Assembly (NCBI GenBank): GCA_902761035.1
Contig: CACWIW010000093.1
Location: 1-34,491, forward strand
DNA: 34,491 bases
Reading direction: 5' to 3'
Source of the DNA: an uncultured bacterium
Lineage (GTDB): Bacteria; Verrucomicrobiota; Kiritimatiellia; RFP12; UBA1067
The translations under genes were made by a program, and so were the position numbers. Of this stretch, positions 1 to 34,491 are shown piece after piece (the stretch's first letter is position 1; every line of letters starts with the position of its first letter). The notes below the pieces were generated by a model that made no database searches, was not told where the DNA came from, and was given only the letters and a program-made list of their open reading frames with translations.

Positions 1-11
1 CCTCGGATTCT

Positions 12-97
12 TGCGTATAAACATTTTGCGGCTTGTATGCCCCAAGGGAATGTGGTACACTACCGCTGCTTTCTGTCGAAAGACTGGTAATCGTTCG
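12..97 (+). repeat. 86-bp promoter/leader repeat, copy 1
   Basis: This stretch matches 2125-2210 at about 82 of 86 positions. It contains a sigma70-like promoter and a small leader hairpin (CTTTC-TGTC-GAAAG, 69-82). A shorter relative of its core is found at 8370-8408. All copies lie just upstream of genes for exported proteins and point towards them, so this is a reused promoter module rather than random duplication. Direct sequence observation; function inferred. Confidence 0.85.
33..61 (+). promoter_or_regulatory. Sigma70-like promoter for the FGE-family gene
   Basis: TTGTAT (33-38) and TACACT (56-61) are separated by exactly 17 bp. The same geometry recurs at 2146-2174 and 8377-8405 with conserved spacer sequence. 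The -10 lies inside an imperfect inverted repeat (GTGG..CCGC) that is a perfect palindrome in copy 2. Confidence 0.65.
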
Positions 98-180
98 ATA
101 AGGGAAGGCACAGCAAAGGACAGCGCCATCAGGCGGCGTCCCGCGCGCGATTCCCTAGGGCATACCAGTCGCCTCGACAG
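36..180. repeat. Two-arm long inverted repeat in the leader of copy 1
   Basis: Positions 36-51 pair with 150-164 with one indel, and 73-89 pair with 163-180 (CTGTCGAAAGACTGGTA against TACCAGTCGCCTCGACAG). The right-hand arms are absent from copy 2 at 2125, which goes almost straight into the gene. The element could be a 5'-UTR structure or a small MITE-like insertion. The arms are visible; the role is unknown. Confidence 0.5.
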
Positions 181-251
181 AACGCGCACGGGCGCCGCCT
201 TTTCGTTTGTTGCGGGGAGTCGGTCATATAAGCGCAAAAAGGATACAGATA

Positions 252-2063
252 ATGGCAATGAAGCTAAAGCTTAACGAACAAACGCCAAGGTCGTCCTCGA
301 CAGGCGTCCGTAGATTTGTCGTAACGGCTGTCGCCGTTGCTGCCTCAATGGTTTGGGCAATGCCGACAAAAGAAGAGATCAGGCAAGTGCAGCCGCTTGT
401 GAATGAATTGATGTCCGAACATGTGAAGTCCTATAAGTCCGGCAAGAAGTCCGCCAAGGAGGTCGGCGACGCGGCGGAGGGCTTGGCGAATCAGGCAGAA
501 CAGGAGGCTGCGAAACTCGTACTCATCAAGGGAGCGGTCTATTATTACTCGATTGCCAAGGAATTTGACAAGGCTGCCGACATTCTGGAGACGATTGGTA
601 CACACATAAGCGACATCTCGCCATCAGATGTGGAGGAGCTTGCGTCAATGGCCCTTGCTAATGCTGGCAGAGGCGAGGCGCAACGCCTGAGGGGGATCCT
701 GCGCACTGCATCAGAACAAGTCGCCGCTGTAAAAGACATTGCAGCCTGCAAGGTCAAGCTTAGGGAAAAGCATCGAGACCCCGCCGTTCTGCGCGAACTC
801 GCCGACGCATACGTGCGCTATGGCGACTGGACAAGGGCGCTCAAGGTGTTTGCCGTTCTTGAAGTGAAGGCGGCGATCTACGAACGCAACCCTGACGACG
901 CAAAGGACTTCAATACCCTGAAGGCGGCTGACTACTGGTGGAACTTCAAGGCGAAGGACACATACCCGTACCGCATCCACGCGGCGGCGCTCTATCGCAA
1001 GGCAATAGACGACGGCCTTGCGACTGGGCTGAAAAAGGCTCTTGCCGAAAAACGTATCGCAGAGGCGGAGCCCCTGACGCAGCAATCGCAGGATTCAGGA
1101 AAAACAGAAAGTGCGCAGCAAGCTGCCATGGCGATGAAGGACAGGGGCAAAATGTTTTGCGTGATAGACCTTTCCGCCGGGCCGGACGCCCGCAAATATC
1201 CCATATCTTACCTCTCTGCCGAGCCTAGCGGTGGCTGGGCTAATGAATACAAGACGAGAAAACTCGTCTTGCGCCGCATAGAACCGGGGGCATTCATCAT
1301 GGGATGGAACCAGGGTGACGGATCGCACCGCGTCACCTTCAAAAAGCCGTTTTACTTAGGCGTATTCGAGGTGACGCAGAAGCAATATGCGTTGGTGACA
1401 GGCGAGAAACCGTCCAGATTTTCCGGTGAAATGCGTCCGCTGGATACGATCTCCTGGGAGAAACTCCGCGGCCCGGCCGACGTGTATAACTGGCCAGAAG
1501 TGAAGACCGTTGCGCCCAACACCTTTATCGGGCGAATCCGTGCCAAAACGGGGATTGCCGGTTTTGACCTTCCCACTCAGGCACAGTGGGAGTATGCCTG
1601 CAGGGCCGGAACTACAACTGATCGTTACGATGGTTCAAAATTCAATAGAGATAGATTTTGGAACGATTCTATTAGCCACAGATACAAGCTTGGAAGATGT
1701 GCCGTGAATCAGAAGCTAAAAGGCTATAAAGAACCTAACTTTGTGGAAAAAGAAAAAAAACGCAAGCCTGACGGCAAAGGCGGATTCTTTGAGGCCACTA
1801 CAATCGTGGGAATGTATCCGCCAAATCCCTGGGGGCTTTATGACATGTATGGGAATGTCATGGAAATGTGCCTGTCGCAAAAGTACGATTTCTGGGGAAA
1901 GGACGGGGAGCATCCCTCCGGAAAAGTCGTCAAGAGCGGAAGGGCATTATGTGGCGAGCCTTGGGACGAACCTATAATAGGTTCATCAAGATGTTACTTC
2001 GTATCTCCCAGTCGCAACTGTCACTCTGACGTTGGCTTCCGCCTCTCCCTTTGGTTGGATTGA
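252..2063 (+). CDS. Secreted FGE/SUMF1-family protein
   Basis: A 603-residue protein. The ATG at 252 is chosen because AAAAAGGA (236-243) lies 8 nt upstream. After a long n-region there is a hydrophobic stretch ending VWA, consistent with signal peptidase cleavage, so export is likely. Residues about 60-280 are helical and TPR-like. From about residue 345 to the end is an FGE-sulfatase (formylglycine-generating enzyme/EgtB/PvdO) fold, marked by GAFIMG, FEVTQKQYA, FDLPTQAQWEYACRAG, NPWGLYDMYGNVMEM and the terminal GFRLS. Family members include true formylglycine-generating enzymes and many secreted lectin-like or structural proteins. I do not see a convincing copper-binding Cys pair in the usual position near the C terminus, so sulfatase activation is not supported. 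It is monocistronic, with its own promoter at 33-61. Confidence 0.85.
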   Translation: MAMKLKLNEQTPRSSSTGVRRFVVTAVAVAASMVWAMPTKEEIRQVQPLVNELMSEHVKSYKSGKKSAKEVGDAAEGLANQAEQEAAKLVLIKGAVYYYSIAKEFDKAADILETIGTHISDISPSDVEELASMALANAGRGEAQRLRGILRTASEQVAAVKDIAACKVKLREKHRDPAVLRELADAYVRYGDWTRALKVFAVLEVKAAIYERNPDDAKDFNTLKAADYWWNFKAKDTYPYRIHAAALYRKAIDDGLATGLKKALAEKRIAEAEPLTQQSQDSGKTESAQQAAMAMKDRGKMFCVIDLSAGPDARKYPISYLSAEPSGGWANEYKTRKLVLRRIEPGAFIMGWNQGDGSHRVTFKKPFYLGVFEVTQKQYALVTGEKPSRFSGEMRPLDTISWEKLRGPADVYNWPEVKTVAPNTFIGRIRAKTGIAGFDLPTQAQWEYACRAGTTTDRYDGSKFNRDRFWNDSISHRYKLGRCAVNQKLKGYKEPNFVEKEKKRKPDGKGGFFEATTIVGMYPPNPWGLYDMYGNVMEMCLSQKYDFWGKDGEHPSGKVVKSGRALCGEPWDEPIIGSSRCYFVSPSRNCHSDVGFRLSLWLD

Positions 2064-2124
2064 AGGGGCGTTTCTGCTTGTTTTTGAGTGAGCAACGACT
2101 CACTGTCACACTTCCCTTGATTTC

Positions 2125-2210
2125 TGCGTATTACCATTTTGCGGCTTGTATGCCCCAAGGGAATGTGGTAGACTACCACTGCTTTCTGTCGAAAGACTGG
2201 TAATCGTTCG
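2125..2210 (+). repeat. 86-bp promoter/leader repeat, copy 2
   Basis: Second copy of the module at 12-97, differing at about four positions. It ends 35 bp before the start of the next gene and lacks the right-hand inverted arms seen after copy 1. Confidence 0.85.
2146..2174 (+). promoter_or_regulatory. Promoter for the FlgT-like operon, with palindromic -10
   Basis: TTGTAT (2146-2151), 17-bp spacer, TAGACT (2169-2174). The -10 sits inside GTGGTAGACTACCAC (2165-2179), a perfect 7+1+7 palindrome, which suggests an operator overlapping the -10. This is the only promoter-like sequence before the five closely spaced genes from 2246 to 8134. Confidence 0.65.
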
Positions 2211-2245
2211 GTGGACGCTAAACAAGAAAAGCAAAAAGGAAGAGT

Positions 2246-3718
2246 ATGACAGTCAAGATGATGAAGGTGGCTGCGGCGGTGTCCGTAGCAATGTGCCTAG
2301 GTACGGCCTCTGCTCAGCAGACGATCAGCGTCAACTTCGGGCAACAGGGGGCTTCGGAAGCTCCTCAGGCGGGGGGCGACACCGTCAAGGTCCAAGGGCG
2401 CGGCGTGGGCGTAAACAGGGACGACGCCCTCAAAGACGCCTACCGTGACGCCATCGAACGCGCCGTGGGGCTCTACGTGGACGCCGAGACCGTTGCCAAC
2501 AATGACCAGATCGTGACGGATCAGGTCCTGACGCACTCGAATGCCTACATTACGGACTATCGTGAGCTCGGCCTCAAGCAGCTCAATGGCGGGCTTGTGC
2601 AGCTGCGCATCCTCGCAACCGTTAAGAAGCAGGCGCTCACCTCCAAGCTCACCGACGTGATGCCTGCGCAGACGGTCAGGATTGACAACTCCGGTCTTCA
2701 GAACGTCCACGCGCAGCTCGTCACCAAGGAGAAGCGCGCCGAAGACGCGGCTGCGCTCCTGAAAAGCGCATTGGAAGGCCTCGATCCCATGAAGTCTCTC
2801 ATGGTCGCCAACATCCGCCCCGAGACGCAGAAGATTCTGACGGGCGAAGCGGTCAAGGTCAACAATGAGCCACTTCCTGCCAACCAGGTGATGTTGCGCT
2901 ATCTCTTCGAAGTGAAGCTTGACCGTGCGAAGTACTTTGCAGAGTTCGTGCCCCATCTCAAGAAAGTCCTGGATCAGATTTCCGTTACGAAACCTAAGGA
3001 AATCCGTCTTACGGAACTGATGCCAAGCGGTGAATTTGGCTGTCGTCAACGGTCGGAGGCGTTACAAGAATATCGGACAACAGGGTCAATAAAAAATTCT
3101 AACTATATCGATTCATACGCCGGAAGAGAGCTCTTTGGATCGTATTCCAATGGCAATAGCTATTTTCTTGATCCGGTTCATGTCTACTCCATTTCGTGGC
3201 AGGGTGACAACTGGGTTTGGCGTTTTTGCCACTATCAGTACCGTCCGAAGACGGTAGGCTCATTTTCGTGGAAGGACATGAAACTTACTTACGAGGGATT
3301 CGACGAGAATTACCGCAAAGACAAAGTCTATTTCGCGTTGATCACCTCTCTCAATGCAAACTGTTCAAATGGAAAGGTGACCCTCTACGAGCTGGACAAG
3401 TCCGTGATTGAGATGCTGAACGAATGGCGAAAGGGGCTGATTGATAAGAAAGATGGACGATACTTGGAGCAGAATACAACCAACTACAACATCGTCCTTC
3501 TCGACAAGGACGGCGAGGAGATCGGTGTCTATCCGTGGCAGATTCCAAACGGCATGCTGATGAACGTGAAGTTCGCCGAGATTCCGAACGCGGGCATGGT
3601 GTACGCCACGCCGTTCGTCGGCTGCTTTGGCGAAAACCTCATCCAGTGGCGTGACTTCATCCTTGAAAAGGACCAGCTCGCTAAGGTCGCTTCAATCAAG
3701 ATCGAACCGGTCGACTAA
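2246..3718 (+). CDS. Exported protein with FlgT_N/LPP20-like domain (paralog A)
   Basis: A 490-residue protein that starts after a GGAAG ribosome site and has a Sec signal peptide (about residues 1-24, cleavage after ASA). Residues about 45-136 read VKVQGRGVG, a long helix DALKDAYRDAIERAVG, then a strand-rich part ending ATVKK. This is the pattern of the FlgT N-terminal/LPP20 family of outer-membrane or periplasmic proteins. The rest is an unrecognised beta-rich domain with conserved aromatics. It is closely similar to the next gene over the whole length and more distantly to 6971-8134. Nothing else here points to flagella, so the domain name is structural only. First gene of a five-gene unit. 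Confidence 0.7.
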   Translation: MTVKMMKVAAAVSVAMCLGTASAQQTISVNFGQQGASEAPQAGGDTVKVQGRGVGVNRDDALKDAYRDAIERAVGLYVDAETVANNDQIVTDQVLTHSNAYITDYRELGLKQLNGGLVQLRILATVKKQALTSKLTDVMPAQTVRIDNSGLQNVHAQLVTKEKRAEDAAALLKSALEGLDPMKSLMVANIRPETQKILTGEAVKVNNEPLPANQVMLRYLFEVKLDRAKYFAEFVPHLKKVLDQISVTKPKEIRLTELMPSGEFGCRQRSEALQEYRTTGSIKNSNYIDSYAGRELFGSYSNGNSYFLDPVHVYSISWQGDNWVWRFCHYQYRPKTVGSFSWKDMKLTYEGFDENYRKDKVYFALITSLNANCSNGKVTLYELDKSVIEMLNEWRKGLIDKKDGRYLEQNTTNYNIVLLDKDGEEIGVYPWQIPNGMLMNVKFAEIPNAGMVYATPFVGCFGENLIQWRDFILEKDQLAKVASIKIEPVD

Positions 3719-3740
3719 TTAACCCGTTTACCAACAACCA

Positions 3741-3766
3741 CCGTCTGCTTATTGGTTGGCAGGCGG
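3741..3766 (+). other. Intercistronic stem-loop 1
   Basis: CCGTCTGC (3741-3748) pairs with GCAGGCGG (3759-3766). A related sequence with its own hairpin occurs after the next paralog at 5290-5310, so the gene and its 3' flank were duplicated together. It lacks a U-tract and is probably an mRNA processing or stability element, not a terminator. Confidence 0.5.
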
Positions 3767-3783
3767 GTATTGAGGAAAAAAGT

Positions 3784-5265
3784 ATGAAGATGACGAGCAG
3801 AATAGGAGCTGTCGCCGCCCTAGTTGTGGCTGTGGCGGCAATGGGCGGAGCCGCGCAGACCGTGAGCGTCGTGCCGCTCGGCAATGCAGGAACGACAGGG
3901 CTGCCGATGGCGTTGGACGCGGATACAGTCAAGGTTCAGGGGCGCGGTGTGGGGCTGGACAAGGCCGCTGCGCTCAAGGACGCCTACCGCGACGCCATTG
4001 AGCATGCAGTGGGGCTCTACGTAGATGCGGAAACCGTGGCCAGCAACAATGAAATTGTGAAAGACCAGGTGCTTACCCAGTCAAATGCCTACATTACGAA
4101 TTACCGCGAGCTGAGCGAAGAGAAAATCGACGGCGGACTCGTTCAGTTGCGCATCATCGCAACGGTGAAGAAACGTGCCCTAGCCGCAAAACTCTCCGGT
4201 ATCATGCCCGCGCAGACGGTCACGATCGACAGCGCCAGCCTCAGGGACGTCCACGCGCAGCTCGTCACCAAGGAAAAGCGCGCCGAAGACGCTGCCGCGC
4301 TTCTGAAAAACGCATTGGACGGTCTCAATCCCATGAAGTCTCTCATGGTCGCCAGCATCCGTCCCGAGACGCAGAAGGTCATCACGGAGGTTAAGGCTCC
4401 AGCCAGAGGCCGAAGGGGCAACCGCAATGCTACAACCCTCGGGGATGATTCAGTGACCGTACGCTATCTCTGTGAGGTGAAACTTGACCGGGCAAAATAT
4501 TTTGCCGAGTTCGTCCCCCGCCTCAAGAGCGTGTTGGATCAGATATCCCTTACTCCACCCAAGGAGGTTCGCCTCGTGGAAATGGTGTCGGGATTGAGGC
4601 GACAGATTCGAAATGGGGGTGGAGCTGAAAGGTTGAAGAAATATTTGGAAATGAGCGACCTTACACGCGGCGACACGCATGCATGTGGTTCGATGTTTCG
4701 TAGAAATTATTTTGTGGCACTCTTCGACCCCGTCCACGTCTATTCCATTTTGTGGGGAGGTGAAAACTGGGCATTGACATTTCGTTATGATAACTGTTGT
4801 ACCAAGATTGGCGAATCGTTCAGGTGGAAGAACGTCGATCTTTCATGTGAAGAGTTCAACCTTGCCATAAAGAAGAAGGTTGTCTATTTTGCGCTGATTA
4901 CATCACTCAATGCCGATGGGTCGGACGGCAAGGTGACAATGTACGAACTTGATAAGTCCGCCATTGAAATCCTCAATACATGGCGTAGGAGATTGGTCGG
5001 GGAAAGAAGGAGACCAAGCAAGACCACGAACTACAACATCGTCCTTCTCGACAAGGACGGAGTAGAGCAGGGCACCTACCCGTGGCAGATTCCGAATGAC
5101 GTGCTCGAAAACGTGAAATTCGGCGAATTCTCGAACGCATTCATGGTGTACGCCACGCCGTTCGTCGGCTGCGTGGGCGAAAACCTCATCCAATGGCGCG
5201 ACTTCATACTTGGAAAGGACCAACTCGACAAGGTCACTTCCATCAAGATTGAACTGGCTGACTGA
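3784..5265 (+). CDS. Exported protein with FlgT_N/LPP20-like domain (paralog B)
   Basis: A 493-residue tandem duplicate of the preceding gene, starting 65 bp after its stop. It has a signal peptide (ends GGAAQ region, about residue 25) and the same VKVQGRGVG / ALKDAYRDAIEHAVG / YITNYREL segments. Stretches such as VHAQLVTKEKRAEDAAALLK are identical between the two, and the C-terminal YATPFVGC..NLIQWRDFIL region is also conserved. The least conserved part is around residues 200-330, with an insertion rich in Gly/Arg near residue 205. Likely envelope protein of unknown role; the duplication suggests dosage or diversification. Confidence 0.7.
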   Translation: MKMTSRIGAVAALVVAVAAMGGAAQTVSVVPLGNAGTTGLPMALDADTVKVQGRGVGLDKAAALKDAYRDAIEHAVGLYVDAETVASNNEIVKDQVLTQSNAYITNYRELSEEKIDGGLVQLRIIATVKKRALAAKLSGIMPAQTVTIDSASLRDVHAQLVTKEKRAEDAAALLKNALDGLNPMKSLMVASIRPETQKVITEVKAPARGRRGNRNATTLGDDSVTVRYLCEVKLDRAKYFAEFVPRLKSVLDQISLTPPKEVRLVEMVSGLRRQIRNGGGAERLKKYLEMSDLTRGDTHACGSMFRRNYFVALFDPVHVYSILWGGENWALTFRYDNCCTKIGESFRWKNVDLSCEEFNLAIKKKVVYFALITSLNADGSDGKVTMYELDKSAIEILNTWRRRLVGERRRPSKTTNYNIVLLDKDGVEQGTYPWQIPNDVLENVKFGEFSNAFMVYATPFVGCVGENLIQWRDFILGKDQLDKVTSIKIELAD

Positions 5266-5289
5266 CCAAACCCATTTACTAACAATATC

Positions 5290-5310
5290 CGTCTGCCATG
5301 TCGGTAGACG
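5290..5310 (+). other. Intercistronic stem-loop 2
   Basis: CGTCTGCC (5290-5297) pairs with GGTAGACG (5303-5310) with one wobble. The flanking CCCATTTACTAACAA resembles CCCGTTTACCAACAA before stem-loop 1. Confidence 0.5.
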
Positions 5311-5336
5311 TGCAACCAAACAAAAAGGAAAAGACA

Positions 5337-6122
5337 ATGAAAAAACTGATTATGCTGGCAGCCTGTGGCCTTGCCGCCACGATGGTTGCCCAAAACGCCG
5401 CACCTGCGGCTTTGCCAAGGGAAATCGCTCGGCAAGATGCCGTCAATGAGCTACTGCTTGATGACGATGGAGTTTGCATCGTAACAGGCAAAGACGGGTC
5501 GTACCAGATATTCACTCGTGGGACGGGTGTGTATCAATTTGTAAATCCCAAGGCGGAATTAGCTGCCCGTAAGGTTGCTCGCTTGAATGCGGAGAAAAAC
5601 CTTGTCAAGTTCATTTCAACGAAAGTTGAGTCTTCAGATGGTGTGGAGCAGTTGCAGAAAAACAGCCTCACGATGTCTGGTGACGGTAAGGTTCAAGAAG
5701 AGCATCCTTCAATGGAAGATATGGAAACCGTTTCCAGTCAGATTAAGTCTAGCTCCAAAGGTATAATCAATGGACTGGTCGTTGTCGAGTCCAAGAAGGT
5801 TCCATCTGAAGGCGGAACTGGTGGGATGATTCAAATTACGATGGTGTATTCCTCCAAGACAGCAAAGGCTTCGGCATGGGTTGGGAAGAAGATGCAGGAT
5901 CATCAGGCCGACCTGAAAATTAACGAGGCTAAAAACGAGGCACGCGTGAATGCTGCACGTCGGGCTGCTGAAAATGCGGGGCAGACTGGGGTGGGCACGG
6001 CAAATGCCGTAGTGAAACCTGTTGTCGGTGGAGATGCCGTTGCTCCAGCGGCCCCTGCGGCTGGTGGTGCCACGGTGCCTGTAAACCGCCCTGAGCACCG
6101 TGTCAACAAGACCGACTACTGA
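5337..6122 (+). CDS. Exported protein of unknown function
   Basis: A 261-residue protein. I choose the ATG at 5337 rather than 5298 because AAAAAGGAAAAG lies just upstream and the product then begins with a clean signal peptide (MKKLIMLAACGLAATMVAQNA). A helix around residues 75-100 (ELAARKVARLNAEKNLVKFI) followed by beta-rich sequence resembles the corresponding part of the next gene, so the two may be distant relatives. The C-terminal third is Ala/Pro/Val-rich, with a charged coiled helix (residues about 200-225), then low complexity. No catalytic motif is visible. Third gene of the operon, 71 bp after paralog B. Confidence 0.65.
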   Translation: MKKLIMLAACGLAATMVAQNAAPAALPREIARQDAVNELLLDDDGVCIVTGKDGSYQIFTRGTGVYQFVNPKAELAARKVARLNAEKNLVKFISTKVESSDGVEQLQKNSLTMSGDGKVQEEHPSMEDMETVSSQIKSSSKGIINGLVVVESKKVPSEGGTGGMIQITMVYSSKTAKASAWVGKKMQDHQADLKINEAKNEARVNAARRAAENAGQTGVGTANAVVKPVVGGDAVAPAAPAAGGATVPVNRPEHRVNKTDY

Positions 6123-6131
6123 GGGACTATA

Positions 6132-6953
6132 ATGATTCGGCGTGTGGCCGTGTTGGCCTTGTTGTTTGCTGCTGGTGCGGTTTGCGCGGCTGACTTTGGT
6201 TCGTCGTCCGAGGTCAGGGCGGCCCATCCCGAGTTCTTCAAGCCTGCGCACGTCTCGGTTGTGACGAAGGACGGTGTCTCCTTCTATGTTTACAACGGAC
6301 GTGCGCGGCGGTTGTTCAAGAACATGCCGGCAAAGGCCCTGCCCCAACTGCGCGATGCTGCGCAATTGAGGGCGGAGAACAACCTCTCACGTTTTCTCCT
6401 GAAGGGCGTTGCCAATCGGACGATGACGTTGCGTGGAAGCCGTCAGATCGCCAAGGAGATTGACGGTGACTGGGCGACGTATGTTTTTGCAGTGCCTGTG
6501 ACCGGCGTAAAAATTACCGATGCGCCTCCAACGGTTTCGCCAAACGTTGTCGCACCCCAGACTAATAAGACTGCTGCTTGCACTGCTAAGGTGAAACCGA
6601 AGTGTGACGGCGAAGACCCTCTTCTTGCGTTGCTTGATCATCTGGACAGCAATCCACACGACAATTCGGCTCGGGTAAGAGTGGCTAAGATCTTATTTGC
6701 CCAGCAGCTCTATGACGAGTCGGTGGAGCAATGCTTGAAGGTACAGGATGCCTTGATTCCAGTAATGCGTACCGATACTTCAAACGAGGACATTGAATCT
6801 CTTCTGTCCGTTTCCGGGGTGTTGAAGGATTGCGGAGAGTATCGCAGGGCTCGGGATGGGTATAGGGCAGTGCAAAAACTTGAAAGAAGCGAGTATCGTG
6901 GAATCGTGCTACAGGCGTTGTCACAGATACAGTTGAAGTTAGGTGTGGAATAA
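6132..6953 (+). CDS. Exported protein with C-terminal TPR-like repeats
   Basis: A 273-residue protein starting 9 bp after the previous stop, so translational coupling is likely. The signal peptide ends at VCAAD. Residues about 70-130 (AAQLRAENNLSRFLL then strands ending AVPVTGVKI) parallel the helix-strand module of the preceding gene. Residues about 165-270 are helical with TPR-type spacing (DNSARVRVAKILFAQQLYDE; GEYRRARDGYRAVQKL), suggesting protein-protein contacts. It may be a scaffold for the other exported proteins; this is inference from operon position and repeat type. Confidence 0.65.
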   Translation: MIRRVAVLALLFAAGAVCAADFGSSSEVRAAHPEFFKPAHVSVVTKDGVSFYVYNGRARRLFKNMPAKALPQLRDAAQLRAENNLSRFLLKGVANRTMTLRGSRQIAKEIDGDWATYVFAVPVTGVKITDAPPTVSPNVVAPQTNKTAACTAKVKPKCDGEDPLLALLDHLDSNPHDNSARVRVAKILFAQQLYDESVEQCLKVQDALIPVMRTDTSNEDIESLLSVSGVLKDCGEYRRARDGYRAVQKLERSEYRGIVLQALSQIQLKLGVE

Positions 6954-6970
6954 AAGAACGGAGCCTTGTC

Positions 6971-8134
6971 ATGAGAATTAAGAACTATCATGGTTTCGCA
7001 TCGGCAATGGCGGTAATTGCCATTGTGTCTGCTGTTTTCGCACAAGGACAGGATCAACTTGTCGATGTGGTCGCAACTGGGTATGGTACGACCGTGCGCG
7101 AGGCGAAGAAGGCCGCGCTTCGGTCGGCGGTCGAACAGGTCGTCGGCACTATGGTCGACGCGACCACGCTGGTGGAGAACGACAAGCTGATTGAAGACGA
7201 AATCCTGACGTATTCGGCTGGAATGATCGCGTCTTCCAAGGCGATCGGCGAACCGAAGAAGTCAGCCGACGGCATCTATACGGTCAAGGTCAAGGCAAGC
7301 GTGAAAAAAAGCCAGTTGCAGGAAAAGCTCCGCGCCACGTCCGCCGTGAATGTCGCGCTCGACGGCGCAGACCTCTTCGCTCGCATGACCGCCGCGAAGG
7401 ACAACCTCGCCGACGCCGAGACGATGATCAAGGCCGTTCTCGCCAAGCACAAAGACTGCGTCGTTGCCGAGGCCATCCCCGGCAAGAACGGCAAGTCGCC
7501 AATCGACCTCGATCCGAAGACGGGCGAGGTGTTCGTCAATGTTCGCGTGAGGATAGATCAGGCGAAGTACACGCAGTTCGCCAACGAGGTTGTGGAAAAA
7601 ATCACACCGATGGCAATAAAAACAATCAAAGTCCAGGCCAAAGGGGAAGGTGATAAGGGTTACAAGCCAGATGAAACCATTCGCTACTGTTATGATCTAA
7701 AAGCTTACCCATTCTTAATCATGACGAGTTTAAGAACGGGAACTGCCACAGCCTTTCAATTAGAAAAGAACGCTTTTAATGCCATAAAATCTTGCCTTGA
7801 TACAGGTTCGATAGCTGTTGCAGCTACGCTCTATGACGCGCAGGGAACAGAAATAGCCGAGTCGTCTATAGCGCTGTCAAAGGATAGGCGAGAGGAACAT
7901 CGCCGTTATGATTTGTCGATGTTTGCCTGTACTGAAAAAATCGGGTTCATCATGCCTTTTTACGCCGCAAGTCCTTCCTATTTATTTTCTTTCGGTAAGG
8001 TTACTTTCAGAAGAGGGCAGTTATTTGGCACATTTCAAATATCCCTTGGTAAGTTCTCGCCAGAAGAAATGAAGTCCTTCGGAAATATTAAGATCAAAGT
8101 TGGCCACATGAAGGGCAACCAGTTTTCGGAATAA
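6971..8134 (+). CDS. Exported protein with FlgT_N/LPP20-like domain (paralog C)
   Basis: A 387-residue protein, last gene of the unit, 17 bp after the previous stop. The signal peptide ends near VFAQG. Residues about 30-120 carry VVATGYGTTVREAKKAALRSAVEQVVG and a strand run ending VKASVKKSQL, equivalent to the N-terminal domain of paralogs A and B but more diverged. The following segment (FVNVRVRIDQAKYTQFANEV) also aligns with their KLDRAKYFAEFV region. The C-terminal 170 residues are not obviously related. Role unknown; envelope localisation inferred. Confidence 0.7.
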   Translation: MRIKNYHGFASAMAVIAIVSAVFAQGQDQLVDVVATGYGTTVREAKKAALRSAVEQVVGTMVDATTLVENDKLIEDEILTYSAGMIASSKAIGEPKKSADGIYTVKVKASVKKSQLQEKLRATSAVNVALDGADLFARMTAAKDNLADAETMIKAVLAKHKDCVVAEAIPGKNGKSPIDLDPKTGEVFVNVRVRIDQAKYTQFANEVVEKITPMAIKTIKVQAKGEGDKGYKPDETIRYCYDLKAYPFLIMTSLRTGTATAFQLEKNAFNAIKSCLDTGSIAVAATLYDAQGTEIAESSIALSKDRREEHRRYDLSMFACTEKIGFIMPFYAASPSYLFSFGKVTFRRGQLFGTFQISLGKFSPEEMKSFGNIKIKVGHMKGNQFSE

Positions 8135-8296
8135 AAGGTTGATGTAGTGTCTACGCCGTGCATGGCCTTGAACGGCCATACGCGCACGCCCGCGACGGTC
8201 TGCCCGCGCTGGGCGAAGTGGGAGAAGCTGTGAATGGTCATGTAGGGTGAGCGAGATCGGTAGACTGCGCTCGTGGTGGTTTGCGGTATGTGCGGC
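8135..8296. other. Non-coding stretch with possible decayed coding remnant
   Basis: No intact gene. On the minus strand, roughly 8145-8290, an open frame gives a protein-like composition (..MTIHSFSHFAQRG..WPFKAMHG..) without a ribosome site or a recognisable family. It could be the remains of a gene or chance GC-rich sequence. Confidence 0.25.
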
Positions 8297-8349
8297 GCGT
8301 CAAAGTGGAGGTATCCATTGAAAAATAAGAGATGTCTCCACTTTGACGC
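8297..8349. repeat. 19-bp inverted repeat
   Basis: Arms 8297-8315 and 8331-8349 are complementary except at two positions; the outer 14 bp (GCGTCAAAGTGGAG) are perfect, with a 15-nt AT-rich loop. It ends 27 bp before the next promoter. It may act as a terminator for the upstream operon, but has no U-tract on either side, or as a protein-binding or mobile-element end. Confidence 0.6.
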
Positions 8350-8376
8350 ATCATAACTGACAGCTAATTTTGCGGC

Positions 8377-8405
8377 TTGTATGCTACAAGGGAATGTGGT
8401 AAAAT
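8377..8405 (+). promoter_or_regulatory. Promoter module, copy 3 (short)
   Basis: TTGTAT (8377-8382), 17-bp spacer, TAAAAT (8400-8405). The surrounding sequence TTTTGCGGCTTGTATGC and ACAAGGGAATGTGGTA matches copies 1 and 2; similarity fades after the -10. The leader to the gene is about 105 nt and GC-rich. Confidence 0.65.
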
Positions 8406-8512
8406 GCCACTGTTTTCAGGCGCGAAGAAGTTTTGAGAGGCTGCGCGCTGGTGCCGCTTTCCCGTTCCTCGCGGGAAGGGGGCGTAAATTGGAACAGAAA
8501 GGAATCGTTGAT

Positions 8513-8836
8513 ATGAAAAAGAAAGTACTGGTTGTTTTCGGTGCATTGTGTCTTTCAGTGCTTGCCGCGCTTGCCGCCCAAACGGTGCAGCACTTCTATT
8601 GCAAGTACTGCGGTTACAAGTCCTCTTCGGTAAGGAGCCTCACCGCATCGCTATGCCAGCGACATCCGAACGGCCCCGGCGCTGGGCGTCATGCCCTTTA
8701 CGAAGGCGGGGAAAAGTCAAGCTACACATGCAAGTACTGCGGTCTGAAGTCGTCGGCGATTAACTCGCTCACGTCGTCCAAGTGCCAACGCCATCCCAAC
8801 GGTCCCATGAAAGGACGCCACGAACCTGCGTTGTAG
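8513..8836 (+). CDS. Small secreted protein with two zinc-knuckle-like repeats
   Basis: A 107-residue protein starting at ATG 8513 after AGAAAGGAA. The signal peptide (about residues 1-23, ending LAAQ) is followed by two ~38-residue repeats. Each has C-K-Y-C-G, then SLTxSxCQRHPNGP and GRH. C-x2-C and C-x2-H spaced about 16 residues apart form a plausible Zn-binding finger, unusual in an exported protein. The repeats are near-identical at the Cys/His framework and differ in the linker. I do not know the function. Own promoter at 8377; the next gene begins 44 bp later without a terminator between, so readthrough is possible. Confidence 0.75.
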   Translation: MKKKVLVVFGALCLSVLAALAAQTVQHFYCKYCGYKSSSVRSLTASLCQRHPNGPGAGRHALYEGGEKSSYTCKYCGLKSSAINSLTSSKCQRHPNGPMKGRHEPAL

Positions 8837-8880
8837 GACGGCGTAATGTCCGTGAGATATTAAAGAACAGGAGCAAGAAC

Positions 8881-9744
8881 ATGAAAAGAAGAGAATTCAT
8901 TACCGCGCTGGGAGCGGCCTGCGCCGCGCCGGCTTTCGGACAGGGAAAAGGCGGCAAGGCAATCGCCGTGCAGCTCTACTCCATCGGTACGTACATCCAT
9001 AAGAACGGCCTCGACAAGGCCCTTGCCGAGGTCGCGAAGATCGGCTACAAGGCGGTCGAGTTCAACATGTGCTTCGGCAAAAGCGCGGCGGAGCTGAAGC
9101 GGACGCTCGCCGCAAACGGCTTGACCGTCTGCGGCGCGCACGTGCACAAGCGCGACTTCGGTCCGGACCGCATCAAGGCGGCGTGCGAGTACCACCTCGG
9201 ATTCGGTAACAACCTGCTCATCTGCGCCGGTGCCGGGAACTTCCCGCGGAAGGGCGAGGACGTGGACGAGTTCATGAAGCGCCATGTCGAATACTACAAC
9301 GTCGCCTCCGAGACGGCCGCGAAGTACGGCTGCAAGATCGGACTCCATAACCACACGCCGGAGTTCGACATCACGATGAAGGACGGCACGACCTACTTCG
9401 ACTACTTCTTCTCGCACACGCGCAAGGAGGTATGCATGGAGCAGGACGTCGGCTGGACTGCCTGCACCGGACGCGATCCCTGCGAGCAGTGGCGCAAGTA
9501 TCCCCACCGCTCCATCACGATGCACGCAAAGGAGGACAATGGCCGCCGCAAGCGCATGGATACCTTCGACGGCATCCTCGGACATCCCCCGGTGAACGCA
9601 AAGGGTGTCGATTGGCCCAAGGTCTCCGCCGCCGCGGACGCCGACGGCGTGAAGTGGTGGATCGCCGAGTGCGAGGTCAACCTCGACTCCCTCGTGCCGA
9701 TCACCGAGTCGTTCAAGTTCCTCCAGCGCCTTGGCCGCTGCTGA
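8881..9744 (+). CDS. Tat-exported xylose-isomerase-like TIM-barrel protein
   Basis: A 287-residue protein starting at ATG 8881 after ACAGGAGC. The N terminus MKRREFI plus a hydrophobic Ala-rich stretch is a twin-arginine signal. The rest matches the AP-endonuclease-2/xylose isomerase-like barrel (sugar phosphate isomerase/epimerase): VEFNMCF near strand 2, GAHVH, LHNHTPEF, EQDVGW, HAKED and a final ECE supply the acidic and His residues that normally bind the divalent metal. Substrate unknown. The following gene encodes a Tat-exported Gfo/Idh/MocA oxidoreductase, a pairing common in PVC and Bacteroidetes carbohydrate loci, where the pair acts on periplasmic sugars or inositols. Confidence 0.85.
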   Translation: MKRREFITALGAACAAPAFGQGKGGKAIAVQLYSIGTYIHKNGLDKALAEVAKIGYKAVEFNMCFGKSAAELKRTLAANGLTVCGAHVHKRDFGPDRIKAACEYHLGFGNNLLICAGAGNFPRKGEDVDEFMKRHVEYYNVASETAAKYGCKIGLHNHTPEFDITMKDGTTYFDYFFSHTRKEVCMEQDVGWTACTGRDPCEQWRKYPHRSITMHAKEDNGRRKRMDTFDGILGHPPVNAKGVDWPKVSAAADADGVKWWIAECEVNLDSLVPITESFKFLQRLGRC

Positions 9745-9767
9745 AAAAATAAACAGGAGAAAAACAA

Positions 9768-11162
9768 ATGAATACGACAAGAAGAGAATTCATCGCTGGC
9801 GGCGCGGCCGCCGTGGGCGCGGGGACAGTTTTCGGCGCCGCGAAGACAGCAAGCGTACAACAGCAAGGAGCCGCCTTGCCGAAGGTGCGCATCGCGGCGA
9901 TCGGCACGGGCGGACGCGGACACACCGACCTGCACAGTTTCCTGCGTTCGGGCCTCTGCGAGATTTCGTGCGCGGCCGATGTCTATGCCCCCAACCTCGA
10001 ATGGGTGCGCAAGGAGCAGCCGCAGGCGAAGATCTACGCCGACTACCGGAAGATGCTCGCCGAGTGCGCGGGGCAGTACGACGCCGTCTCGATCATGACG
10101 CCCGACCATTCGCACGCCGTCGCGTTCTTCGAGGCGAGCAAGTACAACGTGCCCGTCTATTGCGCGAAGCCGCTTGCCCACACGATCGACGAGACGCTTG
10201 CGATGATGCGCCTCGCGCGCGAGAAGAAGATCATCACGCAGGTGAGCCACCACGGCAACTCCGAACCAGGCACGCCGCTTCTGCGCGAGTGGATGGAGAG
10301 CGGAATCTTCGGCAAGGCCCTGGAGGCCCACATCTACTGTTGCGGACCGAACGGCTACTACATGGAGCCGCCGGAATGGGCCAACCAGCCGGCAGAACCG
10401 CCCAAGGGACTGGACTGGGAATTGTGGCAGGGACCCGTGAAGCGCCGTCCGTACATCAAGGGACTCGTGCCGAGGGGACGCTGGCGCTCGTGGGCGATGT
10501 ACGGCGAGGGCTGTCTCGGCGACTGGAGCTGCCACCTGATCGGACCCGTCGCCACCGCGCTCGACCTCGACATGCCCACGGCCGTGACGATGGACGACGA
10601 ACGCGGCTTCGACCCGAAGAAGACGCCGCTCACGTTCCCGCATGCGGCGCACTATAAGTTCGAGTTCCCCGCGAAGGGGAACCGGGGGCCGTTCATCTAC
10701 CACTGGTACGAATGCATGCGTCGCGCGCCGCGTCCCACCGCCTACGAGCCCGAACTGCCGTTTGACACGGTGAAGTCGCGCTGGTGCGGCGGCTACCTCG
10801 TGTGCGAGAAGGAGACGCTGATGTTCGGCGCGACGGGCGCCTCCGGTCTGCGTGTGATCCCCCATTCGCACATGAAGGCCATCAAGCCGCATCTGCCGCC
10901 GAAGAAGTACCCGCGCTATAAAGACCACTGGGCCGAGTTCCTCCAGGCCGTCCAGCAGAAGCGTCCCGCGAACACGCCGTTCGAGATGGGCGGCAAGTTC
11001 ACGATCATGGGCTTCATGGGCATGATCGCCACGCGCTTCCCCGGACGCCGCCTCACGTTCGACCCCGTGACGATGCGCTGCACGAACATCCCCGAGGCGA
11101 ACGCGCTTATGGGTCCCGATTGGACCGACGCCGCCCGAGCCGAATACGGACGTTTCCTGTGA
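9768..11162 (+). CDS. Tat-exported Gfo/Idh/MocA family oxidoreductase
   Basis: A 464-residue protein starting 23 bp after the previous stop (CAGGAGA upstream). TRREFIAGGAAAVGAG is a twin-arginine signal. A Rossmann nucleotide-binding motif (GTGGRGHTDL) follows at about residue 45. The usual EKP motif is present as CAKPLAHT, keeping the Lys but not the Glu. GDWSCHLIGP supplies the conserved Asp/His of the active site. The C-terminal half has the large Gfo/Idh/MocA-type beta-sheet domain of the secreted (bacterial type) subfamily. Likely NAD(P)-dependent or cofactor-retaining sugar oxidoreductase working with the upstream TIM-barrel protein. Confidence 0.85.
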   Translation: MNTTRREFIAGGAAAVGAGTVFGAAKTASVQQQGAALPKVRIAAIGTGGRGHTDLHSFLRSGLCEISCAADVYAPNLEWVRKEQPQAKIYADYRKMLAECAGQYDAVSIMTPDHSHAVAFFEASKYNVPVYCAKPLAHTIDETLAMMRLAREKKIITQVSHHGNSEPGTPLLREWMESGIFGKALEAHIYCCGPNGYYMEPPEWANQPAEPPKGLDWELWQGPVKRRPYIKGLVPRGRWRSWAMYGEGCLGDWSCHLIGPVATALDLDMPTAVTMDDERGFDPKKTPLTFPHAAHYKFEFPAKGNRGPFIYHWYECMRRAPRPTAYEPELPFDTVKSRWCGGYLVCEKETLMFGATGASGLRVIPHSHMKAIKPHLPPKKYPRYKDHWAEFLQAVQQKRPANTPFEMGGKFTIMGFMGMIATRFPGRRLTFDPVTMRCTNIPEANALMGPDWTDAARAEYGRFL

Positions 11163-11221
11163 TGAAGATGTTCACGCAGGTTGTCCGCAAGGGACTCTCG
11201 CGCAAGGTCGTCGGCGAGTGA
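11162..11221 (+). CDS. 20-codon ORF overlapping the oxidoreductase stop
   Basis: The ATG overlaps the upstream stop as TGATG, the arrangement of a translationally coupled gene. The product is 19 residues and basic (MKMFTQVVRKGLSRK..), with codon choice like its neighbours. It may be a coupled micropeptide or the 5' remnant of a deleted third operon gene. Low confidence that it is functional. Confidence 0.25.
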   Translation: MKMFTQVVRKGLSRKVVGE

Positions 11222-11253
11222 TATTTTAAAATTCGCATTTTAAAATTCCCATC

Positions 11254-11283
11254 TTGACATGAAAACAAGGGATAGTGTAAAAT
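11254..11283 (+). promoter_or_regulatory. Promoter for the winged-HTH/acyltransferase unit
   Basis: TTGACA (11254-11259), 18-bp spacer, TAAAAT (11278-11283). The segment ACAAGGGATAGTG-TAAAAT-ACCCAC is recognisably related to ACAAGGGAATGTGGTAAAATGCCAC at copy 3, making this a fourth, diverged member of the promoter family. It is followed by a leader of about 270 nt. Confidence 0.6.
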
Positions 11284-11405
11284 ACCCACCGTCTGGGGTA
11301 GTATGCCCTCAGCCATCGACTATGTACAGGCGGTATGTAGCGCGTGGTGATGCACGACACTTGATTTGCTGTGCGAGGACATGGCCGCTTCGGACGAAAA
11401 GGCCG

Positions 11406-11490
11406 TGACACCTAGATGTCAGAGGTTGTGACACCTAGATGTCAGGGGGTGTGACACCTAGGTGTCAGACACTATGACACCTAGGTGTCA
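11406..11490. repeat. Four 16-bp palindromes at 23-bp period (operator/iteron array)
   Basis: Units begin at 11406, 11429, 11452 and 11475, exactly 23 bp apart. Units 3 and 4 are the perfect palindrome TGACACCTAGGTGTCA; units 1 and 2 carry one A for G change. The 7-bp linkers vary. The array lies in the leader 68 bp upstream of a small winged-HTH gene, so an autoregulatory operator is the simplest reading; a replication-type iteron or another regulator's site is possible. Confidence 0.9.
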
Positions 11491-11558
11491 CAGTTAGCGC
11501 CTCAAGTAATAACAAGTAGTAAAGCAGTTCAAAGGCAAAGCAAAGGAAGAATACGAAT

Positions 11559-11828
11559 ATGGGAACCTACAAAATCGGTTGCAAAATCGTCTCTGACACG
11601 CACGCCGAGGAGGTTTATGCGGTGCTCAAGCAGCACATGAATCCCCAAACGCATAATCTGTTCCCGCGATGGGATGTCGTTGCGAAGGAACTTGGTCTGA
11701 GCAAGTCAACTGTCATCCGTAACGTCCGGCATCTTTTGGCATCAGGGCGCATCAGGAGCGATTTTCTCCCCGCAATGAATCCGCAGCTTCCTGAAGAGTG
11801 CGGCTTTACGGTAATCACGGTCCTTTGA
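11559..11828 (+). CDS. Small winged-helix DNA-binding protein
   Basis: An 89-residue protein starting at ATG 11559 after AAGGAAGA. Residues about 35-65 (WDVVAKELGLSKSTVIRNVR, then HLLASGRI) are a clear helix-turn-helix followed by the start of a wing, of the kind in HTH_36/MarR-like or replication-initiator N-terminal domains. There is no obvious ligand domain. Four palindromic repeats lie just upstream and the acyltransferase gene starts 4 bp downstream, so it probably regulates its own operon. The binding link to the palindromes is inference. Confidence 0.75.
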   Translation: MGTYKIGCKIVSDTHAEEVYAVLKQHMNPQTHNLFPRWDVVAKELGLSKSTVIRNVRHLLASGRIRSDFLPAMNPQLPEECGFTVITVL

Positions 11829-11832
11829 ACCT

Positions 11833-12984
11833 ATGGCACGTTGTGAAGCTACAGTAGAACCCGCGTCAAAAGAAGTCCCGCGGACGGAGCGGCTTGCATC
11901 GCTCGATGCGCTGAGGGGCTTCGACATGTTCTTCCTCACCGGCGGCTCGGCGATGATCCTTGGCTTCTGTGAGGTGTTTGGCAGTCCCAGGGGCTGGTTC
12001 GCGGAGCAGATGCGCCATGTACGGTGGGAGGGCCTCACGCAACACGACACCATCCTGCCGCTCTTCCTCTTCCTGATGGGCGTCTCTTGGCCGTTCTCCC
12101 TCGCGTCGCAGGAGGCAAAGGGGCGTCCCAAATGGCGCATCCTGCTGAAGATATTCATCCGGACTGCGCTCCTGTTCCTCATCGGGCTATCGTTCTACGG
12201 CATCTTGAACTTCAAGACGTATTTCAGGGTGATGGGCGTTCTTCAGTTCCTGGCGCTCAGCTGGGGACTCGCCGCGACGTTGTACGTGTTCGTGCGCAAG
12301 AAGTGGGTACTTGTATCCGTGGCGGCGGTTCTGCTCGTGGGTTACTATGCGCTTCTGCATTTCAACATCGCGCCTAACGCACCGGCCGGCGCCAGCACAT
12401 ACGCGCCGGAGTGGAACATCATCGGATACTGGGACAGGGCCTTCTATCCGAACTACATGATCAAGGGCTGGAAGACCGAGCCGCAGTCGATCTTCCAGAT
12501 TCCGTCGTCCACTGCCCTTGCGCTCCTCGGCATCATCGCCGGGGCGTTTCTCAAAAGCCGCGCGGAGCGTCCCGTGTGGCACACGCCAGCCTTACTTGCT
12601 GCTTACGCGGCGGGGTGCGGCCTTTTGGGCTGGCTGTTCGCGGGCTGTCTCGGCGATCCCGTCATCAAGAACCTCTCCACGACGTCGTTCATCCTCGTCA
12701 CGTCGGCCTACTCGTTCGCGATGCTGTGCCTGTTCCATGTCTTCATCGATGTGTTCAAGTTCCGTCGGTGGGCGGAGATTTTCGATCCCGTGGGGAAGAA
12801 CGCCATCCTCGCCTATTCGCTCCACATGACAGGAATCCTGCATGTTGTCTGGAGATTCTATCTTTCCGGTATCAGTAAACACTGCGGCGCGTGGGCAGAG
12901 GTCGTGAGCGGGCTTGGTCTCTACATGATCCTCTGGGCCTTCCTCCTCTGGCTCAGGAGCAAGAAGGCTTTTATGAAAGTGTAG
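11833..12984 (+). CDS. DUF5009/HGSNAT-like membrane acyltransferase
   Basis: A 383-residue integral membrane protein with about ten hydrophobic segments. The N-terminal LASLDALRGFDMFFL and the following TQHDTILPLFLFLMGVSWPF are hallmarks of the heparan-alpha-glucosaminide N-acetyltransferase/NagX-like family (DUF5009), whose members transfer acetyl groups to amino sugars across a membrane. The conserved D-x-x-R-G and the His-Asp pair are present. The start lies 4 bp after the HTH stop with no clear ribosome site, so it is probably translationally coupled. It may modify amino sugars from host glycans or the cell wall; substrate unknown. Confidence 0.85.
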   Translation: MARCEATVEPASKEVPRTERLASLDALRGFDMFFLTGGSAMILGFCEVFGSPRGWFAEQMRHVRWEGLTQHDTILPLFLFLMGVSWPFSLASQEAKGRPKWRILLKIFIRTALLFLIGLSFYGILNFKTYFRVMGVLQFLALSWGLAATLYVFVRKKWVLVSVAAVLLVGYYALLHFNIAPNAPAGASTYAPEWNIIGYWDRAFYPNYMIKGWKTEPQSIFQIPSSTALALLGIIAGAFLKSRAERPVWHTPALLAAYAAGCGLLGWLFAGCLGDPVIKNLSTTSFILVTSAYSFAMLCLFHVFIDVFKFRRWAEIFDPVGKNAILAYSLHMTGILHVVWRFYLSGISKHCGAWAEVVSGLGLYMILWAFLLWLRSKKAFMKV

Positions 12985-13031
12985 CAGTAGACGATGGAAC
13001 CCGCGCTGTGAAATGCCGTTAAAATGAGTTG

Positions 13032-13060
13032 TTACACACACGCCGCAGATATGGTATAAT
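13032..13060 (+). promoter_or_regulatory. Promoter for the 13.1-18.0 kb operon
   Basis: TATAAT at 13055-13060 is a perfect -10; TTACAC at 13032-13037 gives a 17-bp spacing. The following GTACGGCG resembles ATACGCCG after the tRNA promoter at 18084. Confidence 0.6.
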
Positions 13061-13086
13061 GTACGGCGTTCGGAGAAGAAGCAGAA

Positions 13087-15042
13087 ATGACGATACTTGG
13101 AGAACCTATATTTGCGAAGAACCCAGACGGTTCGCTCAAGAGCCGTATCGGTACCATTTTCTTTCGCACGCCCGGCCTCGTGACGCAGCGCGGCATCCAC
13201 GCGATGCAGCGCATGGCCTGGATTCGCGCGCTCAACGACGCCCGCACGGCCGCCGGACAGCCACCCCTCACGGAGGCGGAGGAGGCGGCGGAGCTCGCGG
13301 ACTCCGCCGACCTACTCTTTACTGACGACTACGTGCTCATACGTCCCGACCCATCGCGCATGGACCTCGCGTTCAAGGCGGACGAGGCACTGCAGGCTTT
13401 TGTCTCGAAGCGAAAAATCCGCTTCCTCAACACGCACGCCGCCAACGTGCGCGACGCGCTGCGCGCGCGCGGCGAGAACTGGCGCATGGCGCGCCGTCCG
13501 GCGAGCCCCGAGGAAATCGACCGGGCGATCGAAAGCGCCCGCGTGTCGATCCAGAACGCGAGCGTCTACTTCTACAACGGCCAGACGGGCACGCGCTACC
13601 TCACGGCGGGCGGCTACGCGACCGTCTCCGCCTTCGCGCCGGACGCGTTCCGCGCGCAGGTGGAGGAGGTCGTGAAGGGCCTTGCCGGACGCAACCGCCT
13701 CGGCCAGCCGGAGATCGCGCTCTTCCCGCCGTCGCTTCCGCCGGACGTCACGGAGGCGTTCCGCGACATAAAGCCGGAGGCGCTCGACGACGCGGCGCTG
13801 CGCGCGGCCGTGGACGCGGCCATGCAGAAGTGGCGTCTCGCGCTGCCCGCGAACCTCCGCGAGGAGACGACCGCGAACTTCGTCTGGCGCAACGAGATGA
13901 GCGCGGCGCTCGCGCGCCGTCCGAACCAGACGGAGATCGGCGACCAGGAGCTCATCCAGGGCATCAGCCCCGAGTTCTACCGCCAGATCGAGTGGTTGCC
14001 GGGCGCGCGCATCGAGAACGGCGAACTTCTGTTCGACTCGCTCTTCGACGAGGCCGCGCGCACGGAGGACACCGAACTCCTCGAACTGTGCGACTCGCGC
14101 GTGCGCTCGATCATCTTCAACCTCCTGCGTCTCTGCGGCAAGGTGGAGTACGTGAACGTGGGCCGCATCGCCCGCTCGCTCGCCCGCTATCCGGTGGAGG
14201 GACACCGGCGAGGCAACGTGTATATCGTCCAGTTCAAGGCCATCGACGAGGAGCGCGCGCGCGTGATCGTGGTCCGCTTCCAGAAGTGGGGCATCGCCGA
14301 GCACCTTGACGAGGGCAAGGACCTCCTGCGCGCGATCGTTGAGGCGAACGAGTACGCCGACTACATCCTCGATCGCCGTCTCGCTTGCCGCCAGCTCGGC
14401 ATGAACCTGCCCCACCGGGTGGGCTTCGGGCAGGTCACGGAGAAGTACCACGGCCTGAACCAGTACAACGGCACGCCCGTGCGCGCCTACTACTACGCGC
14501 GCGGCTACGTGACCGGCGTCGCGTCCGACAAGGTGCCGCCCGAGCGCTTCCGCAACCCGGCGTTCGCGCTGGCGTTCGCTTACCTCATGGGCGAGGCTGC
14601 CGCGCTCGACATGGTCGTGGGCCGCGCCGCCACCGAGACGGGCGAGAGCATGTTCGACCGGAACTTCGAGGTGCTGCAGCCGGGCGAGGACGGTCTGCCG
14701 ACGCGCATCGTGGTGACGGACCACGCGGGCTCCTTCGTGAAGTACAAGGAAAGCTTCGACGAGCTCGTGGGGCCGTACGCGAACGTGGTGCGCCGCCGCC
14801 GCGCGTTCGTGGCCGACTTCGCCGCGTTCGCGAAGGCGTACTTGACGGGCTTCGAGCGGAAGCTCGCGGCTACGCAGGCCGCCTACCGCGCTCGCCGCAG
14901 CTCATTCGACAACCTTTTCGTCCACCGTCCCTACGATACGGCCGGATCCGGCGCCTACCGCTGGTCGCGCGTTCTCGCGCGCCTCGACGCCTGTGATCCT
15001 GCCGCCGTTGCTGATTCCCTGAGAAAGGCTGTTGAGGCTTGA
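13087..15042 (+). CDS. 651-aa protein of unknown function with weak kinase-like C-terminal half
   Basis: I do not recognise the family. There is no signal peptide or membrane segment, so it is cytoplasmic. Residues about 1-350 are mixed alpha/beta, with several Arg-rich helices. From about residue 370 the order is suggestive of an atypical protein-kinase fold: strands VYIVQFKA and RVIVVRFQKW, a long acidic helix (AIVEANEYADYILDRRLACR), a hinge-like YYYARGYVTGV, then FDRNFEV and, after a strand, VVTDHAGSF, which could stand for the catalytic-loop Asp/Asn and the DFG Asp. This is inference from motif order only. Its stop lies 4 bp before the first permease start, so the three-protein unit is coupled. 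Strongly GC-rich codon use. Confidence 0.7.
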   Translation: MTILGEPIFAKNPDGSLKSRIGTIFFRTPGLVTQRGIHAMQRMAWIRALNDARTAAGQPPLTEAEEAAELADSADLLFTDDYVLIRPDPSRMDLAFKADEALQAFVSKRKIRFLNTHAANVRDALRARGENWRMARRPASPEEIDRAIESARVSIQNASVYFYNGQTGTRYLTAGGYATVSAFAPDAFRAQVEEVVKGLAGRNRLGQPEIALFPPSLPPDVTEAFRDIKPEALDDAALRAAVDAAMQKWRLALPANLREETTANFVWRNEMSAALARRPNQTEIGDQELIQGISPEFYRQIEWLPGARIENGELLFDSLFDEAARTEDTELLELCDSRVRSIIFNLLRLCGKVEYVNVGRIARSLARYPVEGHRRGNVYIVQFKAIDEERARVIVVRFQKWGIAEHLDEGKDLLRAIVEANEYADYILDRRLACRQLGMNLPHRVGFGQVTEKYHGLNQYNGTPVRAYYYARGYVTGVASDKVPPERFRNPAFALAFAYLMGEAAALDMVVGRAATETGESMFDRNFEVLQPGEDGLPTRIVVTDHAGSFVKYKESFDELVGPYANVVRRRRAFVADFAAFAKAYLTGFERKLAATQAAYRARRSSFDNLFVHRPYDTAGSGAYRWSRVLARLDACDPAAVADSLRKAVEA

Positions 15043-15046
15043 CATT

Positions 15047-16000
15047 ATGTTTCGATACGCTGCCAGACGATTGCTAGAACTGATTCCGACGACCATTGGA
15101 ATCCTGTTGCTCACTTTCGTGCTCTTCAACGTCGTGGGCGGTTCGTCCGCCCAGGTCGTGCTGGGGAAGAACGCGACTAAGGCGTCCATCGAGGCGTTCA
15201 ATAAGCGCTACGGTTACGACAAGCCCCTCATCCTTAATACGCGGAAAGACGAGTCGTTGTTCGACTCGCAGTTCTTCAACTTCGTGAAGAACGTCGCGAA
15301 GGGCGAGTTCGGCATGTCCACCGAACACCGCGAGCCGGTGATCGACGTCCTGAAGCGAGGGGTGTTGCCGTCGCTGTCACTTACGGTGCCAATGCTCATC
15401 TGCGGCACGCTCGTGGGGCTCGCGCTTGCGCTCGGCTGCGCGGCGCTGCGCGGCAGCGCGTTCGACAAGAGCGTGCTCGTGATGAGCACCGTGCTTATGA
15501 GCGTCAACTACGTCGTGTGGGTGCTGGCGGGTCAGTTCTTCCTCGCGTACAAGTGGCGCATCTTCCCGATATGGGGGTACGAGAGCGCATTCTACATAGT
15601 GTTGCCCGCGATGATCGGCGTGCTGTCCTCGCTCGGCGTGGATATCCGCTTCTTCCGCACAGCGGTGCTGGACGAGATTTACAAGCCGTACGTGCGTACC
15701 GCGCGCGCGAAGGGACTTTCCCGCACGACGATCCTCGTGAAGCACGTGCTGCGCAATTCGCTCATCCCGATCATCACTTTCGTGTCGCTGTCAATCCCGT
15801 ACCTCTTCACGGGATCGCTCCTCCTCGAGACGTTCTTCGGAATCCCCGGGCTGGGAAGCGTGTCCCTCAACGCAATCAACTCCGCCGACCTTGCGGTCGT
15901 GCGCGCCGTGGTGCTGCTCGGCGCGCTCCTCTACCAGGTCGTCAACCTTGTCACCGACCTCGCCTACGCGGCGCTGGACCCGAGAGTGAGGCTAGGCTAG
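15047..16000 (+). CDS. ABC transporter permease, DppB/OppB type
   Basis: A 317-residue membrane protein. The ATG at 15047 is preferred over TTG 15032 because the product then begins MFRYAARRLLELIPTTIGI, the classic N terminus of this family. About six membrane segments are present, with a periplasmic domain after the first and the EAA-type cytoplasmic loop (VRTARAKGLSRTTILVKHVL). GSLLLETFFGIPGLG is also diagnostic. It imports peptides or similar solutes together with the next gene. No substrate-binding protein or ATPase is encoded alongside, so these must be supplied from elsewhere. Confidence 0.9.
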   Translation: MFRYAARRLLELIPTTIGILLLTFVLFNVVGGSSAQVVLGKNATKASIEAFNKRYGYDKPLILNTRKDESLFDSQFFNFVKNVAKGEFGMSTEHREPVIDVLKRGVLPSLSLTVPMLICGTLVGLALALGCAALRGSAFDKSVLVMSTVLMSVNYVVWVLAGQFFLAYKWRIFPIWGYESAFYIVLPAMIGVLSSLGVDIRFFRTAVLDEIYKPYVRTARAKGLSRTTILVKHVLRNSLIPIITFVSLSIPYLFTGSLLLETFFGIPGLGSVSLNAINSADLAVVRAVVLLGALLYQVVNLVTDLAYAALDPRVRLG

Positions 16001-16001
16001 T

Positions 16002-16859
16002 ATGAAGGCACTTTGGAACAGACTTAGCGTAGGCGGAAAACTCTGCCTTTTCGTAATCGCCGCTTATTTCCTCTGCGCGGCCTGGGGCGGCGTGCGGTCG
16101 CTTCGCGCACGGCTTGCGGACGAGACGCCGGCGTACAACGTCGTGAACGTGAACGCGCGCTACCAGCCGCCGTCGGCGGAGCACTGGATGGGCACGGATA
16201 ACCTCGGGCGCGACGTGTCGGCGCGTCTCGTGCAGGGCGCGTGGATTTCCTTCCAGGTGGGCATCGGCACGTCCCTCATCGCGATTCCCCTCGGCGTGCT
16301 GCTGGGTCTCCTCGGCGGCTATTTCGGCGGGAAGGTGGACTCCGTTGTCGTGTGGCTCTGTGCAACGGTGGCGTCGATGCCGGGACTTCTCTTCATCCTC
16401 GCGATCTCGCTTATCGCCGGCAAGGGCATCCTCGGCATCCTGCTCGGCATAGGCTTTACGACATGGGTCGGCGTCTGCCGCACGATCCGCGCGGAGGTGA
16501 TGAAGCACCGCGACCGCGCCTACGTGCAGGCGGCGCGCGTCTTGGGCTACTCGCACCTGCGCATCATGTTCCGGCACATCCTGCCGAACGTGGCCCACCT
16601 CATCCTCATCCAGTTCTCGATTCGCTTCCCAGGATCGGTAGCCACCGAGGTGTTCATCAGCTTCCTCGGCATCGGCGTGCAGGGCGAGCCGAGCTGGGGC
16701 GTGATGATCAACAACGCGCGTCTGCGTCTCTGGCAGGGAATCTGGTGGGAGATGACGGCCGTCACGTGCGCCATCTTCATACTCGTTCTGGTGTTCAACC
16801 ACCTTGCGGACGAACTGCGCGACATCCTCGACCCAGCGCTTCGCAACGAGAGGAACTGA
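16002..16859 (+). CDS. ABC transporter permease, DppC/OppC type
   Basis: A 285-residue partner of the preceding permease, starting 1 bp after its stop. It has an N-terminal membrane helix, the HWMGTDNLGRDVSARL motif typical of DppC/OppC, and the EAA loop (YVQAARVLGYSHLRIMFRHI). SFLGIGVQGEPSWGVMI and the terminal DELRDILDPALR are also family signatures. Together they form a heterodimeric channel. The immediately following amidase gene suggests a link to peptidoglycan-derived peptides. Confidence 0.9.
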   Translation: MKALWNRLSVGGKLCLFVIAAYFLCAAWGGVRSLRARLADETPAYNVVNVNARYQPPSAEHWMGTDNLGRDVSARLVQGAWISFQVGIGTSLIAIPLGVLLGLLGGYFGGKVDSVVVWLCATVASMPGLLFILAISLIAGKGILGILLGIGFTTWVGVCRTIRAEVMKHRDRAYVQAARVLGYSHLRIMFRHILPNVAHLILIQFSIRFPGSVATEVFISFLGIGVQGEPSWGVMINNARLRLWQGIWWEMTAVTCAIFILVLVFNHLADELRDILDPALRNERN

Positions 16860-16862
16860 CGC

Positions 16863-18032
16863 GTGTTCGCCGCCGGCATCCCGTTGGTCTCCGCCGCACT
16901 CTCCGTGGCCTTCCCCGCAGAGGGCCAGAAAATTCCCGCCGCAGAACGTACTTACGTAATCGGCGCAGTGTCGGAGAGCTGCACCAACACGCCCCTCACC
17001 GTGAACGGCGCCACGACGGATGTGTGGCGCACGGGGGCGTTCCTAGCGATGGTGCCTGTCACTCCCGGTACGAATACCCTGCACCTTACCTGCGGTAAGC
17101 AGCGCCTCGCGCGCCATTTCGTGGTGGCGGAGCCGCCCAAACCGGGCAGTTGGAAACCTTTCAAGCCCGTCACGTCGGACGACGACCCGCGCCTTGGCAA
17201 GCCCGTCGCGTGGCGCACGCGCGGCACGCTGTTCATGAACCGGGTGCGTCCGGTTCCCGACGACGGCGACGCGCTTTACTACCTGCCGCCGCAGTTCACC
17301 CTTCGCGGCGCGGAGGTGAAGGGCACTGACTGGATAGCCGTGTGGATCGACGGCAAGATCGGTTTCCTGCCGCCAGCGTCGCTCGTGAAGACGCCGCTCG
17401 TCCCGGTGCCGTCGGCCGACCAGCCGGCGCCCGACCCGACCGTTGGGTTCCCATCTGCTCCGCCGCGCGGCGTACCGCTGTCCGCCGTATGCATACTCGT
17501 GGATCCCGGACACGGCGGACACGATACCGGCGCACGCACGCCGCACGGATGGTGCGAGAAGGACGTGAACCTCAGTCAGGCGCGAGCGATCCGCGACGCG
17601 CTCAAGAAAGCCGGTTTCCAGGTGATGATGACGCGCGACGACGATTCCTTCCCCTCGCTCTATTCGCGTCCGAAACTCGCATACGACGAACACGTGGACG
17701 CCTTCATAAGCGTACACCACAATGCGAGTCCGGCACACCGTGACCCGCGCGAGGTGCGCCACACCACCACATACGCCTCGAACGCGCGCGGGCTTGCGCT
17801 TGCATCGGCCGTGCAGAAGCGCATCGCCGCCGTACTGCCGGACATCAAGGACGCCGGGCCGCAGACGAAGTCGTTCGCTGTGTGCCGCAACCCGGCCGTG
17901 CCGAGCTGTCTCATTGAAGTCGACTTTATCAACCTTCCAGAAGGCGAAGAGGCGAGCTGGGATCCGGAGCGCCAGAAGAAAGTCGCCGCAGCTGTAGCGC
18001 AGGGCGTACTCGACTGGATGTCCGCGAAATAG
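16863..18032 (+). CDS. Exported N-acetylmuramoyl-L-alanine amidase (Amidase_3)
   Basis: A 389-residue protein starting at GTG 16863, with GAGAGGA 8 nt upstream and 3 bp after the permease stop. The signal-like N terminus suggests export. Residues about 35-200 are an unrecognised beta-rich region with an SH3-like look (two basic segments ending IGFLPPAS). The catalytic domain covers about 208-388: VDPGHGGHDTG gives the first zinc His (near 217), CEKD the Glu (near 232) and SVHHNA the second His (near 285). CLIEVDFI supplies the catalytic Glu. It cleaves the MurNAc-L-Ala bond in cell-wall remodelling or recycling. Last gene of the operon; a T-run follows at 18042. Confidence 0.9.
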   Translation: MFAAGIPLVSAALSVAFPAEGQKIPAAERTYVIGAVSESCTNTPLTVNGATTDVWRTGAFLAMVPVTPGTNTLHLTCGKQRLARHFVVAEPPKPGSWKPFKPVTSDDDPRLGKPVAWRTRGTLFMNRVRPVPDDGDALYYLPPQFTLRGAEVKGTDWIAVWIDGKIGFLPPASLVKTPLVPVPSADQPAPDPTVGFPSAPPRGVPLSAVCILVDPGHGGHDTGARTPHGWCEKDVNLSQARAIRDALKKAGFQVMMTRDDDSFPSLYSRPKLAYDEHVDAFISVHHNASPAHRDPREVRHTTTYASNARGLALASAVQKRIAAVLPDIKDAGPQTKSFAVCRNPAVPSCLIEVDFINLPEGEEASWDPERQKKVAAAVAQGVLDWMSAK

Positions 18033-18060
18033 CGCCGCCGAATTTTTTTCATTTTCCCCC

Positions 18061-18089
18061 TTGCGCGGACGGCGAAGGTCTGATATACT
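18061..18089 (+). promoter_or_regulatory. tRNA operon promoter
   Basis: TTGCGC (18061-18066), 17 bp, TATACT (18084-18089), with the first tRNA starting 26 bp downstream. Confidence 0.65.
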
Positions 18090-18114
18090 ATACGCCGTTT
18101 TCACGACACCAAGT

Positions 18115-18190
18115 GCGAGCTTAACTCAGTTGGTAGAGTGCCACCTTGCCAAGGTGGTTGTCGAGGGTTCGAGTCCCTTAGCTCGCTCCA
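18115..18190 (+). tRNA. tRNA-Gly(GCC), CCA encoded
   Basis: Full cloverleaf: acceptor GCGAGCT/AGCTCGC, D-arm CTCAGTTGGTAGAG, anticodon stem CCACC/GGTGG with loop TTGCCAA (anticodon GCC), T-arm AGGGTTCGAGTCCCT and encoded CCA at 18188-18190. Confidence 0.95.
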
Positions 18191-18263
18191 TGCATAGCTC
18201 AGTTGGTAGAGCAAGTGACTCTTAATCACTGGGTCGTGGGTTCGAATCCCTCTGCTCCTACCA
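18188..18263 (+). tRNA. tRNA-Lys(CTT) with defective acceptor stem
   Basis: D-arm, anticodon stem AGTGA/TCACT with loop CTCTTAA (anticodon CTT, 18221-18223), T-loop and encoded CCA are all present. However, counting back to a 7-bp acceptor puts the 5' end inside the CCA of the preceding tRNA, and only three of seven acceptor pairs form (5' CCATGCA against 3' TGCTCCT). The T-stem also has one T-T mismatch. The 5' end looks replaced, so this is possibly a tRNA pseudogene or a sequence error. Confidence 0.6.
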
Positions 18264-18282
18264 TTCACAACTAACTGGTCGT

Positions 18283-18358
<76 letters not shown>

Positions 18359-18368
18359 TTCCATGTCT

Positions 18369-18400
18369 AACTCGGAGAGAACTCCGAGTTTTTGTTTTTT
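18369..18400 (+). terminator. Rho-independent terminator after the tRNA cluster
   Basis: AACTCGGAG (18369-18377), AGAA loop, CTCCGAGTT (18382-18390), then TTTTGTTTTTT. It ends the tRNA transcript. Confidence 0.9.
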
Positions 18401-18577
18401 ATGGATTAGCGTATAAAGCCCAATTGTCGGGCTGATTTTGACCTTGCCGAGTTCTCTCTCGTGTGTGGCAACGACCGCGCTACGTGGCTTTTTGGCGGCG
18501 ATTCTGCCCGCGAAGTATCTCCGCCGCGTGACTTTAGTCAACACGACAGTTTCAAGGAAAAACGCCTCTTTCTTCCA

Positions 18578-18627
18578 TTTCCTATGCAAAGTACCTATCT
18601 GGGGTACGGACATTTTGTCATAGGGAA
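18578..18627. other. Possible attachment-site-like imperfect inverted repeat
   Basis: TTCCTATG..CAAA..GTACC on the left mirrors GGTAC..TTTTG..CATAGGGAA on the right, around a centre near 18600. About 50 bp of imperfect dyad fits a large serine recombinase att site. It lies between the tRNA cluster and the convergent recombinase operon. The partner site at the other end is outside the window, so this is inference. Confidence 0.35.
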
Positions 18628-18681
18628 TTTGAGGCAAAAAGAGAACTTCACACCGCAAAAGTGTGCAAATGCACACAGTAC

Positions 18682-18709
18682 AAAAAAGGCCTGGCCGGAA
18701 GGCCATGCC
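18682..18709 (-). terminator. Terminator of the recombinase operon
   Basis: On the minus strand GGCATGGCC-TTCC-GGCCAGGCC is followed by TTTTTT (plus-strand A-run 18682-18687). It lies 28 bp after the stop of the last minus-strand gene. A 6-bp stem GTGTGC/GCACAC at 18661-18676 follows. Confidence 0.8.
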
Positions 18710-18736
18710 TTGGGACGATCTGCTTGGGTTGACGGG

Positions 18737-19135
18737 CTATGCCAAGCCAATCTCCCGCTCCTGCTCGCTCCACAGATCGCTCTTGATGTTGAAAAGCCTT
18801 TCGGTGGAAAAATCATCCGGCAGCGTCTTTGCTATGACCGCTCGGAGAATTTTGGGTGAAAGGTTGGCGAGGCGTAGAACCCGAACCACGTAGGGGCGGT
18901 CCATTTTCAGACTCTCCGCAAGTTCCTTTATATCGCCAAACGCCCCGGTTTCAAGAAGCCGCGTCCATTCTCGGGCGCGAGCGAATAGCCGAATGAGCGT
19001 CCCCGATTCGTCAAGGTTGATGTCATTCACCTCTCCTTGACCTGCTACAACAAGCCGCCGACGGCCGCAGACCGTCTGGAATCGGATTGGAATCGATACA
19101 AGGGCATTCCCGTCCTCAGTTTCCATTATGTTCAT
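18737..19135 (-). CDS. ParB-HTH-like accessory protein of the recombinase cassette
   Basis: A 132-residue protein whose start (GAGGAATTCAAAC upstream) overlaps the recombinase stop by 20 bp. Residues about 67-105 (GDIKELAESLKMDRPYVVRV then LRLANLSPKILRAVI) have the helix-turn-helix pattern of ParB/KorB-type proteins. The N-terminal 50 residues are beta-rich. No nuclease or CTPase motif is seen. Because it is the last gene of the cassette, it probably helps the recombinase choose or handle DNA sites; that role is inference. Confidence 0.75.
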   Translation of the reverse strand: MNIMETEDGNALVSIPIRFQTVCGRRRLVVAGQGEVNDINLDESGTLIRLFARAREWTRLLETGAFGDIKELAESLKMDRPYVVRVLRLANLSPKILRAVIAKTLPDDFSTERLFNIKSDLWSEQEREIGLA

Positions 19136-20408
19136 GTTTGAATTCCTCCATGAGGCGTTTGTCGCCTTTGACTTTGAACTTGATATCGACGGATGATTCG
19201 TAGACCGTCACGGATTCGATGATCCCTGCCAGCAGATCGCGCTTGGCGACTGGGGTGAGGGATGTCCAGAACGCTTCTGGAGATTCGAGCTGCCGCCGCA
19301 TCTCGAACGGCGAAATGCATCTTTCGCCTGCGAGCGTGCGGAGCATCGTCGGTGTCCTCAGAAACTTGATTGCTTCCGTCTCCACGAGCGGTTCAATCAG
19401 TTGAGCGGGAACGGACTTAACCGTGCAGGTCGATACGCCCCTCCTCATGTCCTTGCGGCATGTATAATAGCCGTAGCGTGTTCCGTTGCGGCTCTTACTC
19501 GTCCAGGTGTATGAGAGCGCATCGCCGCATTGTCCGCAACGGACGAGGCCCGTCAGTAGTGCCGGGGAGGAAACGCGCCGCTCCGCCTTTGGCTTGACCT
19601 CGACGGTCTTGAGCCGTGCAGCAACCTTGTCCCATAGTTCCTTGCTGACGATAGGCTCGTGAACGCCCTTGAAGGACTCGCTCTTCAGCGGTACGCGCCC
19701 AACATACACGCAGTTGCGGAGCGCGGTCGCAACCATGACGGTGTCGAAGGGTTTGTTTTTCTCCGGAAAGCGCATGATGCCGTTCTCTGCAAGGCGCTTT
19801 GCGACGAGTTTGGGCGTTCCAAGTTCAAGGTACCACTCGAATATCTTGACAACGTTAGGCGCTGTTTCAGGGTCGACCACGAGACGTTTGTCGATGCGTT
19901 TGTAGCCGTAGGGAACAGTCCCGCCCGGCCAGAGCCCCTTGCGCCTTGTCGCGGCCATCTTGTCCGAGGTACGCTCGGAGGCAAGTTCCCGCTCGAACTG
20001 CGCAAAGGTCATAAGCAGGTTCATGCACATCCGCCCCATCGAGGTAGAGGTGTTCAGTTCCTGCGTGACGCATGAGAACGAAACATGGTGTTTCTCCAGT
20101 TCGTTGAACACCTGGGTGAAGTCGAGGAGCGAACGCGAAAGACGGTCGATCTTGTAGCAGACAATCATGTCGATTTTGTCCGCTCTGACATCATCCATCA
20201 TCCTCTGAAACGCGGGGCGCTTCAGATTGCCACCGGAGTACCCGCCGTCATCGTAATGCGTCTCAAGGCATACCCAGCCTTCAAGGCGCTTTGCTGCAAT
20301 GTACGATTCGCAGGCCATCCGCTGGGCGTCGAGGGTGTTGAACTCCTGTTCAAGTCCTTCTTCCACGCTCTTTCGCGTGTAGATCGCGCATCGTGTTATT
20401 TGTTGCAT
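19116..20408 (-). CDS. Large serine recombinase (integrase)
   Basis: A 430-residue protein. The N-terminal resolvase domain begins AIYTRKSVEEG with the nucleophilic Ser at about residue 14, followed by an Arg/Asp-rich active site (YKIDRLSRS) and FAQFERELASERTSDKM. Next come a Recombinase domain (WPGGTVPYGYKR to about residue 260) and a zinc ribbon (LVRCGQCGDALSYT .. YYTCRK). It is shorter than typical large serine integrases and has only a short tail after the zinc ribbon, as in DUF2924-associated recombinases. It presumably integrates and excises the element. Start overlaps the DUF2924 stop by 13 bp. Confidence 0.95.
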   Translation of the reverse strand: MQQITRCAIYTRKSVEEGLEQEFNTLDAQRMACESYIAAKRLEGWVCLETHYDDGGYSGGNLKRPAFQRMMDDVRADKIDMIVCYKIDRLSRSLLDFTQVFNELEKHHVSFSCVTQELNTSTSMGRMCMNLLMTFAQFERELASERTSDKMAATRRKGLWPGGTVPYGYKRIDKRLVVDPETAPNVVKIFEWYLELGTPKLVAKRLAENGIMRFPEKNKPFDTVMVATALRNCVYVGRVPLKSESFKGVHEPIVSKELWDKVAARLKTVEVKPKAERRVSSPALLTGLVRCGQCGDALSYTWTSKSRNGTRYGYYTCRKDMRRGVSTCTVKSVPAQLIEPLVETEAIKFLRTPTMLRTLAGERCISPFEMRRQLESPEAFWTSLTPVAKRDLLAGIIESVTVYESSVDIKFKVKGDKRLMEEFKHEHNGN

Positions 20409-20914
20409 GGCGCACCTCCCAGCCTGAAGAACTTGCGCCCCGAATAGTGAGTCCCGGTGATCTCCTTCACGCAGGCGGTGAGGGAAGGGTAGAGCCTTCC
20501 CTCGTATTCAAACTGGTTGTACCCCGCCACCTTCACGCAAACGAGCTTACCCTTGTACATCCGCGTGTAGGTGACGCCGCGCACGGCTGGATTGGCCTTG
20601 TGCGACGCACGGGGGTTTGCACGGGCGTCTTTGCGAACGACCCGCGATAGCATCTCGATTTCCGTCGGAGTAAGTCCGCCGAATCTGTCTTCCTGCAATT
20701 GCTGGGCGAGACGGCGACGCATGAATACGTCGCCGAAGGTCGCCGTGCCGCCGAAACGGGAGAGATATTCATTCTTCAGCGTCTCGTGGTCGAGCGCCGT
20801 GAGCCGGTCGATCTCCTGTCGAATATCGTCTTTCATTTGGCCTTTCATGCGTTTCGGGTCACATGATGCCGTAATCACAGTCGGATAGCAACTGGGTATT
20901 TCGAGGTTTTTCAT
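20396..20914 (-). CDS. DUF2924 domain protein
   Basis: A 172-residue protein. The ATG at 20914 is chosen for the GGGAGG site at 20925-20930. The middle contains IDRLTALDHETLKNEYLSRF and FMRRRLAQQLQEDRFGGL; the C-terminal part has GVTYTRMYKGKLVCV, FEYEGRLYPSLTACVKEITG and GRKFFRL, the conserved DUF2924 pattern. This family is found next to serine recombinases of the present type in many integrated elements, and probably acts as a recombination or directionality partner. That role is not established. Confidence 0.9.
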   Translation of the reverse strand: MKNLEIPSCYPTVITASCDPKRMKGQMKDDIRQEIDRLTALDHETLKNEYLSRFGGTATFGDVFMRRRLAQQLQEDRFGGLTPTEIEMLSRVVRKDARANPRASHKANPAVRGVTYTRMYKGKLVCVKVAGYNQFEYEGRLYPSLTACVKEITGTHYSGRKFFRLGGAPCNK

Positions 20915-20921
20915 CGTCGGC

Positions 20922-21929
20922 TTACCTCCCTCTCTTACGGTCGCGTTCGCGCCGCATCTTGCGCAGTTTACGGCGGAAGACGTACATTTTGTCGATGAAT
21001 GTGTCGTCGCTAGAAGGCTCGAAGTCAAACTCTGCGGCCAGTTTCTGAATCGGACTCAGATACCGGCGGAGGTATATGTCGTGCGAGACGGCGAGCCGCT
21101 GGCGGATCAAGGCGTGAGGCCACTCCTCAAGAAGCATGTCCAGCACGATACGGAGATGCGAAGGCAGATGGCTGCGCAGAATCTCGACGTCGATCCTGAA
21201 CTCCATGTCGCGGACGGTGTCTTGGCGGTCATCCGCAAGGCATTCAGCACTTACCTCATCAGAAGATGTTTCGCCGTCAGGCTTGGAGGAGATCGATAGA
21301 TGCGTCACTCCGCCCCCGCGTTTCTCGGCGTTAACGAAGTCGATGAAGTCCGAGAGCGTGTTTCTCGCGATGCGAGCGAAGTACGTTTCACGTGACGCCG
21401 ACTTCGGCTTGGCGCAGTTCTCTGGGCGAAACTTCGGTGGGTGTTCGGAATCGTACTTGAAGTAAGCAGTGCGGACACCGTCATAGATGGCTTCAAGCGC
21501 GTCCTGCTTCAGGTCATCGCGTAAAGCCTTTTCACGGATCTTGATGTCGATGAAGCGGAGATATAGACCACGTTGGGTCTCGAAGAAGTCGTCAAACTCC
21601 TTCTGCACGGCATCGGTCATGGGCGGGAACGGAGTGTACGATGATCCGTCAGGCTTTTTGGCGTACCAGACATTTCTAGTCTGGCGGTAGCGAGACGGGT
21701 AACGCTTACCAGAGGTGTGACGATTGATGAATGCATGGTAAGTGCGATTCCAGTTGGTGAGGTCGTAGATTCCTTTCTTGGGATCGTCCTTTAGGACGCG
21801 CCAGGGAGAGAAGTATGTGCCATTCCCAGTACGTATCTCAGTACGGATACGAACGAGACGTTCTTCTTTCTCCGCAGCGGCTTTTGCGACACGCCGACGA
21901 GTAGGTTTGCCGAGGGGTTCCGAAGTCAT
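20922..21929 (-). CDS. Sigma-factor-like protein of the recombinase cassette
   Basis: A 335-residue protein. Start 21929 overlaps the upstream stop as TAATG, so it is translationally coupled. Residues about 110-205 resemble sigma region 2 (LYLRFIDIKIREKALRDDLK; FKYDSE; ARIARNTLSDFIDFVN), and residues about 255-300 (LPSHLRIVLDMLLEEWPHAL then IRQRLAVSH) resemble region 4 with a degenerate helix-turn-helix. The first 80 and last 35 residues are highly basic. It could be an element-specific sigma factor for the cassette or a DNA-binding protein built on that fold. Its position in a recombinase/DUF2924 cassette favours a regulatory role. Confidence 0.65.
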   Translation of the reverse strand: MTSEPLGKPTRRRVAKAAAEKEERLVRIRTEIRTGNGTYFSPWRVLKDDPKKGIYDLTNWNRTYHAFINRHTSGKRYPSRYRQTRNVWYAKKPDGSSYTPFPPMTDAVQKEFDDFFETQRGLYLRFIDIKIREKALRDDLKQDALEAIYDGVRTAYFKYDSEHPPKFRPENCAKPKSASRETYFARIARNTLSDFIDFVNAEKRGGGVTHLSISSKPDGETSSDEVSAECLADDRQDTVRDMEFRIDVEILRSHLPSHLRIVLDMLLEEWPHALIRQRLAVSHDIYLRRYLSPIQKLAAEFDFEPSSDDTFIDKMYVFRRKLRKMRRERDRKRGR

Positions 21930-22183
21930 TAGCGCACCCTCGCTTTCCTTGTCGCAGGAACCCACTTACGGGATTCCTCGAAACGTTCAGAGAGGAGTTT
22001 GACTCCGGAGCCGTACCGCAGATACGTGCGGTAGCGAATTAGGATCGGAACGAAATGTCCGCGAGGCTTCTTCGCTTTGGGCTTGGCGACGCTTGCGCCG
22101 CCAGCCTTGTTCTTTTTCTGTTTCCCCGCCAGCAGCGAGATCGCTGCCGACGGCCGATGGTTTGCTTTTGTTTGTTTTTTCAT
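21929..22183 (-). CDS. Small basic protein, first gene of the recombinase cassette
   Basis: An 84-residue, strongly Lys/Arg-rich protein (KKQTKANHR..; KPKAKKPRG) with a central RYRTYLRYGSGVKLLSERF helix. Probably DNA- or RNA-binding; family unknown. The ribosome site is weak. The stop overlaps the next start by 1 bp as TAATG. Confidence 0.55.
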   Translation of the reverse strand: MKKQTKANHRPSAAISLLAGKQKKNKAGGASVAKPKAKKPRGHFVPILIRYRTYLRYGSGVKLLSERFEESRKWVPATRKARVR

Positions 22184-22226
22184 AGTACTTGCCGAACCCG
22201 CTGATGTGGGCTTGACAAGTACAGAT

Positions 22227-22265
22227 TTTATTGGGAATAAAGGAATAAAAACGGAATTCCGTTTT
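22227..22265. promoter_or_regulatory. Two adjacent palindromes upstream of the recombinase cassette
   Basis: TTTATTGGGAATAAA (22227-22241) and AAAACGGAATTCCGTTTT (22248-22265, a perfect 18-bp palindrome) lie 44-82 bp upstream of the 84-aa gene, likely operator sites. Further copies of TTCCGTTTT occur at 22425-22510, partly inside the Lys/Arg-rich tail of the next gene. Confidence 0.5.
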
Positions 22266-22344
22266 GCTAGGATTCTGTTTTATTTTCCGTAAATGGGGCG
22301 GTGAACTTTAGCTGACTTTCACCCTGTCAAATAAAGACATAATG

Positions 22345-22376
22345 AAAATCGCCCGGCGGTAATTCCGTCGGGCGAT
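22345..22376 (-). terminator. Terminator of the 25.7-22.4 kb minus operon
   Basis: A 12-bp stem ATCGCCCGGCGG/CCGTCGGGCGAT with a 5-nt loop (22348-22376). On the minus strand it is followed by TTTT (22345-22347 plus stem T). It is 59 bp downstream of the last gene. Confidence 0.8.
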
Positions 22377-22434
22377 CTACAAGGTCGTGAAAAAATCTTC
22401 GCTTACCCTCTTGACAATAAAAAATTCCGTTTTT

Positions 22435-24345
22435 CTATTTCTTGTTCCGTTTTCCTGGTGTACGTTTCTGCTTCTTGGAGGCCTTTTTCCGTTTCCTGTT
22501 CCGTTTTCCGTTTGACTGTTTCTTCTTCAGAATCCTCTCGCCTGTGCGCTTTCGGTAACACTCAATCAGCCTAATGTATGTCTTGACACTTTTTACGCCA
22601 ATCCGATCAAGCTCTTTTTTTCTATTCTTGAAGGAGTCGATCTTCGATACCTTGAGTCCGTTAACAAGCATTGGATCCTTCCGATCGGCAATCCAAAACT
22701 CAAAACACTTCTTCTGGTCATCAAAGCTAAACGGCCCGCCGGGATCACCATGTTTCTTGAACTTTCCAATCATCTTCAAACCATGATTGACCTTGGCTGT
22801 CGTGTCGTTTAGTATCTCCTGATTCTCCCTCTCCTGCGCCAATATCTCGGCGGAATCACGCTGTGCGGCATCGAATTCTGAGTCCATTTTCCTATCGTGG
22901 TCAGCAAGCTGCGCTTTCAAGTCTTCGGTGGCTTTGTCGCATGGTGCCAGGATGGCCTTACCGCTTTTGTAGAGGCGCACTTCCATCGCAAGTCTACTGG
23001 CAGTCTCTCTTATGGTGTCGAGAATCATCTTGAGATGATCCTTTCTGTCAGATGATAAAAACATTCTGCCGTACGATTCGTACAATTCCAATGCCCTAGC
23101 AAGCTTTGAATACACGGTTGACCGAACGCAAAACGCCAACGCCGTCAACATTTCGATGTGTTCCGAGAACATTCTCCACACATCTATGCAGATGTCGTGT
23201 TCCGGTATGTTCTCGTAAACGTCAAAGTACGGCCATTCTTTATCGTCGTGATAGCCGGCTTCAAGTGTCTTTTCCGCATCAACGAAGGAGTCGACGCAGA
23301 AATTGCGATAAGATATGCACGACTTCATGCGTAGGACATCATAAAGTAGCTCAAACCATGGGCGGGGCAGTTCTTCTGACTCAAATAGAAAACGCTCCGC
23401 CCAGTCTACACAACTATAGCCATAGACCGCGTGAGGGGTTGCATTTTTTACGTCTCGAAGACACTTGGCAAGACCATCACGTACAAGTTCAAAGCCATTT
23501 TTGTATCTTCCAATTCTGGTCAAATGAAGGTAATACGCCTCCTGTCGGTACTTCAAATAAGCCTTTAGCCGACTACGTTCTGTCGCCGCGGTGTCGCTCC
23601 CATCTTCATAAAGCTCTTTGTCATGTTCATCATCAACGTTGAAGAACCGTTCTTCGGCGGGCTTCTTCATCTCTGTCGCAAACATCTTGTCAATTTCTGT
23701 CGGTATCCTGTGCTGTTCCCTGTAGATGGTACAATGCGTCAGCAGTGTCTGGAACTTGCCGGACAGGAACGAATACGACGTCTCGCCGCTCTCCTCCTTG
23801 CTGGCAGGCATGAACAAGATCGGATGCACCGCCGACACCGTATTGTGTCCCTTCTTGCGGAGCCTGTCGTAAAGCCAAATGAAGAGATGATCAAGTTCCC
23901 CTGCAAAGGAACGCGGCGTGAAACCGGTCTGAAAATCCACATTGTCATCATAGTTGTTACGCCCTGTTCCCCATTTGCTGAAAAGCGGCACGATTGGGGC
24001 AAACGCCTTTGCCATCCTTTTGCTGTCGGCGGCTGACACGACTGTATTCTGTGCATCCCCTACGTAGAGATTGGCTAAAGCCTCAAGGACTTCCACAATC
24101 CAGATGCGACTGGGCAAATCATTATCTTTGATCTTGACGGCAATCCTCATGCCCGCAACAAGATACTTACATACGACCGAGAACAATTCCACGGGCGATT
24201 TCTTGAAGATATAAAACGGATCATGTCTAGTTACAGCCATGTAATCCTTATCTACCACAGGCCTGCGCACAAGTATGCGATTGCTTATTGTGTTAAGTTT
24301 CCTGTCGCGTTCGGTATCATACGTTTGTTCGTCGTCGTAACTCAT
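22435..24345 (-). CDS. 636-aa protein of unknown function; shares C-terminal domain with the next gene
   Basis: I do not recognise the family. There is no signal or membrane segment. Residues about 1-470 are predominantly helical with many aromatic residues; about 470-535 form a charged coiled coil (LKAQLADHDRKMDSEFDAAQ; ILAQERENQEIL). Residues about 545-610 (FDDQKKCFEFWIADRKDP ... IDSFKNRKKELDRIGV ... CYRKRTGE) align with the C terminus of the 307-aa protein. The final 30 residues are almost all Lys/Arg/Asn/Gln, a nucleic-acid-binding tail. The start overlaps the stop of the 307-aa gene by 4 bp (ATGA), so the two are coupled and probably work together. Confidence 0.7.
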   Translation of the reverse strand: MSYDDEQTYDTERDRKLNTISNRILVRRPVVDKDYMAVTRHDPFYIFKKSPVELFSVVCKYLVAGMRIAVKIKDNDLPSRIWIVEVLEALANLYVGDAQNTVVSAADSKRMAKAFAPIVPLFSKWGTGRNNYDDNVDFQTGFTPRSFAGELDHLFIWLYDRLRKKGHNTVSAVHPILFMPASKEESGETSYSFLSGKFQTLLTHCTIYREQHRIPTEIDKMFATEMKKPAEERFFNVDDEHDKELYEDGSDTAATERSRLKAYLKYRQEAYYLHLTRIGRYKNGFELVRDGLAKCLRDVKNATPHAVYGYSCVDWAERFLFESEELPRPWFELLYDVLRMKSCISYRNFCVDSFVDAEKTLEAGYHDDKEWPYFDVYENIPEHDICIDVWRMFSEHIEMLTALAFCVRSTVYSKLARALELYESYGRMFLSSDRKDHLKMILDTIRETASRLAMEVRLYKSGKAILAPCDKATEDLKAQLADHDRKMDSEFDAAQRDSAEILAQERENQEILNDTTAKVNHGLKMIGKFKKHGDPGGPFSFDDQKKCFEFWIADRKDPMLVNGLKVSKIDSFKNRKKELDRIGVKSVKTYIRLIECYRKRTGERILKKKQSNGKRNRKRKKASKKQKRTPGKRNKK

Positions 24346-25265
24346 GGCTTCTTACACCTCTTTCGATATTGTTCAAGAATCTGCGTGAACTCCTCTGCGC
24401 TTTCGACGTGGTATTTCGCCAGTTCGCGCCTGCAATGGGTAAACACGTCAGAACGCTGGATGCGTCCATCGTGTTCCATCTGTTCCTTGATGTACGGATT
24501 GTGCTTGTTGCTCTCCCAGAGTTTGTGACACGCCTTCTGCTCCTCGATGCCCCACTTCTTCTTCGCCTTTCCGCCTTTCCTGATACGCCCGATCTCATGG
24601 CGGAGTTCTGCCGCTTCGTGGTGCATGGCATCTTCCGTCTGATCGAAACGTTCCGAAACGGCATCCACACTATGCTGGTGGATAGCATCGATTTTAGCGA
24701 GGGATGCATCGGACAATTCCACCTTTTTCGGCGCATCACCGATCTGCCCACGTTCGCGCCTGCGTTCCAGTTTCCGAAACCCGTTTGAGAGCGACTTGAA
24801 TCCATCACAGATGTCGGATCGCGTCTTCTCTACCTTGCACTTGAAAGTCTCTCTCGGCATCTTCGACGGGGTGTTGCAGGCAAGCGTAAAAAGGGAGGTC
24901 ATCGCGTTGCGAAGGTCGTTGCATGAATCGTCATCATCGGGGAGGAGGTCTTCCGCACTTTCCGCGAGAATCGTGCCGAGGTCAAGAATGCCACGCACAC
25001 GCTCCGTGCCGATTGAGCCTGGGGCGCACTCATTCACACGGTCACATAGTTCCTCGAACGCCCTGCACTCATTGTTGCAGACGAGCGCGAAGAGCTGCGA
25101 CATGAGGCGGTCGGGTCTCTCGTCGGCTTCGCCAATGAGCCAAGCACGGCTCCTTGCGAGTCCGGCGATGAAAGAGTGGAGACATTTGCGCACTGCGAGT
25201 ACAGCTTCGTCAAGAGGAAGCCAGCGGGCATCCTCATCGGCGAATCTGTAACTGTCGCTGCGCAT
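24342..25265 (-). CDS. 307-aa protein of unknown function; coupled partner of the 636-aa protein
   Basis: The N-terminal 150 residues are helical with several Cys and an acidic DLLPDDDDS segment. Residues about 150-230 form a coiled coil (FKSLSNGFRKLERRRER; VDAVSERFDQTEDAMHHEAA). Residues about 240-305 (WGIEEQKACHKLWESNKHNP ... FTHCRRELAKYH ... EQYRKRCKK) form a domain shared with the 636-aa protein, probably a DNA-binding or dimerisation helix bundle. The pattern variable N terminus, coiled coil, shared C-terminal domain suggests two subunits of one complex. It lies 9 bp downstream of the 157-aa gene. Confidence 0.7.
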   Translation of the reverse strand: MRSDSYRFADEDARWLPLDEAVLAVRKCLHSFIAGLARSRAWLIGEADERPDRLMSQLFALVCNNECRAFEELCDRVNECAPGSIGTERVRGILDLGTILAESAEDLLPDDDDSCNDLRNAMTSLFTLACNTPSKMPRETFKCKVEKTRSDICDGFKSLSNGFRKLERRRERGQIGDAPKKVELSDASLAKIDAIHQHSVDAVSERFDQTEDAMHHEAAELRHEIGRIRKGGKAKKKWGIEEQKACHKLWESNKHNPYIKEQMEHDGRIQRSDVFTHCRRELAKYHVESAEEFTQILEQYRKRCKKP

Positions 25266-25274
25266 GGGAGAATA

Positions 25275-25748
25275 TCAGAACGGAAGGTTATCTGCCACAG
25301 ACACAGCTTCTTTGTCGACCAGACCTGGGAGGGTTTCCTGGACAACGGATGCCTTGGGGGTCTGGCGCATGGTGAGGCGATAGACCGGTTTACCCTCCCA
25401 TTGCTCGTCGGCATCAGTGACCTCGAAGGTGATGGAGTATTCCTTGAAGTTGATGCCTTCCTGAATCAAAAAGTTTTTCAAACTGATGTAGCGGTACGGG
25501 CCGCTCGCCTTGACCGCAAAGCCGCGAGCGTCTTCTTCCGGACAGGTGACCGCACCGTACTCGATCTCATCACTGGCGTCGGGGCGGTTACACAGTGAGA
25601 AGAGAATGATGCTTTTCACACCTTGCAAGTCCATCATCTCCATCGCGTCCGTCGCAAAGCGCAGTCGCCCAGAACGCATGACGGAGGCATGAGCGATTAC
25701 CTCAAACCTCTTTGCGTCCACCATACTGGCATGGTCTAACAGTCCCAT
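25275..25748 (-). CDS. 157-aa protein with SSB-like C-terminal tip
   Basis: First gene of the minus operon, with a good ribosome site (CAGGAGAAAACAAA). A beta-rich protein: RLRFATDAMEMMDLQGVKSI and a following YGAVTCPEEDARGFAV region resemble small DNA-binding beta folds, but I cannot name the family. The C terminus ends ADNLPF, like the D-x-L/I-P-F tip by which single-strand binding proteins recruit repair and replication enzymes. It may be a single-strand-binding or SSB-mimic protein of the element; inference. Confidence 0.65.
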   Translation of the reverse strand: MGLLDHASMVDAKRFEVIAHASVMRSGRLRFATDAMEMMDLQGVKSIILFSLCNRPDASDEIEYGAVTCPEEDARGFAVKASGPYRYISLKNFLIQEGINFKEYSITFEVTDADEQWEGKPVYRLTMRQTPKASVVQETLPGLVDKEAVSVADNLPF

Positions 25749-25784
25749 TTTGTTTTCTCCTGGTTTGTGTCGTTGATGGCGTAT

Positions 25785-25814
25785 ATTATATCATACTCTG
25801 TATTAGGGTTGCAA
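25785..25814 (-). promoter_or_regulatory. Promoter of the minus operon
   Basis: On the minus strand TTGCAA (25814-25809), 18-bp spacer, perfect TATAAT (25790-25785), preceded by TATGA. It lies 37 bp upstream of the 157-aa gene. Confidence 0.8.
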
Positions 25815-25835
25815 GAGTGTGGATTGATAAAAGTT

Positions 25836-25964
25836 GGGTAAAGTAGGGTAAAGTATTGCGGGCAACATATCATAAGATGTAAACAGCCTATAAACAAGTT
25901 GCCTTTTTTGCGGCAACGGCCTTGCAAAGGGTTTGCAAAGGCCTTGCAAGACCTTTGCAAGATT
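25836..25964. repeat. Divergent control region with tandem repeats
   Basis: Within the 436-bp gap between divergent operons: GGGTAAAGTA twice in tandem (25836-25855); an inverted pair GTTGCC/GGCAAC (25898-25917); and four 11-bp units (25921, 25932, 25943, 25954) of consensus YTTGCAARRSS. An 11-bp period puts all units on one face of the helix. Typical of phage regulator operators or replication iterons. Confidence 0.75.
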
Positions 25965-26006
25965 TTGAAATACTTCGTTGTCCGTCCCTGTCCATGCCTC
26001 AAAATA

Positions 26007-26034
26007 TAGACAAGTTATCAAAAACAACTATTAT
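26007..26034 (+). promoter_or_regulatory. Candidate promoter of the replication operon
   Basis: TAGACA (26007-26012), 16 bp, TATTAT (26029-26034); each hexamer matches five of six consensus bases. It is 150 bp upstream of the first gene. ATCAAAAACARC is repeated in this AT-rich area (26018 and 26037). Confidence 0.35.
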
Positions 26035-26184
26035 TAATCAAAAACAGCATTTAAGAACCGAAACCGCTTTGGTTCATCCTTCGCTTGCATTAATTTCCAA
26101 AAAAATACCCGAAACTGACTGCTGCAAAAACCGTAAATGTGCCGTTGGGGGCAAATGAGGCCTCCGAGAAAGGAAAACAAAACT

Positions 26185-27006
26185 ATGCACAGATACCCAT
26201 TCATCGTCGACATTCCGGCCGACGAATACCATGAGGCCGCACGGCGCGGCGAGTTCCTGTCGAGCCATCTGCTCGGCGACTTCCGGGCGTGTCCGCGCCT
26301 CTACAAGAAGAAGTTGTCCGGCGAGATCGAGCCGACGGACACGGCGGCGTACCAGACCGGGCGCGCCCTGCACACGCTCATCCTCGAAGGACGGGCGAAG
26401 TTCGATGCGGATTACCTCATCAGCTCGGGGCCGACGAACCCCAAGACGGGCGAGCCGTTCGGCAAGACCACCAAGGCGTACCGCGAGTGGCTGGCGGCGC
26501 AGAAGCGTCCCATCGTCTCGAGCGAGGACTTCGGCTGGATGCTGAAGCTCCAGCAAAGCGTCGTCCTGCACCCCGTCGCCAACGCGCTCCTTGAACATGG
26601 ACGCGCGGAAGGCACAGTGCGCATCGCCCTGGACGGCGAACCCTGCCAGATAAGAATGGATTGGTTCAACCACGATTTCGAGGGCAGGCCGGTCATCGTC
26701 GACCTCAAGACCTGCGACAACCTCTCCTTCTTCGAGCGGGACGCCCGCAAGTACGGATACCCGGAGCAGCTCGCGTTCTACCGCGAGGTGTTCAAGGCGG
26801 CTTCCGGCGGCGTCGCGCCCGACACGTACATCATCGGAATCGAGAAACGCGAGCCCTACCGCTGCGGCGTGTGGAAGCTCACCGACGGGCTGCTCGACCA
26901 GTCAGCGGCCACCAACCAGACGGCGATGTCGCTCCTGAAGGAGTGCCGCCGCCGGAACGAGTGGCCGACCGGGTACGAGGAGCTTCGCATCTTCGACACG
27001 ATCTGA
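26185..27006 (+). CDS. PD-(D/E)XK exonuclease (PDDEXK_12/RecE-like)
   Basis: A 273-residue protein starting at ATG 26185 after AAAGGAAAAC. Residues about 25-60 (HLLGDFRACPRLYKKKLSG, YQTGRALHTLILEG) and the catalytic IRMDWFN..IVDLKTCDN (Asp near 157, Asp-Leu-Lys near 170) are the PDDEXK_12 (DUF3799) signature. YPEQLAFYREVF is the usual downstream helix. This family supplies the 5'-3' exonuclease of phage single-strand annealing recombination systems. First gene of the plus-strand module; its partners are the Sak4-like ATPase and DUF669 protein that follow. Confidence 0.9.
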   Translation: MHRYPFIVDIPADEYHEAARRGEFLSSHLLGDFRACPRLYKKKLSGEIEPTDTAAYQTGRALHTLILEGRAKFDADYLISSGPTNPKTGEPFGKTTKAYREWLAAQKRPIVSSEDFGWMLKLQQSVVLHPVANALLEHGRAEGTVRIALDGEPCQIRMDWFNHDFEGRPVIVDLKTCDNLSFFERDARKYGYPEQLAFYREVFKAASGGVAPDTYIIGIEKREPYRCGVWKLTDGLLDQSAATNQTAMSLLKECRRRNEWPTGYEELRIFDTI

Positions 27007-27073
27007 CAAACGGACGGGGAAGACCGATCTCCCCCGAACCCCAACAAGCGGAATCTTCAATTCAACTCTTCTT

Positions 27074-27109
27074 AAAGCCCATCGGCGGCAAGCCGGTGGG
27101 CTTTCTTGT
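27074..27109 (+). terminator. Internal terminator/attenuator
   Basis: AAAGCCCATCGGC (27074-27086), GGCAA loop, GCCGGTGGGCTTT (27092-27104), then CTTGT. A 13-bp stem with one wobble, between the exonuclease and the ATPase. It may limit or time expression of the downstream genes. Confidence 0.75.
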
Positions 27110-27148
27110 ACACACAAAAAAAACAAACCTATCGAAAGGAAAAAGAAA

Positions 27149-27895
27149 ATGGCATTGCTACAGAATGTCATCATCGGGAAACAGCCCGTTCCGCCGCGAC
27201 TCATGATCTACGGATCGGAGGGCGTGGGAAAGTCGACCTTCGCGGCGAACGCCCCGAAGGCCGTGTTCGTCCAGACCGAGGACGGCCTCTCCGAGATCGA
27301 CTGCGCGAGGCTTCCGCTCGTCGGGTCGTTCGATGAGCTTCTCACGCAGCTCAAGGCCATACGCGACGAGGAACACGACTTCCAGACGTTGTGCCTCGAC
27401 TCTCTCGACTGGACGGAGCGCCTCATCTGGGACCGCGTGTGCGCGGACTACGGCGTGAAGTGCATCGAGAAGGCGGACGGCGGATACGGAAAAGGCTACA
27501 CCCATGCCCTCACGTACTGGCGTCAGGTCATCTCGCTCCTGAACGAGATCCGCGCCAAGCGGAACATGGCGGTCGTCCTCATCGCCCACTCGAAGGTGGA
27601 GCGGTTCGAGGACCCGGAGCACGCCTCCTACGACCGCTACACGCCGCGTCTCCACAAGGCCGCGTGCTCGCTCGTCTGCGAGTGGGTGGACGCCGTCCTC
27701 TTTGCAACGCGCCGGATGCGCGTCGACTCGACGACGGGCAAGGCCGCCCCAGTGGGCGCGGACGGAGGCGAGCGCATCCTGCGCACGAACGGATCTCCGG
27801 CCTGCATCGCCAAGAACCGCTACGGGCTTCCGACGGAACTCGCCCTCTCGTGGACGGCGTTCGTGGAGTGCCTCGGCAACAACGCAACCAAGTAA
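27149..27895 (+). CDS. Sak4-like RecA-fold ATPase
   Basis: A 248-residue protein starting after GAAAGGAAAAAG. Walker A is GSEGVGKS (about residues 25-32); Walker B lies in TLCLDSLDWTE (about 86). The core RecA fold extends to about residue 215 and ends with IAKNRYGLPTELAL. It matches the AAA_24 phage nucleotide-binding family, whose members (Sak4) are ATP-dependent single-strand annealing proteins in phage recombination. The exonuclease upstream and DUF669 protein downstream fit a complete recombination module. Confidence 0.85.
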   Translation: MALLQNVIIGKQPVPPRLMIYGSEGVGKSTFAANAPKAVFVQTEDGLSEIDCARLPLVGSFDELLTQLKAIRDEEHDFQTLCLDSLDWTERLIWDRVCADYGVKCIEKADGGYGKGYTHALTYWRQVISLLNEIRAKRNMAVVLIAHSKVERFEDPEHASYDRYTPRLHKAACSLVCEWVDAVLFATRRMRVDSTTGKAAPVGADGGERILRTNGSPACIAKNRYGLPTELALSWTAFVECLGNNATK

Positions 27896-27916
27896 CCAGG
27901 AAAGGAAAACACAACT

Positions 27917-28369
27917 ATGGCAACCATATCTTTCAACGCGGCTGAAGTCCAGCCTTCCTCGTTCGACGCCCTCCCTGCGGGGACCTACGAGGCCGTCATC
28001 GCCAACTCCGAGGCAAAGCCCATGAAGTCCGGCAACGGCATGGGCTTCAACTTCGAGTTCGAGATCATCTCCGGCGACTGCAGGGGACGCAAGGTGTTCT
28101 CGTGGGTCACGTTCGAGCATCGCACCAGCCCCGACGCGCAGCGTATCGGGCGCGAACAGCTCTCGGCGATCTGCCGCGCCGTCGGCGTGGAGCAGCTCAG
28201 TGACACGGTGCAGCTCCACAACCTCCCGATGATTATCACGGTCGCGCTCGACAAGAACGACCCGACCCGCAACGTCATCAAGTCGTACAAGCCGAAGAAG
28301 AACGCTGCCGCCCCGCAGCAGGCCGGCGGCTCCGCCGCAGGAGGGGCCGCGCCGTGGGCGAGGCCGTGA
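27917..28369 (+). CDS. DUF669 protein
   Basis: A 150-residue protein starting after CAGGAAAGGAAAAC, 21 bp after the ATPase. FNAAEVQPSSFDALPAGTYE, VIANSEAKPMKSGNGMGFNF and VTFEHRTSPDAQRIGREQ are the DUF669 core. This family usually lies beside Sak4-like ATPases in phages and is thought to be a single-strand DNA-binding partner. The C terminus is Ala/Gly/Gln-rich. It overlaps the next gene by 16 bp. Confidence 0.9.
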   Translation: MATISFNAAEVQPSSFDALPAGTYEAVIANSEAKPMKSGNGMGFNFEFEIISGDCRGRKVFSWVTFEHRTSPDAQRIGREQLSAICRAVGVEQLSDTVQLHNLPMIITVALDKNDPTRNVIKSYKPKKNAAAPQQAGGSAAGGAAPWARP

Positions 28370-28749
28370 AGTTCGAGCTGCCCTGGCCTCCGAGCGTGAA
28401 CCGCTATTACAGGCATGTCGGCCCCCGTGTGCTTATCAGCCGCGAGGGCCGGCGTTTCCGCAGGATGTGCGTCTCCCGCCTCGCCGGGGCGTTCCCGAAA
28501 CTCGCCGGCGGCGTGAAGCTGACCGGCGAGTTCTACCCGCCCGACGCGCGCAAACGCGATCTCGACAACGTCCTCAAATGCACCCTCGACTCGCTCGTAC
28601 ACGCGGGCCTCATGGAGGACGACTCGCAGATCAAGCGCATCGACATCAGGATGGAAGCGCCCGTGCCGCCGGAGGGGCTCGTGTACATCGAACTCGAGGA
28701 AATCAACGAAACCGAAAACAAGAACGGAAAGCGCACATGCTCGAACTGA
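28354..28749 (+). CDS. RusA-family Holliday-junction resolvase
   Basis: A 131-residue protein starting at GTG 28354, inside the DUF669 gene, with AGGAGG (28339-28344) in front. LPWPPSVNRYYRHVGPRV and the catalytic RKRDLDNVLKCTLDSLVHAG plus EDDSQI are diagnostic of RusA: the Asp residues bind Mg and cut four-way junctions. It resolves recombination intermediates of the element. It overlaps the helicase start by 13 bp. Confidence 0.95.
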   Translation: MGEAVKFELPWPPSVNRYYRHVGPRVLISREGRRFRRMCVSRLAGAFPKLAGGVKLTGEFYPPDARKRDLDNVLKCTLDSLVHAGLMEDDSQIKRIDIRMEAPVPPEGLVYIELEEINETENKNGKRTCSN

Positions 28750-30500
28750 GAGACTACCAGTCTGACGCGAAGGCCGCGCTGTACGACTACCTCCGCCGGA
28801 AGGACGGCAACCCGTGCGTCGTCATCCCGACGGCCGGAGGCAAGTCGATCTGCATAGCGTCGGTCGCCGCCGACGCGGTCAACGCGTGGCACGGGCGGGT
28901 GCTGGTCCTTGCCCACGTCAAGGAACTTGTGGACCAGAACAGCAAGGAGCTCAAGGGGCTTTGTCCCGACCTGCCCGTCGGCGTGTATTCCGCCGGACTT
29001 GGCAGGCGCGACACGAAGGAGCCGGTCATCGTGGCTGGCATCCAGTCAATCTACAACAAGATCGACCTCTTCGAGCCTTTCGACCTCGTCATGGTCGACG
29101 AAGTCCACATGGTGCCGCCGGACGGCGAGGGGCGCTACCAGACGTTCCTCAACGCCGCTAAGGCGAGGAACCCGAACGTTCGCATGGTCGGCTGGACGGC
29201 CACGCCCTTCAGGACGCAGGGCGGGCTCATCTGCCGCCCCGAAAACCTCTTCAACGAGGTTTGCTACGAGGCGAACGTCAAGGACCTGATCGATGCGGGA
29301 TGGCTGTCGAAGATCACGGCGAAGGCGGGCGTCGCCAACGCCGACCTCGACCACCTGCACATCCGCGCCGGCGAGTTCGTGGCGGAGGACGTGGAGAAGG
29401 CGATGGGCGAAGACCGCCTCGTCGCCACGGCCTGCCGCGAGATCGTTGAGAAGACCCGTGACCGCAAGGCCTGCCTCATCTTCTGCACGTCGGTGGAGCA
29501 TTGCAGCAAGGTGGCGAGGCTCGTCACCGAGTACTCCGGCGAGGAGTGCGCCGTCGTGACGGGCGACACGCCCGACCTGGAGCGCGACGAGATCATCCGC
29601 CGCCTCAAGGGCGAGGAGATCCCCGCCGACCTCTTCGGCGGCACACTGCCGCCCCTGAAGTACTGCTGCAACGTGTCGGTGATGACGACGGGGACTAACA
29701 TCCGCCGCCTCGACACCATCGCGCTCCTGCGCCCGACCGCGAGCGCGGGTCTGTACGTCCAGATGGTCGGTCGAGGCTTCCGCCTCTCGCCCGAGACGGG
29801 CAAGACGGAATGCCTCGTCCTCGACTACGGGAAGAACGTGGAGCGCTTCGGGCCGATCGACGCCGTGAACGTCCGCGAGCCCGCGAGGGCGAACAGCGAG
29901 ACGGGGCCGCTCGTGAAGATATGTCCCCAGTGCAGGACGCTCGTCCCGCTATCCGTCATGCTGTGCAAGGAGTGCGGCTACCAGTTCCCACGACAGGAGG
30001 CGGAGCGGAGGACGCACGAGGCGCACGCGGACAACGCGGCGATACTGTCCGGCGAGACCACGCTTGAGACGCACGACGTCACGGACGTGCTCTTCCAGGT
30101 GTGGACGAAGCGCGACGCCCCGGAGGGCGCACCGCAGACGGTCCGCGTCACCTACAGATGCAACGCTCTCGCGGGGTCGCTGTACGACGCCTACAGCTGC
30201 AGCTTCTCGGAATGGGTATGCCCCGAGCACACGGGCTTCGCCCGCTCGAAGTTCGAGAAGTGGTGGGCCGCGAGGGCGTCGGCCGAGTGCCCCGTCCCCG
30301 ACAGGGCCGAGGACGTGTGCGAGGCGGACTTCATGGGAATGCTGCGGACGGTGAGGCGCATCACGGTGAAGCGCGTCGCCGGGAAGCGTTACCCGGAGGT
30401 CGTCGGCTACGAGTTCGGCGACTTCCCGGAGAACAGCCTGGCCAGCGGCCAGAACGACAACTCGGAGGAGTACGAGGACTTCGACGACCTCCCATTTTAG
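28737..30500 (+). CDS. SF2 DEAD/DEAH-type helicase with zinc motif and SSB-like C-terminal tip
   Basis: A 587-residue protein starting at ATG 28737 (MLELRDYQSDAK, the Q-motif-like entry of this family) with CGGAAAG upstream. Motif I is PTAGGKS (about 32), motif II DEVH (about 121), motif III TATPF; motif V/VI region MTTGTNI and QMVGRGFRLS. Cys pairs CPQC and CKEC (about 400-420) form a zinc ribbon after the helicase core. The last residues EEYEDFDDLPF copy the acidic tip of single-strand binding proteins, which is unusual for a helicase and suggests it docks on host SSB partners. Unwinds DNA or remodels replication/recombination intermediates; exact role inferred. Confidence 0.9.
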   Translation: MLELRDYQSDAKAALYDYLRRKDGNPCVVIPTAGGKSICIASVAADAVNAWHGRVLVLAHVKELVDQNSKELKGLCPDLPVGVYSAGLGRRDTKEPVIVAGIQSIYNKIDLFEPFDLVMVDEVHMVPPDGEGRYQTFLNAAKARNPNVRMVGWTATPFRTQGGLICRPENLFNEVCYEANVKDLIDAGWLSKITAKAGVANADLDHLHIRAGEFVAEDVEKAMGEDRLVATACREIVEKTRDRKACLIFCTSVEHCSKVARLVTEYSGEECAVVTGDTPDLERDEIIRRLKGEEIPADLFGGTLPPLKYCCNVSVMTTGTNIRRLDTIALLRPTASAGLYVQMVGRGFRLSPETGKTECLVLDYGKNVERFGPIDAVNVREPARANSETGPLVKICPQCRTLVPLSVMLCKECGYQFPRQEAERRTHEAHADNAAILSGETTLETHDVTDVLFQVWTKRDAPEGAPQTVRVTYRCNALAGSLYDAYSCSFSEWVCPEHTGFARSKFEKWWAARASAECPVPDRAEDVCEADFMGMLRTVRRITVKRVAGKRYPEVVGYEFGDFPENSLASGQNDNSEEYEDFDDLPF

Positions 30501-30514
30501 AAAGGAGACGAATC

Positions 30515-30706
30515 ATGGACGAGTGGGAGAGGCTGGAGCGGCGGCGGCGGATTGTCTGCCGCGCCGCAGGCATGGCCGTCGGCGCTGCCGTACTGTTCCT
30601 GCTGCTCATGTTCGTTGCGCGACATTCCGGCATGAAGGCACAGGACCAGTTCACGCTTATCTGCGAGCGGGCTTTGCACGAGGCCGAACGGGAGGGCGGG
30701 AGATGA
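30515..30706 (+). CDS. Small single-pass membrane protein
   Basis: A 63-residue protein with a strong ribosome site (AAAGGAGACG). A basic N terminus (ERLERRRRIVCR) precedes one membrane helix (about 18-37, GMAVGAAVLFLLLMFVA), then a short charged tail. Its stop overlaps the next start as ATGA. Function unknown; it may tether replication proteins to the membrane or be an early phage membrane protein. Confidence 0.7.
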   Translation: MDEWERLERRRRIVCRAAGMAVGAAVLFLLLMFVARHSGMKAQDQFTLICERALHEAEREGGR

Positions 30707-32808
30707 TCACGGTCGAGACGGCTATGGCGTATCTCGCCGCAGGGCTGAGCGTCCTTCCCGCAATCAGGGCGGAGAAGCGCCCGTCGGTCGGCGCGTGGAA
30801 GACGTGGGCGGGGAGGCTGCCGAGCGGATACGAGGTCAGGGCGTGGTTCGGAAACCACCCCGACGGGGTGTGCATCGTCGCCGGATCGGTGTCGGGCAAC
30901 CTCGAGTGCATGGACTTCGACAACCACGGCGAGCTGTACGAGGGCTGGAAGGCGAAGGTCGATCCCGGCCTCTTCGCGCGGCTCGTCGTGGAGACCACGC
31001 CGTCGGGCGGGTACCATGTCCTGTACAGGTCCGCGGCGAAGATAGATGGCAACCTGAAGCTGGCGAGAGGAGAGAGGAACGCGAAACTCGCGACTTTGAT
31101 CGAAACTCGCGGGGAAGGAGGGCTTTTCCTCTGTACGCCCACGCCCGGATATACTGCGATACAGGGCGAGTTTGCACACATTCCGACGCTGTCGGAAGAG
31201 GAACGAGGGCAACTGCTCTCGGCGGCGCGCGAACTCAACGAGGCGCGGGAAGCCCCGAAATCCGCCCCGTGCGGCGTTCCGCGCGACGGGACGGGCGGCC
31301 GGCCCGCCCAGCCCGTCGGAGCGCACACGGGGGCCGTGTCGGGCGACGGCGGCGATTTCCTCACGAGGCCGGGCGACGACTTCTGCGTGAGAGGCGAAAT
31401 CCGCCCGATCCTGGAGGCGCACGGCTGGCAGTTTCTCGGCAGCAAGCCAGACGGAAACGAGCTGTGGAGGCGTCCCGGCAAGGAGTCAGGCGGACACTCG
31501 GCCACGTTCGACGGCAACGTGTTCTACGTGTTCTCCTCGAACGCCGCCCCTTTCGAGAGCGAGCGGGGCTACAACCGCTTCCAGGTCTATGCGACGCTGG
31601 AGTGCGGCGGGGACTACACGCGGGCGGCGCGGGAGCTGCTGGGCAAGGGCTACGGGCAGTCCATGCCGGAGAGGCCCGTGGATTTCAGCGGACTCGCGGC
31701 GTCGGCCGCCGGGCAGGTTCGGGCGGAGGCGCAGGACGGCGCGCCGAAGTTCCTGCCCCTCGGGGAGCTGGTGGAGAGATACCCGAAGATGAAGCCCGTG
31801 CTGATACACGGCTTCCTGCGCAGGGGCGAGACGATGAACATCATCGCGCCGCCCAAGACGGGAAAGTCGTGGCTCGTCACCGACCTCGCGCTCTCGGTCG
31901 CAACGGGGACGCCGTGGTTCGGATTCCCGTGCGAGAAAGGGAAAGTCCTCATCATCGACAACGAGCTGCACCCGGAGACCTCCGCGAACAGAATCCCGAA
32001 GGTCGTGGCGGCGCGTGGGGTTGACCTCAAGAAGGTGCAGAACGAGATATACGTGGACAACCAGCGAGGGCGGCTCGGAAACATCGAGGACCTGGCTAAC
32101 CAGATCGAGACGCTCAAGCCCTACGGGTTCAGGCTGATCATCATCGACGCCTTCTACAGGGCGATGCCCAAGGGGACGGACGAGAACGACAACGGGACGG
32201 TCGCGGGAATCTACAACCTCATCGACAAGTACGCCGCCGCCCTCGACTGCGCCTTCGTGCTTATCCACCACACGAGCAAGGGGAACCAGTCGCTCAAGGC
32301 GGTGACCGACGTGGGCGCGGGGGCAGGCTCGCAGAGCCGCGCGTCCGACACGCACGTCATCCTTCGCCGGCACAAGGAGCAGGGATGCGTCGTCATGGAG
32401 TCGGTGGTGCGCTCCTTTCCGTCCGTTGGGGCGGTCTGCCTGCGCTGGAACTGGCCTCTCTGGGACAGGGACGATTCCCTCAACCCGGAAGACCTGGACG
32501 GCAAGAAGGAGGAGCGCCCGTCGAGCGCGAACGACCCCGATCCGTCCGCCCTTGCGCGGCGTCTCGCCGAGGTGGTCAGGGACGATCCGCCGATGGTCAA
32601 GGGCGGGTTCATCGAGGCGGTGCGGACGTTCTACGGCATCACGCAGAAGACGGCGAAGCTCGCGGTCGAGAGCGCAATCGCCGAGGGATATGTGAAGTGC
32701 GAACGGCTGGCCCATCCGCCGGAGGGGCAGCACGCCGCAAAATTCATCGTGAAAGGAGACTCCCGGATGGAAGGTTCGGACGACGATTCAGATGGCGATT
32801 CTGATTGA
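30703..32808 (+). CDS. Primase-polymerase / RepA-type helicase fusion
   Basis: A 701-residue protein starting at ATG 30703 (overlaps the TM gene). Residues about 1-175 are a Prim-Pol domain: LECMDFDN gives the catalytic Asp-x-Asp and TPSGGYHVLYR the nucleotide-binding His. A middle region (about 225-330) has a second small fold of unknown type. Residues about 355-590 are a RepA/DnaB-like AAA_25 ATPase: Walker A PPKTGKSW, Walker B LIIIDAFYRAMP, then LIHHTSKGN and the SQSRASDTHVIL arginine-bearing segment. A winged-helix-like C terminus follows (GFIEAVRTFYGITQKTAKLA). It primes and unwinds DNA for element replication; common in phages and plasmids. Confidence 0.9.
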   Translation: MITVETAMAYLAAGLSVLPAIRAEKRPSVGAWKTWAGRLPSGYEVRAWFGNHPDGVCIVAGSVSGNLECMDFDNHGELYEGWKAKVDPGLFARLVVETTPSGGYHVLYRSAAKIDGNLKLARGERNAKLATLIETRGEGGLFLCTPTPGYTAIQGEFAHIPTLSEEERGQLLSAARELNEAREAPKSAPCGVPRDGTGGRPAQPVGAHTGAVSGDGGDFLTRPGDDFCVRGEIRPILEAHGWQFLGSKPDGNELWRRPGKESGGHSATFDGNVFYVFSSNAAPFESERGYNRFQVYATLECGGDYTRAARELLGKGYGQSMPERPVDFSGLAASAAGQVRAEAQDGAPKFLPLGELVERYPKMKPVLIHGFLRRGETMNIIAPPKTGKSWLVTDLALSVATGTPWFGFPCEKGKVLIIDNELHPETSANRIPKVVAARGVDLKKVQNEIYVDNQRGRLGNIEDLANQIETLKPYGFRLIIIDAFYRAMPKGTDENDNGTVAGIYNLIDKYAAALDCAFVLIHHTSKGNQSLKAVTDVGAGAGSQSRASDTHVILRRHKEQGCVVMESVVRSFPSVGAVCLRWNWPLWDRDDSLNPEDLDGKKEERPSSANDPDPSALARRLAEVVRDDPPMVKGGFIEAVRTFYGITQKTAKLAVESAIAEGYVKCERLAHPPEGQHAAKFIVKGDSRMEGSDDDSDGDSD

Positions 32809-32978
32809 TTTTTCCGGCAAAAACAAATCAACCAAATCAGAATTCACCAAGGGCGTTCTGAACTGATTTTGATTTGATTTTTTCGCCCCCCTTTAGGGGC
32901 GTTAAAAAAATCAAATCAAAACAGAACGACCCGGCCGCCGATTCTGATTTGTTCGGCGGGAAACAAATCAGCCGGGTC
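32797..32978. repeat. Three consecutive hairpins with related AAATCA-rich arms
   Basis: A: 32797-32845 (GATTCTGATTGATTTTT against AAACAAATCA..CAGAATTC). B: 32855-32927, with left arm GTTCTG..TTTTGATTTGATTTTTT-CGCCCC and right arm GGGGCG-TTAAAAAAATCAAATC..CAGAAC, a near-perfect stem of over 20 bp. C: 32928-32978, outer arms GACCCGG/CCGGGTC and inner arms CTGATTTGTT/AAACAAATCAG. The stop codon of the primase gene lies in hairpin A. Candidate origin of replication, terminator set or structured RNA. Confidence 0.85.
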
Positions 32979-33020
32979 GGGCGGATGAAAAAGCGCCGGC
33001 CGCGACGGGGGACGAAAACC

Positions 33021-33170
33021 TTGGGAAAGGAATCCCAAAATAACCCCGGCGTGGCCGGCGCGGGACATTATGCCACAACCGGCGGGGGCAAGTCAACGCC
33101 CAACGCGGGGGCGGCGGCGGAAAAAAGACGCCCCGCCCGGCGGGTGTGCCGTAATGTCCCACCCGGCCAC
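33021..33170. repeat. GC-rich 120-bp inverted repeat with a small hairpin before it
   Basis: TTGGGA-AAGGAA-TCCCAA at 33021-33038. Then GTGGCCGG..GGGACATTA (33051-33070) mirrors TAATGTCCC..CCGGCCAC (33152-33170), and the inner flanks (CCGGCGGGG against CCCCGCCCGG) also pair. No convincing gene is present between 32809 and 33268. Confidence 0.75.
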
Positions 33171-33268
33171 GGTTCCTCCCTAAAGCCACTAAAAACTCGG
33201 GGCGCGGGAAGGAGCGGGGCTCCAGGGCAGACTTTCTTTCTTTTGACGTAATTTTCAAGGAGGCATAA

Positions 33269-34491
33269 ATGCCAACAGCAAAAGGCGAGCTGACATACGC
33301 GACCGTATGCAGCGGAATCGAGTGCATGAGCGCGGCGGTCGCGCCGCTCGGCGGCTGGAGGCCGGTGTTCTTCAGCGAGCACCGGTACCCAGAGGTTCCG
33401 AACCTCGGGGACATGACTCAGATCAGGGCCGAGATGATCGGCGACGAAAAATGGAGGATCACGAATGGAGCAGTTGACGTTGAACTTGACGGGAGGCTCG
33501 GATGCCTCGCCGGCGGGACGCCGTGCCAGGACGTCTCGGTCGCGGGCAAGCGGGCGGGCATGGCGGAGGGCAGCGGGACCCGCAGCTCCCTTGCCTTCCA
33601 CTTTGCGCGACTTTGTCGAGAGCTACAACCTCGATGGGTCGTTTGGGAGAACGTGCCGGGAGTTCTCACCTCCAACGGAGGGCGCGACTTCGCGCACTTC
33701 GTCAGGTCGATTGGGGAATGCGGGTATTCTGTTGCCTACAGGGTTCTGGACGCTCAATACGTGCGAGTGGACGGGCTGCCCAGGGCCGTCCCCCAGCGGA
33801 GGCGCAGGGTCTGGCTCGTCGGTATGCGGACTTTCGGACATACTGGAGACTGTTGGCGGGCACCTGCGGAAGTACTGTTTGAGCCTCAAGGCGTGCGCGG
33901 GGATTCTCCGCCGAGCCGCGTCACGGGGCAAGGATTTGCCGACGAGACTGGCGGCGGCGCTGAAGGCGCAGATCGCCCGGTTTCAACGAACTCAAACGGC
34001 GGAGACGTGATGCCCGCCCTGACCGCCCGCGACCTCGAGGCCCGCCTCACGGGGCAGGCCGAGAAGTCGGGCGGATACGTGATCTCGCCGCGCAGCTTCG
34101 ACCCGTACGAGCCGGGCGGCGTCAAGAGCGAGACCGAGGAGGTCGCGTGCGCTCTCGTGAACGGATCGTCGCCGGGATTCCACAGCGCTGTGTGCTTCGA
34201 GAACCACCAGACCGACGCGCGGACGACGGAGGTGGACGTCGCGCCGACGATGGGCGCGACGCACAACGCGCAGGCGGCGAACAACAACCCGCTCGTCGTC
34301 GCGCCCGCAGGCGGGGTGGTGGCAATCGACATGGACAAGAACAAGCCGACGAACGCCGACAAGCCCGTCCGCAAGGGCGGCGCGGGGTTCGGCGTCTCGG
34401 AGAAAGGCGCGTCCTACACGCTGACCGCCCGCGACCAGCACGCGGTCGCATACGCCATCGACTCGATGGGGTCGAACGCCATGAAGTCGAA
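33269..34491 (+). CDS. DNA cytosine-C5 methyltransferase, 3' end outside window
   Basis: Open from ATG 33269 (AAGGAGG upstream) to the window edge, at least 407 residues; the true stop is beyond. Motif I is VCSGIECMSAAV; motif IV GGTPCQDVSVAGKRAG holds the catalytic Cys (about 90); motif VI VVWENVPGV; motif VIII AVPQRRRRVWLVG. After about residue 190 comes the long variable region typical of phage Dcm-like enzymes (MPALTARDLEARL; YAIDSMGSNAMKS). It methylates cytosine to protect element DNA or evade restriction. Around residue 38 (FFSEHRYPEVPNLGDMT) about ten residues usual in relatives, including the IEPFP part of motif II, appear to be missing. Confidence 0.9.
   Translation, partial: MPTAKGELTYATVCSGIECMSAAVAPLGGWRPVFFSEHRYPEVPNLGDMTQIRAEMIGDEKWRITNGAVDVELDGRLGCLAGGTPCQDVSVAGKRAGMAEGSGTRSSLAFHFARLCRELQPRWVVWENVPGVLTSNGGRDFAHFVRSIGECGYSVAYRVLDAQYVRVDGLPRAVPQRRRRVWLVGMRTFGHTGDCWRAPAEVLFEPQGVRGDSPPSRVTGQGFADETGGGAEGADRPVSTNSNGGDVMPALTARDLEARLTGQAEKSGGYVISPRSFDPYEPGGVKSETEEVACALVNGSSPGFHSAVCFENHQTDARTTEVDVAPTMGATHNAQAANNNPLVVAPAGGVVAIDMDKNKPTNADKPVRKGGAGFGVSEKGASYTLTARDQHAVAYAIDSMGSNAMKS

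What the first reader, a model, noticed from the sequence alone, without database searches (positions are those of the whole stretch)
22435..25748. Unrecognised three-gene minus operon: coupled proteins sharing a C-terminal domain plus an SSB-tipped partner
Two adjacent genes overlap by 4 bp (ATGA), have unrelated N-terminal halves, central coiled coils and a homologous ~65-residue C-terminal domain (EEQKACHKLWE / DDQKKCFEFWI ... RKxEL ... YRKR). A third protein ending ADNLPF precedes them. One promoter and one strong terminator bound the operon. It lies between the recombinase cassette and the replication module, the usual place for accessory or defence genes. No known system matches, so this is the best candidate here for something undescribed.
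Basis: partly seen in the sequence, partly recalled or inferred. Interest (0 to 1): 0.75.

Follow-up and report, generated by a model that had tools for sequence, protein, structure and literature searches.

The report
Gene pair in prophage defence slot
Two overlapping, undescribed genes sit in a small swap-in, swap-out slot of a virus integrated in a rumen bacterium; close relatives of the virus carry known antiviral systems in that slot, so the pair is a good but unproven candidate for a new bacterial antiviral system.

Summary
Three minus-strand ORFs (W3 157 aa, W2 307 aa, W1 636 aa) lie behind one good promoter and ahead of one strong terminator. W2 and W1 overlap by 4 bp and share a coiled coil plus a ~70-residue basic C-terminal domain (CTD). 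The "SSB tip" of W3 does not hold up: its 80%-identical relative lacks it.

Two new facts explain the setting. First, the genes occupy a 4.2-kb variable slot between conserved genes of a Kiritimatiellae prophage family. In six syntenic relatives the slot holds other cargo: ABC-3C/Lamassu-type systems in three, a DUF4143-ATPase locus in two, W3 plus another unknown pair in one. This fits a prophage defence hotspot. Second, the CTD is an uncatalogued domain, found only in the host's own bacterial family (12 of 115 genomes; none of 231 others in the class). It is attached to several unrelated heads, and some relatives sit beside restriction-modification or Hma genes.

Most likely W2-W1 is swappable prophage cargo, probably anti-phage, with W3 a separate phage gene. 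The cargo-slot reading is strong; the defence function and the CTD's DNA-binding role are inferred. The W1-W2 pairing was seen nowhere else.

The parts
25785..25814 (-). predicted sigma-70-type promoter of the operon (TTGCAA, 18-nt spacer, TATAAT, TG before the second hexamer)
   Evidence: consensus scan, 10 of 12; read directly
25275..25748 (-). W3, 157 aa: conserved gene of this prophage group, next to the EXO gene; ends ADNLPF only in this copy
   Evidence: homologues in 9 of 115 family genomes; alignment A4
24342..25265 (-). W2, 307 aa: helical head (residues 5-171), coiled coil (186-229), CTD (236-306)
   Evidence: ORF; AlphaFold2 model pLDDT 73; profile match
24579..24710 (-). predicted coiled coil of W2
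   Evidence: long helix 186-229 in model, low confidence
24348..24560 (-). CTD of W2 (residues 236-306), basic, five helices
   Evidence: profile match; model pLDDT 86.5; pI 9.4
22435..24345 (-). W1, 636 aa: head without relatives, coiled coil, CTD, very basic tail; 4-bp overlap with W2
   Evidence: ORF; no relative of the head
22531..22734 (-). CTD of W1 (residues 538-605)
   Evidence: profile match; BLASTP to W2
22347..22378 (-). strong intrinsic terminator hairpin
   Evidence: fold -24.4 kcal/mol, z -5.3
20922..21965 (-). left border of the slot: sigma-factor-like phage gene
   Evidence: PHROG 1740, E=1.5e-6; 71% identical in L050
20396..21028 (-). DUF2924 gene next to the recombinase (left conserved cassette)
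   Evidence: Pfam
19116..20408 (-). large serine recombinase (left conserved cassette)
   Evidence: Pfam
26137..27006 (+). right border of the slot: phage exonuclease gene (EXO), first gene of the recombination/replication module
   Evidence: PHROG 412, Pfam DUF3799

Best explanation
W2-W1 is swappable accessory cargo in a defence-type hotspot of a Kiritimatiellae prophage, and it most likely works as a two-protein anti-phage (superinfection-exclusion or abortive-infection) module expressed in the lysogen. Shown: location, slot turnover, neighbours in relatives, shared coiled coil plus CTD, promoter-like and terminator sequences. Inferred: both proteins are made together by translational coupling and join through the homologous coiled-coil/CTD parts; the basic CTD is a small helical nucleic-acid-binding or assembly module; the two different helical heads do the specific work, one sensing the incoming phage and one interfering with it. 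W3 is a separate phage gene that shares the promoter.
For: Slot between the recombinase-DUF2924-sigma cassette and EXO-Sak4-SSB-helicase-primase holds different cargo in relatives: ABC-3C/Lamassu-type LmuA-LmuB in L078, L081 and L084 (with MC3 in L078), AAA_14-DUF4143 ATPase in L082 (PADLOC candidate PDC-S01) and its homologue in L244, W3 plus a different pair in L050. Two IMG/VR contigs confirm one arrangement. Slot size 4.2 kb and turnover fit the published description of prophage defence hotspots (PMC9122126). GC of W1 (0.48) and W2 (0.55) is lower than the replication genes (0.64-0.66). CTD relatives elsewhere: in L012 directly upstream of SNase, type II REase and MTase on the same strand; in L014 divergent from HmaA/HmaB; in L072 fused to SNase and followed by HsdM-HsdS-HsdR. 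CTD pI 8-10.7 in all 13 members.
Against: No recognisable catalytic or sensor domain in W1 or W2. The pair occurs once. Of about 13 chromosomal CTD loci with readable surroundings, only 3 or 4 adjoin clear defence genes; tested narrowly against methylase density the enrichment is weak and chosen after the fact (P about 0.02-0.04). The CTD has no confident structural relative (best Foldseek E=2.7; VIA Z 4.7). Slot cargo in other prophages need not all be defence; DUF4143 ATPases are common and PDC-S01 is only a candidate.
Confidence: 0.5

Rival explanations
1. W2-W1 (with W3) regulate or support the prophage itself, for example as DNA-binding regulators of lysogeny or helpers of the adjoining recombination/replication genes. 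The basic CTD would bind phage DNA.
For: Placed divergently from EXO-Sak4-SSB-helicase, where phage regulators are often found; basic CTD; weak structural hints to helix-turn-helix proteins (sigma regions, PerR, TnsB, HNF-1; VIA Z 4.7 or less); W3 is conserved in other phages at this place.
Against: Close relatives of the phage do without both genes and carry ABC-3C or other cargo instead. CTD homologues are mostly chromosomal, outside this prophage type.
Confidence: 0.22
2. W2-W1 is lysogenic-conversion cargo for something other than phage defence, such as host fitness or anti-plasmid or anti-satellite action.
For: A variable prophage slot can carry any cargo; the heads have no known domain.
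Against: The cargo recognised in this slot is of the ABC-3C/Lamassu or DUF4143-ATPase kind.
Confidence: 0.18
3. The CTD family is a selfish or decaying gene family that hitch-hikes on mobile elements with no selected function here.
For: Several partial or fragmentary CTD copies in related genomes (L065, L066, L068, L069); multiple copies in G054 and G055.
Against: W1 and W2 are full-length, without stops, with codon-position GC bias, a good promoter and a terminator, and precise 4-bp coupling.
Confidence: 0.08

Closest known systems
[quoted passage not shown] 2022, PMC9122126)
   Same: Small locus (4.2 kb here) with turnover of cargo between two conserved phage genes; some cargo belongs to known anti-phage families
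   Different: Different phage type and host (Kiritimatiellae); border genes are a sigma-like gene and an exonuclease; no activity tested
ABC-three-component / Lamassu systems (LmuA-LmuB, DUF3732, MC3)
   Same: Occupy the same slot in three related prophages
   Different: W1/W2 have no DUF3732, ABC ATPase, CTD7 or MC domain
Chromosomal head-coil-CTD proteins of the same bacterial family, e.g. L012:5623-6678 (beside type II R-M), L014:12185-13213 (beside Hma)
   Same: CTD and coiled coil; the W2 head is marginally similar to that of L012/L061 (HMM E=6e-4 in a 9-sequence set)
   Different: Single genes, not a coupled pair; some are followed by or fused to a SNase nuclease

Membership tests
Prophage antiviral hotspot | Small locus between two conserved genes of one phage family | tested here: met
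   4.2 kb between sigma-like gene and EXO; same borders in L050, L244, L245/L082, L246/L081, with variants in L238/L078 (left end off the contig) and L242/L084 (other orientation)
Prophage antiviral hotspot | High turnover of cargo | tested here: met
   seven slots, at least five different contents
Prophage antiviral hotspot | Some cargo belongs to known anti-phage families | tested here: met
   LmuB E=4e-98, 6e-93, 6e-99; LmuA E=1.5e-9 to 1e-13; DUF3732, CTD7, MC3 in Pfam
Prophage antiviral hotspot | Cargo shown to block phages | not testable with these tools
   needs plaque assays
ABC-3C / Lamassu | ABC-type ATPase with DUF3732 or LmuB | tested here: not met
   W1 has no PADLOC match at E 0.01; W1, W2, W3 have no Pfam match of note; W2 was not scanned in PADLOC
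SSB or SSB-tip protein (W3) | Acidic C-terminal tip ending in P-F, conserved in the family | tested here: not met
   none of seven aligned homologues has it, including one 80% identical
SSB or SSB-tip protein (W3) | OB fold | tested here: inconclusive
   no Pfam, PHROG or PDB sequence match; structure not predicted
Helix-turn-helix DNA-binding domain (CTD) | HTH fold and DNA contacts | tested here: inconclusive
   five-helix basic domain; only weak matches, mostly to HTH proteins, VIA Z 4.7 or less, Foldseek E 2.7 or more

The most novel reading that the evidence does not exclude
An undescribed two-protein anti-phage system carried by a prophage, built on a new portable basic domain that is plugged onto different helical heads and is also used by chromosomal proteins that sit with restriction-modification, SNase and Hma genes.
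Probability: 0.3. Interest if true: 0.75.

Novelty: new variant of a known kind. Interest (0 to 1): 0.52.

Why it matters
It defines a prophage cargo slot in a little-studied rumen bacterial lineage whose other tenants include ABC-3C/Lamassu-type systems, so unknown tenants (W2-W1, and the separate 462+448-aa pair) become directly testable defence candidates. It also exposes an uncatalogued domain family, restricted in the genomes searched to one bacterial family, that recurs next to restriction-modification and Hma genes.

Tried and rejected
Whole-genome search with the CTD profile: 12 of 115 family genomes, none in 231 further class genomes, and in a phylum-wide sample of 388 only family members. 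W2 full model against the PDB: only generic four-helix bundles (FAT, vinculin tail; Z 8 or less), not taken as homology. CTD alone against PDB and viral structures: nothing significant. SSB-tip idea rejected. W1 head against L013's head, the other long one: no match. The statistical test of the defence association was limited to methylase domains and is weak. One PADLOC call failed on wrong coordinates.

Full report
WHAT IS THERE. The window is one whole contig (G000:C93) of a 6.1-Mb draft genome. Named contigs with 85-93% identical helicase genes are metagenome assemblies, labelled Kiritimatiellae or Lentisphaerae or 'uncultured bacterium', one of them from roe deer omasum. The right part carries a phage recombination/replication module on the plus strand: exonuclease (EXO), Sak4-like annealing protein, SSB, helicase, primase-polymerase; the left part includes an endolysin-like gene and ends in a minus-strand cassette of sigma-like gene, DUF2924 and large serine recombinase. 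So it is most likely a prophage. A good promoter and a strong terminator border them, and W2/W1 overlap by ATGA.

THE SHARED PART IS REAL. W2 and W1 align with E=6e-10 over about 130 residues covering coiled coil and C-terminal domain. The first profile (8 sequences) was built from these two and six loci found with W2 alone, so independent support comes from the loci found later: it picked up further copies in G054, G055, G093, G109 and others. In all, 12 of 115 genomes of the host's bacterial family hold it; none of 231 other genomes of the class do, and in 388 genomes sampled across the phylum only family members do. No Pfam or PHROG family or PDB sequence matches. Predicted alone it is a compact five-helix domain (pLDDT 86.5), basic in all 13 members (pI 8-10.7).

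HEADS DIFFER. With CTD removed, the heads fall into separate groups: L011/L015/L016; L012/L061 with W2 as a marginal member (HMM E=6e-4, set of nine); L013, L014 and W1 each alone. G054 copies have little more than coiled coil and CTD. The family is thus a conserved CTD plus coil on changing helical heads. The W2 head is predicted as a helical bundle (residues 5-171) with only generic matches in the PDB.

W3 IS A DIFFERENT STORY. W3 homologues occur in nine family genomes, next to EXO in the same divergent position, followed in most by a family of ~350-aa proteins unrelated to W1/W2. The closest (G030, 80%) is followed by a 462+448-aa pair instead. The ADNLPF end is not conserved. By contrast the phage helicase ends in an invariant DLPF in all five aligned relatives, so an SSB-like tip is present in this phage family, on another protein.

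THE SLOT. I fetched further prophages with the same borders and read the region between the sigma/DUF2924/recombinase cassette and EXO. Seven distinct slots are readable. Three carry ABC-3C/Lamassu-type genes (L078: LmuA-like with CTD7, MC3, LmuB with DUF3732; L081; L084). Two carry an AAA_14-DUF4143 ATPase (in L082 scored as PADLOC candidate PDC-S01; in L244 its homologue by BLAST) with different partners. One carries W3 plus the 462+448 pair (L050). One is this window. L244's ATPase sits with relatives of the 462+448 pair, and two IMG/VR contigs show the same arrangement. L078's left border runs off its contig and L084's genes are in the other orientation. This agrees with the published description of prophage antiviral hotspots: loci of about 1-5 kb with high turnover between two conserved phage genes (PMC9122126). 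W1 and W2 also have lower GC than the replication genes.

CTD RELATIVES NEAR DEFENCE GENES. In L012 the CTD gene is followed on the same strand by a SNase, a type II REase, a type II MTase and a PDC-S11 gene; in L072 it is fused to a SNase and followed by HsdM, HsdS and HsdR; in L067 it is followed by a SNase and an 832-aa protein with a sub-threshold N6-methylase match; L014 is divergent from HmaA/HmaB; L070 has an HNH nuclease of restriction type nearby. L011, L013, L015, L016, L061, L063 and L064 show none recognised, though not all their neighbours were scanned. Against the density of two methylase families in these genomes, two hits in 13-20 loci has P about 0.02-0.04; I regard this as suggestive only, since it was chosen after seeing the data and the copies are not independent.

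HOW IT MAY WORK. Shown: cargo slot, coupling, homologous coil plus CTD. Inferred: W1 and W2 form a complex through these parts; the CTD binds nucleic acid or assembles the complex; the heads provide sensing and effect; the outcome is protection of the lysogen. No catalytic residues were identified, so the effector step is open.

NOVELTY. The kind of locus (prophage defence hotspot) is known. The CTD family and the W2-W1 pair match nothing in the libraries searched, so I rate it a new variant of a known kind. That the W1-W2 pairing is seen once is the main weakness.

Noticed in passing
window 28467-30500 (+): The phage helicase ends in an SSB-like tip; D-L-P-F is invariant in the five aligned relatives, while the window's own SSB (27917-28369) ends APWARP without a tip.
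   Followed up: partly
L050:6913-9595 (-); L244 6591-9627; L253, L254: A second undescribed conserved gene pair (461/462 aa + 448/563 aa) occurs in the same slot in two prophages and two IMG/VR contigs, once with W3 and otherwise with a DUF4143 ATPase upstream; only sub-threshold Pfam matches and no PADLOC match.
   Followed up: partly
L012:5162-6678, L067:7947-9117, L072:6922-8634: CTD genes followed by or fused to a SNase, with a hydrophobic signal-like stretch between, and next to R-M or methylase-like genes; in L012 and L067 the SNase is in another frame than the stretch.
   Followed up: partly
L065, L066, L068, L069: Truncated CTD fragments in several related genomes suggest rapid decay of this gene family.
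   Followed up: no
window 21929-22183 (-): An 84-aa ORF upstream of the sigma-like gene resembles the start of its homologue in L050 (VRTY..GSG); possibly its true N-terminus in another frame, or a separate small gene.
   Followed up: no
window 207-2063 (+): FGE-sulfatase (C-type-lectin-like) domain at the end of a 618-aa protein at the left edge of the contig; not checked for diversity-generating elements.
   Followed up: no
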